NCBI RefSeq assembly: GCF_900112795.1
Contig: NZ_FONA01000012.1
Coordinates: 62,001-126,000 of the forward strand
DNA length: 64,000 nucleotides
Direction of reading: 5' to 3'
Source of the DNA: Thermophagus xiamenensis
GTDB lineage: Bacteria; Bacteroidota; Bacteroidia; Bacteroidales; Marinilabiliaceae
Shown: positions 1-64,000 of the stretch, piece by piece
Position numbering within the stretch: the first letter of the stretch is position 1
Layout of the letters: each line of letters starts with the position of its first letter
Made by a program: the position numbers and the translations under genes
The notes under the pieces: model-generated
The model's input: the letters and a program-made list of their open reading frames with translations, nothing else
What the model was told of the DNA's origin: nothing
Database searches by the model: none

Positions 1-2
1 TT

Positions 3-3000
3 ACCGATACCTCAAGTCCGTTGAGTTGTAGCGCTAGTGCGAGTGCACAGCTGACTATCAATGAAATACCTTCGCTTTCACCTATTCCGGCACAAACTGT
101 ATGTGAAGATGCTGCAAATGCGATTTTCATTGCTGACGATTTGGGTAGCGGTTATTCTTATGAATGGAGTTATAATGGACACGTTATTAGTGGTGAGACA
201 GGTACTTCTCTCACCATTGAAAATTCTAACTTCCCGCCGGTTGGAGATACCTATCCTGTTTCTGTTACAGTTACGAATAATTTAACAGGTTGTTTTACAG
301 TTATAAACACTAATTTGTCTGTTAATTCTCTTCCTACCGTTAATCTTGACGATGCTTCCACTTGTGATGGACAAGACATAACCATAACGGCTACAGCCTC
401 GGGAGGGAGTGGTAATTATGTTAATTATATTTGGTATGATGAATTAGGAAATGTAATTTCCAGTGGTCCTTCGAATGAGTTAACGCTTACCGGCAGTGAT
501 GTTGAGCTTGCCAATAACGGGGCAACTTTTAGTGTTGTTGTTGAAGATGATAATGGTTGTCAAAGTGCACCTGATGATATGACGTTGACAGTCAATGAAA
601 ATCCGACAGTAACCATAAATTCCGGGGAAACGTCAAAGGATATTTGTGGAGGTGCCGAATTGAAGTTGGAAGCTTATGCTACAGGTGGAAGTGGTACATC
701 GTATTCTTATGAATGGCTCTTGCCAAACGGAACTACGATGACCGGTAACGAAATTACGATTCCGTCTGTTTTATTTTCTGAACATAACGGCACTTATTCA
801 GTAACAGTTTCAGATGATGCTACGTCTTGTTCTGCAACTGCTCAAATAGAGGTTAATGTTATAGAAATAACACCTGTACTTGATGCTTCAGCAACAAGTG
901 TTTGCGAAAATGATAAGGAGATAACATTTACTGCATCCGGAGGTGAACAATACGAATTCTTCAGATTTGACAGTCAGGCAGGTACATGGAGTTCAGTACA
1001 AGGACCTGACACTCAAAATATTTTAGTTACGGATGAGCTAAATGATGGCGACCGCGTTTATGTTGAAGTTTATGAAAACGGATGTAGTGCCCTGTCGGAT
1101 ACATTGGATATCACTGTTCATGGATTGCCGGTGATAAACTCTATTACTAACAACAGTCCTCTCTGTGCAGGCAGCTCATTGAATCTGTCTGTTGAAGCAT
1201 CTGGGACAAATCCACTTACATATTTTTGGAGTGGTCCGAACAGTTTCGCAAGTGGTCAGAGGGAACCATCGATAGCTAATATTGCCAAAGAAGATGAAGG
1301 TGAATATGTAGTTGTTGTTACTGATGGAAACGGTTGTAAAATAGATACATCAACAACTGTTGTTGTTAACAGTCTTGTTATTGATACTATTAGTAACACC
1401 GGGCCGGTTTTTGTAGGTGAAGATGTTACTTTGTCGGTTAATGTTTCAGGAGGTATTGAACCATATGAATTTAATTGGGAAGGTCCAAATGGTTTTAGTA
1501 GTAAAGCCGCCGATACGACCATTACCAATGTCTCTATAGCTGACTCAGGGAATTATGTAGTTAACATAATAGACGACATAGGATGTTCCGTTTCTGATAC
1601 TACCCTGGTTGTCGTGCTAGAAAAAGTTGCTGTGCCGGATGTTCGGGTAATGAATTCATCTTATTGTGAGGGAGAATCTGGTGCAGATGTTGAAGTTATT
1701 AACCCTCAAAATGGAGTTACATATGAAATAGTAGATGGTTCGGGAACATCTTATTATTCAGTTGTTTATGATGGCTCTATTCCCGTTATATGGAATGTTG
1801 TGGGTAATGCCCCACCAGCAGGTACCATTTATAGGATTAAGGCTTATCGTGCTGAACTTGTATCTGAATTTGAATTAAGCGATACCTTTACTGTGGTTGA
1901 ATATCCTCTTCCGGAGGTTGATACAATGACTATCAATGGTAAGATTATTCCTGCATCGGGCGATAGTGTTGTTACTCACTGTAATGCCGGTGTCGGATAT
2001 AAAATTGGGTTGAATTCTTGGGGACCGTATGTATATAGATTATACATCGATGGTCAACTTCAAAAAACCAAGACTGGTGACAAAGATCCATTTGAGTTTG
2101 ATGGCTATTATAGTACTATAGGAACTTATACTATAGAAGCCGTAGGAGAAAATGGTTGTGCCAGTTTGATGTTTGGAAGCTTTACCATTGAAGGGGATGA
2201 TTTACAACAATTTGACCTTTCTGCTGAAGATAACGGTGGCTATTGCGAAGATGATGCCGATGGCGTTGAGCTTTACCTTGAAGGTTCTGAAAATGGGGTT
2301 GAATATATTGTCCTTCAGGATGGAACACCAATTGATACTATAACCGGTGACGGCAATCGTTTAGAGTTAGGGAATTACATACAAGTAGGGTCCGACACAA
2401 CTACCTATTCGGTAATAGCATATTCTTCAGTTGGATGTACTTACCCGATGAATGATACAGTTAAGGTTTATAAGGTACCCAAACCTTCAGCTGGAACCCT
2501 TATGGCCATAAACGATAATAACAGTCTTTTGAATGGTAATGAGTACTGCGAGGGTGACTTAGGCGTACGCCTTCAACTTTCCGGTCAGGAAGAAAATATT
2601 ACCTATCGATTGTATCATGATGGTCTTGAGGTTGCCTCACATGTGGGTGATGCTTCCGGAGATGATGTTAATTTTGTTAACAATGCCAATGGTTCGGAAT
2701 GGTTTAGGGATGCCGGAGATTATTATGTTGTAGCCGAAACCAATGAATTGGGTTGTCAGTCTGATCCCGGTAATATCGTTACAATAACGCCTGTATCCCT
2801 ACCCGAAGATAGACCAATTCTTGGTGAAACCGGTTTCTGTTCCGGGGATTTTACCAATCTATTTATTGAGAATACCCAAAAAGATGTTAGATACAAACTT
2901 ATTGATGTAATTAAAGATTTAATTGTAGACTCGATAGATGGAGGCAACGGCACAACAATAAACTTCCCGGTAGCTGATTCTTCTTCTTATACTATTTTAG

Positions 3001-5732
3001 CTACCAATATTTTAACAGGTTGTCAGAGGTATTTTGAAGATACCGTGAAGGTGGTTGAATATGACACACCTGATGCTACATTGAATGTTGAAGTAGATAT
3101 TGTATCTGTTACAGGCGATGCATGTGGAAGTGAAAAAGCTGTTGTTTCTATAGAGAATCCGGAAGATGGTGTTACATATTATCTATGGAAGGATGGTAAT
3201 TCCACATATAGTAGTAGGGTTACGGTTTCAGTAAGCGGCCTGGCTGAAGTGGCATTCCCCGATTCCATAATGGATAATAATGGCCATTATTACATTATGG
3301 CTGAAAACAGTAACGGGTGTGAAGTGCGGTTGCAAGATAAACCGGATATAAGTACCGATGGTGCCATGACTGTTTATGGTCTGGTGGCTGACGATAACTT
3401 ATGCCAGGGAGATGGGGCAGCTATTATTGAAACCAATGGAAGTGATTTGGGTCCTGTTGTGTATTCGCTTAAATATCGATCAACAGGAGAGGTTTACGAT
3501 GCCATTGTGGGAACGGGTAGTAAGTTAACCTTTTCCCCACCTGTTAGTGCCAACAGTGCTTTTTACCTAGAAGCAAGAGATACTCTTACCGGTTGCCAGG
3601 TGGTAATGGATTCGGTAAATATTCGGTTTAACCCGTTGCCTAAGGCCTTCGAAATGACCGGTTCAGGCTATTACTGTGATTCTGAAGGAGGGGCAGAAAT
3701 TGGTTTGAGTGGTTCGGAATTTAGTGTGCGATATTATCTTATTGAAGAGAATATAGGTTTAACCGATAGTGTTGAGGGTAGATATGATGGTGGTGAAGTG
3801 TCCTTTAATTTGGTTAGCACCGGAGGTACTTATACGGTATATGCCAAGAACATGGATACAGGCTGTACTTCCAGCATGAAAGATAGTGTTAAAGTGCAGT
3901 TTATGAGTTCACCTCAACCACCATCTGTTGATGATGATACCATCTATTTCTGCAGTTCCGAAGCTTATTCTGAGATTATAATTAATAATGCTGAGGCCAA
4001 TGTGACGTATCAATTGACCGATGCTGATAACAATATTGTAATAGAAGAAAAAACTGAAAGTGCAGATGATTTAGTTCTTGGACCTGTCTTTGAAGGTAGC
4101 TATATGATAACCGCTTCATATGATGGCTCATGTTCAGTACCTTTAGCAGATTCGGTAAGAGTAATAGAAGCATTAGAGCCTTTGGTAACCATCCCGGATT
4201 ATGATGCGGTGATATGTTATGGGGATTCGTCATCCGTAAATTATGATATCAGTAGTGATCCTGAGGATTATTTTGAATATATCGTTGTTGATGCAAATGA
4301 TACAACCTTAATTTGGACTGAAGAAGATGCAGTAGAAATTTCAAGTGATTACATAATATGGAAGATTGGAAGGGCAGGCACTTACTATATTGAAATAAGA
4401 AGTGTCGCGAGTGGCTGTTCCGACCAAACAGGTAAAATTCGAATAACTGTTAACGATGAAATTGATGTGCCTTCAATTTCATCGGATACCATCGGCATTT
4501 GTCATTCCGCAACAAATACCTCTTTGGATTTGGCTGGTCAACCCGGCAAAACCGTATTCTATCATTTATATCAGGCCTCAAATTCAGCTGAAAGTATCGA
4601 TTCTATTTATGCTGGTGTTAATACCATTACATTCTCCAATATTTCAGAAGGTGAATATCTGATTAGAAGTCAGGATATTAAAACCGGATGTTATTCTGCC
4701 TTTACGGATACAATTTTTGTACGGCCTTACATAAGCGATGAATTACAAAATGCCTATAAAGGAATTTTTTGGGAGGATTTAGTTAGTGGAATTGATTCCA
4801 TTGAGTATATGAACAACGGAAACCTTACCTTGAATCTCGACATGGAGGTTTTGGATACCATTAGTAAGGATGTTTTTAATGCCTATTGGGTTAACCAAGC
4901 CGAAAATGACGATGTACGGTTTGGGGTAAGTGACGATGGTGAGGTGATTATTTCTAAAGAGGGCGAAGATTATGTCGTATCGGGTGAGTATGCGGATGAA
5001 TGTCCATTATTCCGAATAACAAATAGGTTAAAAATAAGGGAGGATAATTTGTCAGTTGATGATATTTATATCTACTTAAAAGAAGGTGAATTTATTAGTC
5101 ATCAAGATATTAAAGTCTACTATAGTAATATTGATGAAGGGAAATTAAGTTATGAATTCTATATTGATCCTTCTTTAAAAGATATGATGGTTGAAGATGA
5201 AGGAGCCACTATTAAATATTTTACTGGAGATTATACTATAGTTCAGAATAATGATAGTGCATCTTTAACTTTCGAAAAAGGCTTAACATTTTATGGGAAT
5301 AATAGCGATATACAAATTATAGTTAAAAATGTTGAAATTCCATCTCGGATAGATACCGCAAGAGTATACGTTTTTGCCGCAAATAAGGATGTTGATGGAG
5401 ATAAATTGCTATTTATTCCTAATGCTTTCTCTCCCAATGGAGATAATATAAATGATGAATTTATAATAGAAACCAATGATAAAGCTTCTACCGTATCGGC
5501 CTCATTAGAAGTATATAATCGGTGGGGAAATTTAGTTTATCGTTCAAATAATTATGGTGATGAAGGAAAATGGTGGGATGGTAGAGCAAATGTCAGCAAT
5601 ATGGTTACAATTGGTGATGAGCTTCCCAATGGAGTTTACTTTTACATCTATACTGTACGAATAGTCGATGCTGAGGAAAATGAGACACCCATTACGAAAA
5701 AATATCAAGGTTTTGTAGAGTTGCGCCGATAA
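3..5732 (+). CDS. Giant Ig/PKD-repeat surface adhesin, T9SS type B C-terminal domain (5' end outside window)
   Basis: Open from the first complete codon with no upstream stop, so the true start and signal peptide lie outside the window. The visible ~1,900 residues are tandem Ig/PKD-like modules, each with a paired Cys, a YxWxxP/G-type strand and a GTYxVxVxD strand. Around residues 540-1550 they change to another ~80-90-residue repeat that begins with YCEG or YC(D/E)S. The last ~110 residues (FIPNAFSPNGDNINDEF, then VYNRWGNLVY, then LPNGVYFY) match the gliding-motility C-terminal (CHU_C) domain used as a type B sorting signal by the T9SS. The product should therefore be exported and attached outside the cell, like SprB-type adhesins. 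PorP/SprF-like and OmpA-like genes follow within 22-40 bp. The ligand is unknown. Confidence 0.9.
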   Translation, partial: TDTSSPLSCSASASAQLTINEIPSLSPIPAQTVCEDAANAIFIADDLGSGYSYEWSYNGHVISGETGTSLTIENSNFPPVGDTYPVSVTVTNNLTGCFTVINTNLSVNSLPTVNLDDASTCDGQDITITATASGGSGNYVNYIWYDELGNVISSGPSNELTLTGSDVELANNGATFSVVVEDDNGCQSAPDDMTLTVNENPTVTINSGETSKDICGGAELKLEAYATGGSGTSYSYEWLLPNGTTMTGNEITIPSVLFSEHNGTYSVTVSDDATSCSATAQIEVNVIEITPVLDASATSVCENDKEITFTASGGEQYEFFRFDSQAGTWSSVQGPDTQNILVTDELNDGDRVYVEVYENGCSALSDTLDITVHGLPVINSITNNSPLCAGSSLNLSVEASGTNPLTYFWSGPNSFASGQREPSIANIAKEDEGEYVVVVTDGNGCKIDTSTTVVVNSLVIDTISNTGPVFVGEDVTLSVNVSGGIEPYEFNWEGPNGFSSKAADTTITNVSIADSGNYVVNIIDDIGCSVSDTTLVVVLEKVAVPDVRVMNSSYCEGESGADVEVINPQNGVTYEIVDGSGTSYYSVVYDGSIPVIWNVVGNAPPAGTIYRIKAYRAELVSEFELSDTFTVVEYPLPEVDTMTINGKIIPASGDSVVTHCNAGVGYKIGLNSWGPYVYRLYIDGQLQKTKTGDKDPFEFDGYYSTIGTYTIEAVGENGCASLMFGSFTIEGDDLQQFDLSAEDNGGYCEDDADGVELYLEGSENGVEYIVLQDGTPIDTITGDGNRLELGNYIQVGSDTTTYSVIAYSSVGCTYPMNDTVKVYKVPKPSAGTLMAINDNNSLLNGNEYCEGDLGVRLQLSGQEENITYRLYHDGLEVASHVGDASGDDVNFVNNANGSEWFRDAGDYYVVAETNELGCQSDPGNIVTITPVSLPEDRPILGETGFCSGDFTNLFIENTQKDVRYKLIDVIKDLIVDSIDGGNGTTINFPVADSSSYTILATNILTGCQRYFEDTVKVVEYDTPDATLNVEVDIVSVTGDACGSEKAVVSIENPEDGVTYYLWKDGNSTYSSRVTVSVSGLAEVAFPDSIMDNNGHYYIMAENSNGCEVRLQDKPDISTDGAMTVYGLVADDNLCQGDGAAIIETNGSDLGPVVYSLKYRSTGEVYDAIVGTGSKLTFSPPVSANSAFYLEARDTLTGCQVVMDSVNIRFNPLPKAFEMTGSGYYCDSEGGAEIGLSGSEFSVRYYLIEENIGLTDSVEGRYDGGEVSFNLVSTGGTYTVYAKNMDTGCTSSMKDSVKVQFMSSPQPPSVDDDTIYFCSSEAYSEIIINNAEANVTYQLTDADNNIVIEEKTESADDLVLGPVFEGSYMITASYDGSCSVPLADSVRVIEALEPLVTIPDYDAVICYGDSSSVNYDISSDPEDYFEYIVVDANDTTLIWTEEDAVEISSDYIIWKIGRAGTYYIEIRSVASGCSDQTGKIRITVNDEIDVPSISSDTIGICHSATNTSLDLAGQPGKTVFYHLYQASNSAESIDSIYAGVNTITFSNISEGEYLIRSQDIKTGCYSAFTDTIFVRPYISDELQNAYKGIFWEDLVSGIDSIEYMNNGNLTLNLDMEVLDTISKDVFNAYWVNQAENDDVRFGVSDDGEVIISKEGEDYVVSGEYADECPLFRITNRLKIREDNLSVDDIYIYLKEGEFISHQDIKVYYSNIDEGKLSYEFYIDPSLKDMMVEDEGATIKYFTGDYTIVQNNDSASLTFEKGLTFYGNNSDIQIIVKNVEIPSRIDTARVYVFAANKDVDGDKLLFIPNAFSPNGDNINDEFIIETNDKASTVSASLEVYNRWGNLVYRSNNYGDEGKWWDGRANVSNMVTIGDELPNGVYFYIYTVRIVDAEENETPITKKYQGFVELRR

Positions 5733-5753
5733 AAGGGAATTAATCTAAACCCT

Positions 5754-6704
5754 ATGATAATGAATAAGAATTTAAACAGAATAGTAATTATAATCCTGGC
5801 ATTTATTTTAGGGAATTCATTGTTTGCCCAGGACCAATATCAATTCAATCACTATATTGCCAATCAGGGGCTTTTAAATCCTGCCTATAATGGTACGCGG
5901 GATATTATTAGTGGGCTGTTAATTCATAGAAGTCAGTGGTTGGGAATGGAAGGCGCGCCAATGAATCAGGCTTTAAATATTCATAGTCCTATCGAAGAAA
6001 CCAATTTAGGCGTGGGGCTTGTATTGGTTAATGATCACATTGGTTTTAGCAATACTTTTGATGCTTTTGCCGCAGCGTCGTATAAAATTCAATTGGATCG
6101 AAATAGAAGATTTCTTTCTTTGGGTTTGCAAGCCGGTGTTAGTTCACTTGTTTATGACGGAACAAAAGCCGAAATTAGCAATCCTAACGATCCGGTTTTT
6201 GATGGGAAAGAGTCAAAAATGATATTTAATGTTGGGTTTGGCGCCTATTTTTATTCCGAAACCTATTTCGCCGGATTTTCGGTACCCAAAATTTTTAGTA
6301 ATCAGTTTGACGAAGATCCCAACGTATTGGCATTTAAGAATACGCTTGATTTGAAAAATATGCATTCTTATCTTTACGGTGGTTATGTGTTTGAGATGGA
6401 AAAGGTAAAGATCAAACCAACTATGTTATTAAAGTATGTGTATGGAGCACCTTTACAATTGGATATTTCAGGTAACGTTCTGTTTATGGATCGCCTTTGG
6501 CTTGGATTGTCATATAGAACCATTTCAGACATGGTTTTTCTGTGTGAATACGCTATAAATAATCGGTTCACGGTTCGATATTCTTTCGATTATCCAATCA
6601 GTGAGTTGAACCAGTTTAATAATTACGGAACCCATGAGATAAGTTTGCAATTTGATTTTTCGTTTACCGGCAGACCAGGAATGCGTTCCATTCGTTACTT
6701 TTGA
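5754..6704 (+). CDS. PorP/SprF family T9SS outer-membrane protein
   Basis: 316 residues with a signal peptide ending near SLFAQ and the family's N-terminal signature (DQYQFNHYIANQGLLNPAYNGTRD split over residues ~26-50), followed by amphipathic beta-strands of a small outer-membrane barrel. PorP/SprF proteins help secrete or anchor specific T9SS type B cargo, and the gene is commonly found directly downstream of its cargo adhesin, as here (22-bp gap). ATG at 5754 and an in-frame ATG at 5760 are both possible starts; the second gives the more typical signal peptide (MNKNLNRI...). The partner is inferred to be the preceding adhesin. It could instead be the housekeeping PorP, because the next gene is PorE-like. 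Confidence 0.92.
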   Translation: MIMNKNLNRIVIIILAFILGNSLFAQDQYQFNHYIANQGLLNPAYNGTRDIISGLLIHRSQWLGMEGAPMNQALNIHSPIEETNLGVGLVLVNDHIGFSNTFDAFAAASYKIQLDRNRRFLSLGLQAGVSSLVYDGTKAEISNPNDPVFDGKESKMIFNVGFGAYFYSETYFAGFSVPKIFSNQFDEDPNVLAFKNTLDLKNMHSYLYGGYVFEMEKVKIKPTMLLKYVYGAPLQLDISGNVLFMDRLWLGLSYRTISDMVFLCEYAINNRFTVRYSFDYPISELNQFNNYGTHEISLQFDFSFTGRPGMRSIRYF

Positions 6705-6739
6705 TCAGTCCTTTTCTATTATTTGGAAAAATATGCCGT

Positions 6740-8866
6740 ATGAAGCTTAATAAAATTATATCTTTCATAGTTCTTTTTCTAATTTCTGTTTCAATGGTTA
6801 TGGGGCAAAGCCGTACCATTAGAAGAGGCAATAAGTATTTTGAAAACGAAGAATATTATAAAGCCCTTCAATACTATAATCAGGCAAAAAATGCTGGCGA
6901 AGAGCTATCGGTAGATGTTCAAAGAAAAATAGCCCATTGCTATTATTATTTGAATGATATTGAGCGTGCTTTTGTCGCTTTTGAGGAATTAAAAGGCAAC
7001 CTCTTGCCCGAAGATTTGGTTAACTATGCATTGTCTGCCCACAAAAACGGTTTTTATCAGAGGGCCATTGATCTTTATCGGAAAACCAAACAATACAAGG
7101 TGGGGAACCAATCACAAATCAATAAATTGATGGAGGCGTGTGTTTGGGCTCTGGAAAATGATGAATTCAATCCCAATTATTATGTTAACCCTTCAACCCT
7201 TCTTACCTTTGGGCAATCTTTTGGTATTCAGTATTATAAAAACGGTGTTGTTTATTCTTCTTCTTCTGGCGACAAGGATGGTAATCGTAAAGTAGACAGG
7301 TACGGCAAAGAATTTTTGAATCTTTATTATTCCGAATTGGATGAAAATGGCAGAATAGGTGAGAAAAGATTATTTGATGAGAATATGGTTTTTGATTATC
7401 ATGTTGGTGCCATTTCTTTTACATCCGATCAAAAAACCATGTACTATACCCGGTCGGTAAGAATACCCGGAGGACAAAGCAGAATCAAAATCTTTTCTGT
7501 AGAATTTGATGGGGAACATTGGGTGAATGAAAAGGTGTTACCAATTAACAGTAATGATTATGATTGTGCATATCCAGCAGTAACTCCAGATGATCGTTAC
7601 CTTGTTTTTGCTTCCAATATGAAAGGTGGTTATGGCGGAACCGACTTATATATTGCAGAGCGGTATGAAGATGGGCGCTTCGGGCAACCTAAAAATCTGG
7701 GACCACAAATTAATACTTTCGGAGATGAGCGTTTCCCCTTTGTAAGTAAAGATTATGTTCTGTATTATAGCAGTGACGGTATGAAAGGTTTTGGAGGGCT
7801 GGATATATTTAAAGCAGAGAAAACTGGAGAAGCCAAGTGGAGCAATCCGCAAAACATGATGAAACCTTTTAATTCTAACAAGGATGATTTTGGTTATGTG
7901 ATTGATCCCAATAACCCTGACCGAGGATTTTTGTCATCTAATCGGATTAGTAGTGGTGAGGATGTTATATTTTATGTGGAACCGCGAAACCTTGATAATG
8001 AAAACCAAAATGCTAGTGACGAGGAAATGCTTCCGATGGGTGGTTTGTTGTATGATGAAAATGGTTTGGTAGAAGTTGAAGAGATGCCAATGGGTGGCCT
8101 TGATGTGCCGGAATCAACGCCAGAAGCGGTTTCGGAACCTGTTCCTGAAACGGATCCTCAACCCGAGCCTGTAACCGAACCTGTGCCTGATTTATCTGCT
8201 TTTCCCGATGCCTTTGCTACTAAAATATTGAGTACTTTTAACGGTGATGCAATAGAAAATGCATCGGTTATAGTTAAAGATTACAATTCCGGCCAAACCG
8301 TGGTTGAAGGAATGACAGACCAAAATGGAAGAGTTCATTTATTATTGCCCGATAAGTATAGAAAAGAAGGGCAGGCTTTTGAAATATCCATTAGTAAGGA
8401 GCACGAGTATAAAAGCAAAAACATGATTGTGGATATTATGGAGCTTGAGCAAATATCCAATAATGGCATTTCCCTGACTCCGGTTTTCGATGATGTGGTG
8501 CTGGATGATATTGGAACTATGGTCATTCCTTACATAGGTGAGAATATCACCGATGAAGGATTAAAAGTACTGGACAAACTTGCGGCCTATCTCTTGAATA
8601 ATCCTAATGTGGTTGTAAAATTGAATTCGCATACTGAAGCTCGTGGTAATAAGTATAACAATTTGTTGATTTCGCAAAAAGTAGCCGAAAAAGCTAAAGA
8701 ATATCTCATGGACCATGGAGTTGGGGATGTTAATGTTATCCCCAGGGGTTATGGAGAAAGATATTTGGTTAATAAATGTTTCCGTGGGAAAGTATGTAGT
8801 GACAGTGAACATTTGAAAAACCGGAGAATTGAAGTCGTTGTTTGGAAAATGTTGGGTAAAAACTAA
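6740..8866 (+). CDS. PorE-like OmpA-family lipid/peptidoglycan-associated T9SS protein (TPR + beta-propeller + CRD + OmpA)
   Basis: I place the start at ATG 6740, which gives a clean signal peptide (MKLNKIISFIVLFLISVSMV). An upstream in-frame TTG overlaps the previous stop and adds 13 unlikely residues. Domains in order: TPR-like helices (~25-150), PD40-type beta-propeller repeats (~160-420, with VTPDDRYLVFASN and YYSSDGMKGFGGLDIF), an acidic Pro/Glu linker (~450-490), a carboxypeptidase-regulatory-like beta domain (~495-590), and an OmpA-like peptidoglycan-binding domain ending NRRIEVVVWK. This order matches PorE of Porphyromonas gingivalis and related proteins next to SprF genes. It probably anchors the secretion or adhesin complex to peptidoglycan. 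The usual HTD of OmpA domains reads HTE here. Confidence 0.88.
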   Translation: MKLNKIISFIVLFLISVSMVMGQSRTIRRGNKYFENEEYYKALQYYNQAKNAGEELSVDVQRKIAHCYYYLNDIERAFVAFEELKGNLLPEDLVNYALSAHKNGFYQRAIDLYRKTKQYKVGNQSQINKLMEACVWALENDEFNPNYYVNPSTLLTFGQSFGIQYYKNGVVYSSSSGDKDGNRKVDRYGKEFLNLYYSELDENGRIGEKRLFDENMVFDYHVGAISFTSDQKTMYYTRSVRIPGGQSRIKIFSVEFDGEHWVNEKVLPINSNDYDCAYPAVTPDDRYLVFASNMKGGYGGTDLYIAERYEDGRFGQPKNLGPQINTFGDERFPFVSKDYVLYYSSDGMKGFGGLDIFKAEKTGEAKWSNPQNMMKPFNSNKDDFGYVIDPNNPDRGFLSSNRISSGEDVIFYVEPRNLDNENQNASDEEMLPMGGLLYDENGLVEVEEMPMGGLDVPESTPEAVSEPVPETDPQPEPVTEPVPDLSAFPDAFATKILSTFNGDAIENASVIVKDYNSGQTVVEGMTDQNGRVHLLLPDKYRKEGQAFEISISKEHEYKSKNMIVDIMELEQISNNGISLTPVFDDVVLDDIGTMVIPYIGENITDEGLKVLDKLAAYLLNNPNVVVKLNSHTEARGNKYNNLLISQKVAEKAKEYLMDHGVGDVNVIPRGYGERYLVNKCFRGKVCSDSEHLKNRRIEVVVWKMLGKN

Positions 8867-8893
8867 AGTGAATAGTATCTAGAAGGATAAATC

Positions 8894-9523
8894 ATGGTTA
8901 AATTAATTCAATATTTTTCTGTAGCATTGTTTTTGTTGGTTCAGCCATACGTTGTTCGAGCTAAAGCAGATAAATTGGCAAATTTGCGTTCATCCAAAAA
9001 AATAGTAGCAGTAAGTGATATTTCCGAGCCATATTTTGCCATTCAAATTTTGGCACTGGAGAAACCGCCTCAGAATCCTTCATTTTTTAAGAATATTGAA
9101 AAGGCATACGAATATCGATGTTCCGATGGTTATGTACGTTATACAGTAGGACAGTTTAATACAAAGGAAGAAGCATTGCAAAACATATCTAGAATTAAAG
9201 CCTTAGGATATGTAGAATGTTTCGTTGTAGATATTCGCCATTTTCGGTTAAAAAATAGTGAAACAGCTTCGACCTTTGTGCCCGATGGACAAACTCTTTA
9301 TACCATACAGCTGGCAGCCTACCGGTATCCGGTTTATACTTCAGAATTTAAAGAATTTGATGAAGTTATGGAATTCTATATGGATGATAGAATTTATCGT
9401 TATACGGTAGGAGCCTATAAGGGTGATGAAGCGCTTCAACAGCTTAAAAAGGTGAAAGATATGGGGTATCAACATGCCTATTTGGTGCCATTGGAAAAAT
9501 ATAAACCATATAGGATTGAATAG
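8894..9523 (+). CDS. Periplasmic protein with two SPOR-like domains
   Basis: 209 residues. An N-terminal hydrophobic signal (residues ~3-23) is followed by two related ~70-residue modules: YFAIQILALEK...YRYTVGQFNTKEEALQ and YTIQLAAYRYP...YRYTVGAYKGDEALQQ, with the Y-TVG and AL-x-x-(I/V)K features of SPOR folds. SPOR domains bind denuded septal peptidoglycan glycan strands. The gene starts 27 bp after the PorE-like gene, so it is probably the last gene of the same transcript and may work with it at the cell wall. No catalytic domain is visible. The call rests on motif pattern only. Confidence 0.75.
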   Translation: MVKLIQYFSVALFLLVQPYVVRAKADKLANLRSSKKIVAVSDISEPYFAIQILALEKPPQNPSFFKNIEKAYEYRCSDGYVRYTVGQFNTKEEALQNISRIKALGYVECFVVDIRHFRLKNSETASTFVPDGQTLYTIQLAAYRYPVYTSEFKEFDEVMEFYMDDRIYRYTVGAYKGDEALQQLKKVKDMGYQHAYLVPLEKYKPYRIE

Positions 9524-9594
9524 ATCTTTTGTTTGAAAATTAATTTAATTGCTTTTAAATTGTAAGGGTTTACATTGATTTTAGTCCAACATTG

Positions 9595-9720
9595 GATTCA
9601 TCAGTATAAAATTTACTTTAGTCATTGGTCTGATGGAACTCCCATGAACAGCAGTTTATAGAGGTTCTTGTCGTGGCAACCATAAGTTGGCCACATTCGT
9701 TTCATTGTCCTATTAATATT
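9595..9720 (-). repeat. Degenerate copy of the dispersed intergenic repeat (copy A)
   Basis: Read on the minus strand this stretch follows the same order as part of the repeat at 26395-26505: a GTTTCAT equivalent, a gap, GGAACTC...CATG, CTGATGGAACTC and TATAAAATTTACTT. It is diverged but collinear, and it lies between the SPOR gene and rnpB, where it may overlap the rnpB promoter. A possible -7 box on the plus strand (TATTTTTG, 9717-9724) sits at its edge. Confidence 0.5.
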
Positions 9721-9781
9721 TTTGATTAGGTTTGGAGGTATTTGTCAAGAAAATTGATGCTTTAAAATAGCTAAAATAGTC

Positions 9782-10155
9782 AAAAACAGCAAGCCGGCCT
9801 GTCGCTCCGAAAGGGGAGGAAAGTCCGGACAACGCAGAGCGCCGCGCTTCCTAACGGGAAGATGGTCGTGAGACCATGAAGGTGTAACAGAAAATAACCG
9901 CCTACGGGCAAGGGTGAAAAGGTGGGGTAAGAGCCCACCGGTTCGGATGGTGACATCCGAAGCCGTACACCCCGCGGGTTGCAAGACCATGTATATCCCG
10001 GTTCCTTTTAGGTACGGGGTTGCTCGCTCCGGTTCCTTAGGTTGGAAGCCGGGAAGGGTAGGTCGCTTAAGGGGACAGGTGACTGTCTTCTCAGATAAAT
10101 GACAGGCATCCTGGCAACAGGATACAGAATCCGGCTTACAGGTTTGCTGTTTTTA
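9782..10155 (+). ncRNA. rnpB: RNase P RNA (bacterial type A-like)
   Basis: The catalytic RNA of RNase P, which trims tRNA 5' leaders. The universal core is present: GAGGAAAGTCCGGAC at 9817-9831 (5' half of P4 and CR-I), the AGGGTGAAA segment near 9910, and the 3' signature CAGAATCCGGCTTACAG near 10125-10141. The ends pair as helix P1 (AAACAGCA near 9784 with TGCTGTTT near 10145-10152), which sets the borders. The final T-rich run after P1 may double as a terminator, only 9 bp before the next gene. Apparent short ORFs inside are explained by the RNA. Confidence 0.95.
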
Positions 10156-10163
10156 ATTTTTCT

Positions 10164-11474
10164 ATGAAACAACAATTAGAAAAAATAAGAATCTTTCTAT
10201 TAGAAGATATTTGGCGTATTCGGCCCGATGAAACCAGTAGTAAACGCCAATACTGGTTTATTCGTTTATTGCGTATTTTTTCTCTGGCCATACGTCGATT
10301 TGTGGTAGACCAGTGTCAAATAAAGGCTTCAGCTCTTACTTTTTTCTCGCTTCTATCGGTGGTTCCTCTCGTTGCCATGGCGTTTGGCATTGCCAAGGGG
10401 TTCGGTTTTAGAGAAGCTCTGGAACAGGAATTACAAAAACGGTTGGTTGGTCATGAAGAGGTAGTACGCTGGATTGAAGAGTTTGCTCTTGATTATTTGG
10501 ATAATGCCAAAGGGGGAATGATTGCCGGCGTTGGATTCGGTATTTTGCTGTTTCTGGTTATGCGACTTATGAACAGCATTGAGGAATCTTTTAACGACAT
10601 CTGGGATGTTAAAAAGTCTCGGTCGTTGCTTCGAAAATTTAGTGATTATGTTTCTCTGGTATTGGTTGGTATATTGTTGTTGGTAACATCCGGTAGTGTG
10701 GTGGTTTTTATTGCCAACCAGATTCGTAATTTGGGGGTAGTGAGTTATGCCAGTGGCTTTGTTGTTTGGGTTGCACCTTATTTGTTGGTGTGGATTGTTT
10801 TTTCCCTGTTTTTTATGATTATGCCCAATACAAGAGTGAAACCGCTTTCGGCTCTTTTTGGCGGTTTTATTTCAGGAACACTATTCCTGGCGGTTCAATA
10901 TGGTTATATTTACTTCCAGGTAGGTGTATCCCGCTATAATGCCATATATGGTAGTTTTGCGGCATTACCTCTTTTCTTAATATGGATGCAAACCAGTTGG
11001 AATATTGTTCTTTTTGGGGCTGAATTGGCTTTTGCCCATCAAAACGAGCGTCACTTTGAATTTGAGGTTGATACTCGAAATATGAGTATTTATGCACAAA
11101 AATTAGTAAGCATTCTTATTGTCAGAGAGGTGGTAAAAGCTTTTGAACGGCAGGATAATCCACTGACAGTATCGACTTTGGCCGAAAAGCTGAAACTGCC
11201 CATTCGTTTGGTTATTGACCTTATTTATAAGCTTTTTGAGGCCGGAATTTTGATTGATGTGGGTTCCGATTCTAAAGATGATATTAAAGTTATACCGGCA
11301 TATGATATCCATAAAATGACTTTGGCCAATGTGCTTTACCAAATTGAGCACTGCGGCTATTCTGAAACTATTTTGGAAAAAACCGATGCTGTAAACCTTA
11401 TTAAGAAACGTTTTGAACGTTTTGAGCGAATTATTGTGGAATCTCCCTCTAATATCCATCTTAAAGATATTTAA
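10164..11474 (+). CDS. YihY/UPF0761 (BrkB-like) family inner-membrane protein
   Basis: 436 residues. A cytoplasmic N-terminus is followed by the family signature (KASALTFFSLLSVVPLVAMA at ~54-73), six hydrophobic membrane segments between ~residues 60 and 290, and the conserved AxYGSFAALPLFLIWMQTSW segment. The C-terminal ~130 residues are soluble and resemble a winged-helix module (LTVSTLAEKLKLPIRLVIDL), a common extension in Bacteroidota members. The biochemical role of the family is unsettled; the old name ribonuclease BN is wrong. It lies 9 bp after rnpB and may share its transcript. Confidence 0.88.
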   Translation: MKQQLEKIRIFLLEDIWRIRPDETSSKRQYWFIRLLRIFSLAIRRFVVDQCQIKASALTFFSLLSVVPLVAMAFGIAKGFGFREALEQELQKRLVGHEEVVRWIEEFALDYLDNAKGGMIAGVGFGILLFLVMRLMNSIEESFNDIWDVKKSRSLLRKFSDYVSLVLVGILLLVTSGSVVVFIANQIRNLGVVSYASGFVVWVAPYLLVWIVFSLFFMIMPNTRVKPLSALFGGFISGTLFLAVQYGYIYFQVGVSRYNAIYGSFAALPLFLIWMQTSWNIVLFGAELAFAHQNERHFEFEVDTRNMSIYAQKLVSILIVREVVKAFERQDNPLTVSTLAEKLKLPIRLVIDLIYKLFEAGILIDVGSDSKDDIKVIPAYDIHKMTLANVLYQIEHCGYSETILEKTDAVNLIKKRFERFERIIVESPSNIHLKDI

Positions 11475-11837
11475 GAATTTATTTTGAGGCATTTTGCCTG
11501 TAAATCAAGGATTTGGTTAAACTGTTTTTCTTCCTTCTCGCTTTTGCTTGGTGACTTTTATACAGGTTTTTGTTGTGACAATCTTCTTTTGATAGCATCA
11601 TATGTCTGCGTAAAATCAATCCTGTTAAGTAAAATAATTGTGTTTCAATGAGATTTTTTGTGGGGAATAGAGTATATTGTATTTGGGGGTAATATTGAAA
11701 AGGTAACAATTTACGTTTATGAGTATATTGGCAATGAATCGACCAAATTGTCAAAAAAGTTTTAATTAAATGATAAAAGGCAGAAAAAATATATTCATTT
11801 CTGCTAAATTTGCAGGGAATCAAATGTAATACATAAA
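11475..11837. other. Intergenic region upstream of pta
   Basis: 363 bp of AT-rich DNA between the YihY-family gene and pta. I see no convincing gene. An apparent minus-strand frame here is an unlikely protein. The only signal is the candidate promoter box close to pta, listed separately. A long untranslated or regulatory segment cannot be excluded. Confidence 0.6.
11805..11812 (+). promoter_or_regulatory. Candidate -7 box of the pta promoter
   Basis: TAAATTTG matches the Bacteroidota -7 consensus TAnnTTTG exactly and lies 25 bp before the pta start codon, giving a leader of about 19 nt. No good TTTG -33 element is visible at 19-21 bp, so the call rests on the -7 box and its position. Confidence 0.45.
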
Positions 11838-12839
11838 ATGGATATACTAAATAAAATAAAAGCACGAGCTTCTGAAAACAAAAAACGTATTGTACTCCCT
11901 GAAGGAACTGAAGAAAGAACATTAAGAGCAGCAGATGAAGTTATTGAAAAAGGTCTTGCTGATATTATTTTATTGGGCGATCCAAAACAAATTGAGGAGG
12001 AGAGTCGACGGCTGGTATTAAAAAATATTTCACGAGCTCAGGTTTTAGATCCTAAAAAACATCCCCAAAAAGATGAATATATTGATCTTTTAGTGGAGTT
12101 GAGAAAAGCTAAAGGGATGACTCGTGAGGAGGCTTCAAAACTCGTTGAGAATCCACTTTATCTGGCAGTATTGATGATCAAAAGCGGGGATGCCGATGGT
12201 GAAGTAGCAGGTGCCGATAATGCTACAGGCGATGTTTTACGTCCCGCCTTTCAGATTGTAAAGACTAAACCTGGTATAAGTGTTGTTTCAGGTGCTTTTA
12301 TAATGATTCTTCAGGATAAGAATTTTGGAGAGAATGGAATTATGGTGTTTGCGGATGGAGCAGTTCATCCTAATCCCACAGCTGAAGAATTGGCTGAAAT
12401 TGCTGTTACCACAGGGCAAACGACTCGTAATCTTTTGAGTTTTGAACCTCGTATCGCCATGCTCAGCTTTTCTACCAAAGGAAGTGCCAAGCACGAAATG
12501 GTCGATAAGGTTGTTAAAGCCACAGATTTGGCTAAAGAAAAAGACCCCTCTCTTCACCTTGACGGTGAGTTGCAGGTTGATGCAGCCCTGATTCCGGAAA
12601 TTGGAAGAAAGAAAGCCCCGGGTAGTGATATTGCCGGAAATGCTAATGTTTTTATTTTCCCATCTCTGGAAACCGGAAATATCGCCTATAAACTTGTACA
12701 ACGACTGGCTCACGCCGAAGCTGTAGGACCAGTTTTACAAGGAATGGCTGCTCCAATTAATGATTTGTCCAGAGGTTGTTCCGTGAATGATATTGTTAAT
12801 CTGGTTGCTATTACCGCTACTCAAGCAATGGGAAAATAA
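11838..12839 (+). CDS. pta: Phosphate acetyltransferase
   Basis: 333 residues, the length of the short single-domain Pta. It converts acetyl-CoA and phosphate to acetyl phosphate, the first step of acetate formation and ATP recovery with AckA. Family features: KKRIVLPEGTEERTLRAA at ~15-32, GEVAGADNATGDVLRPA (~118-134), the serine-rich SFSTKGSA segment and a GNANVFIFPSLETGNIAYKL C-terminal block. It lacks the N-terminal DRTGG-type regulatory domain of long Pta enzymes. It is first in a same-strand series with hbd-like, ackA, ptb and buk genes and has its own candidate promoter and a terminator just downstream, so it may be a separate transcript. Confidence 0.95.
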   Translation: MDILNKIKARASENKKRIVLPEGTEERTLRAADEVIEKGLADIILLGDPKQIEEESRRLVLKNISRAQVLDPKKHPQKDEYIDLLVELRKAKGMTREEASKLVENPLYLAVLMIKSGDADGEVAGADNATGDVLRPAFQIVKTKPGISVVSGAFIMILQDKNFGENGIMVFADGAVHPNPTAEELAEIAVTTGQTTRNLLSFEPRIAMLSFSTKGSAKHEMVDKVVKATDLAKEKDPSLHLDGELQVDAALIPEIGRKKAPGSDIAGNANVFIFPSLETGNIAYKLVQRLAHAEAVGPVLQGMAAPINDLSRGCSVNDIVNLVAITATQAMGK

Positions 12840-12846
12840 ATTATTG

Positions 12847-12869
12847 GCCGGTATGTACCGGCTTTTTTT
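12847..12869 (+). terminator. Rho-independent terminator after pta
   Basis: Perfect inverted repeat GCCGGTA/TACCGGC around a very short loop, followed by seven T, 8 bp after the pta stop codon. Confidence 0.85.
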
Positions 12870-12901
12870 AAATTCTATAATGATAATAAGCAATTTGAAA
12901 A

Positions 12902-13861
12902 ATGGCTGAAATTGTTGTTGAACCTATTGAAAGATATGCTCTAAGTGCCAAACGGAGGGTTAAAACTCTTTTTTCAAAAATTGGGGTTGTTGGTTGTGGT
13001 AAGGAAGGACAAAACATTGTTCGTATTGCTGCCTGGCATGGAATTGAAGTAGTATTTATTGAATTGAGCGAAGAAAAGATAAAAAATTCGCTTGACAGTA
13101 TTAGTCGTGAACTGGATAATCGTATCGAAAGCTGGGGGTTGACCTCCAGTGAAAAACGGGCCATAATGGGGCGAATAAAAGGATCCCTCGATTTTCAGGA
13201 TCTTGCCGGGTCCGATTTTGTAATTGAAGCAATAAGAGCAGATGAGAAAACAGGTATTCGTAGTATTGATGTACGAAAAGATGTTTTCCATAAAATCGAA
13301 CAGGTCGTTGATCGTGATGCTATTATTGCCACCAATTCTACCACTATCATTATTACTGAACTTGCCAGTGAGTTGAAGTATCCCGACAGGTGTGTTAGCC
13401 TTCATTTTTTTGTTACTTCGCCCGAAGCCAGAATAATTGAAGTGGTTAAAGGCCTTTATACTACTGATGAAGTTTATAAAAAGGTTTGCACTTTTGTTAA
13501 GCTTATAAACAGGGAAGTTATTCCGGTAGAAGAATCGGCCGGACTGGTAAGTATTCGTTTGTTTGTTACTTTGTTAAATGAAGCTTGTGAAACTTTAATG
13601 GAAGGTGTTGCCTCCGCCGAAAATATTGATAAAACCATGATTATAGGTACCGGCATGAGGTATGGTCCCTTTCATATGGCTGATATTATTGGTCTTGACA
13701 AAGTAGAGAAATGGATGGAAAATCTTTATGAAGAGTTTGGGGGGCCCAAATACAAACCTTCACCTCTGATAAAAAGGTTGGTCAGAGCTAAGCGTCTTGG
13801 TGTTCAAACCGGGCAAGGTTTTTTTAAATATGACGCCAATGGTAATAAAATTTCCGAATAA
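12902..13861 (+). CDS. 3-hydroxyacyl-CoA dehydrogenase family protein (3-hydroxybutyryl-CoA dehydrogenase-like)
   Basis: 319 residues. A ~25-residue extension precedes a Rossmann NAD site (GVVGCGKEG). Next come DFVIEA, a TNSTT segment at the catalytic-Ser position, and HFF...IIEV with the family's His and Glu kept 12 residues apart. The C-terminal helical domain (YGPFHMADIIGLD) is typical and the protein ends QTGQGFFKY. Established enzymes reduce acetoacetyl-CoA to 3-hydroxybutyryl-CoA in butyrate formation, which suits the neighbouring ptb/buk genes. Two family positions differ: the NP after HFF is VT, and the Asn of the usual VNR motif is Ile (LVSIR). It may be a divergent enzyme with another substrate. 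Confidence 0.8.
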   Translation: MAEIVVEPIERYALSAKRRVKTLFSKIGVVGCGKEGQNIVRIAAWHGIEVVFIELSEEKIKNSLDSISRELDNRIESWGLTSSEKRAIMGRIKGSLDFQDLAGSDFVIEAIRADEKTGIRSIDVRKDVFHKIEQVVDRDAIIATNSTTIIITELASELKYPDRCVSLHFFVTSPEARIIEVVKGLYTTDEVYKKVCTFVKLINREVIPVEESAGLVSIRLFVTLLNEACETLMEGVASAENIDKTMIIGTGMRYGPFHMADIIGLDKVEKWMENLYEEFGGPKYKPSPLIKRLVRAKRLGVQTGQGFFKYDANGNKISE

Positions 13862-13864
13862 CTT

Positions 13865-14290
13865 AAGTAATATTTATACGGATGAAACGAGCATGGCGAC
13901 TTTTGCAACTAAAAAAGGCAGAAGTGCACAGGCAGAAGGCAGAAGAAGTCAATAGTCATTAGTCATTAGTCATTAGTAAACAGTCATTAGTGTTAATGAA
14001 TTAGTGACTAATCACTAACCACCAATGACTAACCACTAATGACTACCTTTAAGAAGCAATATATCAATGAAGTAAGTAAAATTTATACGAATGAAACGAG
14101 CATGGCGGCTGTTGCCACAAAAGGACATGTATAATAGACAAAGGCAGAAGTGCACAGGCAGAAGGCAGAAGAAGTGATTAGTCATTAGTCAACAAGTGGT
14201 TAGTGTTAAATATCTAGTGACTAACGAACTAATCACTAATGACTGCTTTTAAGAATCAATATATCAATGAAGTAAGTAAATTTTATACGG
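13865..14290 (+). repeat. Dispersed composite repeat, copy B (two tandem units)
   Basis: Fills the whole gap between the hbd-like gene and ackA with two units of about 210 bp. Each has, in order: a leader ending TTTATACG(G/A)ATGAAACG; a ~45-bp module with GCGGCTTTTGCCACAAAAG-type hairpin sequence (diverged in unit 1); the purine-rich AGGCAGAAGTGCACAGGCAG module; and CATTAGT heptamers facing ACTAATG/ACTAACC heptamers, able to form a long hairpin. It ends with the leader module, whose ATG is the ackA start codon. Short ORFs begin at 13882 (26 codons) and 14091 (28 codons). Confidence 0.9.
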
Positions 14291-15523
14291 ATGAAAATAT
14301 TAGTTCTAAACTGCGGTAGTTCTTCAATAAAATATCAGTTGTTCAAAATGGATGACCTCCAGTGGGAGGTTATGGCCAAAGGTGGTGTTGAGAAAGTAGG
14401 GCTTAAAGGTTCCTTTCTTAAGCATGAAAAAGCTTCAGGCGAAAAAGTATTGCTTGAAGGTGAAATCCTTGATCATCAAATCGGAATAGATTATATTCTA
14501 GGTGTTTTAATTAGTGAGAAGCATGGTTGTATTAAAGATCTGGATGAAATTGATGCGGTAGGTCATCGCGTCGTCCATGGTGGTGAGATGTTCAATTCCA
14601 GTGTATTTATTACGGATGAAGTAATTAAAAAAATGGAAGAATGCATCGAGTTGGCGCCATTGCATAATCCGCCCAATCTTAAAGGTATACAAGCAATCTC
14701 TACCTTGCTTCCGGATGTGCCCCAGGTCGGTGTCTTCGATACTGCCTTTCACCAAACCATGCCCAAGCATGCTTTTATGTATGCTATTCCTCAATCTCTT
14801 TATAAGGAATATGGTATTCGACGGTATGGATTTCATGGTACCAGCCATCGTTATGTAAGTCATCGTGCCTGTGAACTGTTGGATTGTGACTATAATACCC
14901 AAAGAATTGTATCGTGTCATTTAGGAAACGGAGCCTCAATAGCGGCCATAAAAAACGGTCAATCGGTAGATACCTCTATGGGCTTTACGCCTATTGAAGG
15001 GCTAATGATGGGCACTCGTTGTGGTGATCTGGATGTCGGAGCGGTGACTTTTATTATGGAAAAGGAAAAAATAGGAACCAGATCGGCTTCTATTTTATTT
15101 AATAAGCATAGTGGGATGCTGGGGGTTACCAACATTTCATCGGATATGAGAGAAATTGAAGAGGCATACGAAAAGGGTGATGAAAACGCTCGCCTGGGGT
15201 TGGAGATGTATTGTTATCGAATTAAAAAATATATTGGTTCTTATGCCGCTGCTATGGGAGGAATTGATATTTTATTGTTTACCGGTGGAATTGGTGAAAA
15301 TGCTGACCTCATTAGAAGTAAAGTATGTGAAAACTTAGATTTCTTAGGAATAAAAATTAATGAATCGAAGAACAAAAATCTTCGTGGTCAGGAAATGGAT
15401 ATTAGCAGTTCGGGAAGCAGGGTAAAGGTAATGGTTGTCCCAACCAATGAAGAATTGGTTATTGCTCAGGATACTAAAGAAATTGTTGAGCAATTGGCCA
15501 ATAGAAAAATTCAAGAACCTTGA
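14291..15523 (+). CDS. ackA: Acetate kinase
   Basis: 410 residues, normal for the family. It interconverts acetyl phosphate + ADP and acetate + ATP. All ASKHA-fold motifs are visible: NCGSSSIKYQLF at ~7-18, GHRVVHGG (~93-100), VFDTAFHQTMP, YGFHGTSHRYV, HLGNGASI, the MGTRCGDLD segment and GGIGEN. With pta it forms the acetate branch of fermentation. The coding start directly abuts repeat copy B: the repeat's TTTATACGG leader supplies all upstream sequence, so promoter and ribosome-binding context must come from repeat DNA. A strong terminator follows. The symbol follows the function; no paralogue is in the window. Confidence 0.96.
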   Translation: MKILVLNCGSSSIKYQLFKMDDLQWEVMAKGGVEKVGLKGSFLKHEKASGEKVLLEGEILDHQIGIDYILGVLISEKHGCIKDLDEIDAVGHRVVHGGEMFNSSVFITDEVIKKMEECIELAPLHNPPNLKGIQAISTLLPDVPQVGVFDTAFHQTMPKHAFMYAIPQSLYKEYGIRRYGFHGTSHRYVSHRACELLDCDYNTQRIVSCHLGNGASIAAIKNGQSVDTSMGFTPIEGLMMGTRCGDLDVGAVTFIMEKEKIGTRSASILFNKHSGMLGVTNISSDMREIEEAYEKGDENARLGLEMYCYRIKKYIGSYAAAMGGIDILLFTGGIGENADLIRSKVCENLDFLGIKINESKNKNLRGQEMDISSSGSRVKVMVVPTNEELVIAQDTKEIVEQLANRKIQEP

Positions 15524-15558
15524 TATTTCCCCGGCTTTAAGGGAAAAAACTAACTATT

Positions 15559-15603
15559 AGAAATAAACCGGGATTTGTTTACCTGGCTCGGTTTATTTCT
15601 TTT
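15559..15603 (+). terminator. Rho-independent terminator after ackA
   Basis: A 12-bp perfect stem AGAAATAAACCG/CGGTTTATTTCT with an ~18-nt loop, followed by TTT, between ackA and ptb. It implies ptb needs its own promoter or read-through. Confidence 0.8.
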
Positions 15604-15617
15604 AAATAGCGTAAAGT

Positions 15618-16514
15618 ATGTTAAAACATCTGTCCGATTTGCATGACCTATTGGATACATCCAGGGCCCCAAAGAAACTTGCTTTGGCAGTATCGCAAGA
15701 TATTTTTTCGTTAAATGCTCTTTACAAAGCTTATAAAGGGGGAATTGTACAACCTATTCTTATTGGTAATCGGGAAGAGACTTTCCAAATCCTGGCTGAG
15801 AAACAGTATGATTTTGGAAATAGTAAATTTATCGAAGAGGATGACCCGGAAAAGTGTGTGGAGATTGCGGTACGGATGGTTCGTAATGGCGAAGCAGATG
15901 TTTTGATGAAAGGGAAAGTTGCTACTCCCGTTTTGTTGCGAGGTGTTTTGAATAGAGATTGGGGGTTGCGTTCCGGACGGTTGTTGTCACACCTGGCGGT
16001 TTTTGAAGTAGCAACCTATCACAAGTTGATTGCGGTTACAGATGTGGCAATGAATATTGCTCCCAATTTACAGGATAAAATAGGAATATTAGAGAATTCG
16101 GTACAGTATTTAAATAAACTTGGCATTAAAAAACCCAAGGTGGCTGTTCTGGGGGCCATTGAAATGGTTAATGAAAATATGCAGGCCACTACAGATGCAG
16201 CTTTACTCAGCAAAATGAATCAGCGAGAACAAATAAAAAATTGTATCGTTGACGGACCACTGGCCTTCGATAATGCGGTTAGTTTCGAAAGTGCCCACCA
16301 TAAAAATATTAAAAGTGAAGTAGCCGGTGATACGGACCTGCTGCTGATGCCAGATATAGAAGTAGGTAATGTTTTGTACAAGAGCCTTGTATTTTTTGCC
16401 CATGCCAAAGTAGCTTCCATTGTTCTTGGAGCTTCAGCCCCTATTGTTCTATCTTCGCGCAGCGATAGTGATGAGAGCAAATATTATAGTATCTTATTGG
16501 CTGCTTTGGCTTAA
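15618..16514 (+). CDS. ptb: Phosphate butyryltransferase
   Basis: 298 residues. It exchanges CoA for phosphate on butyryl-CoA to give butyryl phosphate, the substrate of butyrate kinase. It belongs to the Pta/Ptb superfamily, with GEADVLMKGKVATPVLLRGV (~residues 92-111), the SHLAVFE segment, TDVAMNIAPN, AIEMVNENMQATTDAALL and a closing GASAPIVLSSRSDS block typical of Ptb. Length and motifs separate it from the pta product upstream. The adjacent buk gene, though split off by a repeat, supports the butyryl-CoA assignment. Confidence 0.93.
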   Translation: MLKHLSDLHDLLDTSRAPKKLALAVSQDIFSLNALYKAYKGGIVQPILIGNREETFQILAEKQYDFGNSKFIEEDDPEKCVEIAVRMVRNGEADVLMKGKVATPVLLRGVLNRDWGLRSGRLLSHLAVFEVATYHKLIAVTDVAMNIAPNLQDKIGILENSVQYLNKLGIKKPKVAVLGAIEMVNENMQATTDAALLSKMNQREQIKNCIVDGPLAFDNAVSFESAHHKNIKSEVAGDTDLLLMPDIEVGNVLYKSLVFFAHAKVASIVLGASAPIVLSSRSDSDESKYYSILLAALA

Positions 16515-16529
16515 AAATTAATCCATATA

Positions 16530-16735
16530 AATATTACTTAAGTTATGGGTTGGATGGAACTTAAAGTTGCTAATTAGTGGTTAGTCGTTAGTCATTAGTC
16601 TTTAGTTATTTAGCACTAACCACTAATGACTGTTGACTATTGACTACTTCAGCCTGTGCACTTCTGCCCTGGGCTTTTATACATGTCCTTTTGTGGTAAA
16701 ATTAGTCATGCTCGTTTCAATAAATTAATGTCTAA
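16530..16735 (-). repeat. Dispersed composite repeat, copy C
   Basis: Minus-strand orientation, between ptb and buk. Read on the minus strand it shows TTGAAACGAGCATG (the ATG of the leader is changed), a diverged ACCACAAAAGGACATGTATAAA module, GGGCAGAAGTGCACAGGC, and the CATTAGT/ACTAATG hairpin, then a fragment like the TTTAAGTTCCAT segment of copy F. Its short ORF start is lost. Confidence 0.85.
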
Positions 16736-16753
16736 ATGCACTAATAAATTTTT

Positions 16754-17830
16754 ATGAAGAAATTTAAGATTTTGGTTATTAACCCCGGTTCTACTTCGAC
16801 AAAAATAGCTGTATTCGAGGATATTAAATCTATTCTGCTAAAAACGCTAAGGCATACGCCGGATGAATTATCCAAATTTGAAGATGTACCCAGTCAGTAT
16901 GAATTTAGAAAAGAAGTAATTCTTAATGAACTGAAACTGGCACAGATAGAAATTGAGGATATTGATGCGGTAGTTGGTCGCGGCGGTTTACTTCGTCCTA
17001 TTCCTTCAGGAGTTTATGAAGTAAACGACAAAATGAAGCAAGATTTAAGATATAGTAGTGGAAAACCCCAACATGCCAGTAATCTGGGTGCCTTAATAGC
17101 CGATGATATTGCCAAAAGCTTGCCTGCTGCCAGAGCTTTTATTGCTGACCCGATAGTGGTGGATGAATTACAAGATGTGGCACGGATTACCGGGTTGCCT
17201 GAATTGCCCCGGCAGTCGGTGTTTCATGCACTTAATCAGAAAGCTGTAGCTCGTAATTATGCTCGTTTGGTAGAAAAGAAGTACGAAGATTTAAATCTCA
17301 TTGTTGCCCATTTGGGGGGTGGTATATCTATTGGTGCTCATAAAAAGGGTAGGGTTGTGGATGTCAACAATGCATTGGACGGATATGGACCATTTTCACC
17401 CGAAAGGGCAGGTACTTTACCTTCCGGAGGGCTTGTTGATATGTGTTTTAGCGGGAAATATACCTATGAAGAAATGAAAAAAAAGGTGGTTGGTCATGGT
17501 GGGCTAATGGCTCATTTAGGGACCAATCAGGCGCATGAAGCCGAAGAACGGGCCTTAAACGGCGATAAAAAAGCCGATTTGATACTTCATGCAATGTCAT
17601 ATCAAATAGCCAAAAACATCGGTGCTTGTGTGGCTGTTTTGGAAGGTAAGGTTGATGCAGTATTATTAACCGGAGGGATGGCTCAAAATAAAACCGTAGT
17701 TGGTTACATCCGCAAATACATCGATTGGATAGGCAACATAAAAATTTATCCGGGTGAAGATGAGATGTCGGCCTTAGCTATGAATGCATTAGCTGTCTTA
17801 AAGGGTGAGATGGAGTGCAAAGAATACTAA
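16754..17830 (+). CDS. buk: Butyrate kinase
   Basis: 358 residues, normal length. It transfers phosphate from butyryl phosphate to ADP, yielding ATP and butyrate. Motifs: NPGSTSTKIAVFED near the N-terminus, VVGRGGLLRPIPSGVYEVN, HASNLGALIA, RQSVFHALNQKAVAR, HLGGGISIGAHKKGRVVDVN, GPFSPERAGTLP and GGMAQN. Same ASKHA superfamily as AckA but clearly of the Buk group. The 239 bp upstream is occupied by repeat copy C, then a short unique stretch. A terminator follows. Confidence 0.95.
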   Translation: MKKFKILVINPGSTSTKIAVFEDIKSILLKTLRHTPDELSKFEDVPSQYEFRKEVILNELKLAQIEIEDIDAVVGRGGLLRPIPSGVYEVNDKMKQDLRYSSGKPQHASNLGALIADDIAKSLPAARAFIADPIVVDELQDVARITGLPELPRQSVFHALNQKAVARNYARLVEKKYEDLNLIVAHLGGGISIGAHKKGRVVDVNNALDGYGPFSPERAGTLPSGGLVDMCFSGKYTYEEMKKKVVGHGGLMAHLGTNQAHEAEERALNGDKKADLILHAMSYQIAKNIGACVAVLEGKVDAVLLTGGMAQNKTVVGYIRKYIDWIGNIKIYPGEDEMSALAMNALAVLKGEMECKEY

Positions 17831-17854
17831 TACCTTTATTAAGAAAATACCTTT

Positions 17855-17910
17855 AAAAAAGTTTTCGGATTAGGTTGTGTTGGTCTTTTTCCGGAAACTT
17901 TTTTTATTTT
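17855..17910 (+). terminator. Rho-independent terminator after buk
   Basis: Long stem AAAAAAGTTT(T)CGG / CCG(G)AAACTTTTTT followed by a T-rich run. It lies between buk and the protease gene. Confidence 0.75.
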
Positions 17911-17937
17911 TTCTGCGTTTTAGCTTTAAAATTGAAT

Positions 17938-20127
17938 ATGTCACGAATTATATTAATTCTTGAACTCTTTTTTGTTTGTATCACTTTATCAACCGCCCAG
18001 ATTGGTCATGGGGGACGACCTTCGATAATGGGTGCAGAAATAATGATGCATGACAAAAGTTTTGGAAACATTAGTGATCAGCCACAGACGGTCATATCTT
18101 TTACTCCACCGACCAATGAATATATAAAAACGGAACTGAGGGCCAATAAAAAAGGTCGTCCGCTTCGGTTTGCCTATCCTAATTTTGTAGACTTAAGCCC
18201 TGAGAATTCAGGTATGATATCTGTTCTGGATGATGGGCGATTATACTGGCAATTACGGTTGACGTCGGTTGGCGCCTATTCCTTGAATGTTATATTTGAT
18301 CGTTTTCATCTGAATCAAGGAGATTCCTTGTTTATTTATAATCCTTCAGGAAGCTATGTAATTGGTGCCTTAACTGAAAAAAATAATAAGTCGTGGGGGG
18401 GATTGGCAACGGCACCTGTTCCCGGCGATGAAGTGATTATTGAATGGAAAGGGAAAAAATTAGGCGAAGGCGGTGCCCAATTGAAAATAGGTGCAGTCAA
18501 TCATGATTTTTTGGGTATTATCAATGTATTGGCGTCGAAAGTGGGGCAATTTGGTGACAGTGGCCCATGCCATACTGACTTTACTTGTTACGATGATTCA
18601 ACCTGGCTTCTCAATGGAAGGTCGGTTTGTCAGGTTATTGTTAACGGAACGGAATATTGTAGTGGTACCCTAATGAACAATAGTTTGGGTGATGGGACAC
18701 CATATGTTTTGACTGCCGGACATTGTTTAGGAACAAATCTCTCACCGGAATCTGTGGTTTTTATCTTTAACTATGAAGTGCCCCAATGTCAGACTTTTAT
18801 AGACGGAAGTAAAATACAGAGCATTTCCGGTGCCAGTTTGAGAGCCTATGCCGATCAGTTGGACTTTGCTTTATTGGAAATGTCGGAATATCCCCCGGAA
18901 TATTTTAGAGTTTATTATTCAGGATGGGATCTCACCACAACACCTCAGGGGGGTGTCCATACGGTACATCATCCATACGGAGATGTAAAGAAAGTAGCTG
19001 TTTCATCGGAGTCGCCGGAAGAAGCAAGTTATTTTGCCACTTCTCGTTTAGGCAATACGTTTTTAGAGGATGCGCACTGGAAAGTAGCCCAATGGACTGA
19101 TGGAACAACTGAGCCTGGTTCATCAGGAGCAGGATTGTTCCTGGGGAATGGGGCATTTATTGGTCTTTTATCGGGTGGCTCGGCAACCTGTAGTAACCCC
19201 GTGAATGATTATTTTATTCGTTTAAACAAAATATGGGATTATTTGCCGGAGGATACGGCACGGGTCGACTTATGGCTTAACCCTAGTGGCGAAGATATTT
19301 CTTTTCTACCCGGACTCAATCCTTCTGAAGGCAATTTAATGAGAGTATCTCATTTTCCCGAGGATGGCATCCCTGAATTAAAGAAAATCAACGGGGCCAA
19401 TGAGTATTGGACCGGTCCAAACAGCTTAATGATTACTGATGTGGCTGAGAAATATGATGAATTCTCTTCGGGTAAAATTTACGGTTTATTTTTGGTGCCG
19501 GGTGCAAGTTATTACGCTGGCGATGGGAATATCGACATCAAAATCTGGTCGGGGACCGATAAACCTCAAACTTTATTGGCCAGTAAAAATAACGTTAAAA
19601 TTGGCGCAGAATCTAATAAAGAGCTTTTAATCCTATTTGATGAACCGGTTTCCTTTTCGGAAAATTTTTTCGCAGGTTACACCATTGATTATTCTACCCC
19701 CATTGATACTTTTGCTGTTTATCAGGTTGCTACAACAGAGAGAGACAATTCTTTATTTCTGAATTCATTAAACAGTGGCTGGCAGTCCTATTCTTCATTA
19801 AGCGGCGATTTCCCGTCTATGGCATGGATTGATGTACTTGTTGGCTATGTTAATTATACAGATTCAAGCCATATTGATATCCCTGAACAATTTTACATTT
19901 CACCCAATCCTGCCGGAAAATATACAAATATTTATTATCCTGAAAATGGGACCGGACAAATTTCTATTTATAATTTAAAAGGAAATCTGGTTTTGACTAA
20001 ACAGGTGACCATAAATGATAATTATTATGAATTGCGTTTTTTTGATCGGCTTGTAACCGGTGTTTATTTGTTACAGCTTAAAATTAACGGGAAAGCTTTA
20101 GTGAAAAAATTAGTAGTTCAAAAATAA
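17938..20127 (+). CDS. Secreted trypsin-fold serine protease with T9SS type A sorting tail
   Basis: 729 residues from ATG 17938. An upstream in-frame start would put 21 odd residues before the signal peptide (SRIILILELFFVCITLSTAQ). A beta-rich N-terminal region (~90-200) precedes a lysyl-endopeptidase-like S1 domain with the triad segments LTAGHCLG (His), DFALLEM (Asp) and EPGSSGAGLF (Ser); paired Cys such as CHTDFTC and GTEYCSGTL are typical. The last ~75 residues (SPNPAGKYTNIYY, then ISIYNLKGN, then GVYLLQLKINGKALVKKLVV) form a Por secretion tail. The protein should be exported by T9SS and act outside the cell. Substrate specificity is a guess. Confidence 0.9.
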   Translation: MSRIILILELFFVCITLSTAQIGHGGRPSIMGAEIMMHDKSFGNISDQPQTVISFTPPTNEYIKTELRANKKGRPLRFAYPNFVDLSPENSGMISVLDDGRLYWQLRLTSVGAYSLNVIFDRFHLNQGDSLFIYNPSGSYVIGALTEKNNKSWGGLATAPVPGDEVIIEWKGKKLGEGGAQLKIGAVNHDFLGIINVLASKVGQFGDSGPCHTDFTCYDDSTWLLNGRSVCQVIVNGTEYCSGTLMNNSLGDGTPYVLTAGHCLGTNLSPESVVFIFNYEVPQCQTFIDGSKIQSISGASLRAYADQLDFALLEMSEYPPEYFRVYYSGWDLTTTPQGGVHTVHHPYGDVKKVAVSSESPEEASYFATSRLGNTFLEDAHWKVAQWTDGTTEPGSSGAGLFLGNGAFIGLLSGGSATCSNPVNDYFIRLNKIWDYLPEDTARVDLWLNPSGEDISFLPGLNPSEGNLMRVSHFPEDGIPELKKINGANEYWTGPNSLMITDVAEKYDEFSSGKIYGLFLVPGASYYAGDGNIDIKIWSGTDKPQTLLASKNNVKIGAESNKELLILFDEPVSFSENFFAGYTIDYSTPIDTFAVYQVATTERDNSLFLNSLNSGWQSYSSLSGDFPSMAWIDVLVGYVNYTDSSHIDIPEQFYISPNPAGKYTNIYYPENGTGQISIYNLKGNLVLTKQVTINDNYYELRFFDRLVTGVYLLQLKINGKALVKKLVVQK

Positions 20128-20178
20128 CTGAATCTCTTTTTCCTATTTAAAACGATAATAATATCAAATACAGCCGGG

Positions 20179-21213
20179 TTACAAAATCTTTAGATTATCA
20201 ATGCAAAATATTTCCGGTGTGACCATATTCCCTGAGTCGTCTGTTTTACTGCTGGATAGAATAAATTCAATTTTATTCACCTTATTAAGGTCACTAAGGT
20301 CAACTGTAGTCCAGTCTTCAATAATATAGTCACGTTTATTGTTGTCAAAACGATAATCTGCCAAAAAGAAATCAACAGAACCTGTTATTTCGCCTTGCGC
20401 GTCTATGCCTCTGATTGTGACCTTGCACCAATCGGCATTATTACTTCCGCTACCACCCATTCTTTCAAATTGGTCGCTTCCAAATTTCATTAAATATCGA
20501 CCTAGCGTTGAATTATTGATGTCAATAGACTTTAACAAATGGTCCTGACCCTCATTAAATTGAATAGTTGGATAATTAGAATCAGAACCATTGGGATATC
20601 GAACTAAAAGAAAATAATCGGATTGATCTTGACTCGCATATACGCTGAAGGGCGAGATATCCTCCAAATCAGAGGAACTACTTCCCATATTACTTATTCC
20701 AAAACCTTCCCATGTTGTATCATTAATAAAAGTGTTAGAAAAGAAGATTTCCTTATAAGAAAATCCGGCATTGTCAAAAGGTCCAATATGAAAGGTATCA
20801 GTCTCGGTCGAAAGGGCTAGTTCATTGAAATCTGCCAATATGATTACATCAACATTAATGGTCATGGAGTCGGAACCATAGGGGGTGATAACTTTAAAAA
20901 AGTATTCAATGTTTCCCAGATTGATAGCTGTATCGGTAAGAAATTGACCCGACACATCCAGTTTTTGCCCATTTTTCCGCCATTCGTAAATAGCATCGTA
21001 ATTGTACGTTATTTGGGGTTTTAAAACAATAGTATTGCCCAGATTAACTTCAATTTCCTCATCACTGCCGGCCAAATATATCTCGGGCGGAGGTATTTCC
21101 TTCTCATTATCTTTACACGCCCCTAAAAGGCCTATTATTGATATGAGAATGAGTTGAAAAATAATAACTCTTTTCCGGATTATGAGATTATTGTTGGTTA
21201 ATCGATTGTTCAT
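20179..21213 (-). CDS. DUF4465-like lipoprotein with an N-terminal Ig/PKD-like domain
   Basis: 344 residues. A signal peptide with lipobox (IGLLGAC, Cys ~33) predicts lipid anchoring. An Ig/PKD-like domain (~45-125) with YEWRKNGQ precedes a ~210-residue domain with DUF4465 hallmarks: WEGFGISNM near its start and a closing block with SVDFFLADYR, IEDWTTVDLSDL, IEF.LSSS and FCIDNLKIL. The family occurs in Bacteroidota surface and polysaccharide loci, but its function is unknown. It is convergent with the protease gene and has no obvious partner. Confidence 0.8.
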   Translation of the reverse strand: MNNRLTNNNLIIRKRVIIFQLILISIIGLLGACKDNEKEIPPPEIYLAGSDEEIEVNLGNTIVLKPQITYNYDAIYEWRKNGQKLDVSGQFLTDTAINLGNIEYFFKVITPYGSDSMTINVDVIILADFNELALSTETDTFHIGPFDNAGFSYKEIFFSNTFINDTTWEGFGISNMGSSSSDLEDISPFSVYASQDQSDYFLLVRYPNGSDSNYPTIQFNEGQDHLLKSIDINNSTLGRYLMKFGSDQFERMGGSGSNNADWCKVTIRGIDAQGEITGSVDFFLADYRFDNNKRDYIIEDWTTVDLSDLNKVNKIEFILSSSKTDDSGNMVTPEIFCIDNLKIL

Positions 21214-21377
21214 CTTTGAATTATTGATTTCTGATATTAGTAATTAGCCATGATCAAGATATTTTTCCGTTTAAGATATACGCTTGGTCATGTCCAATTT
21301 CTTACCCTAATGTTTTTTTATAATGAGTTCTTGAGTCAGTTCATTTTTTAAGCAGCAAAAATGTGATCAGCCCCCAA

Positions 21378-22841
21378 TTAACTCGCTTTGTTTTGCCTGT
21401 ATTTTAAATAGTGTTCGATAAACCCGGGCAGGTCTTCAACGGCAATACGTTTACCAATAATTTTTTTGTCTTTATCGAGAATGAAAATAGTTGGGGTACT
21501 TTTGACATCAAAATGTTCTCTAAATCCAGTGTGACGATAGGGATCCCAAACATTGATAAAGTCATAAAGCTGGTTTTTTTCAATAAAATCAACCCATTCG
21601 GGTTCGTTGCCCTGGGTATATACGGCAAAAATCTTCACACCTTTATCTATCAACTTTTTCTGGTAAATTTCGTTGAGTTTGGGAATAGCTTTTTTACAGT
21701 GTCCGCAATCGGGTTCCCAAAAAACCAATATGGTTACAGGAGCATTAATTTCATATAATCGGTAATATTGACCGTTAAACGATTGCATTTTCAGGTCATG
21801 GGCTTTGTTGCCTATTAAGGTGGGTTTAATTTCTTTAACACGGGTTTCAAGTTTTTCTAAAAACTCTTCATCGGCCCAGGTGGCCTCCCCTGCGAGGTAA
21901 TATTTTTCAGCCAGGCCAACCAACATTTTATCCATGCCCATAATTTGACTATCATTGGCATAGTTGAATAAATTACTCACCATAAAACGGAAAACTTCGG
22001 ATGAAGGTCTGGTTTTCTCAATCAGTTTAATGGCTTCATTGAGTAGTGTATCAGGTATTTGCGGAAGAACCGACGAAAAATAATTTTCTATTTTACGGCC
22101 AAAGAAGGGAGTTCTCAGAATCCGGGCATCGGTTAAGTCAATATTATCAAAGTAGTGTTCTCTGTAGTAACGATACTTTTTTATTCGCAGTAAAGAATCC
22201 GGGTTGCTGGCACCTTCCGGAACCTCGAAGTCAGGTATTTCAACTTCCTGAATACCTTTTAAAAACAGAGCCAGGAGAGTTCCAGGATTTTCTTCGATTA
22301 AGGTATTCCATTGATGTTTAACTTCCTGGTTTAACTTTTCCAGTTCTGCTTTAATTTTTTCTCCTTGAGAGGAGTCTGCATCGGTATTTTTTAATTGTTC
22401 TTGCAGATTTTTGGCTTTTTCTTGTCTTTCGGCAATAAACCGTTGGTATTGGTTAAATAATTTTGTTTGCTCTGAGCCATTCACCTTCATCGAGTTGATA
22501 AAATCTGAGGTGTCTATACTAACCTCAAAATGTTGGTCCTGGTCAATTAAAACATCAAAGTATTTTTTGTTGGGAAGATAAACCACATATATTCCCCCCG
22601 GGAGGGGTTTATCATCGCTAAAAATGGCCTTGCCACTGCCATCTATTCGGGTGGTATCATCAACGTACATGCGTTGATTAAAATAGTGACCTAAAATTAA
22701 CGTTGTATCTTTTAACCCATTTATGGTAATTTCTATTCTGTGGCCATTAGGATTATCGCCCTTAAAAGAGATAGGTGTTCCATATATTGAGAAATTTATG
22801 GCCATCCAAAAGAATAATAGGCTAATATTTAAAAATTTCAT
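21378..22841 (-). CDS. TlpA-like thioredoxin-fold protein with DUF4369/DUF5106-type N-terminal region
   Basis: 487 residues from ATG 22841 (an in-frame GTG lies three codons upstream). Signal peptide, then a beta domain of DUF4369 type (~25-125), a Lys/Glu-rich helical linker (~130-180), a helical middle region resembling DUF5106 (~190-340) and a C-terminal thioredoxin fold with the redox pair in FWEPDCGHCKKAIP and the cis-Pro region VKSTPTIFILD. Such proteins are exported thiol-disulfide reductases of Bacteroidota with unknown clients. It is followed by the aminopeptidase gene upstream on the same strand (91-bp gap), possibly co-transcribed. Confidence 0.85.
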   Translation of the reverse strand: MKFLNISLLFFWMAINFSIYGTPISFKGDNPNGHRIEITINGLKDTTLILGHYFNQRMYVDDTTRIDGSGKAIFSDDKPLPGGIYVVYLPNKKYFDVLIDQDQHFEVSIDTSDFINSMKVNGSEQTKLFNQYQRFIAERQEKAKNLQEQLKNTDADSSQGEKIKAELEKLNQEVKHQWNTLIEENPGTLLALFLKGIQEVEIPDFEVPEGASNPDSLLRIKKYRYYREHYFDNIDLTDARILRTPFFGRKIENYFSSVLPQIPDTLLNEAIKLIEKTRPSSEVFRFMVSNLFNYANDSQIMGMDKMLVGLAEKYYLAGEATWADEEFLEKLETRVKEIKPTLIGNKAHDLKMQSFNGQYYRLYEINAPVTILVFWEPDCGHCKKAIPKLNEIYQKKLIDKGVKIFAVYTQGNEPEWVDFIEKNQLYDFINVWDPYRHTGFREHFDVKSTPTIFILDKDKKIIGKRIAVEDLPGFIEHYLKYRQNKAS

Positions 22842-22941
22842 AAGGCGCACTTTGTTTGGTTAGGTAATTCAATGCGTAATTCAACAAAGATAAAGTTTGA
22901 TGTACTGCCCATTGGGGGTTAAGGCTATATTTTTATAGCCA

Positions 22942-24735
22942 TTAAACATTGCTGCCAATGGCCTGGGTTTTTTCCTTTAACCATTCTTTTTCCTCTTCTT
23001 TTAGGTTGGGAGATAATTTATCAAAAACCTCTCGGTGATAATTGTTTAGCCATTCGATTTCCTGTTGATTAAGCATATCTTCCACTATTAAAGAAGTGTC
23101 AATGGGACAGAGGGTAAGCGTTTCAAAATTTAAAAAGGTGCCGAAATCAGAGTCGCCGAAATGGCGGGTTAATACCAGGTTTTCGATTCGTATGCCGTAT
23201 TCCATTGCTCGATAGATGCCCGGTTCGTTAGAGGTCACCATCCCGGGTTTAAATTCTGTTCCATTGTCTTGTACTCTGATGCTTTGAGGCCCTTCATGAA
23301 CATTTAGGAAATAACCTATTCCATGGCCGGTGCCATGACCGTAATTTCTTTTATGAGCCCATAATGGTTGTCGGGCCAGAATATCGAGCTGAACACCCCG
23401 GGTGCCTTCAGGGAAAATCGCATTGGCTAAAGCTATATGCCCTTTAAGAACCAGTGTGAAATCTTCTTTTACCTGGTCTTGAACAGGACCCAGTTTTATG
23501 GTACGAGTAATATCAGTTGTTCCTGTAAGATATTGTCCTCCTGAATCAACCAAATAAACCCCTTTATTTTGAAGAGTCGTATCGGAATCGGGAGATACGT
23601 CATAGTGAACAATAGCACCATGAGGACCATACCCGGAGATAGTTTTAAACGATTCACCCTGAAAGTTAGGTGACTGACTTCTGAATTTAAGTAATTGTTG
23701 AGCGGCCGATAATTCAGACACCGTACCTGTGGGTACAGATTCTTCCAACCATTTCAAAAATTTAACCATGGCAACACCATCCTCAATCATGGTTTTTTTG
23801 ATGTTCTCTATTTCAATCTCATTTTTTATTGATTTTAATGAGGTTATGATACCGGTACCTTCAATTTTGGGCACATAGGCTGGTATCGATTCATATAAAA
23901 TCGAATTATTGCGCAGGGGATCGATATAAGCCACTGCATGTTCCGGCAGTTCCTTAAGGTGAGAATAGATTTCACCATATAGGTTAATGCGTATTTTATC
24001 TTTGGATAAATGTTTGCCAATGGAAGAGGTTAACTTATTGGGATTAATATAGAGAGACACGTGGTCCATTGAAATCACCAGGAAAGCGTGGAACACCGGA
24101 TTAAAAGGAATATCGGTACCTCTGAGGTTCAGGACCCAGGCTATTTCATCAAGAGCACCGGTAATGTAATGGGTTGCCTCTTTTTCCTTGAGGGCTTGCC
24201 GCACCAATTCTATCTTTTGTTGGCGAGACATGCCGGCCAATGTTTCCGGATGTTCGGATACCGGATTGTCGGGAATGGCCGGACGGGTGGTCCAAACATC
24301 TTCGGCAAGTGTTAGTTGTGTTTCTAACTGTATTTGTTTTTTGCCGAAGGCCTGGCTCATCTTTCGGACATCTTCCACCGAAAAGCAGGTGCCATTGATG
24401 GCTACTTTGCTGCCCGCCGACAAATTTTCGGATATCCATTTAATATAGTCAGGCACACCCGGAAGACCTTCCTTTACTAACTTAATGCCGGTTCCCGACA
24501 GTTGTTCCTCGGCTTGCAGGTAGTAGCGGGAATCGGTCCATAAAAAGGCACCATCACTTCCCACAACCAGCGTTCCGGCTGAACCGGTAAATCCGGATAA
24601 ATAATCCCGAATCTTCCAATGCTCGGCCAAATACTCACTAATATGAGCATCATTTCCGGGTATTATACATACATCAATGCCATTAGCGGCCATTTTTGAC
24701 CTCAGTTCCTGAATTCTTTCTGCAATATATGACAT
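22942..24735 (-). CDS. Aminopeptidase P family (Xaa-Pro aminopeptidase)
   Basis: 597 residues, the long three-domain form. Two creatinase-N-like domains precede a pita-bread M24 domain with all dinuclear metal ligands: YLVDSGGQY and TDITRT (two Asp), GHGTGHGIGYFLNVHEG (His), TSNEPGIY (Glu) and IRIENLVL (Glu). It removes the N-terminal residue from peptides whose second residue is Pro. There is no signal peptide, so it is probably cytoplasmic. It starts 10 bp after the stop of the DUF4097-like gene, suggesting one operon with it. Confidence 0.94.
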   Translation of the reverse strand: MSYIAERIQELRSKMAANGIDVCIIPGNDAHISEYLAEHWKIRDYLSGFTGSAGTLVVGSDGAFLWTDSRYYLQAEEQLSGTGIKLVKEGLPGVPDYIKWISENLSAGSKVAINGTCFSVEDVRKMSQAFGKKQIQLETQLTLAEDVWTTRPAIPDNPVSEHPETLAGMSRQQKIELVRQALKEKEATHYITGALDEIAWVLNLRGTDIPFNPVFHAFLVISMDHVSLYINPNKLTSSIGKHLSKDKIRINLYGEIYSHLKELPEHAVAYIDPLRNNSILYESIPAYVPKIEGTGIITSLKSIKNEIEIENIKKTMIEDGVAMVKFLKWLEESVPTGTVSELSAAQQLLKFRSQSPNFQGESFKTISGYGPHGAIVHYDVSPDSDTTLQNKGVYLVDSGGQYLTGTTDITRTIKLGPVQDQVKEDFTLVLKGHIALANAIFPEGTRGVQLDILARQPLWAHKRNYGHGTGHGIGYFLNVHEGPQSIRVQDNGTEFKPGMVTSNEPGIYRAMEYGIRIENLVLTRHFGDSDFGTFLNFETLTLCPIDTSLIVEDMLNQQEIEWLNNYHREVFDKLSPNLKEEEKEWLKEKTQAIGSNV

Positions 24736-24745
24736 ATTTATATTA

Positions 24746-25807
24746 TTATTTTAATTCTTTTATGTTGATCCCAGCATTTTTGTTGAAAACAACTATGGAG
24801 GCTGGTTGACCATTTTCATTAAAAGTACCGGAAAAAAAAGTTTTTTCCTGATCACTTATGATGCGCAAAGCCTGTTGAGCAAAGTGAAAAAAATCGCCGT
24901 TGGTAATCTCGCCCTGAATGGTATAAGATAGCGATTCAGGCAAGGTTAAAGTGATTGGTGTTCCATTATTGGCAATGGATAATTCTTTTAATTGATGGCT
25001 TACATTTTCAATGATCAAAAAACCATTGGAAATTTCAATTTGTCCTTTTTCCTGAATTTTCCCAATGGTTGCAAAGCAAAAATTACTCTTTATAGTTATT
25101 TGTCCGGATTCTGAAATATTTAAACGAGAGGTATTGCCTTTTATATCGGCCCTGTTAATTTTATTGATGTTGAGCTGGAAGAACTGGCCCGAAAAAAGCC
25201 CATTGTCCACACGTTGTATATTAACGTTGGCATTGTCCAATTTTAAGTTGCAGGATGCTGCATCAATCAGTTGGGCATTGGAGAAGGCAAGATCGCCATT
25301 TATGGTGTCTATTGTAGCCAACTTATTTTGCACCAAACGGCCATATCTTAATGTTGGTTCGAACGTGGGAACAGGAGCGTTTAAAGTGATGTCACCAAAC
25401 TGATTATTGACTATAACTTGTTGTTGGCCGGATGGAATAAAAATTTCATAATTGATTTCAAACGGAAAATTGGAATAGAAATTATCAGCAAAAGAAGTCC
25501 TGAAATAAACTTTGCCTTCGGTTTCTGTACTACTTATATTTATTTGGTCAAAAACTTCCTGTGCCAAAGTTTGATTCTTGGTTTTCACAATTAGTGAAAC
25601 CTTCACCTGAAGGGTATCGTTATCATGCGCGTTAATGGTAACATTGCCATGCTGATTATGTAATTCAATGCCATCATAAACTTTGGAAGAGAAAATCCAT
25701 TCTTTATGCTCTGACTGATATGGTTGTTCTTGTCCATATATTAGAGTATTCTGAAATATTAAAGTGCCTAAAATCAGTATGTAGGTTAAACGAAATGCTT
25801 TCATCAT
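24746..25807 (-). CDS. Exported DUF4097-like beta-solenoid protein
   Basis: About 353 residues. Signal peptide (ends near IYGQ), then repeated short beta strands, including GIELHNQHGNVTINAHDND and VIVNNQFGDITLNA, the GxxVxxxGDVxI pattern seen in DUF4097/DUF2807 putative adhesin-type proteins. No catalytic motif is recognised. In Bacteroidota such genes often follow sigma/anti-sigma or other envelope genes; here the neighbour is the aminopeptidase P gene 10 bp downstream. The start is ATG 25807 or 25804. Confidence 0.65.
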   Translation of the reverse strand: MMKAFRLTYILILGTLIFQNTLIYGQEQPYQSEHKEWIFSSKVYDGIELHNQHGNVTINAHDNDTLQVKVSLIVKTKNQTLAQEVFDQINISSTETEGKVYFRTSFADNFYSNFPFEINYEIFIPSGQQQVIVNNQFGDITLNAPVPTFEPTLRYGRLVQNKLATIDTINGDLAFSNAQLIDAASCNLKLDNANVNIQRVDNGLFSGQFFQLNINKINRADIKGNTSRLNISESGQITIKSNFCFATIGKIQEKGQIEISNGFLIIENVSHQLKELSIANNGTPITLTLPESLSYTIQGEITNGDFFHFAQQALRIISDQEKTFFSGTFNENGQPASIVVFNKNAGINIKELK

Positions 25808-26189
25808 CAATTGATTTTTTTCGAAAAACAGCAGAAAAATATATTTTTCATGGGCTAAAGTAATGAAAAAGGAAGAAGCGGTGAAATTTTGATTGGCATT
25901 AATGCTTTTGGTTTAATAGTGCCCACATGAACAAATATTTATACATGCTTTCAGGATAAATCTTTGGGGGCTTATTGTTTACCGGCATATAAAAGTGGTT
26001 TATTCTCTCAAAATTTATTTAATTTAGTTCCTCTTCTCCTTATCTCTTTTTTTTGTGGATACCTATTTAAATAATAAACGCAGTTTTTTTTATAAGGTTT
26101 ATGATTGAGAATCCAATAATGGAATGTTTGGATGATAGGATTTCCTTCATGGTCTGATATCGGTTGAAAACCGGTTACTTACAATTTGA
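25808..26189. other. Intergenic region with no recognised feature
   Basis: About 380 bp of AT-rich DNA between the DUF4097-like gene and repeat copy D. I see no gene, RNA or clear promoter in it. Confidence 0.5.
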
Positions 26190-26692
26190 TGACAATGAAA
26201 CGAGCATGGCGGCTTTTGCCACAAAAGAATATGTATAAAACTGAGGCAGAAGTGCACAGGCAGAAGGCAGAAGAAGTCAATAGTCATTAGTCAACAGTCA
26301 TTAGTGTAAATGGACTAGTGACTAATGACTAACCACTAATGGCTACTTTTAATAAACAATATATCAATGAAGTAAGTAAATTTTATAGGGATGAAACGAG
26401 CATGACTAAGAAGGTTTGTCACAAAAAGAACATGTATAAACTTTAAGACATGCGAGTTCCATCAGGCCAATGAATTAGATAAATTTTATACTGATGAAAC
26501 GAGCATGGCAGCTTTTGCCACAAAAGAACATGTATAAAAACATTGAGGCAGAAGTGCACAGGCAGAAGGCAGAAGTGAAATTTATCGATTTTATGATAGC
26601 GGGTTGGGAAATTTCCCCTTTAGGGGATTAAGGGGTGTGCGTTGGCCATAATGGACTTTAAACTAATTATATAAGTAAATTTTATACGAATG
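26190..26692 (+). repeat. Dispersed composite repeat, copy D (most complete)
   Basis: Three successive leader+hairpin modules start at ATGs 26195, 26391 and 26494. Module 1 is followed by the purine-rich module and the CATTAGT hairpin. Module 2 is followed by a segment GACATGCGAGTTCCATCAGG not seen in copy B. Module 3 is followed by the purine-rich module and an extra block (26575-26670) with GGGAAATTTCCCCTTTAGGG that also occurs in copies E and H. The final leader ends TTTATACGAATGAAA at 26692. Intact short ORFs run 26195-26290 (31 codons) and 26494-26631 (45 codons). Confidence 0.9.
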
Positions 26693-26779
26693 AAATCTTT
26701 GGTACAAAATATCATGCCAGAGTTGAATGAGGTCAGACTTTATTGCAAGAATTACTTTTTACTAAACCCAATTGGGTGA
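26690..26779 (+). CDS. Possible 29-residue peptide starting at the repeat edge
   Basis: An ATG at the exact 3' edge of repeat copy D (the position used by ackA and the biotin carrier gene at other copies) opens a 29-codon frame (MKSLVQNIMPELNEVRLY...). No family is recognised. It may be a leader peptide, the remnant of a lost gene or chance. Confidence 0.2.
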   Translation: MKSLVQNIMPELNEVRLYCKNYFLLNPIG

Positions 26780-26845
26780 ATTTCTTGTCCAGCCTTATAT
26801 CCATTTTTTTTAAACAATCGTGTAACGAGAGTGGGGTACTAATCA

Positions 26846-26874
26846 AAAATTGGTAGATAAGGAGTACCAATTTT
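26846..26874. promoter_or_regulatory. 10-bp perfect inverted repeat upstream of the histidine kinase
   Basis: AAAATTGGTA and TACCAATTTT separated by 9 nt, 39 bp before the kinase start codon. It could be an operator or a hairpin in the leader; it is not followed by a strong T-run. Confidence 0.4.
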
Positions 26875-26913
26875 ATAATATTATCGTACCAAAAATTAAA
26901 AGATAGATGAGGT

Positions 26914-28377
26914 ATGATATCTGAACAGCAATTGGGCAAAGCCTTAGAGCATTTTGGCGGAATCATCATGATAACTGATGCTTCGGGCAGAATTCTTTTT
27001 GTTAATGAGCGGTTCGAAAATGTTTATGGCTACGAGAAATCAGAAGTAATAGGGGAAAAACCCTCCATATTGAAGAGTGGTTTTCATTCCCGGCAATTTT
27101 ATGAGGAATTGTGGCAAACTATCTCATCGGGTGATAATTGGCGGGGGGAAATGTTAAACCGATGCAAAAATGGGGAAATAATTACCGAACAAGCCACTAT
27201 ATCTCCGATTTATTCCGAAGGGAAAAAGGAAATTACCGGGTATATAGCCATAAAATTTAATGTAACCGAAAAAGAGAAAATCAAGAAACGCCTTGAATGG
27301 AAAGAACAGTTATTCGAAAAACTTTTTGAAAATTCCCCATTGGGTATATTCATTCTGGAAGAAATCAGCACGGAAGCAGGCATAGTGGATTATATGATAA
27401 CCCGCGCCAACTTAACGGCCTCCGTGATTTTTAACCGTATTTCATTTATTAATCAGAGGCTTTCATCGGTTTTGGAAAACCAGAATTTATCTGCCCTAAT
27501 TCAGGCTCATAAATCGGTTCGGCACGGCGATGAGATTTACGAATGGGAGGATGTATGTAAAGGCAAATATTTGGAATTTAAACTCTTTGCCATCGAAAAA
27601 CATACAAAATGTTTACTTATATCGGATATAAGTAAGAAAGTGAGGATGGAATTGAAGTTAAAAGAGAATGAAAACAGATTGAAGGAATTAAACGAAACAA
27701 AAGATAAGATTTTCAGGATTATTTCCCATGACTTAAGAAATCCCTTTCAAACAATTATTGGCTTCTCCCACTTGTTAAATCAGGGAATAGAGAATTATCC
27801 GCCCGAAACATTGAAAGAAATTGCCGCTCAGGTATGTGAAATATCAGAAAAAAATTATCAGCTCATAGATGACCTTTTGAACTGGTCAAAATCACAACTG
27901 GGACAACTATCGGCAGTTACTGTAAATGTTCCCTTAAAAGAAGTTACAGATAAAGTGGTATCTTACTTAAAACCACAAGCCGACAAAAAAGATATTCAAT
28001 TAATTAATGATATTTCCGATAATGTTGTTGTAAGAGCTGATAAAGATATGACGGAATTTATTATTCGTAATTTGGTTCATAATGGAATAAAATTTACTCG
28101 GGAAGGTGGTTCCGTTTATTGTTTTTCCGAAAAAGACGACCAGCATATCAAAATTCATATAAAGGATACCGGAATCGGCATTCATCCGGATAAAGTTTCG
28201 AAAATATTTTCTTTAACCGGTAATCTGTCTACAAAAGGAACAAGTGAAGAAGCCGGAACGGGATTAGGTTTAATGTTATCATATGAAATGGTAGTTTTAA
28301 ATCACGGAAAAATTGAAGTAGCAAGTGAACCGGGTAAAGGTTCTTGCTTTACAGTAATTTTACCGGCTGCTTCTTAA
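26914..28377 (+). CDS. Soluble PAS-domain sensor histidine kinase
   Basis: 487 residues with no membrane segment. An N-terminal PAS domain with PAC motif (~10-125, ITDASGRILFVNERFENVYGY), a second PAS-like region (~140-245), then a HisKA helix with the phospho-accepting His in IISHDLRNPF (~273-282) and a HATPase domain with N box (NLVHNGIKF), G1 (DTGIGI) and G2 (GTGLGLML). It should autophosphorylate in response to a cytoplasmic cue. No response regulator gene is adjacent, so the partner is unknown. It lies between repeat copy D and the first 41-bp tandem array. Confidence 0.92.
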   Translation: MISEQQLGKALEHFGGIIMITDASGRILFVNERFENVYGYEKSEVIGEKPSILKSGFHSRQFYEELWQTISSGDNWRGEMLNRCKNGEIITEQATISPIYSEGKKEITGYIAIKFNVTEKEKIKKRLEWKEQLFEKLFENSPLGIFILEEISTEAGIVDYMITRANLTASVIFNRISFINQRLSSVLENQNLSALIQAHKSVRHGDEIYEWEDVCKGKYLEFKLFAIEKHTKCLLISDISKKVRMELKLKENENRLKELNETKDKIFRIISHDLRNPFQTIIGFSHLLNQGIENYPPETLKEIAAQVCEISEKNYQLIDDLLNWSKSQLGQLSAVTVNVPLKEVTDKVVSYLKPQADKKDIQLINDISDNVVVRADKDMTEFIIRNLVHNGIKFTREGGSVYCFSEKDDQHIKIHIKDTGIGIHPDKVSKIFSLTGNLSTKGTSEEAGTGLGLMLSYEMVVLNHGKIEVASEPGKGSCFTVILPAAS

Positions 28378-28382
28378 TTTTC

Positions 28383-28811
28383 AATGCTGCATGAAGGTTT
28401 CAAATCACTCTGGAGGCCATTACAACGCTGCATGAAGGTTTCAAATCACTCTGGAAGCCATTACAACGCTGCATGAAGGTTTCAAATCGTTCTGGAAGCC
28501 ATTGCAGCGCTGCATGAAGGTTTCAAATCACTCTGGAGGCCATTGCAACGCTGCATGAAGGTTTCAAATCGTTCTGGAGGCCATTGCAACGCTGCATGAA
28601 GGTTTCAAATCGTTCTGGAGGCCATTGCAGCGCTGCATGAAGGTTTCAAATCGTTCTGGAGGCCATTGCAGCACTGCATGAAGGTTTCAAATCACTCTGG
28701 AAGCCATTGCAGCGCTGCATGAAGGTTTCAAATCACTCTGGAAGCCATTGCAGCGCTGCATGAAGGTTTCAAATCGTTCTGGAGGCCATTGCAGCACTGC
28801 ATGAAGGTTTC
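28383..28811. repeat. 41-bp tandem array 1 (about ten copies)
   Basis: GCTGC begins successive units at 28386, 28427, 28468 and so on, every 41 bp up to 28796. A ~19-bp core (TGCATGAAGGTTTCAAATC) is invariant until the last partial unit. The rest differs at a few fixed sites (CAC/CGT before TCTGG, GGAGG/GGAAG, TTACAAC/TTGCAGC). At several junctions the sequence is the palindrome TGCAGCGCTGCA. There are no unique spacers, so it is not CRISPR, and 41 is not a multiple of 3. It starts 6 bp after the kinase stop codon. Confidence 0.95.
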
Positions 28812-28908
28812 GAAATAGAGCGTAAGATATTACATCAAATATAGAAGTCGTAACAAAAAGTTTGATATAATTGACGTGGCTGGTGGCTTTTAATTACAGC
28901 GCAAAAAT

Positions 28909-29967
28909 TCACAGCCATTTTTTTTGTTTAAAAAAGAGAAGCATACCTAAAGCCAGAAGAGCCATTAACGCCAGTACCGCAGGATACCCATAATTCCAAT
29001 CCAGTTCCGGCATGAATTTGAAGTTCATGCCGTAAACTCCAGCCAAGAAAGAAAGGGGGATGAATAATGAGGTTACAATAGTAAGTACTTTCATTACCTC
29101 ATTCATGCGGTGGCCTTGATACGAAAAAAACAAATTGGTGAGTCCTTCAGAGCGGTGAATGCTCAAATCCGTTTCATCGGTAAGTTGCCACAATTGATCT
29201 TTTAAATCGGCGAAAAAAGGAATAACATCACTGTGGATATGTGCAGAAGGTCCTTTTTCGGTGAAAATAATGGCTTCTTTAAGAGGATTAATGGCTTTTC
29301 GCAGGTTAAAGAGGCTTTGCTTAATATGTTCCAGCTTAAAAATTTGTTCCGGCTTTGGATCATCCATGATTTTTTGAGGGAGTTCATTTAATCTGCTTTC
29401 CAATCCGTTAAGACTTGTATAATAGTTGTCAGTAATAGCATCCAAAAGAAGGTACAGCAAATAATCGGCTCCACTTTTCCGCACCAACCCTTTTCCTTCT
29501 CTCAATCTGCCGCGGATGTATTCAAAATGGTCACCCTTTTTTTCTTGAAAAGATAAAAGGATATTTTCTTTGAGGATAAAGCTGATTTGTTCCGATTCAA
29601 TGTTTAATCCATTCTGAGGCAACAGAGATTTTACAGAGAAAAAAACCATGTCGGAACTTACTTCCACTTTTGGGCGCTGGGTGGTATCTACAATATCCTG
29701 AACCACCATTTTATCCAAATCGAAATGGTCGATGAGGCGTTTAATTAATTCGATATCATGAACACCATGGACATTAATCCAAAAATTGAAGTTTTTGCTA
29801 TAGTTTAAGTTTTCGAAAATTTTGGAAAGATTGCCCTCACTAACAATTTCTTCAATTCCCGGTTCCGAATATTTAAATAACTGGATGGCGGGAGTATCCA
29901 TGAACTGATGGCCTACAAACTGAATTTTAGGCTCAATCATTTTTCGCTGAAACCGGAATTTTGCCAT
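28909..29967 (-). CDS. corA: CorA-family divalent metal ion transporter
   Basis: 352 residues from ATG 29967. An earlier in-frame start would add 14 unlikely residues. A large alpha/beta cytoplasmic domain and long stalk helix precede two C-terminal membrane segments; the first ends in the selectivity motif YGMNFKFMPE, with a Lys-rich C-terminus (FFKQKKWL) facing the cytoplasm. CorA channels import Mg2+ and sometimes Co2+ or Ni2+. It lies 69 bp downstream of ribH on the same strand and may be co-transcribed. Confidence 0.92.
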   Translation of the reverse strand: MAKFRFQRKMIEPKIQFVGHQFMDTPAIQLFKYSEPGIEEIVSEGNLSKIFENLNYSKNFNFWINVHGVHDIELIKRLIDHFDLDKMVVQDIVDTTQRPKVEVSSDMVFFSVKSLLPQNGLNIESEQISFILKENILLSFQEKKGDHFEYIRGRLREGKGLVRKSGADYLLYLLLDAITDNYYTSLNGLESRLNELPQKIMDDPKPEQIFKLEHIKQSLFNLRKAINPLKEAIIFTEKGPSAHIHSDVIPFFADLKDQLWQLTDETDLSIHRSEGLTNLFFSYQGHRMNEVMKVLTIVTSLFIPLSFLAGVYGMNFKFMPELDWNYGYPAVLALMALLALGMLLFFKQKKWL

Positions 29968-30036
29968 GAATATAGATTTTAAGTGGGGGAGAGAGAAACT
30001 CTCTCCCAAATTTGAATATCAATCTACAAAAAAATT

Positions 30037-30537
30037 TTATTTGTGCTTTTTTAGAGTTTTGACCAAAGAAACCATTTTAATGGCGGTAATGGCTCCTTCA
30101 TCGCCTTTATTTCCCAGTTTTCCGCCGGCACGGTCTTTGGCTTGTTGCTCATCATTGGTGGTTAAAACACCAAAAATAACGGGCTTTTTGTATTTAACGT
30201 TTAATTGCGAAATTCCTTGCGTAACGCCCTGACAAACATAATCGAAATGAGGTGTATCCCCTTTGATGACGCATCCCAGACAAATAACGGCATCGACATC
30301 GGTATTTTTAATGAGATGACGGGCCCCATGCGTCAGTTCAAAACTTCCGGGAACTCTTGCTACTAAAATATTTTCTTCTTTGGCACCATGTTTCACTAGG
30401 GTATTGTAGGCTCCACTCAATAAAGCCTCGGTAATTTCCTGATTCCACTCCGAAACAACAATGCCAAATTTCATTCCTTTAGCAGAAGGAACAAGCGTTG
30501 GATCATAATCGGATAAATTCTTAAGGTTTGTTGCCAT
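30037..30537 (-). CDS. ribH: 6,7-dimethyl-8-ribityllumazine synthase
   Basis: 166 residues. The penultimate enzyme of riboflavin synthesis; it condenses the ribityl-aminopyrimidine with 3,4-dihydroxy-2-butanone 4-phosphate. Motifs: [11 protein letters not shown] near the start, [24 protein letters not shown] with the catalytic His, and [19 protein letters not shown] terminator lies between it and the upstream TPR gene, so it probably has its own promoter, which I could not pick out. Confidence 0.96.
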
Positions 30538-30561
30538 AGCTTTAGTTTATTCTGTTTTATA

Positions 30562-30595
30562 TCAAAAAGAGGTTGTCGATTATCGACAACCTCTT
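30562..30595 (-). terminator. Rho-independent terminator of the TPR gene
   Basis: A 13-bp perfect stem (AAGAGGTTGTCGA/TCGACAACCTCTT) with a 3-nt loop, followed on the minus strand by TTTTT. It lies between the TPR gene stop and the ribH start. Confidence 0.85.
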
Positions 30596-30625
30596 AAATA
30601 TCGTAAAATTAAATGGGAAAATAAA

Positions 30626-31306
30626 TTAACCGGATACTTTAACTCTGGTAATATATTTGTCGATTTGCCGACCTTCGGTGGTCTCCTGGTATTTATTTTT
30701 TATTGTAGTATAAGCTTCCAATGCTTTCTCTTTATCGCCAATTTCTTCGTAGAGAAGCCCCAGTTTAAAGAGATATAGGGGTGTAATCATTTCACTGTCG
30801 ACAGAAGAAGTGGCTTTTTTATACCATTCAATGGCGTTCGCGGTATCTCCCGATTCCAGGTAAGCATCTCCAATGGCACCTTGGGTAGTAGCTTTAAGCA
30901 GCGGCTCATCGGTAGAAAATTTTTTCAGATACTCAATGGCCGAATTATAATCACCCAGATTCAGATAACAAATTCCGGCATAATATTGGGCTAATTCCCC
31001 CACATCTGTGGAGCCGTAATTTTCGATTATTTCCAAAAATCCGGGATTCATGCCGTCGCCATTGAGTGCCAGATTAAAACTATCGGTCTGAAAATATTGT
31101 TGAGCTTGAAAAACGCTTTCCTGAGCTTCTTTCTGTAGAGGCTCTACATACAGCTTTTTAAAAGCCCAATAACCACCCACAATCACTATCAGGGCGATGG
31201 CGGCAATACTGATAAGTTTCTGGTTATCTTCAATAAACTGTTCGGTTTTTGTCAATGCTGATTCAACATTTTCAAAACTGTCTTCGTGATGTTGCTTTTT
31301 TGCCAT
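30626..31306 (-). CDS. Membrane-anchored tetratricopeptide repeat protein (YfgM-like)
   Basis: 226 residues. A charged cytoplasmic N-terminus (~1-33) and one membrane helix (~34-52, LISIAAIALIVIVGGYWAF) precede TPR-like helices (~110-215, including YAGICYLNLGDYNSAIEYLKKF). The layout resembles YfgM-type proteins that link to the Sec translocon; this is inference from architecture. It is divergent from recF and is the gene usually found near ribH in this phylum. Confidence 0.8.
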   Translation of the reverse strand: MAKKQHHEDSFENVESALTKTEQFIEDNQKLISIAAIALIVIVGGYWAFKKLYVEPLQKEAQESVFQAQQYFQTDSFNLALNGDGMNPGFLEIIENYGSTDVGELAQYYAGICYLNLGDYNSAIEYLKKFSTDEPLLKATTQGAIGDAYLESGDTANAIEWYKKATSSVDSEMITPLYLFKLGLLYEEIGDKEKALEAYTTIKNKYQETTEGRQIDKYITRVKVSG

Positions 31307-31413
31307 ATCTTTAATTCGTTTTTTTCTGTAGGCAAATGTAATTCTTTTCCGTTTTATTCAAAACAGGGTATACTTATTTTTTCAAAGTTGTCGACTCTCT
31401 GTGTTTGTTTCAT

Positions 31414-31421
31414 TAATTTTG
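31414..31421 (+). promoter_or_regulatory. Candidate -7 box of the recF promoter
   Basis: TAATTTTG fits TAnnTTTG and lies 20 bp before the recF ATG, implying a very short leader. A TTG at 31388-31390 is 23 bp upstream, slightly too far for a standard -33 element. Confidence 0.4.
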
Positions 31422-31441
31422 CGCTTTATGAACTTTCAATT

Positions 31442-32539
31442 ATGTATCTTAAACATCTGAATATACTAAATTATAAAAATATTGCCCAGGCAGATCCTGA
31501 ATTTTGCGACGGGATAAATTGTTTTGTGGGTTCCAATGGTGCCGGGAAGACCAACCTTCTGGATTCTATTTATTATTTGTCCTTTTGTAAAAGCTTTTTT
31601 AATTCTGTAGATAGCCACAACATACATCATGATGAAGATTTTTTTGTTATACAGGGCACGTTTGTGCGCAATGACCAGGAAGAGCAGATATATGTGGCGT
31701 TGAAAAGAAACCAAAAGAAGCAATTTAAACGCAACAAGAAGGAGTATGGCAAACTTTCGGAACATATTGGATTATTGCCATTGGTGATGATATCGCCCTC
31801 TGATGAGCGGTTAATCACCGAAGGTAGCGATCAACGTCGAAAATACATTGATAGTGTGGTTTCGCAGTATAACAAGCTGTATCTGGATCATCTAATCCGC
31901 TACAACCGCGCGCTTTCGCAGCGAAATGCATTACTGAAAAAATATGACCAATTAAACAGTGGAGTAGCAGCACAGTTGGATGTGTGGGATGAACAATTGG
32001 CTTCGCTCGGGGAAGAACTTTATTTGCGTAGAAGTGAGTTTATTGAGCAATTAGTTCCTGTGTTTCGTGAATTGTATTCTCATATTAGTGGTGGGGATGA
32101 AACGGTAGATATAGTTTATTCATCTCACTACCAGAAAGGGAATGTTATTGAGTTGCTGGCTCAAAATCGGGCGCGCGATTTAATTCTGGGGTATACAACC
32201 ATTGGCATTCATAAAGATGATCTGTCATTGTTATTAAGTGGCCGGCCTGTTAAAAAGGAAGGTTCGCAAGGACAGAAAAAATCTTTCCTGATAGCCTTAA
32301 AGCTGGCACAATTTGAATTTTTGGCCAAATACAATGGTTTTTCCCCAATTCTGCTTTTGGATGACGTTTTTGACAAATTAGATATGCACCGTGGAAAACG
32401 ACTGATACAATTAGTAGGTGAGGGCCGTTTTCGACAAATCTTTATAACCGACACTCAAAGGGAACGGCTCGAAGGAATTGTGAACCAAACGGGGAAAAAC
32501 AGTCGTTTTTTTGAAGTGGTAAAAGGTAGTGTTGTTTAA
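31442..32539 (+). CDS. recF: DNA replication/repair protein RecF
   Basis: 365 residues from ATG 31442; a longer in-frame reading adds an unlikely 52-residue hydrophobic stretch. SMC-like ATPase with the Walker A motif GSNGAGKTNLLDSIYYL (~30-46), the RecF signature segment SEGSDQRRKYIDSV variant (TEGSDQRRKYIDSV), the ABC signature GSQGQKKSFLIALKLAQ and Walker B ILLLDDVFDKLD. It loads RecA at single-strand gaps with RecO and RecR. The DUF721 gene follows 23 bp later, a common Bacteroidota pair. Confidence 0.95.
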   Translation: MYLKHLNILNYKNIAQADPEFCDGINCFVGSNGAGKTNLLDSIYYLSFCKSFFNSVDSHNIHHDEDFFVIQGTFVRNDQEEQIYVALKRNQKKQFKRNKKEYGKLSEHIGLLPLVMISPSDERLITEGSDQRRKYIDSVVSQYNKLYLDHLIRYNRALSQRNALLKKYDQLNSGVAAQLDVWDEQLASLGEELYLRRSEFIEQLVPVFRELYSHISGGDETVDIVYSSHYQKGNVIELLAQNRARDLILGYTTIGIHKDDLSLLLSGRPVKKEGSQGQKKSFLIALKLAQFEFLAKYNGFSPILLLDDVFDKLDMHRGKRLIQLVGEGRFRQIFITDTQRERLEGIVNQTGKNSRFFEVVKGSVV

Positions 32540-32562
32540 GTAAAAACACTTTAATTTATAGG

Positions 32563-32877
32563 ATGAATTATAGTAAAGATAGAAATCCCAGAAAAAAGTC
32601 GATACAACCGCTTCAGGAAATATTAAAAGAAATAATGGGTCAACCCTCAATTTCGAGAGGGATTTATCCTTCCCGTATACCCAATGCATGGAAAGCGGTT
32701 ATGGGACCATCGGTATTACGGGTTACAAAAAATATTTGGTATAAAAACGGGGTTGTGTATGTATCTTTAAATAGTAGCATCATCCGGAATGAGTTAATGA
32801 TGCATCGAGATAAAATAATTCGGGAAATGAATCAGTATATAGGGAAACCCCTAATAAAAAATCTGATATTTAGATGA
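32563..32877 (+). CDS. DUF721 (DciA-like) domain protein
   Basis: 104 residues. A basic N-terminus (~1-20), then the short DUF721 fold (SRIPNAWKAVMGPSVLRVTK, VVYVSLNSSIIRNELMMH). Proteins of this family include DciA, which helps load the DnaB helicase in bacteria lacking DnaC; whether this short form does so is inferred. It is in an operon with recF. The minus-strand biotin carrier gene converges on it from downstream (24-bp gap). Confidence 0.85.
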   Translation: MNYSKDRNPRKKSIQPLQEILKEIMGQPSISRGIYPSRIPNAWKAVMGPSVLRVTKNIWYKNGVVYVSLNSSIIRNELMMHRDKIIREMNQYIGKPLIKNLIFR

Positions 32878-32900
32878 TTAGATAAGGGTTTGAACTTCTT

Positions 32901-33410
32901 TTAATCCAAAGCTTTTACTTCGACAAGCACAAAGTTTTCTCTTACCACATCATCTTTTTTAACGGTTACATCTTTAACCACGCCTTTAATGGGTGATTTT
33001 AATTCATTTTCCATTTTCATGGCCGAAAGCACTATTAAAGTTTGGTTTGCCTCAACCAAATCACCAATTTTAACTTTTACCGATACTATTTTACCTGGAA
33101 TAGGTGCTTTTATTTTTTCAATTAATTTTCCGTTTTTAGCGGTGCGGTTGGCCGCTGGTGTGGCAGGGGCTATTTCGATGTCAAACGATTTATATTGGGT
33201 GTTTACTGTATAATGGTTTTTATTGCCATTCTTTATGATTTCCATATTATGGCTTTTACCCTTGTGTAAAACAGAGTACACGCCATTTTCTACTTTTTCA
33301 ATATCCAGTGTATATTCTCTTTCTCCAATGGCAACGGTTAGTAAAGAACCATCTCTGTTTAAAACTTTTATCTCTTCCTGACGATTCCCGTTTTTTGCTA
33401 ATGTTTTCAT
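32901..33410 (-). CDS. Biotin carboxyl carrier protein of an acyl-CoA/pyruvate-type carboxylase
   Basis: 169 residues. A ~70-residue N-terminal beta region, a short linker (APATPAANRTAKNGK) and a C-terminal biotinyl domain with the biotinylated Lys in SAMKMENEL (~135-143). It carries CO2 from the biotin carboxylase encoded just upstream to a carboxyltransferase. The ATG directly abuts repeat copy E, which separates it from the biotin carboxylase gene by ~340 bp. No carboxyltransferase gene is downstream, so that subunit must be encoded elsewhere. Compatible with propionyl-CoA/methylmalonyl-CoA type enzymes. Confidence 0.9.
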   Translation of the reverse strand: MKTLAKNGNRQEEIKVLNRDGSLLTVAIGEREYTLDIEKVENGVYSVLHKGKSHNMEIIKNGNKNHYTVNTQYKSFDIEIAPATPAANRTAKNGKLIEKIKAPIPGKIVSVKVKIGDLVEANQTLIVLSAMKMENELKSPIKGVVKDVTVKKDDVVRENFVLVEVKALD

Positions 33411-33731
33411 CCGTATAAAATTTACTTATATAATTAGTTTAAAGTCCATTATGGCCATCCCTCACCCCTTAATCCCCTAAAGGGGAAATTTCCCAACCCG
33501 CAATCATAAAATCGATAAATCTCACTTCTGCCTTCTGCCTGTGCACTTCTGCCTATATCATTTTATACATGCTCTTTTGTGGCAAAAGCTGCCATGCTCG
33601 TTTCATCCGTATAAATTTTACTTACTTCATTGATATATTGTTTCTTAAAAGTAGTCATTAGTGGTTAGTCGCTAGTCACTAGTTATTTAATACTAACCAC
33701 TTGTTGACTAATGACTATGAACTGCTTTATC
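33404..33731 (-). repeat. Dispersed composite repeat, copy E
   Basis: Minus-strand orientation, filling the gap between the biotin carboxylase and biotin carrier genes. Read on the minus strand: CATTAGT-type hairpin, leader, ATG at 33606 opening MKRAWQLLPQK, purine-rich module, the extra block with GGAAATTTCCCCTTTAGGGG shared with copy D, and a final leader AAATTTTATACGG whose adjoining ATG is the biotin carrier start codon. Compared with copy D3 the inner short ORF has one in-frame TAG after 17 codons but keeps the reading frame beyond it. Confidence 0.92.
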
Positions 33732-33753
33732 CAATAACCTGAATTATTAAAAA

Positions 33754-35265
33754 TTAAAAAGGATTGATTCTGTAGAGACGACCATATTCTTTCCAGTTCG
33801 ATTTATGATGGTGATCAAGAGAAAAGCGCAATCGTTTATCTGAATGTGACTGATGTTCTACATAAGCCATAATCATAGCCAAATCCTCACATTCCAGTTC
33901 ACAAGGTTCTCCTTCGGTAAGGTATTTTTCATTCTTTGAAATAAAATGTGTGTCATATTTACCTTCAATAAAATCGGGGGTATTCATAATTCTTTCAAGG
34001 AACTGAATGTTGGTTTTTACACCGGTAATTTTGTATTCGTACAATGCTCTTTTCATGCGAGCTACGGCCTCTTCACGATTCTGTCCCCAAACGATTAGTT
34101 TTGATATCAAAGGGTCATAAAACACGGTTATTTCATAGCCTTCGTAAATATACCCGTCGGTACGTACTCCTAATCCCAAAGGTTCGGTAATGTGCAATAC
34201 TTTACCGGCACCCGGCATAAAATTATTTTGAGGATCTTCTGCATAAATTCTGCATTCAATGGCATGCCCGGTTCTTTTGATATCCTCTTGATTAAAAGGG
34301 AGAGGCTCTCCGTTGGCAATTTTTATTTGAGCTTTAACCAGGTCGATACCGGTAGTTCTTTCGGTGATTGGGTGTTCTACCTGTAATCGTGTATTCATCT
34401 CCAGAAAATAAAAATTCATGTGGGCATCCACCAGGAACTCTACTGTTCCTGCCCCTTTGTAGTTAACCGAAGCAGCGGCAGCCACGGCTCTGTCGGTCAT
34501 GGCTTTTCGCACCTCGTCGGTAATAAAGGGCGAAGGGGTTTCTTCTACAACCTTTTGGTGTCGGCGTTGCACAGAGCATTCCCGTTCAAAAAGATGAACA
34601 ATGTTTCCGTAGTTATCACCCAAAATTTGTACTTCAATATGGTGAGGCGATTGTAAATATTTTTCCATATAAACAGTATCATCACCAAAGGCATTTTGTG
34701 CTTCGGATTTTGCACGCCTTACGGCATCTATAATTTCATCCGGACTCCAAACAAGCCGCATTCCCTTACCGCCGCCTCCGGCCGAGGCTTTTATCATTAC
34801 CGGATAACCAATTTCTTCAGCAATTTTTTTAATTGAGTCTTCGTCCGTGTCATCCAGCTTACCTGAGCCGGGAACTACCGGAACGCCGGCTTTAATCATT
34901 AATTCTCGGGCTTTCATTTTGTCGCCCATCACGCGTATGGCTTCGGCATCCGGGCCAATAAAAATAAGTCCTGCTTCACGCACCTTCTCAGCAAACTCTG
35001 CGTTTTCGGAAAGAAAGCCATAACCCGGATGAATGGCGTCGGCACCGCTTTCTCTGGCAATTTCTATAATTCTTGGAATGTTGAGATAACTTTGCCCTGA
35101 AGGACCCGGGCCTGCCCAATAAGCTTCGTCGGCATAGCGAACGTGCATTGATGTTCTGTCGGGTTCGGAATAAATGGCCACACTCTTAATGTTTGCTTCG
35201 CGGCATGAACGTATGATGCGTACCGCTATTTCGCCCCGGTTGGCCACTAAAACTTTTTTTATCAT
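33754..35265 (-). CDS. accC: Biotin carboxylase subunit (acetyl/propionyl-CoA carboxylase type)
   Basis: 503 residues from ATG 35265 (MIKKVLVANRGEIAVRIIRS); a longer frame adds 25 unlikely residues. ATP-grasp enzyme that carboxylates biotin with bicarbonate. Motifs: HPGYGFLSENAEFA, the glycine-rich KASAGGGGKGMR, HIEVQILGD, FERECSVQRRHQK, EMNTRLQVEHPITE and a long C-terminus ending KSNWKEYGRLYRINPF. It is probably the start of a transcript with the biotin carrier gene, interrupted by repeat copy E. The symbol reflects subunit type; the physiological acyl-CoA is not determined. Confidence 0.93.
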   Translation of the reverse strand: MIKKVLVANRGEIAVRIIRSCREANIKSVAIYSEPDRTSMHVRYADEAYWAGPGPSGQSYLNIPRIIEIARESGADAIHPGYGFLSENAEFAEKVREAGLIFIGPDAEAIRVMGDKMKARELMIKAGVPVVPGSGKLDDTDEDSIKKIAEEIGYPVMIKASAGGGGKGMRLVWSPDEIIDAVRRAKSEAQNAFGDDTVYMEKYLQSPHHIEVQILGDNYGNIVHLFERECSVQRRHQKVVEETPSPFITDEVRKAMTDRAVAAAASVNYKGAGTVEFLVDAHMNFYFLEMNTRLQVEHPITERTTGIDLVKAQIKIANGEPLPFNQEDIKRTGHAIECRIYAEDPQNNFMPGAGKVLHITEPLGLGVRTDGYIYEGYEITVFYDPLISKLIVWGQNREEAVARMKRALYEYKITGVKTNIQFLERIMNTPDFIEGKYDTHFISKNEKYLTEGEPCELECEDLAMIMAYVEHQSHSDKRLRFSLDHHHKSNWKEYGRLYRINPF

Positions 35266-35565
35266 ATGCGAAGGTTGTAAATAATCTTGTCGTAATGTTA
35301 ACAAAGTTGAAGGATTTGGGTTCAAATTATGGGGACTCAAGACTTTCTTTGTTAGAGTAATTTTTGGGTGGGGAATTCGGGGTTTATAGGGGTATTAAGA
35401 GGAAAATACATCTGACTTATTGGTAATGAATGAGAATGATTTTTAAGCAATGGCTGTGTTTATTAAGATTTATTATAAATTATATTCAAGGCTAAAAAGC
35501 AGGAAGAAAGAAGAAAATTAATGCCTTATCTTTAATGCAGAAAAACAAATAAAACAAGGAAAATT
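35266..35565. other. Divergent intergenic region between biotin carboxylase and ferritin genes
   Basis: 300 bp that must hold promoters for both flanking genes. The best ferritin candidate is a near-consensus -7 box (TATCTTTA, 35527-35534). I see no clear box for the minus strand and no obvious Fur or DtxR palindrome. Confidence 0.4.
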
Positions 35566-36072
35566 ATGCTGAATAAGAATGTAGAAAAAAAGCTAGTAGA
35601 GCAGATTGAAAAAGAAGGTTATTCATCCAGTTTATACCTGTCGATGGCCAGTTGGGCCGAGTGTAATGGCTTTGCAGGAATTGCCGACTGGATGTACGCC
35701 CAATCTGATGAGGAACGCATGCATATGCTTAAAATTGTGAAATATGTGAATGAACGTGGAGGTAAAGCCATTATTAGTTCCATAGACCAACCTCCAGCCG
35801 ATTTCAAGAGTGTTAAAGAGATGTTTGAAATGGTGTATGAGCATGAACAGATGGTAACGGCTTCCATTAATGATATTGTGGGTGTTTGTCTGGAAGAAAA
35901 GGATTTTACAACCCATAATTGGCTGCAATGGTTTGTTACCGAGCAGATAGAAGAAGAAGCATCTGTTTCAAATATCCTTGATAAACTGAACTTACTTGGG
36001 GATCAAAATAATTTGTATCTATTTGATCGTGATATTATGGGTATGCGTAGTCAGAACGATAGCGCTGAATAA
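35566..36072 (+). CDS. Ferritin (non-heme, bacterial FtnA-like)
   Basis: 168 residues forming the four-helix ferritin bundle. Ferroxidase ligands are visible: Glu in VEQIEKEGYSSSLYLSM, EERMH (ExxH, ~50-54), a Glu in VYEHEQ and Gln/Glu in FVTEQIEEE. Stores iron as ferric oxide in the cytoplasm and protects from Fenton chemistry. A strong terminator follows, so it is monocistronic. It complements the feo iron-uptake locus 10 kb away. Confidence 0.95.
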   Translation: MLNKNVEKKLVEQIEKEGYSSSLYLSMASWAECNGFAGIADWMYAQSDEERMHMLKIVKYVNERGGKAIISSIDQPPADFKSVKEMFEMVYEHEQMVTASINDIVGVCLEEKDFTTHNWLQWFVTEQIEEEASVSNILDKLNLLGDQNNLYLFDRDIMGMRSQNDSAE

Positions 36073-36096
36073 AAATATGTAATAGATAGTTCTGGT

Positions 36097-36127
36097 GCCG
36101 GGGGATGAACGCTCTACCCCGGCTTTT
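36097..36127 (+). terminator. Rho-independent terminator of the ferritin gene
   Basis: Stem GCCGGGG/CCCCGGC with a 13-nt loop and TTTT, between convergent ferritin and SUI1 genes. Confidence 0.85.
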
Positions 36128-36129
36128 AT

Positions 36130-36489
36130 TTAACCTCCCGATTTTTTTGTTTTAGTATAACCCTCTTTGAGAAGGAAATCAAGAATTCTATCCCTGAAAT
36201 CACCTTGCACAAGAATTTCACCATTTTTGACGGAACCACCCGCGCCGCAAATTCCTTTTAACTTTTTTCCCAACTCTTGTAAATCGCTATCGTTTCCAAC
36301 GAAGCCGGTAATTAAAGTGACTGATTTTCCTTTCCGGTTTTTGCGGTCAAGAGAAATCCTTAAATTTTGTTTTTCAGACGATAGGGTTTCTGGTTCGTTA
36401 TCATTTTCAATATAATCGTCGGGATTAAAATCGGGATTTGTACTAAAAACAATCCCTCCGGAGGTTGATTTGCGCTTCTTTTTACTCAT
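36130..36489 (-). CDS. SUI1/YciH-family translation initiation factor-like protein
   Basis: 119 residues. A basic, disordered N-terminus ([12 protein letters not shown]) precedes the eIF1/SUI1 domain: [40 protein letters not shown] and IQGDFRD-like [18 protein letters not shown]. YciH-type proteins can monitor start-site and initiator tRNA selection in bacteria. Its start overlaps the aroE stop by 4 bp, so it is translationally coupled at the end of the five-gene operon. Confidence 0.9.
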
Positions 36490-37232
36490 GCCTGATTAAA
36501 AATTTCCCAGGCAGCTTCTGCCTGAAGGTGTAACATTTCAAGTCCGTTTTTAATAACGGCGCCTTTATTGGCACATTTATTCAGGAAAAGGGTGGTTTCC
36601 GGATTATAAATCAAGTCAAAAGCCAGGTGCTCCTGTGTTATGCCTTCGTAGGGTATTGGGGGCGCTACGTCTGTATTGGGCGCCATTCCCAATGGTGTAG
36701 TGTTAATTATTACTTTGTATTCTTTAATGATTTCAGGGGTAAGCGCCTGATAGGATACATGTGAAGGGTGTTGCGGATTCCGGGATACAAATCGAAAGAG
36801 TAACCCTAGCTGTTTCAAAGCATAAGCCACGGCTTTGGAAGCACCACCCGTACCCAATATAAGCGCTTTGGTGTGCAATGGTTTTAATAATGGAGTTATG
36901 GAACGCGAAAAACCGATAACATCACTATTATACCCTTTCAAATATGGAACTTTATTCTTCCACGTTATTTTAATTACATTAACTGCACCGATGTCTTTTG
37001 CCTGGGGATCAAGCTCATCCAAATAATCAATAACTTGCTGTTTATAAGGTATAGTAACATTTAATCCTGCCAGGTAGGGATGTTTTTTTAATAAATCCGG
37101 CAGTTCATTAATTTCAGGTATGGGGAAATTTAAATACCTGGCATCAATATTTTCTTTTTTGAACTTTTCGGTAAAATAACTTTGCGAAAATGAATGCCCC
37201 AATGGGTATCCTATTAAACCAAAAGTTTGCAT
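36486..37232 (-). CDS. aroE: Shikimate dehydrogenase
   Basis: 248 residues from ATG 37232 ([20 protein letters not shown]); the in-frame upstream extension overlaps the DUF368 gene and is unlikely. Reduces 3-dehydroshikimate with NADPH in aromatic amino-acid synthesis. Motifs: GHSFSQ shikimate-binding serines, [11 protein letters not shown] with the catalytic Lys, YNSDVIGF with the partner Asp, [13 protein letters not shown] nucleotide loop and [17 protein letters not shown] at the C-terminus. Slightly shorter than the E. coli enzyme, as usual in Bacteroidota. Five bp downstream of the DUF368 gene. Confidence 0.94.
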
Positions 37233-37236
37233 ATGA

Positions 37237-38142
37237 TCATTTTTTTTCTTTTTTGCCGGCCCAAATTTCTGTGGCTGCAATGCTTAAAATGCCTAAAATA
37301 ATAAAAAGCAGAGCAAAAAACAATTGAGCATTTACTTCCGGGAGTAACCATTGGTATGCAATTACTTTGGTTTTATCACCAAACTGTTGTGTTATTTCTT
37401 CTTTCCAGGGCCAAAGAATGCCCAATGATCCCAGAATAAACCCCGAAAGCAGAGCTATAGCCGAGTCAGGGAAACGCTTAAGCAACCACGACAGAAACCG
37501 GCTGAAGAGTAATAAGCCAACCACCGCTCCAATAGCTACGGGCAAAAGAATATTTAGATCAAAATGATTGATGGCATCAATCATTACCAATTGATAATTG
37601 CCCATTAAAATGAGTACAAAAGAGCCGCTTAAGCCCGGCAATATCATGCTGCACATGGCAACGATACCACATAGTATAAGGTAAAAAAACGAACTATTTT
37701 CCGATGCCGGGGTAAGGACTGATATAGATATGGCAATTCCGGCACCTATTATAAAAGAAATTATTGCGCCCGAATGCCATTTGTTGACGGTTCTCCCAAC
37801 GAAATAGACCGATGCCAGAACCAAACCAAAAAAGTAAGACCACACGTATGTGGGATAATTGGCAAAAAGATATTCTAATAAATGTGCCAACGATACTATG
37901 GCTGTTATTATTCCGGCAAATAGTGTACTTAAAAATACTAAATCGGTATGTTGGGCAAAAGTTTTAAATTTTCCCTGACCCAATAACTTTATAGCGGTTG
38001 CGTCGAAAGATTTAATGGCATTAATTAAACGAACAAAAACGCCGGTTATTAAAGCTACAGTACCTCCTGAAACGCCGGGAATGACATTCGCCGTCCCCAT
38101 GGCCACCCCTTTCAGGAATAGTGAAATTAATTTATTCAGCAT
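37237..38142 (-). CDS. DUF368 (PopT-type) polyprenyl-phosphate transporter family protein
   Basis: 301 residues with about eight to nine membrane segments and the family hallmark GVAMGTANVIPGVSGGTVALITGVF split at residues ~11-35, plus a second PGLSGSFVLILMGNY motif. DUF368 members in other bacteria (PopT) recycle undecaprenyl phosphate to the cytoplasmic face; that role is assumed here. It overlaps comA by 11 bp and sits 5 bp before aroE. Position in an operon with a TPR protein and ComA is conserved-looking but unexplained. Confidence 0.9.
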   Translation of the reverse strand: MLNKLISLFLKGVAMGTANVIPGVSGGTVALITGVFVRLINAIKSFDATAIKLLGQGKFKTFAQHTDLVFLSTLFAGIITAIVSLAHLLEYLFANYPTYVWSYFFGLVLASVYFVGRTVNKWHSGAIISFIIGAGIAISISVLTPASENSSFFYLILCGIVAMCSMILPGLSGSFVLILMGNYQLVMIDAINHFDLNILLPVAIGAVVGLLLFSRFLSWLLKRFPDSAIALLSGFILGSLGILWPWKEEITQQFGDKTKVIAYQWLLPEVNAQLFFALLFIILGILSIAATEIWAGKKEKK

Positions 38143-38899
38143 CTGGTAAAAAATCTAAAAGGGTATCACCTCTAAGACCTAACCGCAATGTTTCGAGAGG
38201 AATAACTTCACTAGGGGCAATATTCCCCAAATTCACATTATGCCCAAAATGTTTAATGAACCATACTTGCTGTGGTTTCTGAGGTGCTTCCCAAAGGATA
38301 TTGGAAGCATCCAGATGCGTTCGGATGTCTTCGATGAGTTGTAAATTGGCCGAACCGTCCTTATTATATATTCCGGTAGTTCCACTTTCTCTAGCCTCAG
38401 CAATAACCTTCCATGCTCCTGCCTCCAGTTCGGTTTTCATCATTGAAATCCATTGCGTATTAGGAATAACCTTATTGGCAACTTTAGACCCAACTTCACT
38501 CACAACAATATACTCTTTTGACAATTCTTCGATGTATTTTAATTTATCTTCGTGAGGAATGGATATGGTGCCATCACTAACCTCCACATATTCCATCCCA
38601 TAACGATCCAGATAGCGCCGGAATTCATCGAATAAGCCCCTAATAATAAAGGCTTCGAACAGCGTACCGCCAAAGTAGGCATGCACACCTGCTTCACGAT
38701 AAATATTTAGTTTTGCTTCAAGGCTTGGTACCAACAGACTGGTTCCGAATCCCAGTTTCACCAAGTCGGTATAAGGAGCATTACCTTCTACAAAGTTTTC
38801 TGCTTCTCTTACACTCATCCCCTTATCCATCATCATGGTTAACCCATATTGACGAGGTTTTTCAGGACGTTGTGGTAAATTTGGTAATTCAAAGTTCAT
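38132..38899 (-). CDS. Phosphosulfolactate synthase (ComA family)
   Basis: 255 residues from ATG 38899; a TTG further upstream is unlikely. The ComA TIM-barrel adds sulfite to phosphoenolpyruvate to form phosphosulfolactate. Family segments: the N-terminal RPEKPRQYGLTMMMDKG, YTDLVKLGFGTSL, HAYFGGTLFEAF, VEVSDGTISIP, EVGSK, EARESGTTGI and EAPQKPQQVWFIKHFG. In methanogens this starts coenzyme M synthesis; in Bacteroidota the product may feed sulfonate or sulfonolipid chemistry, which is inference. It overlaps both neighbours, so is co-expressed with TPR and DUF368 proteins. Confidence 0.88.
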   Translation of the reverse strand: MNFELPNLPQRPEKPRQYGLTMMMDKGMSVREAENFVEGNAPYTDLVKLGFGTSLLVPSLEAKLNIYREAGVHAYFGGTLFEAFIIRGLFDEFRRYLDRYGMEYVEVSDGTISIPHEDKLKYIEELSKEYIVVSEVGSKVANKVIPNTQWISMMKTELEAGAWKVIAEARESGTTGIYNKDGSANLQLIEDIRTHLDASNILWEAPQKPQQVWFIKHFGHNVNLGNIAPSEVIPLETLRLGLRGDTLLDFLPDAE

Positions 38900-40331
38900 A
38901 ATTCCTATTATTGAGTTCAATTAAATTGCTTAGTTGATTATTGTTCTTTGCAATGTCAAGAATCTCCGGAAACAGGTCGGTTAATTCGTCAATAAAGCCC
39001 GGAGCATTGGATATAGCCTCTTTCAGATGATAAAAGCTTTTTTTTAGGTTTTCTGTAATAAGCAAATGATAAGCAGCTAACATATACTGAAAAGAGGGAG
39101 CTTCTATGAGTTTTGAGGTGTAATCGTATACAAAAAGTTCAATGTTGTATTCAGGGTTAAGGGCTTTTTCCAATTTGAATAACGATGCAGGGTGACGAAA
39201 TTCTTTGGAATTACATCGAGTGGCTTTAACGAAATAGTCTTTGGAAAGTTTCCATTTTTCATCCAGAACATATGACTGAGCCGTCAAATGATAAAAAGTA
39301 CCTTGTTCTTCGTTTGTCATTAAGTCTTTTTCTTCCAAAGCTTGTTTGATAATTTGCCGGCATTTTTTTGGTTTTTGAAGTTCAAGGTAAAACCGGGCAT
39401 AACTTTCCCATGTATCAAAATCGATGATATCGGATTTGATGGCCAATTCGAAAAACTGTATGGCTTTTGAACTGTTTCCCAATTTATGCCAGCAATCGGC
39501 AATATATTGAAGACATTTGGATTGCTCTAAATCGTAAGATATGCAATTTAGATAACAATCCAGCGCTTCCAGATATCTGTTTTGTTGAGCCAAACTATTA
39601 CCTTTGTTAAAATGAGCCTGTGCATGGTCTGGATTGATTGTCAGGCAAAAATCAAAGGCATCAACAGCTTCTTCTAAATTGTCTAATTTTACCAGTGATA
39701 TTCCTAAATTATACCATGCATTTTCGGAGTAGGGATTCAAATCCAGAACTTCTTCATATATATCATGAGCTTTATGGTTATCCCCAATTTTGTCTAAAGC
39801 ATAAGCTAATTCGAAGAGTAGGTTTTCATCATTTTTAATTTTTGGATATCGGGCCGAAAGTAGTCGGATGGTGGTACTATATTCTTGAAATTGGTTAAGA
39901 TAAAGAACCGTGTCTAATAAAATATCGTTTTCGTCACCGGCATATTTTAGACCAAGCTCAAGAGTTTGTATGGCTTTATCTCTGTCTCCTTCTCTGAAAT
40001 AAATGTATCCAAGATTTAAATATACTTCGGGGTTTGATTTTTCAATACTCATTACGTGCTCAAGGATAGCAGCCGCTTTGGATAATTGCTCTTTTTCGAT
40101 GAAAATGATGGCTTCTTTTATTTTCAGGGAAGTGGAGCCGGGATGTTGTCGAAGGCCTAGTTGGATAATTCGTTCTGCCTTGGCAAGCTCGAATTGGTCC
40201 ATGTAATAATCAAAAATACTTTCAATACTATGAACATCAAAAAAATATTCCTGTTTGTTATATTCCATTTTTTCGAAGCGTTCTATGGCTTCTTTTATTT
40301 CGTTAAAATGCGCTGACCATGATTCTAGCAT
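38889..40331 (-). CDS. Tetratricopeptide repeat protein
   Basis: 480 residues from ATG 40331, with no signal peptide. About ten to twelve TPR units are visible, for example NPEVYLNLGYIYFREGDRDK and NPYSENAWYNLGISLVKLDN, so the protein is an all-helical scaffold in the cytoplasm. First gene of the five-gene overlapping operon (comA starts 11 bp before its stop). Partners are unknown; genes of this type are often found directly before comA in Bacteroidota. Confidence 0.85.
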   Translation of the reverse strand: MLESWSAHFNEIKEAIERFEKMEYNKQEYFFDVHSIESIFDYYMDQFELAKAERIIQLGLRQHPGSTSLKIKEAIIFIEKEQLSKAAAILEHVMSIEKSNPEVYLNLGYIYFREGDRDKAIQTLELGLKYAGDENDILLDTVLYLNQFQEYSTTIRLLSARYPKIKNDENLLFELAYALDKIGDNHKAHDIYEEVLDLNPYSENAWYNLGISLVKLDNLEEAVDAFDFCLTINPDHAQAHFNKGNSLAQQNRYLEALDCYLNCISYDLEQSKCLQYIADCWHKLGNSSKAIQFFELAIKSDIIDFDTWESYARFYLELQKPKKCRQIIKQALEEKDLMTNEEQGTFYHLTAQSYVLDEKWKLSKDYFVKATRCNSKEFRHPASLFKLEKALNPEYNIELFVYDYTSKLIEAPSFQYMLAAYHLLITENLKKSFYHLKEAISNAPGFIDELTDLFPEILDIAKNNNQLSNLIELNNRNYEL

Positions 40332-40433
40332 AAGCACTGAATTTATTCATGCAAAAGTACGCATTCTTTGCGGAAAGCCAAGACTTCATAAATTATTTGA
40401 TGTGTTGTTATGGCATTTAGTTGATTAACAGAT

Positions 40434-40665
40434 TATAAGTAAGGATGAAATGAGCTCGAACACTTAAGTGTGTCACAACAAGAACATGTAATTTAAAGGA
40501 AGAAGTGCCCAGGAAGAAGAAGTCATTAGTGGTTAGTCAATAATCATTAGTGTTGATTTACTTATGACTAACCACTAACCACTAATCACTAATCACTAAC
40601 TTTAAGTTCCATTCGACCAATTAGTTAAGTAAGCTTTATGCGAATAAATAAACCCGGTATAGACT
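40434..40665 (+). repeat. Dispersed composite repeat, copy F (diverged)
   Basis: Plus orientation, in the 377-bp gap between the TPR and DUF4301 genes. It keeps TAAGTAAGGATGAAATGAGC, ACAAGAACATGTA, a shortened purine-rich part, the CATTAGT/ACTAACC hairpin, and a tail with TTTAAGTTCCATTCGACC and AAGTAAGCTTTATGCGAA. The internal ORF is broken by TGA after two codons. No other gene is seen in the gap. Confidence 0.8.
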
Positions 40666-40708
40666 TGAAGTGCCATATCAAAAAGGGCAAGGAACCTAAG
40701 TTATTTTA

Positions 40709-42241
40709 TTATTGTTTTGTTTGGTGAACAGGTTTGAGTAAATCGTTAACGGTTTTTACCGGGTTAAAGGTTTCGACAGGCACTTCCACAAAAAGAGTTA
40801 GCCAATGAGCCATGGCACCATTCCAAAGGCCTGGTCGTTCAAGCGCTTTAATGGTTTTTCCGTAGACTGACTTTTGAGAAATAAACCCTGTTTCCGGGTC
40901 GATGTATTGGGTCAGATCAAATTTTTCTCCTTTGTAATTTTTGGGAATACATACCAAATCAACCGGGTTGAAATGGGTCCCGTTATTGAACAGTTTTTTT
41001 TGATGAGGGTCATTCAGATCAAATTGAGAACCTTCAACAATTTGAAGGGATTGTTGGCCATTATTGTCTTCGACCCAAAAGGGGCCGCCACCGGGGTCAC
41101 CCACATTTTTTACCATGCCACAGACCCGAATGGGACGATTTAAAAATTGATGAAGATAGGCCGCTTGTGCTTCTACTGATTGGGATTTTACCGGTTCAGG
41201 AATATCCGTGTGAAAATTTTCTGCGATGAATTTTCTAACCTTATCAATAAGGTTATCATTTACATTAGTATCTAATTGATTCAAAAAAGCAAAAACATTG
41301 TTCCGGATTTTCAAGGCCAAACCGGCCAAAGCCTGTTTATAGGTTATTATTAAATCAAGACTATAAGTTGGAACTACGTTATCAATATTTTTTATGAATA
41401 ATATATCTGCATTACAATCATTAAGGTTTTCGATAAGCGATCCATGGCCTCCTGGACGAAAAACCAAATGGCCGTTTTCATCTCTGAAAGGCTCATTGTT
41501 GAGCGTAACGGCAATGGTGTCGGTATAAGGTTTTTGAAAACTAAATGTAACTTCGAATTTGGTTTGGGTTTCATTTTCAACTTTTAACCGGTCATTTTCT
41601 AGTTGCTTTTTGAAAAAGTCATAATGTTCAGGGCTTATGGTAAAATGAACTCTTGCTATTCCGTTGAGGTCTATGGCGTATGCGGCAGCCTCATAGAGAT
41701 GTTCTGCCAGAGGTGTATGTAAGTCCTTGGGGTATCGGTGGAATGGTATTAATCCCTTGGGCAGGAAACCGTATCCCAGCCCCTCGCGGGTTAGGATTTT
41801 ATGAATTATTTCTTTTGCATGAGAGATTCTTTCAGCAGTGTCGTTAAGGTTAAAGTTTTTGGTATATTTTTCAACTTCAGAAAAAAAAGCAAATCTTGGC
41901 AATTCAACTAAAAAGCGCCGTACCGGATGATCAGCGGACAAATCTTCAGCATTTTGATCGGAATCAAGAAACTGAAACAGGTCTTTAAACATTCGGGTGG
42001 CGGCGCCGGAGGCAGGAACAAATTTCATAGGCATTAACTGTTTCTGCACCTCCCCGTGATATATGCTTTTATAATGGTTTATATCTGCAGTTGGGAAAGC
42101 TATAATTCCATCGTTCAAAGTAGCGGGGCGAGTAGCCTTAATTGTTGGAAAACCATTTTTAAAGCGTTTTATTTGCTTGTTAATGGATTCCGGTGAAATA
42201 CCTTTTTCTTTTAACTGTTCTAAATCCGAATTTTTTAACAT
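40709..42241 (-). CDS. DUF4301 family protein (nucleotidyltransferase-like)
   Basis: 510 residues. The family signature MKFVPASGAATRMFKDL (~72-88) looks like the N-terminal loop of a sugar-nucleotide transferase fold, followed by GHGSLIENLNDCNADILFIKN, which resembles the metal/sugar part. No experimental function is known. It is largely restricted to Bacteroidota. Monocistronic as far as visible; a repeat lies downstream and a long intergenic region upstream. Confidence 0.85.
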   Translation of the reverse strand: MLKNSDLEQLKEKGISPESINKQIKRFKNGFPTIKATRPATLNDGIIAFPTADINHYKSIYHGEVQKQLMPMKFVPASGAATRMFKDLFQFLDSDQNAEDLSADHPVRRFLVELPRFAFFSEVEKYTKNFNLNDTAERISHAKEIIHKILTREGLGYGFLPKGLIPFHRYPKDLHTPLAEHLYEAAAYAIDLNGIARVHFTISPEHYDFFKKQLENDRLKVENETQTKFEVTFSFQKPYTDTIAVTLNNEPFRDENGHLVFRPGGHGSLIENLNDCNADILFIKNIDNVVPTYSLDLIITYKQALAGLALKIRNNVFAFLNQLDTNVNDNLIDKVRKFIAENFHTDIPEPVKSQSVEAQAAYLHQFLNRPIRVCGMVKNVGDPGGGPFWVEDNNGQQSLQIVEGSQFDLNDPHQKKLFNNGTHFNPVDLVCIPKNYKGEKFDLTQYIDPETGFISQKSVYGKTIKALERPGLWNGAMAHWLTLFVEVPVETFNPVKTVNDLLKPVHQTKQ

Positions 42242-42867
42242 AGATAATGGTTTTTGGTTTCGGAAAATAAGGAAAATTTACTTAGTGCACAAAACTGATC
42301 GCTCAAGACACAAACAACTCACCTTCTGTCCTGATGATTGGTCAGGGTTGTTAACTTATTTAAGTTGTTAGCTTAAAGTAATTAACTTTGATAATAAAAA
42401 TCAATTCGATTGTTACAATTGCTAATATACTTTCCTGTATCATTATATAAAAAAACGATATTCATTAGGCTCACAGAACTCGCATGTCCTAAAATTTATA
42501 ATGGGATATCCTTAGTTGGCTATTAACAGTAAATTCAATGGATGTCTTATAAATAGATTTTCAGCCGAATTACAAAAAGAAAACACGGGATTAAGAAGAT
42601 TGTTTTTATTTTTTCTAGTGGGGGATAAATTAGAAATGCAATAATATTTTTTCGAACAAAAAGAAAAAATAAATTGACTTTTCATATTTGAATGTCTATC
42701 TTTTGTCGCATAAAAATTTGTGTGAAAGATAAATATGTTTTCGACCGTTTTGGTTTAATGATTTCGACCCTTTAATTAAACATTATTTCCCTGGAAGGTA
42801 AAAGGAAGTCCCATTTATCTCTGCCACATTAGTTTCAAAATTTTTTAATTCCATTAATTTTCTATTT
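42242..42867. other. Long intergenic region upstream of the FadL-type gene
   Basis: 626 bp without a convincing gene. A segment near 42455-42510 (CAGAACTCGCATGTCC...AAATTTATAA) resembles the GAGTTCCATC part of the dispersed repeat. A possible promoter for the porin gene is TTG at 42674-42676 spaced 20 bp from TATCTTTTG at 42697-42705, giving a ~155-nt leader. Both are weak. Confidence 0.4.
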
Positions 42868-44095
42868 ATGAGGCATTTTTTATTAATCTTTTTAGCCAAT
42901 TTATTTTTTATTCAATTGGCTCTGGCCGAAGGCTACCAGGTCAACTTACAAGGTCAGAAACAAACCGGTATGGGGCACACCGGTACGGGGCTTCTTTTGG
43001 GGCCATCTTCCATTCATTTTAATCCCGGCGCTTTAGCTTTTTTGGAAGGCAACTTTTTTCTTTCCGGTGGTATCAGCGGGGTTTTTTCAAACAATTCTTT
43101 TGTGCAAAATGAACCTGTCTATTACAAAGCAGAAAGTGACAATCCAGTTGGAACACCGTTTAGTTTTTATGGTGCGATGCGACTTAATAAACGTTTGGTG
43201 GTTGGTTTAGGGGTTAATTCACCCTATGGAAATACTTTGGATTGGGAAGATGACTGGGCCGGTCGGTATTTGATTCAAAATATTTCATTGCAGGCTATTT
43301 TTGTTCAGCCTACGGTCTCATATGCAATTACGCCACACATTAGCATTGGTGGTGGACCTGTAATAGCTTTTGGGAGTGTGGATTTAGATCAAGCCATTCC
43401 TTTAGTTCCGCTTGATGACGGAAGCGTAAATTTAAATGGTGATGCAACAGCCTGGGGGGTATAATTTAGGGGCATTTTTTAAAATAGGTCAGCGACTTAC
43501 GGCAGGGATTAATTATCGTTCCAAAATATTAATGAAAGTGGATGGGGGATATGCGACTTTTAATGTTCCCGAGACTTTGTCAAGTTATTTTCCGCCCAAT
43601 AATACCTTCACGGCCGAATTACCTATGCCGGCCAATCTTACTTTGGGTGTGGGTTTGAAAGTATCGGATAAACTTTTATTGGCTTTTGATTTACAACATG
43701 TGCGGTGGTCAGAATATAACGAGCTCGTTTTTGATTTTAAAGAAAATACAGCCGTTCTTGAAGATTCATACAACCCACGAAATTTTGAAAATACCATGAT
43801 TTATCGGTTCGGTGCAGAATATGGGTTATTGGCATCGCTTAAATTAAGAGCAGGTATTTATTATGATGAAACACCTATTCCTAAAGATTATTTAACCCCG
43901 GAAACACCCGGTACAAACAAAATAGGTATTTCCGGCGGTTTTTCATGGGCTTTGAATAACCATCTTTCATTAGATGCATCGCTACTTCACGTTTCAGGTG
44001 AGACGCGCGATGATGGCTATGCCCCTTTGGAATTTTATGGAAGATATGAATCATCAGCCTGGATTCCCGGTGTGGGACTGAGTTGGTCATTCTAA
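42868..44095 (+). pseudogene. OmpP1/FadL/TodX-type outer-membrane transporter, frameshifted
   Basis: One gene in two frames. 42868-43464 encodes the signal peptide, the FadL hatch region (KQTGMGHTGTGLLLGPSSIHFNPGALAF) and early barrel strands. 43436-44095 continues the barrel to the terminal WSF. The break is at a run of six G (43454-43459): with five G the frame reads through as GDATAWGYNLGAFFKIG, giving ~408 residues, normal for this family. FadL-type proteins take up long-chain fatty acids or other hydrophobic compounds. It may be a true frameshift, a slippage-controlled switch, or a sequencing error. Confidence 0.85.
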
Positions 44096-44116
44096 AGGGG
44101 TGGTTATTAAATAAAA

Positions 44117-44239
44117 AAAGAAGGTGTCTGTAATTCTTGTTTTTTCTGTAATTTTTAAATATGCCAGCTTCATAAACCTTAATTGAATTGTATTTAATTT
44201 ATCCATAAAAAGACAACAACGCATTTAGACACCTTCTTT
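44117..44239. mobile_element. Possible 123-bp miniature inverted-repeat element
   Basis: Perfect 13-bp terminal inverted repeats (AAAGAAGGTGTCT at 44117-44129, its complement at 44227-44239) enclose 97 bp. On the minus strand an ATG at 44206 opens 39 codons (MDKLNTIQLRFMKLAYLKI...), which could be the leftover start of a transposase. No target duplication is obvious. It lies between two converging broken genes; an alternative is a long bidirectional terminator. Confidence 0.45.
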
Positions 44240-44265
44240 GTACACTAACTTAGCGGTCAAAATTC

Positions 44266-45985
44266 TTAAAATACATTTCCAAATTTAATTCCGAAATTAA
44301 TGGTTCGGGGTTGTGATGGTCCGTAGATATAGCCTGCATCTCTGTAAATGCCTTTGTCATAATCGTCCTGTAATTGGTTGAAAATATTCTTCATTCCAAG
44401 GAAGAATTGTAATTCGGTTTCATTTGTTAAATGAATATCATAAGAAACCAACAAATCTGCAACAATGAAAGCTGAGGATTCTTCTAATTGCTCTCCGGAA
44501 ATGATATCGCCCCGGTTTATAGCCTCCTCAACTTTTTGTGCCTCTTCCGGGTTGTCAAAATCATCGGGATTTAACCCGAAATGAGGTACTAACATTGAAC
44601 CGGTGTAATTTAATGATAAGGAAGCATTAAAGTGATGGGATGGCCTCCAAATAAAGGTTGCGTAGCCATATTTATCGGGAGTTCGCATAAACTTCTTCGA
44701 TGTACTATTATCTTCTTCACCCCACGGTTGGGGAGACTCATAACGACTGGTTTGTATTGTAAATCCTAACTGAGTTTCCAGTTTATTGGATAAAAAAGAT
44801 TTCCATTCCATGTTTACCCCCGATACATATGCACCATCTTCGGCATTTACTCTCAAATAGGCAAAGTTGCCCTGGTCACCCAATGGGAAATAGGTATTGG
44901 CAAACGGGTCATTGAGTCGGGTGTAGAAGCCTTCAATCAGTAGATCATGGTAGGAATGTTCAATGTTAAAAACTGAATTGATAGATGCGGTAAATGAATC
45001 TGATGTTTCTTGCTTTAAGTTATCAGAGTTGAAAGTTTCAACACGGTTGGCATTTACCAACTCGATATGCAAATCTTCGTTAAATACCTGGGGGGCACGG
45101 TATCCGCGGGCATATCCTATGCGAAATCTAAAGTCCTTGGTGAATTTGTATAAGATGTTAATTCTGGGAATCCAAACTCCGTTATTGATATCACCAATAT
45201 CACTTTCCAGGTCGTTGTCATAACGCATTCCAATTCCCAGGTTTACTTTATTGGATTTCCAATTTTGTTGCAAAAAAGTACCCAGGGTATTAACCGACTG
45301 CCTGGTTAATAAGGTATTGCTGCGACCATTTGCCCCAAGTTTGGTGTCTTTTAAATAATCCTTAGTATTATCGAAGCCTATCAATGTTGTCGAGTTGTTG
45401 AAGAGAAGACGGTTCATATTAAAGGAATAATAGCCACCTGCCGAATAAGTTAAATTTTTTGTATGTCCGTAAGCATTGGGGTCTTGTTCTGCACCATAAT
45501 AAGAATCTCTGTCCACATGCTGAGCAGAAGCATAGAGGGTGAGTTTATCATATTTTCCATTGGTGAAAAGGTCGTAAGAAAGGTTTACGTCGGAAATAAG
45601 ATGTTCCAACTGTTCGGCAATATCTGCCTCATGTGGAAGGTAATCCAACTTGTTTCCGCCACGGCGAAACTCTTGTATGCGGTAACGTGTTTACTTTCTT
45701 TGTCTGGCTTTTGTAGCCTAATCCGCTAACCCGAAGCATTAGCTCCCCTTCAGGAAGGTTTACCAAACGGTAGTGACCGGTGGCATCGGTCATGGTACCG
45801 ATAGTAGTCCCTTCAACCGTTATGTTTATAAAGGGGACATGTTCGCCGTTGCATTGTACATCGCCTATGATATTGGCATCGGTTTTTTTCTTTTTTTCTT
45901 CATCCGAAAATTCCGGTGCTTGTTGAGCATTTGTAAAAAATCCGGATAAAATGATAATCGGTGTTAATAGTAATTTTCTGGCCAT
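44266..45985 (-). pseudogene. TonB-dependent receptor with a large internal deletion and frameshift
   Basis: The 5' part (45985 down to about 45650) encodes a signal peptide and a carboxypeptidase-regulatory-like domain (INITVEGTTIGTMTDATGHYRLVNLPEGE). After about residue 95 it shifts frame and joins mid-barrel sequence (EFRRGGNKLDYLPHEADIAEQ, then ASAQHVDRDSYYGAEQDPNAYG), running to a normal barrel end (INFGIKFGNVF). The whole plug domain and early barrel, probably about 200 or more residues, are missing, so it cannot form a gated channel. Located 127 bp after feoB on the same strand; an iron or siderophore substrate is a guess from context. Confidence 0.88.
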
Positions 45986-46112
45986 AAGGATTAAGTTTAA
46001 GTTTATAATTGAAAAAGCGAATAATTCCTTATTTAGGTTTCTTCCGAAACCTATTAACCCTATTGTATGTGGGTTTTCCCTTAAATTCTATAGATTATTT
46101 TTTACAGGTAAT

Positions 46113-48332
46113 TTAACCCCAAATTAATGTTGTTAAGAGGCATACCAGAAGTCCCATGGCTATGGGAAGAAAGGTCGATACCAATGTCCACCTCACACTT
46201 CCTGTTTCTTTGTAGATGGTATATATGGTAGTAGAGCATGGGTTGTGTAATAGGCTGAACAACATTAGGTTTACGGCTGTTAATAGTGTCCACCCCCCTG
46301 CATGCAGCAAACTGGCAGTATCCCGGATGGAATCCAGTTCGAACATAACGCCGGCTCCGGCACCCACACCTGTCATATTTTGGGTCAGAACTGTTAACAT
46401 CAAAATAGTAGGGATAACTATTTCATTGGCCGGTATTGCAATGATATAGGCAAGAAAAATAATTCCGTTGAGGCCAAATAAGAGGGCGATGGGGTCTGCC
46501 CAATGGATAAAGTGTTCTGCTATGCTAATGCCATCAACTTTTACATTGGCTACCAGCCATATTACAATACCTGCCGGGACGGCAAAAACTACTGCTCGCC
46601 ATAAAACAAAGATTGTACGGTCAATTAATGAAGTATATAGTATTTGCCATATCCTTGGGGGGCGGTAGGGTGGAAGTTCCAGACTAAATGCGGAAGCCTC
46701 ACCACGCAATACTGTACGGCTCAAACCCCAGGATACTACTAAACTGAGGAATATTCCCAATAGTGCAATGCCAACTACTGCAGCAGCTGATACTAAACCC
46801 GCCAGATGGGCCGGTACGGCTCCCCCAATAAATATGGTGGCTATTAGTATTTGCGTTGGCCATCGTCCATTACATAATGAAAAATTGTTGGTTATGATGG
46901 CAATGAGTCGTTCACGTGGACTGTCGATAACACGCGTGGCAATAACTCCGGCGGCATTACATCCGAAGCCCATGCTCATCGACAGGGCTTGCTTACCGTG
47001 AGCACCGGCCTTGCGAAACAGGCTATCCATATTAAATGCCACACGCGGCAAATAACCCAGGTCCTCCAAAAGGGTAAAAAGGGGAAAGAAAATAGCCATT
47101 GGTGGCAACATTACGGAAACCACCCACGCCATAGATAAATAGGCCCCGTCAATTAGTACACCATTTAACCACCACGGTAAGCCTATGGTAGTTCCCCAAT
47201 CTTTAAGTATGGGATGAAGGGTGTCCAGAAGCAGTGATGCCAACAGCCCTGATGGATAATTGGCGCCCGAGACGGTAATCCAAAATACTAAAGCTAAAAG
47301 CAGAAGCATAATGGGAAAACCCAACCAACGGCTTGTAACTATTTTGTCTATTTTTATGTCTAAACTATATGCCGGTTTATTCTCATCAGTGGTAACAACT
47401 TTTCCGGCTATCTCAGCCGCATCGTTGTAAATACCTTCTATGACAGAGTCATGGAAGTCCATTCCCAACTTCCATCGTATGGTGTTGACCTTTGAGAGTA
47501 AGGCTTCCCGTTGTTTGTTGTCAGGAATCGATTCCTTTTCTTTATCGGCCATAGAAGTGTTACTCAGGAAACCCAGTTGTCCTGACTTTACAGCATCAAT
47601 AATGCTTTGGTCGCCCTCCAGCAATCGAAGCGCTACCCAATCGCTATTGGGTATATCGGGAAAAATATTTTGCAATTGTTGACCAATTTCCTGAATGGCA
47701 TGTCGAATTTTGGCGGGGCGCTTACGCGGTTTGTAAGGTTTGCATAAGTAACTGCCTGTTGCAACCTGTTCTATGGCGGTCATGAGTTCCTGCATGCCAC
47801 GGTTACGGCGGGCTGCAGTCCCGACAACCGGAATGCCCAACTCGCGCGATAAGGCTCTTAAGTTAATTTGTATATGGTTGCGCTCTGCTTCATCCATCAA
47901 ATTAACACATAACACTGCGCGGTCAGTGATTTCTAATATTTGTAAAGTGAGGTTCAGATTTCGTTGTAAGCGAGTGGCATCGGTTACAATAACCGTCACA
48001 TCAGGTCGGCCGAATAAAATGAAATCTCGAGCTACTTCTTCATCGGTACTGGTCGACAGTAATGAATAAGTTCCGGGTAAATCTACCACTTTGTAACGCT
48101 TATTGTTAAAAGCAAATGCCCCTTCGGCACGTGTTACCGTTTTGCCCGGCCAGTTACCGGTATGTTGTCTGAGCCCGGTAAGGTTATTAAATACTGTGCT
48201 TTTTCCTGTATTCGGATTTCCTGCCAACGCAATAATATAATCGGTAGCAGAGGTGTCAATTCCCAATTGTTTAAGGTTTTCTTTATGGTGAATTGGACAG
48301 TTTTCACATCCTTGTGCTATTGACGTAATCAT
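46113..48332 (-). CDS. feoB: Ferrous iron transport protein B
   Basis: 739 residues. A short N-terminal Cys segment (CENCPIHH) precedes a GTPase domain with G1 [13 protein letters not shown]3 DLPGTYSL and a NLMDEA G4-like motif. Next is a membrane region with two Gate-type cores ([20 protein letters not shown] split; [27 protein letters not shown]). It takes up Fe2+ across the inner membrane under anoxic or reducing conditions. The DtxR-FeoA fusion gene lies 55 bp upstream and should be co-transcribed, providing FeoA function. The broken TonB receptor lies downstream. Confidence 0.96.
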
Positions 48333-48387
48333 GCTTGTATTCTTAATTTGGGGTTTTACATAATTGGTATTCGCGGAAAAACCCAGG

Positions 48388-49413
48388 TTATTTTTGTATA
48401 TAAATATTTTCTGCCTGGCTTTTTCTTATGCCAATGGTTGTATCCATAATACGATAACCAATTGGGTCTCCTGAAGCACTTTTCAGTAAAGCAGTAACGG
48501 GAGTTCCGCGGACAATTCCCAAATCCATTAGCCGGCGTCGCTCCTGTCCTCTGCAATTAGGTGATATTCCTGCGATACGTGCTGTTTCACCCAGATTAAG
48601 GTCGGTGAGTTTTTGGAAGTTTTGTGTGGATGGATTTGGTTCCTCTGATAGGGTTCGGACAGTCACTGAGGAGGCAAATAACGGGGTTAGGACACATTCT
48701 TCCCCATCGGCAGCAAAAGAAATTTTTTCTTTCTCCACATCCAGAATATAGATTTTCATTCCCGGATATAGGCCGATAGCTACCAATTGTTTATAGATGT
48801 ATTCAGGCTCATCTTCCAGGTGTGTGATAATGGCATGATCGCCCTTTTGTAATGTATTAAGGGGTCGACCCTGAAAGTCAGGCAAATCACCTTGTGCTGT
48901 CGGGATAGGGTCTCCGTGAGGGTCAAAGGCCGGATTACCCATATCGGCTGCAAGAAGGTTGGCTTCTTTTTCCGAGATGAAATGTTCCCAATGGTCGGCT
49001 CTGGGGTGCCACTCGGTCTGGCCAACACCCGTTTCGTTGGCCAGATAGGTTTCCCAAATACGGTGAACACGGATAATGCGGAGGGAGTAAGATTTCCCGG
49101 CTTCTGTTAGTTGATAGGTCCCTTCCCTGTCAGAAATAAGACCCATTTTGGTAAGTCTTCCCAATAATTTATTGCAGCCTCGTTCTGTAATATTTAGATT
49201 ACGGGCAATATCTTTCTTTTTGCAAGGTACCTTCTTATATTCACAGTCGTACAGAAATTTTAATGCGTCTTCAAGGAGAATCCTTTCATTGTTAATTTTA
49301 ATAACTGCCCTTCGGGCAAGAATCCCTTTTCTTGGCCAAAATATCCATAAAATAAAGAGTATTAGCCCTGTTAAAATCGATATAACGACAATTATTTGAA
49401 ATGTTGTTTCCAT
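48388..49413 (-). CDS. Membrane-anchored DtxR-like/FeoA fusion regulator
   Basis: 341 residues from ATG 49413. Domain order: one membrane helix (~6-26, [20 protein letters not shown]), a DtxR-like winged helix (~45-95, [20 protein letters not shown]), a metal-binding/dimerisation region with [10 protein letters not shown] and ADHWEHFIS (~105-145) ending DPHGDPIP, then two FeoA/SH3-like domains (~180-255 and ~268-341). It combines a metal-sensing DNA-binding module with FeoA domains that act on FeoB, on one membrane protein. At the DtxR Cys102 position the residue is Asp. The gene shares a 118-bp divergent promoter with another dtxR-like gene. Function is inferred. Confidence 0.85.
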
Positions 49414-49452
49414 CGATATTAAGATTATTGTAGCTTGAATGATTAGATTAAG

Positions 49453-49483
49453 CAAATATATAAAGTTAGAAAGATCTAACAAA
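49453..49483 (-). promoter_or_regulatory. Promoter of the feo operon (Bacteroidota consensus)
   Basis: On the minus strand, TTTG (49483-49480), exactly 19 bp, then TATATTTG (49460-49453). This matches the -33 TTTG / -7 TAnnTTTG arrangement of primary sigma factors in the phylum. It lies 40 bp before the fusion-gene start codon, and the spacer holds the palindrome listed next. Confidence 0.65.
49465..49480. promoter_or_regulatory. Candidate DtxR/MntR-type operator
   Basis: Palindrome GTTAGAAAGATCTAAC (6-bp arms GTTAGA/TCTAAC, 4-bp centre) between two divergent metal-regulator genes. It resembles TTAGGNNNNCCTAA-like sites of DtxR-family repressors and lies within the -33/-7 spacer of the feo promoter, where bound repressor would block transcription. 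Confidence 0.55.
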
Positions 49484-49501
49484 TAGTTTTAGGAAATTTT
49501 A

Positions 49502-49509
49502 TATATTTG
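49502..49509 (+). promoter_or_regulatory. Candidate -7 box of the dtxR-like gene
   Basis: TATATTTG fits TAnnTTTG and lies 22 bp before the TTG start codon. The operator palindrome is 22-37 bp upstream, overlapping its -33 region, so one site could control both divergent promoters. Confidence 0.5.
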
Positions 49510-49531
49510 TGGCAATCAAAAAAGAGCATCT

Positions 49532-50182
49532 TTGAAGACAAAGGAGAATTATCTTAAGGCGATGTATATGATAGTTCAGGAGGGAAAAAGTATCTCACTG
49601 TCTCTCCTGAGTGAAAAGATGGGTGTAAGTATCCCTACGGCAAATAGCATGGTTAAACGGCTTGATGATATGGGGCTTGTCAAATACAGAAAGTACAAGC
49701 CCTTAGAGTTGACGCCCAAAGGAAAGAAGGCAGCCGGGCGTATTTTGCGAAAACATCGTATTGCTGAAATGTATTTGGTCGAGCAGCTCGGCTTTAGCTG
49801 GGAAGAAGTCCATGATATTGCCGAAGAAATTGAACATATTCCTTCCGAAAAACTATTCGATAAAATGGATGAGGCTTTAGGCTTTCCGGAAACCGACCCT
49901 CATGGTTCGCCTATTCCCGATAAAAACGGGAATATGTCTTCAACGTGTTATGCCAAGCTGGCCGATATGGAAAGCGGTCAAACCGTTCGTTTGTGTGCAA
50001 TACATAAAAGCGATGCCCCTTTACTTAAGTTTCTGAATCAAAAAGAGCTTAAACTTGGAACCATTATTAAAATTTTGCATATAGAGCCATTTGATAAGAG
50101 TATGACAGTTTCTTACGACGATTTTTCAGAGGTGGTGCTTTCAAATGATGTGTGTGTGAGGTTGTTGGTTGAAGTCTGTTGA
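49532..50182 (+). CDS. DtxR/MntR-family metal-dependent transcriptional repressor
   Basis: 216 residues from a TTG start; no ATG lies between the upstream stop and the conserved KTKENYLKAMYMI, so TTG is required. A winged helix (SEKMGVSIPTANSMVKRL) precedes a dimerisation/metal domain with HRIAEMYLVEQLG and AEEIEHIPSEKL, where Glu at the Cys102-equivalent position suggests Mn/Fe sensing of the MntR kind, then DPHGSPIP and a C-terminal FeoA/SH3-like domain. Divergent from the DtxR-FeoA fusion/feoB operon across a shared palindrome, so probably its repressor. Confidence 0.92.
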   Translation: MKTKENYLKAMYMIVQEGKSISLSLLSEKMGVSIPTANSMVKRLDDMGLVKYRKYKPLELTPKGKKAAGRILRKHRIAEMYLVEQLGFSWEEVHDIAEEIEHIPSEKLFDKMDEALGFPETDPHGSPIPDKNGNMSSTCYAKLADMESGQTVRLCAIHKSDAPLLKFLNQKELKLGTIIKILHIEPFDKSMTVSYDDFSEVVLSNDVCVRLLVEVC

Positions 50183-50440
50183 CAGAAAAGAATTTTGGGG
50201 CATTTATTAAAAAATGAACTGTAAATAAAATATTAAAAAAAAGTTTATTGAGAGAGTTGAAAAAGGATATTTTCTCCACCATTAGCATGCAAATTTCTTC
50301 TTATCCAAATTCCTGTTTGCAATCAGGCTCATTAAAATGTTGTTGATTAAAATAGTAAGATTTTTAACAGGGGACAAAACGCGGAGACGAAGAGACGCAA
50401 AGAGGGTATAGAGATGGGTTTTCAAATTAAAGGAAATTGG

Positions 50441-51176
50441 CGGCTGGAATCGAATCTAAAATTTTTTAGGTCGAAAATCAGCGGCCGAAATTGAATCTAA
50501 AATTTTTTAGATCGAAAATCAACGGCCGAAATCGAATCTAAAATTTTTCAGGACGAAAATCGACGGCCGAAATTGAATCTGTAAAATTACAGGCCGAAAA
50601 TCGACGGCCGAAAATGAATCTGTAAAATTACAGGCCGAAAATTGACGGCCGAAATCGAATCTGTAAAATTACAGGCCGAAAATTGACGGCCGAAATCGAA
50701 TCTGTAAAATTACAGGCCGAAAATCGACGTCCGAAATTGAATCTGTAAAATTACAGGCCGAAAATTGACGTCCGAAATTGAATCTGTAAAATTATAGGTC
50801 GAAAATTGACGGCCGGAATTGAATCTGTAAAATTATAGGCCGAAAATTGACGTCCGGAATTGAATCTGTAAAATTATAGGCCGAAAATTGACGTCCGAAA
50901 TTGAATCTGTAAAATTACAGGTCGAAAATTGACGTCCGAAATTGAATCTGTAAAATTACAGGTCGAAAATTGACGTCCGAAATTGAATCTGTAAAATTAT
51001 AGGTCGAAAATTGACGGCCGGAATTGAATCTGTAAAATTACAGGCCGAAAATCAACGGCCGAAATCGAATCTGTAAAATTACAGGCCGAAAATCGACGGC
51101 CGGAATCGAATCTGTAAAATTATAGGTCGAAAATTGACGTCCGAAATTGAATCTGTAAAATTACAGGTCGAAAATC
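50441..51176. repeat. 41-bp tandem array 2 (about eighteen copies)
   Basis: Units begin CGGCC/CGTCC at 50441 and every 41 bp to 51138. Each holds two small inverted repeats: GGCCG/CGGCC-type arms around AAAAT(C/T)GA, and a 14-bp core that is CTAAAATTTTTTAG in the first units and CTGTAAAATTACAG later. Both cores are self-complementary. Many later units read CTGTAAAATTATAG, with one G:T pair. There are no unique spacers. It fills the gap between the dtxR-like gene and the restriction locus; a GCGGAGACGAAGAGACGC motif lies just before it. Confidence 0.95.
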
Positions 51177-51219
51177 CCCTAACACTAAATTGAAAAAATA
51201 TTGTTCCTCAGTCGTTCCT

Positions 51220-51265
51220 GACAGAACCGGATGGTTCACTACATATGCATTTGGAATTTTGGGTT
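51220..51265 (+). repeat. Left copy of the direct repeat flanking the restriction locus
   Basis: GACAGAACCGG is followed by CACT, ACATA, ATTTGGA and TTGGGTT in the same order as at 58624-58668; about three quarters of positions agree. The two copies bracket the type I restriction genes. Confidence 0.6.
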
Positions 51266-51365
51266 CAGGAAATGTCGTTTCGGGGGTGGGGGATAAAAGG
51301 GAAGGGGTACAGGGTTATAATACCTTTTTATGGTAAAATAAATTGCTGAGGTTCAATATACTTTG

Positions 51366-51399
51366 AAAAAGAGGTTGTTTAGAAAAATGAAACAATCTC
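51366..51399 (-). terminator. Rho-independent terminator after hsdR
   Basis: On the minus strand, GAGATTGTTT and AAACAACCTC pair (one G:T) around a 9-nt loop, followed by TTTTT. It lies 57 bp after the hsdR stop. Confidence 0.8.
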
Positions 51400-51455
51400 T
51401 ATAAAATGATGTAGCCTCTTTTATTATATTCTTCCAGTTCCTTCATTCATTAATC

Positions 51456-54440
51456 TCAAATTGCAATTCCTCTTACCTTTTTGTCGTAAAGGTCGTTAAA
51501 CCATAATTGTTTAAACATTGTATTGACGCGATCTTCGGAAAGTTTATTGTAAAATTCAAGTTTGGTATTGATGAAATTGAGTAACTCACTATCAATCTCT
51601 TCATTGAATTTTTCCTGAATATTTTCTTTCGTGTTATTAGGATTAAAGAAACTCATTAATTCTTCGTTTGAATAGATGTTTTCTTTCATTTTTTCAAAAT
51701 CCACACGGTCCTCCTCTGTTAAATCTAATCCAAAGGTGTCGTTCAACACTTTAATGATATTTGTTAACAAGTCGTATTCTTCTTCAGGTTTTCGATTTCC
51801 ACCGCCGGGAGTCATGCCTTTCATTTCACCATCCCCGGAAACCAATTTTAAATCGGTAGTGTATTGGTGCTGTATTTTATAGCTGTGTAGTTCCACTTCA
51901 CCCAATACATCTAAAGGCATACTTGATTTGATGTAAGGCAGTTTCTTTATTAATGCCGTTAGGAAAACGTAGTACTTTTCTAATTCCACATCAGTGAAAG
52001 AAATGATACCCCTTAAAAAGCGATATAGCTTGACAAAAGACTTGGCATCGCCCTTAAAGCCTGTTTGTTTATCTTCGTCCAATTCTTCCTCGTATCGGCG
52101 GCATACCTCATTTAAAATGGGTTGTAATTCTTCGTAGTTGTCACCTTTACGGAAAAATATATTAGCAAAAGCATCAATCTCGTTTTTATACAACAAATTG
52201 TAAGAGTCGATTTTGTTTTGGACATCATACAAGGTATTAGGGTCGGTTTGATGTTCTTCTTTCATGTAGTTTTTACCATAAAACCTTTGAAAATCTTCCA
52301 GAACCATTTCCGGGTCGTTTACAAAATCAAGCACCATCGTCGAGTCTTTTCCCTTGGTAGTTCTGTTCAAACGACTGAGGGTTTGTACCGTACTTGTACC
52401 CCCCAATTTTTTATCGACAAACATGGTATGCAGTAAAGGTTCATCGAAACCAGTTTGAAATTTATCGGCTACAATTAATATGCGGTATTTTGGTAATTTC
52501 AGGGCTTCCGGAATACTTATTTTACCTTGTAGATTATTCATGCTAACCTCGGTATAATCTTCGCCTGTTTCATCGTCACGAACGGTACCCGAGAATGCCA
52601 CCAAAGCGTTGTACGGTAATTTCATCTCGCGCATGATATCATCAAACTTGCGCTTGAATCTAACGGCATGCAAGCGAGAACGAGTAACCAACATTGCTCG
52701 TGCTTTGCCCTGTATTTCATTTTGGGTTTGAGTCACAAAGTGTTCTATCATTATTCGGGCTTTTTTCTCAATGGCATGGTCTTGTAAATCGACATACGAA
52801 CTTAATAGCTGCACTGTTTTTTTCTTCTCGTATTCTTTATCGGGTATTTCGTTCCGCTTTACAATTTTAAAGTATCGTTTAAACGAAGTGTAGTTCTTTA
52901 GTACATCAAGGATAAAACCCTCTTTAATTGCTTGCTCCATTGAATAAATATCAAAAGGAGCTTTTGAACCATCCTCCTGAACAGTCCCAAATAGTTCTAT
53001 TGTTTTGGGTTTTGGCGTAGCGGTAAAGGCAAAAAAGGAGATATTTTTTTGAATACCTTTACTCTTTATTTCATCGGCAATAATTTCGTCTAAATCTTTA
53101 TTTTTTGATTCCAGTTCTTCGGCAACTTCCAGGGAAAGGGATTTACGTAAATGTCCGGCAGCTTCGCCCGTTTGCGAACTATGTGCCTCATCAATAATTA
53201 CCGCATAATTTTTATTGGGCAGTTTGGTAATGGTGTCGGAAATAACTGGAAATTTTTGAAGTGTTGTTACGATGATACGTTTTCCATCAAGAATTGCCTG
53301 TTTTAAATCCCTGGCAGATTTTTTCTCGTCAATATAAGCCACCACACCCGGGGTGTTATCAAGTTGTCTTATGTTTTCCTGGATTTGAGAATTAAGCACT
53401 CTTCGGTCGGTAACCACAATGGTAGAATCAAATAGCGCTTTATTATCGGTGTAGTTTTGGTAAAAACCCGATAAACGATAAGCCAACCATGTGATACTAT
53501 TTGATTTTCCAGAACCGGCAGAGTGCTGCCCTAAATATTTCCCACCAACGCCATCTTTACGAACCGCTTCTAACATACGGAGAACCACTCTACGTTGATG
53601 GAAACGAGGGAATAACAGTTTTGTCGATGTTTTTTGCTTTAATGTTTTTGTTTTTTCATCGTAGTAGGTCTCCTTATCGGTTTGAATACTTATAAAGTTC
53701 TGAATTAAGTCCAATAAAGAATCTTTTCGCAAAACATCTTCCCACAGGTAAGAAGTAGCAAAACCATTGGCGTTACTGTTTTCCAATCCTTGATTAAAAG
53801 GTAGGAAAACGGTGGAATCTCCTTTTAGCTGGGTGGTCATAAATACTTTTTCAGTACCTACTGCAAAATGAACCAAACAGCGTTTAAATTCCAGAAAGGC
53901 TTCTCCTTTCGGATTACGGTCTTTCATATACTGTTTTATGGCATTGTGGTGGGTCTGACCTGTAAGCGCATTTTTAAGTTCCATGGTAACCACCGGAATG
54001 CCATTAATAAAAAGCACAATATCGATTTTATGGTTGTTTTTGTTTGAGTATTGCAACTGGCGAACAATGGCTAAACGGTTTTTTTTGTACCATTCTCCGT
54101 GTTCAGGGGTTTTGTTATTGGCAGGTTTAAAATAAACCATATTCAGCGACTGGCCACGGTCTTTTACCTTGTTGTGAAAAACATGCAGCGTTTTGTTTTT
54201 ATTCAGATTACGCGCAATATTGTTTACTATTTGCTTATCCACATTAGCCCCGTATTGTTCTTTCAATGCCTTGTATTTTTCGGGCTGAGTGTCTTTTATA
54301 AAAGCAATTATTTCGCTTGGAATTACGCACAACTCCTTATTATATTCCTGAGGAGATATCACATGATATTCTTTTACCTCATTTACCAAATAATTTTCGA
54401 TATGTTCTTCAAAATGTATTTCTTTTGTTCCTGTAGCCAT
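51456..54440 (-). CDS. hsdR: Type I restriction enzyme R subunit (HsdR)
   Basis: 994 residues. The N-terminal HSDR_N nuclease has the PD-(D/E)xK core (KIDIVLFINGIPVVTMELKN, ~145-165). The SF2 translocase motor has motif I SAGSGKSNSITW (~310), motif II IIDEAHSSQTG, motif III FTATPKPK and motif VI QTLSRLNRT. A helical C-terminal region binds the methylase core. With HsdM and HsdS it cuts unmethylated DNA far from the recognition site. It is last in the minus-strand locus, ending at a terminator. No frameshift is seen. Confidence 0.95.
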   Translation of the reverse strand: MATGTKEIHFEEHIENYLVNEVKEYHVISPQEYNKELCVIPSEIIAFIKDTQPEKYKALKEQYGANVDKQIVNNIARNLNKNKTLHVFHNKVKDRGQSLNMVYFKPANNKTPEHGEWYKKNRLAIVRQLQYSNKNNHKIDIVLFINGIPVVTMELKNALTGQTHHNAIKQYMKDRNPKGEAFLEFKRCLVHFAVGTEKVFMTTQLKGDSTVFLPFNQGLENSNANGFATSYLWEDVLRKDSLLDLIQNFISIQTDKETYYDEKTKTLKQKTSTKLLFPRFHQRRVVLRMLEAVRKDGVGGKYLGQHSAGSGKSNSITWLAYRLSGFYQNYTDNKALFDSTIVVTDRRVLNSQIQENIRQLDNTPGVVAYIDEKKSARDLKQAILDGKRIIVTTLQKFPVISDTITKLPNKNYAVIIDEAHSSQTGEAAGHLRKSLSLEVAEELESKNKDLDEIIADEIKSKGIQKNISFFAFTATPKPKTIELFGTVQEDGSKAPFDIYSMEQAIKEGFILDVLKNYTSFKRYFKIVKRNEIPDKEYEKKKTVQLLSSYVDLQDHAIEKKARIMIEHFVTQTQNEIQGKARAMLVTRSRLHAVRFKRKFDDIMREMKLPYNALVAFSGTVRDDETGEDYTEVSMNNLQGKISIPEALKLPKYRILIVADKFQTGFDEPLLHTMFVDKKLGGTSTVQTLSRLNRTTKGKDSTMVLDFVNDPEMVLEDFQRFYGKNYMKEEHQTDPNTLYDVQNKIDSYNLLYKNEIDAFANIFFRKGDNYEELQPILNEVCRRYEEELDEDKQTGFKGDAKSFVKLYRFLRGIISFTDVELEKYYVFLTALIKKLPYIKSSMPLDVLGEVELHSYKIQHQYTTDLKLVSGDGEMKGMTPGGGNRKPEEEYDLLTNIIKVLNDTFGLDLTEEDRVDFEKMKENIYSNEELMSFFNPNNTKENIQEKFNEEIDSELLNFINTKLEFYNKLSEDRVNTMFKQLWFNDLYDKKVRGIAI

Positions 54441-54444
54441 AATC

Positions 54445-54545
54445 GTCTGAACTTTGATTCATTTGATATTGGGATTCCCCTGATTTTTTTGTTTATACTT
54501 CTTATTTACCAGCCGTTTAAATTGTAAACTTTTTGCTCCGAAATT
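54445..54545 (-). pseudogene. Relic of a second GxxExxY gene 3' end (duplicate of 54594-54690)
   Basis: This 101-bp stretch repeats 54594-54690 with one base change and a 4-bp (TTTA) difference. On the minus strand it encodes FGAKSLQFKRLVNKK, the usual C-terminal end of GxxExxY proteins, so a second gene copy probably stood here. Only this end remains, directly upstream of hsdR. Confidence 0.7.
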
Positions 54546-54654
54546 GTCTTGAACTATGATTTTTCTTGATTGAATGAAAACTATGATTCCATTGTCTGAA
54601 CTTTGATTCATTTGATATTGGGATTTCCCTGATTTTTTTGTTTATACTTCTTAT

Positions 54655-55041
54655 TTACCAGCCGAATTGTAAACTTTTTGCTCCGAAATTAATTAATAAT
54701 CCAACTTCTAAATCATATGCTTCCAAATAATTAATAGCTTGAGCTAAATGTACGTCTTCGAGTTTTGTGATTGCCTTTAGTTCCACTGAAATAACTTTTT
54801 CCACCAAAAAATCAACCCTACGTGTGCCGATTTGTTGATTTTTATAATAAACAGGCATTTCATATTCCCTGCTATAGGCAATACCTTCGTCAGCCATTTC
54901 TATGGCCAGAGCCCTTTGATAAATTACTTCCTGAAATCCGTTGCCCAACGCAGCATGAACCTTCATGGCGCAGCCAATAATTTTACCGGTCAGTTCGCTG
55001 TATTTATACGCTTTATTAATCATCTGTAATCCTTTAATCAT
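54655..55041 (-). CDS. GxxExxY protein
   Basis: About 128 residues (ATG 55041; ATG 55023 is also possible). The family motif is present as GNGFQEVIYQRAL, followed by the PD-(D/E)xK-like strand pattern RRVDFLVEKVISVELKAI. Members are often called possible nucleases but their role is unproven. It sits within the hsdMSR locus between hsdS (25 bp upstream) and hsdR. The C-terminus ends LQFGW because a 4-bp deletion relative to the nearby relic shifts the frame; the usual end reads LQFKRLVN. Confidence 0.85.
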   Translation of the reverse strand: MIKGLQMINKAYKYSELTGKIIGCAMKVHAALGNGFQEVIYQRALAIEMADEGIAYSREYEMPVYYKNQQIGTRRVDFLVEKVISVELKAITKLEDVHLAQAINYLEAYDLEVGLLINFGAKSLQFGW

Positions 55042-55066
55042 AAAAATCAGAGGTTCAGACACTTTC

Positions 55067-56386
55067 CTACGGCTTAGACCATCCCCTTACATCTATTTTA
55101 CCGGTTACGGCTTCGGATATGAGGGATTGACGGTAGAGCTTGAGCTTTTCGATGGATTCAATAATTTTTTCAATTGCTATATCAATGTGTTTTGTATTTT
55201 CTTCAATAAACAACGCAATATCATCTTGTTCTTTTTGTGAAGGAAATGGTATTTCAATATTAATCAAATCAGATGCATTTATCGCTGGATAGCTTACTCC
55301 GACAGACCTACTAATTACTTCATCAATGAAATTCTCACAACATACAACAGCTCCTAAAAAAGAAGACAAAACCTTTTTCGGGCGCAAGACTGCAAAGCCA
55401 GTTGATGCAATAAAGCCATCATGTATGACATCAATTTGAGCAATTGCTTTTAAATAAGTTCGGACAGTTGAAATGATTACATCATTTTTTCTTACTATTC
55501 TACGAGCTCTTGATGGTGCTTCTGAAAAGATTAATGTTTCATACTGCTCAATCCCTTTTTCAAGACTCACATTGCCAATTTCGATATAATTAATAACTTG
55601 TTCATCATCGATATTTTCAGAAAGAGTCTCATCATTGCATGTAACAACTCTTTTAAGTTTTTTTGTTTCCCAATGCTCCGGAATTTTTCCCAACCACTCA
55701 ATGCCACTATCTTTCATAGGTACATTAGGATTTAAACCTTTGGTAACTGCCTCGTTAATGATGGCCTGGCGTTGCAGTTTAAGTTTTTCAATGAGTTGCT
55801 CTTTTTTCTCAATGAGGCTGTCTATTTGGGTGGTTTTGTGGTCGAGAAAGGAGGCGATGGCGGTTTGTTCCGATAACGAAGGTAAGACTACTTTAAGTTC
55901 TTTATACTTATCTGCTCCAATGTTCTGTATAGTAGCCTGATTAAATATGCTATCCTTCCATGAGGTGTATGAATTGGACTTTGTAAAATAGTATAAAAAG
56001 TCGGATGAAACTTTATTTTTATTTGGTGATGCTTTTATTAAATATCCAGCAAAACATGCAACACCATTATAGTTCTTAAACTGAAAAGTTTTGCCAACAG
56101 TGGCACCACTTCTAGCAAATAAAATATCATTATTTTTTAAGTAGTATCCTTCTGCTTTATCAAGTGGTAATGATTTAAAAGTTTCATCTTTTAATTTACC
56201 ATCATCTCCAAAATCAGTAATGCGAATATACCGAGGTAAGGTTTTATCATCAAGTTCTGCAGACTCATTTGCTCCATATTGTAGAGGAGAATTAAGTAAA
56301 TATTTCAAGCTCGCAATCTCCCAGGAAATAGGAATCTCACCAATCCACTCAATTCCACTATCCTTATATTTTTCGTATTTCTTCAT
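55067..56386 (-). CDS. hsdS: Type I restriction-modification specificity subunit (HsdS)
   Basis: 439 residues with two half-subunits, each with a target-recognition domain opening (IEWIGEIPISWEIASLKYLL and IEWLGKIPEHWETKKLKRVV) and closing with a helical spacer (LSEQTAIASFLDHKTTQIDSLIEKKEQL; QKEQDDIALFIEENTKHIDIAIEKI). The two recognition domains set a bipartite target. It lies 59 bp downstream of hsdM. Both halves are intact, so the system may be active. The actual sequence specificity cannot be read from the protein. Confidence 0.95.
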   Translation of the reverse strand: MKKYEKYKDSGIEWIGEIPISWEIASLKYLLNSPLQYGANESAELDDKTLPRYIRITDFGDDGKLKDETFKSLPLDKAEGYYLKNNDILFARSGATVGKTFQFKNYNGVACFAGYLIKASPNKNKVSSDFLYYFTKSNSYTSWKDSIFNQATIQNIGADKYKELKVVLPSLSEQTAIASFLDHKTTQIDSLIEKKEQLIEKLKLQRQAIINEAVTKGLNPNVPMKDSGIEWLGKIPEHWETKKLKRVVTCNDETLSENIDDEQVINYIEIGNVSLEKGIEQYETLIFSEAPSRARRIVRKNDVIISTVRTYLKAIAQIDVIHDGFIASTGFAVLRPKKVLSSFLGAVVCCENFIDEVISRSVGVSYPAINASDLINIEIPFPSQKEQDDIALFIEENTKHIDIAIEKIIESIEKLKLYRQSLISEAVTGKIDVRGWSKP

Positions 56387-56445
56387 TGTCTTGCACTATG
56401 ATTTTTTTGATAGCTTTGAATACTATGATTTTTTGTTTTCATAGT

Positions 56446-58239
56446 TTATGACAATAATTCTTTTAATAATTTACTAATCTCTTGTTCTAATTCGGCAATT
56501 TCGGCTTTAATGGTTTCGGAACTTTCCAAATCTTTATATTTATAGAAATACCTGGTAAAGTTGATTTCGTAGCCAATGCGGGTTTTGTCGAAATCAATCC
56601 AGGCATCAGGCACATGTGGTTTCACTTCCTTTTCAAAGTATTCTTCAATATCAGCGGTTAAAGGCACCTTTTCTTTATCGCGTTTTTTGGGGTCGGGTTT
56701 GGGTTCTCCTTTCTTATTGGTTACTATGTTGCCATTTTCATCTAACAGAGGCTGTTCAATTGTTAGTTGATAATAACCAAAGTGGTCGTTGTCGAATATT
56801 TTGCAGTATTCGCCTTCTTCAAAATTGTTATAGATTTCAGCAATTTTGGCAATGAATTGTTCTTCAATGATGTTACGTTTGTTGCCCAAACTTTTTTTCA
56901 TGGGATTGGCAAAAATATATTCCACCTTTTTACTGCCATTGGTTCCTTTTTCAATGTGGGCCGCTGCATTTATTAACTGAACCTTGCCTTTGCGTTTCGG
57001 TCTTTTTTTATTGGTAATAAACCAAATGTAGGTGTTGATACCTGTGTTATAGAATAGGTCCTTGGGTAATGCTATAATACATTCCAGCCAGTCATTTTCG
57101 ATTATCCATTTTCGTATTTCGCTTTCGCCACTACCGGCATCACCGGTAAACAGGGGAGAGCCATTGGTGACTACGCCAATACGGCTGCCATCACGCTCCA
57201 TTTTAGAAATCATGTGTTGCACAAATAACAACTGCCCATCGCTGGTGCGTGGCAAACCGGCATAAAAACGCCCTGCTGGGTTTAAGGCTTCGTTTTGAAT
57301 GAATTTTTGGTCTTTCTTCCAGCTAACCCCGTAAGGTGGATTTGCCATCATATAATGGAAATGCTTTCCAACAAACTGGTCTTCTGAAAAAGAATTACCG
57401 TGTTTTATATTATTGGCATCTTCTCCCGTAATTAATGCCTCTGATTTGGCAATGGCAAACGATTGTTCGTTTATTTCCTGTCCGTAGGTTTTAATGGTTG
57501 GCTTGTTGGGACTATCGGCAAGCAAAACTTCTTTAATGTATTTTTTGCCCAGGTTTAACATACCACCCGTACCACAGGCAGGGTCGTAAATGGTTCGGAT
57601 AATGCCGGGCTGACTTAGTTCTTCTTTTTCGGGTGCAAAAATAATGGCATTCATCAAGGCAATTACATCGCGCGGGGTAAAGTGTTCTCCTGCTGTTTCG
57701 TTGCTTTGCTCGTTTGAGATTCTGATTAATTCCTCAAAAATATAACCCATGCCGTGGTTGTCAATTTTATCGGTATTTAGGTTCACCTTACAGATGGCAT
57801 CAATCATTTCGTAAAGCAACTTATTTTTAATCAGGCGAGCTACAATTTTATCGAACTGAAAATAGTCCAGTATTTCACGTACATCCGGGTTAAAACCATT
57901 CAGGTAATTATTGAAGTTAATCTCAATATTTTGAGGGTCGTCTTTTAGTGATATTAAAGTATGCTTTGAAGTGTTGTAGAACTTTAATCCTCCGGCAGCC
58001 TTGCGAAGGATGGGGTCGAGTTTATCTTCTGCTACTTTATCGTGAAAGTCATTGTAAGCTTTACGAACCTTTTCGTTAACAGCTTCTAAAATACAATCCA
58101 AGCGTCTGATAACTACAAAAGGTAACAGCACATCGCCTATTTCATTTTTCTTAAAGGCATTCCAAAGAACATCATTGGTTATTTGCCAAATAAATCCTAC
58201 TTCTACTTTGCTGTTATTGTTATTGACTTCGTTGCTCAT
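56446..58239 (-). CDS. hsdM: Type I restriction-modification methyltransferase subunit (HsdM)
   Basis: 597 residues. Helical N-terminal HsdM_N domain (~10-150), then an N6-adenine methylase with AdoMet motif I DPACGTGGMLN (~210) and catalytic motif IV NPPYGVSW (~295), and a C-terminal helical tail. It methylates one adenine on each strand of the HsdS target to protect host DNA, and with HsdR forms the restriction complex. First gene of the locus, with a candidate promoter 36 bp upstream. Confidence 0.96.
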   Translation of the reverse strand: MSNEVNNNNSKVEVGFIWQITNDVLWNAFKKNEIGDVLLPFVVIRRLDCILEAVNEKVRKAYNDFHDKVAEDKLDPILRKAAGGLKFYNTSKHTLISLKDDPQNIEINFNNYLNGFNPDVREILDYFQFDKIVARLIKNKLLYEMIDAICKVNLNTDKIDNHGMGYIFEELIRISNEQSNETAGEHFTPRDVIALMNAIIFAPEKEELSQPGIIRTIYDPACGTGGMLNLGKKYIKEVLLADSPNKPTIKTYGQEINEQSFAIAKSEALITGEDANNIKHGNSFSEDQFVGKHFHYMMANPPYGVSWKKDQKFIQNEALNPAGRFYAGLPRTSDGQLLFVQHMISKMERDGSRIGVVTNGSPLFTGDAGSGESEIRKWIIENDWLECIIALPKDLFYNTGINTYIWFITNKKRPKRKGKVQLINAAAHIEKGTNGSKKVEYIFANPMKKSLGNKRNIIEEQFIAKIAEIYNNFEEGEYCKIFDNDHFGYYQLTIEQPLLDENGNIVTNKKGEPKPDPKKRDKEKVPLTADIEEYFEKEVKPHVPDAWIDFDKTRIGYEINFTRYFYKYKDLESSETIKAEIAELEQEISKLLKELLS

Positions 58240-58274
58240 GTTTTGTTTCGATTTCTTTTTTTTCGTTGATAATG

Positions 58275-58282
58275 CAAATATA
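58275..58282 (-). promoter_or_regulatory. Candidate -7 box of the hsdM promoter
   Basis: TATATTTG on the minus strand, 36 bp before the hsdM start codon. No TTTG -33 element is seen at the usual distance. Confidence 0.45.
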
Positions 58283-58312
58283 GTTTTTATGTGTGCAGTG
58301 GTGGTGCGTAGG

Positions 58313-58585
58313 TTAAAATTTTAAAATTCCAGAAATGTAATCTCCTTTAATTTGTTCTGAATCTTTCCCACCTAAGGTATTTATATTAGCCTGAATATCT
58401 TCAATTAATTTATTACTCACTTTACTATTTTCATTCTTTAAGTGACTTGAAAGTTGAATTTCATGTCCTTTCGTTATTTTCTCACCTTTACTGTTGAAAT
58501 GATTAATCGAATCACCTGTGTAAATACGAAAATAGTTTGTCCAAATAGTTCTATCGTGCTCCGAAAATGATTTTTGTCCTCTCAC
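58313..58585 (-). CDS. Short unidentified protein or gene remnant next to the restriction locus
   Basis: 90 codons from a GTG start (MRGQKSFSEHDRTIWTNYFR...), ending KGDYISGILKF. A stop codon two codons upstream of the GTG fixes the 5' limit. I recognise no family. It could be the C-terminal remnant of a restriction-associated or phage gene: it lies between hsdM and the right flanking repeat, with no ribosome-binding or promoter signal I can see. Low-confidence coding call. Confidence 0.3.
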   Translation of the reverse strand: MRGQKSFSEHDRTIWTNYFRIYTGDSINHFNSKGEKITKGHEIQLSSHLKNENSKVSNKLIEDIQANINTLGGKDSEQIKGDYISGILKF

Positions 58586-58623
58586 ATCTTACATCTAAAC
58601 ATCTAAACCGTTATGCCGCCCAC

Positions 58624-58668
58624 GACAGAACCGGTTTGCACTTTACATAAGTATTTGGATATTGGGTT
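58624..58668 (+). repeat. Right copy of the direct repeat flanking the restriction locus
   Basis: Matches 51220-51265 in the same orientation (GACAGAACCGG, then CACT, ACATA, ATTTGGA, TTGGGTT). It lies between the unidentified 90-codon ORF and the mnmE stop. Confidence 0.6.
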
Positions 58669-58719
58669 TAGATTTTTATAGATTGTCCTGTAAAATGCAG
58701 CTATGCCGATGGATTTCAG

Positions 58720-60132
58720 CTATTTGCCGATGCAAAAGTTTTTAAAGATGTTTCCAAGAACTTCATCTGTAGTGATTTGGCCGGTTATTTCACCCAGGTA
58801 GTGTAGAACTTCGCGGATATCCTGGGCGATAAAGTCACCGGAGATGCCGTTCAGCAGACCATCACGAGTACGTAAGATGCCTTCGCGGGCCTTTTTGAGG
58901 GCTTCATAATGGCGGGCATTGGTAACCACCACCTGATTGTTGTCGATGGCGTTTGTATCGACGGTTTGTAAAAGATGGTCAATTAGATTGTCGAGATTGG
59001 TACGGTGTTTAGCCGATAGTGGAACTATGGCATCGGTACCGGTCAGTTCGCGAAAGGCATCTTCAGAAAACCGCTGATTAATGGTGCTCGAATCTACCAA
59101 ATCCACTTTGTTAATAATCAGAATGAGTTTTTGTTGGTCGGCGTTCATATGCTTTTTGACATCCATCACGGTCCGGTGGATATTTTGGTCTTCATCCCTG
59201 GCATCCATCATCAATAATATGACCGAAGCTTTACTTATTTTGTTGTAAGTAAGCTTGATGCCAATGTTTTCCACTTTGTCGTGGGTTTCGCGAATTCCGG
59301 CGGTATCGATAAACCGGAAAGTGAGGCCGTTGATATTGATAACATCTTCAATGGCATCGCGGGTAGTTCCGGGAACATCCGACACGATGGCCCGTTCTTC
59401 GTTAAGCAGAGCATTCAGGAGCGTAGATTTGCCGGCATTGGCGGGCCCTGCAATGGCTACCGGGATTCCATTCTTAATGGCGTTTCCGAGCGAAAAGGAA
59501 TTGATAAGGTTTTTCAGAACAGTGTCTATTTGATCAACAAGGTCAATTAACTGCCTACGATCAGCAAACTCCACATCTTCTTCACTGAAGTCGAGTTCCA
59601 GCTCGATCAGAGAGGTAAACTCCAGCAATTTATTTCTGAGATTAATCAATTCGTTGGAAAAACCACCTTTCATCTGTTGCAAGGCGACTCTGCGTGCCGA
59701 TTCGCTTTGGGCTGCTATGAGGTCGGCCACTGCTTCGGCCTGACTAAGGTCCATTTTCCCGTTAAGGAAGGCACGCTGTGTGAATTCGCCGGGTTTGGCC
59801 ATACGTGCACCATTGTCGATTAACAGATTAAGTATTTTCTGCTGAATATAAACGGAGCCGTGGCAGGATATTTCCACAATATCGTCGCCCGTAAAGGAAC
59901 GAGGTGCCCGGAAGAGGGAAATGACCACTTCGTCAATGTCGTTTTGGCCATCTGTAATGGTTCCGAAAAGTAGGGTATGAGTTGGTTGTGTACTGATTTT
60001 TTTATTCGCGGAAGCCGGCCGGAAAACCTTCTCTGTTATTTGAAAGGCTTGGGGTCCTGCCATTCTTACTATGGCAATGGCACCTGCACCGGCCGGAGTG
60101 GATATGGCACATATGGTATCGTCGGTAATCAT
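58720..60132 (-). CDS. mnmE: tRNA modification GTPase MnmE (TrmE)
   Basis: 470 residues from ATG 60132; a GTG one codon upstream is also possible. The N-terminal tetrahydrofolate-binding domain starts DDTICAISTPAGAGAIAIVR. A helical domain holds the inserted G domain with G1 GPANAGKSTLLNALL, G2/G3 IVSDVPGTTRD and DTAGIRET, and G4 NKVD. The C-terminus ends FCIGK with the conserved Cys. With MnmG it modifies U34 of some tRNAs (5-carboxymethylaminomethyl or related). A housekeeping gene next to the restriction locus, suggesting its 3' side is the insertion site. Confidence 0.96.
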   Translation of the reverse strand: MITDDTICAISTPAGAGAIAIVRMAGPQAFQITEKVFRPASANKKISTQPTHTLLFGTITDGQNDIDEVVISLFRAPRSFTGDDIVEISCHGSVYIQQKILNLLIDNGARMAKPGEFTQRAFLNGKMDLSQAEAVADLIAAQSESARRVALQQMKGGFSNELINLRNKLLEFTSLIELELDFSEEDVEFADRRQLIDLVDQIDTVLKNLINSFSLGNAIKNGIPVAIAGPANAGKSTLLNALLNEERAIVSDVPGTTRDAIEDVININGLTFRFIDTAGIRETHDKVENIGIKLTYNKISKASVILLMMDARDEDQNIHRTVMDVKKHMNADQQKLILIINKVDLVDSSTINQRFSEDAFRELTGTDAIVPLSAKHRTNLDNLIDHLLQTVDTNAIDNNQVVVTNARHYEALKKAREGILRTRDGLLNGISGDFIAQDIREVLHYLGEITGQITTDEVLGNIFKNFCIGK

Positions 60133-60234
60133 CACAAAAATTTTTTTGCAAAGGTACTCATAAAAAAATGCCGAATTGAAAAGTTACGAAGCATCTTTTC
60201 CTTCCGGCATTAATTTACGGGTTAGTAAACCGGT

Positions 60235-61233
60235 TTAATTGGCATCGAAAATGTCACTTTCGTCGAGGTATCCTTCGGAAACCACCGTTAATTGGATGTT
60301 TTGTTGATTTACCACTTGGGAAGTAAGGAGAACCGAAGGAACCAGTTTGTATCCGTTGTTTACGGTGATGGACGTGTTTATGGGTTCTTTATTGGCCAGC
60401 TTTATGGCCATGTTGGCGGCAGTGCTGACTAGAGCATCGATGGGTTTATAGATGGTGATGGTTTGGTCGCCTGCAACAATATTACGAATGGCATTTAGTT
60501 CGGCATCCTGACCTGCCACCAACACCTTTTTTTTCAGATTGAATTGTCGAAGCGCCCGGATGGCACCGCCGGCCAGTTCGTCATTGCCGGCTATGATAAC
60601 GTCCAAATCCGGATTGTTACCTGACAAATAATTCTTAATGATGGTGAAGGCTTCTTGAGCATCCCATTCATTAACATATTCATCTATCACAATATTAATG
60701 TCGCCTTTTTCGATGAGCGGCTGAAGCACATTCATCCATCCCAAATGAAGAAGCGTGGCATTGTAGTCTTTGGTGGGGCCGTCCAATAAAGCATAAGAAC
60801 CTGTTGGTGCCATCTTTGACAGGTAACCGGCCTGTAATTCCCCTATTCTGATGTTGTCGGTTGAGACGTAATAGTCAACATTGCAATCGCGAATCATCCG
60901 GTCATAGGATATTACGGGCACCCCTTTTTCATGAGCACTTTTAACAATGTCGCGTGAGGCATGAAGATCGACCGGAATAACCACTAAAACGTCCACGCCC
61001 TCATAGAGCAGTTGGGTTGCCTGTTCAAACTGTTTGGGGGAGTTTCCGTTGGCGACTCTGACCAGAGGAATAGCCCCCAACTCTTCTACCTGTTTTTCGA
61101 AAAGCTCTTTGTCTTTTTCCCAACGGTCAATACTCAATGTATCCATTAAAAATCCTATTTTGGGTTTGTTGTTACATCCTGTCAACAATGCCAAAAGGAG
61201 TAGTCCTTTGAATATTAATCTGAATGCCTTCAT
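60235..61233 (-). CDS. Periplasmic sugar-binding lipoprotein (XylF-like type I PBP)
   Basis: 332 residues. Signal peptide with lipobox (LLALLTGC, Cys ~20), then a LacI/RbsB-type periplasmic binding fold: IGFLMDTLSIDRWEKD, VLVVIPVDLHASRDIV, VPVISYDRMIRDCNVDYYVSTDN, DVIIAGNDELAGGAIRAL and the VAGQDAELNAIRNI hinge. Closest in feel to D-xylose-binding proteins. No ABC permease or ATPase genes are next to it, so it may serve a hybrid two-component sensor or a transporter elsewhere. Divergent from the WcaF-like gene. Confidence 0.88.
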   Translation of the reverse strand: MKAFRLIFKGLLLLALLTGCNNKPKIGFLMDTLSIDRWEKDKELFEKQVEELGAIPLVRVANGNSPKQFEQATQLLYEGVDVLVVIPVDLHASRDIVKSAHEKGVPVISYDRMIRDCNVDYYVSTDNIRIGELQAGYLSKMAPTGSYALLDGPTKDYNATLLHLGWMNVLQPLIEKGDINIVIDEYVNEWDAQEAFTIIKNYLSGNNPDLDVIIAGNDELAGGAIRALRQFNLKKKVLVAGQDAELNAIRNIVAGDQTITIYKPIDALVSTAANMAIKLANKEPINTSITVNNGYKLVPSVLLTSQVVNQQNIQLTVVSEGYLDESDIFDAN

Positions 61234-61519
61234 AGGTGAGAAGTTTAATTAGTACTAATTCACTTAATTTACAACATTAATTGCCGGACGTAAAGTGTTT
61301 TATTGAATCAAAATGATTAGGGGTTGCATATAAAATGTGTTTAAAACTTTTGTAGTTTTGATGCTTTCTGTACTTTAAAGTCGGCAAAATTTCTGATTTT
61401 TATATCGGGGACAGAGGTTTCTGTCAGTTAGTAAAAGCTTGCAGTAAAGGAAAAATGAGTATTGCTCATCTGGCTTTTCTCAAAAAGAATTTGCGTAAAC
61501 TTAAATAAACACTTTAGGG

Positions 61520-62071
61520 ATGAAGGTAGATTTGTCTCAATATGATAATAGCTGGTATAATCCCGGAAAGGGAATGATTGTAAGAAGCATTTGGTATGTT
61601 GTCAATGCCCTGTTTTTTATTAGTCCGTTTTTGCCCGTATCATTTATAAAGGTAAGGTTGCTACGGTTGTTTGGGGCCAGGATTGGTAAGGGGGTAGTTA
61701 TAAAGCCACGGGTTAATATTAAATACCCGTGGAATTTGTCGATAGGCGATTATAGTTGGATAGGCGAGGGGGTTTGGATTGATAATCTGACTAAGGTGGA
61801 TATTGGCCCACATTGTTGCTTGTCGCAAGGTGCTATGCTGCTCTGCGGAAATCATGATTATTCGAAATCCACTTTTGATTTGAGGATAGGTCCGATAGTC
61901 CTTGAAGAGGGAGTGTGGATAGGTGCGAATAGCATGGTGGTTGGTAATACAAAGTGTCTGTCGCATTCTGTTTTGGCCGTTAACAGCGTTGCCGGAGGAC
62001 AACTGGATGCTTATGGCATATATCGGGGCAATCCCGCTGAAAAAATAAGAGAAAGAGTAGTTAAGGATTGA
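61520..62071 (+). CDS. WcaF-like serine/hexapeptide acetyltransferase
   Basis: 183 residues. A short N-terminal hydrophobic region (~22-45) precedes left-handed beta-helix hexapeptide repeats: IGKGVVIKPRVNIKYPWNLS, IGDYSWIGEGVWIDN, VDIGPHCCLSQGAMLLCG with the active His in GNHDY, then IVLEEGVWIGANSMVVGN and YRGNPAEKI. WcaF proteins acetylate sugar residues of exported polysaccharides. It is a single gene with no polysaccharide cluster in the window, so the substrate is unknown. Confidence 0.9.
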   Translation: MKVDLSQYDNSWYNPGKGMIVRSIWYVVNALFFISPFLPVSFIKVRLLRLFGARIGKGVVIKPRVNIKYPWNLSIGDYSWIGEGVWIDNLTKVDIGPHCCLSQGAMLLCGNHDYSKSTFDLRIGPIVLEEGVWIGANSMVVGNTKCLSHSVLAVNSVAGGQLDAYGIYRGNPAEKIRERVVKD

Positions 62072-62084
62072 AGGGATTGAAAAA

Positions 62085-62249
62085 TCAATTTCATGATTGC
62101 GAGCGGGGAATTTCCCTTTAGGCGATTAAGGGATGAGCGTTGGCTATCATTATATTATGTGGTTGCATTAATGACTATTGACTAACCCCCAAAAACTAAT
62201 TTTAAGGTCAATCTAATCAATAACCTAAGTGATGTTTAGGCTGATAAAC
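62085..62249 (+). repeat. Dispersed composite repeat, copy H (diverged)
   Basis: Keeps the extra block seen in copies D and E (TTTCATGATTGCGAGCGGGG, AATTTCCCTTTAGGCGATTA), a remnant of the heptamer hairpin (ATTAATGACTATTGACTAACC) and a tail resembling the leader (AACCTAAGTGATGTTTAGG). Between the WcaF-like and RemB-like genes, which converge. Confidence 0.6.
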
Positions 62250-62251
62250 AT

Positions 62252-63853
62252 TTAGAAATAATCATAATAGACATTTCGCAAAGAGGTACGAAACGATAGA
62301 TAGAAATAATTCCCTTCAATGGTTTCGAGTTCGTTCGACATTCTCCGGAATCTGGCACCCAGGGTAAGGTTCATATTGTTTTGCGGGTTGATAAGAAAAA
62401 TGAGGTTGAATTCGGCCTGGGTAAGATGCGATTTAATGCCCTGACCGATGGTATGCCCGTAGTCACCGGGTCGTGTAACGTTGGGTTTATGAATATTGCC
62501 ACCATAGCTTACGTCGTCAGACGGGTCAAGGCCCTTCATGGCTATTTGAAGTTTGGATTCAAAATGCCAGCGTTTGTAACGATACCGTAAAAAAGAGATG
62601 CTTTCACGAAAATTGGCTCCCAGAGGATGTGCCAGTTCCTGATAAAAATGACCGTAATTGGTAATGGGCTGGTAATGAGAATAGGTATATGGTCTGACCT
62701 GACTGTATTCCGAAAGAAGATCCAGATTATTGATGCCAAATAAATTAAACGATTTTAAACCAATGAGAAATCCCTGTTTATTGGCCCACCATTTATTGTT
62801 GGAAAAGACTTCGTCAAACTTGAATTCGCCCAACACAAATTGCCCGTAAAGGGAGGTATTGTCCCACGGGATATATTTCATGCTAATGCCCATGGTCATG
62901 TTATCGGGCGATCCCAGATTATATTCCACCGGACGAAGGACCACCAGTGGGGTGATGTAGTTGACATCCAGACCCCGATAGCCGATGGTATCTTCGGCGG
63001 CCCAAATGACACTCTCGAAGAGTCCCAGGTTAAATCGTTTTCCAATATTCCAGCTTAGATAATGGAAAGCCCCGTACTTGCTTTCAAAACGCGTGTCACC
63101 GAGGGTTTCATCCCGTTCGTAATGCTTCAGCTCGCTAATCAATAGCATATATTTGGCATTCAGGAGCGTGGCCGTCATCTTCAGATAGGGATAGCTATAG
63201 GCATTATCCGACAAAAAGAGGGAGCGATATCCTTCTCCAATAAAATGTTTTCCAAACCCCATCTGAAAATTTAACCATCTTCCGGCATTGTAAGACAGAT
63301 ATCCGGTCGATTGTGAAAAATCGTGGCCATCTTCGCCATAATCTTTTCGTCGGCCCTGGCCCGGAACAATACCTCTTTCGTCGATAAAAGCATCAATATA
63401 AGCCGGGAAGGTAGCCTGATTTTCGAGTATATCGGCATAGAAACCAATGTTTTTGCCGAGTTTTCCTTCAACCAATGCACCGCGCGTGTTTACGTACCAT
63501 GATTTGCCGGCCTGATTATCTTTCCCTATTTCAAAGTTAAAAAGGGGGTTTATACGAATCCATACGTCATTTTCATTCCATTCAAAAAGATTACCGGAGA
63601 AAAACCGGCCAAAGATATTTTGTTGATGTCGGGGGCGTGGTATATCTCTTTGAATCAAAGAGTCTATATTGTAGAATTGTGCCACCTCGTCCAGTCGCAT
63701 GGGGCCAATGGCGGTGTGCAGATTTTGCCCGCCATGGTTGGTAATTCTGTCAATGGGATTTAAACCATTATGGTTCCAACTGTTGTAAATTTGACCTGAG
63801 AGATTTGTTGCCAGGAATAAGGACAAAACCAAAAAACACTTTTTATGCCCCAT
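62252..63853 (-). CDS. Outer-membrane beta-barrel, RemB/Wzi-like
   Basis: 533 residues. Signal peptide (ends NLSGQ), then a large beta-barrel with the segment MGFGKHFIGEGYRSLFLSDN (residues ~199-218) that recalls RemB of Flavobacterium johnsoniae gliding motility and Wzi-like capsule-assembly proteins. The C-terminus ends in an aromatic outer-membrane signal (YYDYF). It probably sits in the outer membrane and interacts with surface polysaccharide or gliding adhesins. Which of the two roles applies is not decided by sequence alone. Confidence 0.7.
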   Translation of the reverse strand: MGHKKCFLVLSLFLATNLSGQIYNSWNHNGLNPIDRITNHGGQNLHTAIGPMRLDEVAQFYNIDSLIQRDIPRPRHQQNIFGRFFSGNLFEWNENDVWIRINPLFNFEIGKDNQAGKSWYVNTRGALVEGKLGKNIGFYADILENQATFPAYIDAFIDERGIVPGQGRRKDYGEDGHDFSQSTGYLSYNAGRWLNFQMGFGKHFIGEGYRSLFLSDNAYSYPYLKMTATLLNAKYMLLISELKHYERDETLGDTRFESKYGAFHYLSWNIGKRFNLGLFESVIWAAEDTIGYRGLDVNYITPLVVLRPVEYNLGSPDNMTMGISMKYIPWDNTSLYGQFVLGEFKFDEVFSNNKWWANKQGFLIGLKSFNLFGINNLDLLSEYSQVRPYTYSHYQPITNYGHFYQELAHPLGANFRESISFLRYRYKRWHFESKLQIAMKGLDPSDDVSYGGNIHKPNVTRPGDYGHTIGQGIKSHLTQAEFNLIFLINPQNNMNLTLGARFRRMSNELETIEGNYFYLSFRTSLRNVYYDYF

Positions 63854-64000
63854 AATATTTCTGTATTTTGCTATTCTCTTATTATGAAATTTGTTGATGT
63901 TATTGGTCTAATGGTTTAAATGGCTCAATCAATTATATTGACAGGACCGGGGGTGTGGCAATCATTTTGAATCAGGCACTTGTTGTTTAAATTAGCTCTA

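What the first reader, a model, noticed from the sequence alone, without database searches (positions are those of the whole stretch)
26190..26692. Modular dispersed intergenic repeat family with at least eight copies
Copies or parts occur at 9595-9720 (-), 13865-14290 (+, two units), 16530-16735 (-), 26190-26692 (+), 33404-33731 (-), 40434-40665 (+), ~42455-42510 and 62085-62249 (+). Modules are reused in different combinations: leader AAGTAAATTTTATACGG, hairpin core CTTTTGCCACAAAAG between CATG motifs, purine-rich AGGCAGAAGTGCACAGGCAG, CATTAGT-heptamer hairpin, and a block with AAATTTCCCCTTTAGGGG. All copies are intergenic. No transposase is linked, so they may be mobilised in trans or spread by recombination. 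I do not know of a named family matching it.
Basis: partly seen in the sequence, partly recalled or inferred. Interest (0 to 1): 0.7.

Follow-up and report, generated by a model that had tools for sequence, protein, structure and literature searches.

The report
Mobile DNA that rebuilds start codons
A gene-free piece of DNA about 95 letters long, found in many Bacteroidota, has jumped repeatedly into the first codon of genes and puts the start signal back as it lands, which looks like a new way for a genomic parasite to avoid doing harm.

Summary
The repeat family is real and genome-wide (98 matches in its own 3.9-Mb genome). Its basic unit is ~93-105 bp: AT|GAAACGAGCATG-hairpin-CATGCGAGTTCCAT-NNN-A/T-rich linker-N'N'N'-AT|GAA. 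NNN and N'N'N' covary (87 of 122 units exact complements; shuffled mean 22). The long copies in the window are local derivatives carrying other repeats.

A covariance model finds it in 46 of 71 family genomes and 30 of 296 sampled phylum genomes; one chromosome has 146 copies, many nearly identical. Three clean occupied/empty comparisons show exact insertion without target-site duplication, one of them inside the start codon of a 487-codon ORF, which the element's own 'AT' rebuilds. Right ends open an ORF in 71 of 108 and 23 of 30 units examined, against ~20% of non-coding ATGAA sites. The window's array before acetate kinase is missing at the same place in a relative.

Best reading: a non-autonomous mobile element with hairpin ends and an anti-start-codon guide, moved in trans. 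The enzyme is unknown: no Y1 gene is bracketed by it, one IS110 gene sits inside a copy, and no replication-strand bias was seen. No Rfam match. Mobility and start-codon insertion are shown; guide function and enzyme class are inferred.

The parts
13862..13883 (+). Right-end-like remnant, directly after the stop codon of the 3-hydroxyacyl-CoA dehydrogenase ORF
13884..14092 (+). Long unit with GGCAGAA and CATTAGT heptamers
14093..14292 (+). Second long unit; its last two bases are the AT of the acetate kinase start codon
   Evidence: array absent from the orthologous place in G013
14291..15523 (+). Acetate kinase ORF whose ATG is completed by the array
   Evidence: PF00871, E=1.8e-155
26197..26392 (+). 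Long unit with heptamers
26393..26495 (+). Short, canonical unit with both stem halves (GAAACGAGCATG..CATGCGAGTTCCATCAG..)
   Evidence: E=2.1e-11
26496..26691 (+). Long unit with the AAATTTCCCCTTTAGGGG block; the ATG at 26690 opens only 29 codons
33605..33717 (-). Remnant of a heptamer-type long unit upstream of the next unit
33409..33604 (-). Long unit with the AAATTTCCCC block, ending in the AT of the start codon of the 33410 ORF
32901..33410 (-). Biotin/lipoyl carrier ORF downstream of the array (biotin carboxylase ORF upstream, 33754-35340)
9600..9703 (-). Short unit, antisense, ~80 bp upstream of the RNase P RNA gene (9786-10154)
   Evidence: E=1.7e-6
16521..16718 (-). Long unit with heptamers; right junction reads ATTAA, not ATGAA
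40447..40645 (+). Diverged long unit; right junction ATAAA
42476..42500 (-). Small remnant of a 3' stem half
62085..62245 (+). Left-truncated long unit

Best explanation
It is a non-autonomous mobile element, ~93-105 bp in its basic form. It inserts without target-site duplication in front of GAA, mostly between the T and the GAA of ATGAA, above all the ATGAA of start codons. Its right end supplies ...NNNAT, so the gene keeps an ATG and gets a new A/T-rich leader: a safe-harbour strategy. Tandem arrays are read as later copies landing in the ATGAA of resident copies. SHOWN: genome-wide and phylum-wide presence, a conserved two-hairpin structure with covariation, exact insertion at three orthologous sites, start-codon enrichment. 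INFERRED: the ends are recognised as single-stranded hairpins; TTCCAT-NNN is a guide that pairs with both junctions and with the target start codon, as the guides of IS608 pair with their cleavage sites; an enzyme acting in trans cuts and joins. The enzyme is not identified; a Y1/HUH type is my first guess, at about 0.35 for that step alone.
For: Exact insertions: L060 (94 bp in a start codon, 487-codon ORF) empty in DSM 12881, L078 (97 bp) empty in Valhall, L048 (93 bp) empty in G073. The L048 target GAAC|GAAATA has no AT, so the right AT is the element's own. Window array absent before acetate kinase in G013. Insertions into another repeat. Covariation NNN/N'N'N' 87 of 122, shuffled mean 22 and maximum 34; 96.4% of cells paired, 47 double-change cells against 15.6 shuffled. 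Right end at an ORF of at least 100 codons in 71 of 108 terminal units, at an ORF of at least 80 in 23 of the 30 best G078 copies, against 0.19-0.21 of non-coding ATGAA sites. Recent activity: 22 of those 30 copies share an exact 33-nt left part, mean pairwise identity 0.96 over 92 nt. NNN pairing is as exact at non-ORF copies (26 of 37) as at ORF starts (52 of 71), as expected if it serves movement.
Against: No enzyme found. None of 50 Y1 loci (about 1.5 kb each side) has ends on both sides; L186 has copies on one side only. Y1 genes missing at E<=0.001 in 6 of 46 carriers; the association (40 of 46 carriers, 13 of 25 others, p=0.003) vanishes without genus g6 (p=0.62). No replication-strand bias beyond that of genes in G078 (94 of 146 units; 64% of ORF bases leading, summed by hand), unlike the lagging-strand preference reported for IS608. 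Long types in G000 lack TTCCAT-NNN but are numerous. As single-stranded DNA only some copies fold better than shuffles: z -0.65 to -3.87 for six. One control is weak: pairs with a change on both sides, 4 against 2.8, reached by 58 of 500 shuffles. Start-codon excess may come partly from survival rather than targeting.
Confidence: 0.6

Rival explanations
1. Same mobile element, but moved as double-stranded DNA by a site-specific recombinase (tyrosine type, or IS110 type with a bridge-like RNA) whose shared crossover core is (A)TGAA; the hairpins matter little, or act as RNA.
For: Circle junction NNNAT|GAAAC and target share ATGAA, and both junctions keep it without duplication. No strand bias. 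Guide-donor covariation recalls bridge RNAs (PMC11208160, passages). In G061 an IS110 gene sits inside a unit of an array (L261).
Against: IS110-type genes (PF02371) in only 18 of 46 carriers and 4 of 25 others (p=0.06); in L261 the IS110 gene may simply have used the repeat as its target, and the four other IS110 loci looked at carry no unit. Tyrosine recombinases were not searched.
Confidence: 0.25
2. Cis-regulatory RNA leader: a hairpin (CAU-NNN/NNN-AUG) hides the start codon, and pairing of TTCCAT with the upstream ATGAA releases it, as in a riboswitch or attenuator; presence at genes is selected.
For: AUG less accessible with the element in predicted folds: mean unpaired 0.19 against 0.45 for joined flanks, lower in 54 of 70. 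RNA folds of five copies z -1.14 to -4.04. Strong start-codon enrichment.
Against: Orthologous genes without it, copies inside another repeat and antisense copies, mixed downstream genes, pairing equally exact at non-ORF copies.
Confidence: 0.08
3. Not a transposing element: arrays spread only by homologous exchange and unequal crossing-over between resident copies.
For: Long types in G000 nearly always follow a right-end-like sequence; no enzyme found.
Against: Exact solo insertions at otherwise intact orthologous sites and nearly identical copies at different ORFs in G078.
Confidence: 0.04

Closest known systems
IS200/IS605-type elements (IS608) and their non-autonomous derivatives
   Same: No target duplication, ends not inverted repeats, hairpins near the ends, pairing between an internal guide and the element's last bases (PMC5934647 and PMC6006769, passages).
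   Different: No transposase with these ends; no lagging-strand signal; a guide that fits ATGAA plus three variable bases instead of a tetranucleotide; lands at start codons.
REP/BIME elements moved by TnpA-REP (RAYT)
   Same: Many small structured intergenic repeats in a genome, moved in trans.
   Different: No GTAG or CGTC tag at a hairpin foot in the consensus (tags from PMC8266576 and PMC3733652, passages); G000's only Y1 gene has a different repeat beside it (L179); exact start-codon insertion.
Bacterial MITEs
   Same: Short, gene-free, dispersed, moved in trans.
   Different: No terminal inverted repeats and no target duplication.
IS110 bridge-RNA elements
   Same: Guide segment covaries with the element's end.
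   Different: No recombinase gene inside; IS110-type genes in only 18 of 46 carriers.

Membership tests
IS200/IS605-type, non-autonomous | Insertion without target-site duplication | tested here: met
   Three orthologous empty sites
IS200/IS605-type, non-autonomous | Structured subterminal hairpins | tested here: inconclusive
   Helices supported by covariation, but DNA fold z-scores mixed
IS200/IS605-type, non-autonomous | Guide sequence pairing with the cleavage site | tested here: inconclusive
   NNN/N'N'N' covariation; long types lack the guide
IS200/IS605-type, non-autonomous | A Y1 transposase gene carried between the same ends | tested here: not met
   0 of 50 Y1 loci
IS200/IS605-type, non-autonomous | Bias to the lagging-strand template | tested here: not met
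   One genome, no bias beyond that of ORFs
REP/RAYT | GTAG or CGTC tag at the hairpin foot | tested here: not met
   Consensus, by eye
REP/RAYT | Copies flanking the RAYT gene | tested here: not met
   L179 carries another repeat
MITE | Terminal inverted repeats and target duplication | tested here: not met
IS110 bridge RNA | Recombinase gene of the IS110 family within the element | tested here: inconclusive
   None in the units seen; one IS110 gene lies inside a unit in L261
Cis-regulatory RNA | Kept at orthologous genes | tested here: not met
   Acetate kinase: only G000 read as occupied among the 30 loci shown; empty sites; one shared site, L069
Rfam families | Score above a family's gathering threshold | tested here: not met
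   (only RNase P in the window); one search lists three sub-threshold miRNA models
Integron attC | RYYYAAC ... GTTRRRY boxes (recalled) | tested here: not met
   Consensus, by eye; no integrase search was made

The most novel reading that the evidence does not exclude
A phylum-wide class of gene-free elements carries an anti-start-codon guide (TTCCAT-NNN) that directs insertion into start codons, a guided safe harbour at translation start sites, moved by an enzyme not yet linked to any such repeat.
Probability: 0.4. Interest if true: 0.9.

Novelty: new variant of a known kind. Interest (0 to 1): 0.75.

Why it matters
If right, start codons are an insertion niche: a parasite can enter the most sensitive spot of a gene, leave the protein intact and replace its leader. 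It would be a frequent source of new 5' untranslated regions in Bacteroidota, whose ribosomes do not use Shine-Dalgarno signals (PMC9976891, abstract in a search listing), which may be why such a change is tolerated (inference). Finding the enzyme could yield a guided insertion tool that leaves no duplication.

Tried and rejected
Conserved upstream peptide from the left ATG: rejected; 47 of 105 frames stop within 15 nt, 20 run to or past the right ATG. Autonomous copy in G078: four unpaired exact right ends were inspected, no gene inside, only degenerate left parts (the match list was cut). Y1 and IS110 co-occurrence: see the Against line. My notes say 'no correlation'; one search corrects that for Y1, and one search corrects the idea that no IS110 gene touches a copy. 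Plasmid and phage collections: no match for one G078 copy. IMG/VR: one contig, where the right end opens a 137-codon ORF. Literature: (open-licence PMC only; listings read) gave no description of this family.

Empty-site query, 10 sites: 3 clear exact empty sites (L060, L078, L048); 2 spanned only at 71-76% identity (L121 in G022, G073, G075, where realignment recovered just the right flank; L092 in G075); 1 occupied in both Anaerophaga genomes (L069); 4 inconclusive (L062, L099, L107, L119). The pair L066/L102 keeps length only in my hand alignment; MAFFT misaligned it. In the four occupied copies of the other repeat the empty copies read GC, GT or AC where the joined flanks give GA, and L127 has an altered right flank.

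Rows dropped or partial: 10 of 132 units had no right ATGAA. One search counts some units twice. The 'element-like' flag used a loose pattern. In one search, 16 of 30 distant loci were not evaluated for a downstream ORF. The 30 G078 copies are the best-scoring of 146.

Full report
WHAT IS THERE. A BLAST of window:26470-26700 against the own genome (G000, 3.9 Mb in 58 contigs, unnamed) gives 98 matches at E<=0.001. Of 40 relatives, 9 have a match. In the three with most family-type matches (G022, G013, G004) nearly all lie in query bases 1-73, while G037, of another family, matches only bases 134-172, the AAATTTCCCC block. So the shared core is GATGAAACGAGCATG..hairpin..ACATGTATAAA, and the AAATTTCCCC block is an independent repeat.

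THE BASIC UNIT. I took 132 units from them. Anatomy: (A)T|GAAACGAGCATG - variable hairpin - CATGCGAGTTCCAT - NNN - ACC, A/T-rich linker - N'N'N'AT|GAA. N'N'N' is the exact complement of NNN in 87 of 122 units with a right ATGAA; random re-pairing gives 22 on average and 34 at most in 1,000 trials. On a 50-sequence alignment the helices AAC..GCATG/CATGC..GTT and CATNNN/NNNATG pair in 96.4% of cells, with 47 double-change cells against 15.6 in shuffles (0 of 500); slid controls pair in 12-38%. The number of pairs with a double change (4 against 2.8) is reached by 58 of 500 shuffles, because the scan fixed most stem letters. In distant genomes the first stem is rewritten but still pairs: AACCTGCTTT/AAAGCAGGTT in L232, ATGCCCAT/ATGGGCAT in L229, AACGC/GCGTT in L233, while TTCCAT and ATGAA mostly stay (by eye). 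Rfam has no family for it.

DISTRIBUTION. In an even sample of the phylum 30 of 296 genomes match at E<=0.01, G000 included, three of them outside the class; about three would be expected by chance, and 22 of the 29 others have a best E below 0.001. One 5.9-Mb chromosome (G078) holds 146 matches; of the 30 best, 22 share an exact 33-nt left part and are 0.96 identical on average over 92 nt, so it moved recently there.

IT INSERTS EXACTLY. In one search I searched five relatives with the joined flanks of ten occupied sites. Three gave clean empty sites. Valhall L060 carries 94 bp inside the start codon of a 487-codon ORF, where DSM 12881 reads ..AAAG|ATGAAACTATCAG. L078 carries 97 bp absent from Valhall. 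Marinilabilia L048 carries 93 bp at GAAC|GAAATA; this target has no AT, so the AT at the right end is the element's own. Two further sites were spanned at 71-76% identity only, one was occupied in both genomes, four were inconclusive. Four copies sit at one place inside another ~145-bp repeat, of which seven empty copies were aligned. The target is not duplicated: units whose right junction reads TAAA or TTAA still begin with GAA (window 16521-16718, L061; 40447-40645 likewise). In the window, the array 13862-14292 lies between the stop codon of a 3-hydroxyacyl-CoA dehydrogenase ORF and the ATG of acetate kinase; in G013 the same two are 11 bp apart with no element.

START CODONS. The right-junction ATG opens an ORF of at least 100 codons in 71 of 108 terminal units. 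With a limit of 80 codons: 40 of 47 in L048-L127 outside Anaerophaga and Marinilabilia, 11 of 30 in those two genera, 20 of 31 in L128-L158, and 23 of the 30 best G078 copies. If insertion fell evenly on ATGAA sites outside coding sequence, 0.21 (G078 sample) or 0.19 (loci) would be ORF starts; the excess gives p=1e-10 and 3e-26. The baseline uses mechanical ORF starts and misses some true starts; selection against harmful insertions must add to the excess, so targeting and survival are not separated. The left flank shows AT at -2/-1 (96 A, 102 T of 108) and an A peak at -14 (75 of 108), like a natural start region.

HOW IT MAY WORK. TTCCAT-NNN pairs with the right junction NNN-ATGAA and, less exactly, with the left junction ATGAAAC and with any ATGAA target. 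IS608 chooses its target by such pairing between a guide beside a hairpin and the cleavage site (PMC5934647, PMC6006769, passages). NNN pairing is as exact at non-ORF copies (26 of 37) as at ORF starts (52 of 71), which fits a role in movement rather than in gene control. Against an IS608-type enzyme: no bias to a replication strand beyond that of ORFs in G078 (94 of 146 units; 64% of ORF bases on the leading strand, summed by hand); no Y1 gene between these ends in 50 loci; Y1 genes missing at E<=0.001 in 6 of 46 carriers; and G000's long types lack the guide. The Y1 association (40 of 46 carriers, 13 of 25 others) disappears without one genus. IS110-type genes occur in 18 of 46 carriers and 4 of 25 others. 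In G061 an IS110 gene lies inside a unit of an array (L261): either the IS uses this repeat as its target, as IS110 elements are reported to use REP elements (PMC11208160, passage), or it is a hint at the mover. The enzyme is therefore open, and double-strand recombination around a shared ATGAA core is the main rival.

SIDE EFFECT. In predicted RNA folds of 70 sites the AUG is less accessible with the element (mean unpaired 0.19) than with joined flanks (0.45). That may dampen or regulate translation, but empty orthologues and mixed downstream genes argue against regulation as its reason to exist.

LONG TYPES. In the 50 G000 loci fetched, classed 88 entries: 32 short, 33 with heptamers, 20 with the AAATTTCCCC block, 3 other; some units are counted twice. 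Long types almost always follow a right-end-like sequence, so exchange between arrays may spread them.

NOVELTY. The searches (open-licence PMC papers only) listed no paper that I recognised as describing this family. I rate it a new variant of a known kind, the non-autonomous mobile element; the start-codon niche and the guide-like covariation are what set it apart.

Noticed in passing
window 28386-28816 and 50468-51175: Two tandem arrays with the same period of 41 bp (10.5 and 17.3 copies) but different units; one begins just after the sensor histidine kinase ORF 26914-28377.
   Followed up: no
window 54442-54690: A 74-nt and a 26-nt direct repeat, each with two copies ~145-149 bp apart (97% and 100% identical).
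   Followed up: no
L179 (G000:C53, around 226377): The genome's only Y1 transposase-like gene sits among a different repeat (GTCGTTGTGGATTTGTAATCCACAACG...), which looks like a REP family of its own.
   Followed up: partly
Anaerophaga loci L060, L062, L072, L077, L094, L119, L127, L145, L150, L152: Another repeat of ~145 bp (GAGCCCGGTCTAAAAAGCAT...), present in many copies, serves as a landing place for the element.
   Followed up: partly
L261 1282-2890 (G061:C65): An IS110-type gene with a partial internal duplication (349-350 bp) and single N bases lies inside a unit of an array.
   Followed up: partly
L348 (G078:C3:2724500-2733000): A cluster of duplicated related ORFs with elements just upstream of several of them, possibly copied along with the genes.
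   Followed up: no
L344 (IMG/VR contig): A viral contig carries one unit whose right end opens a 137-codon ORF.
   Followed up: partly
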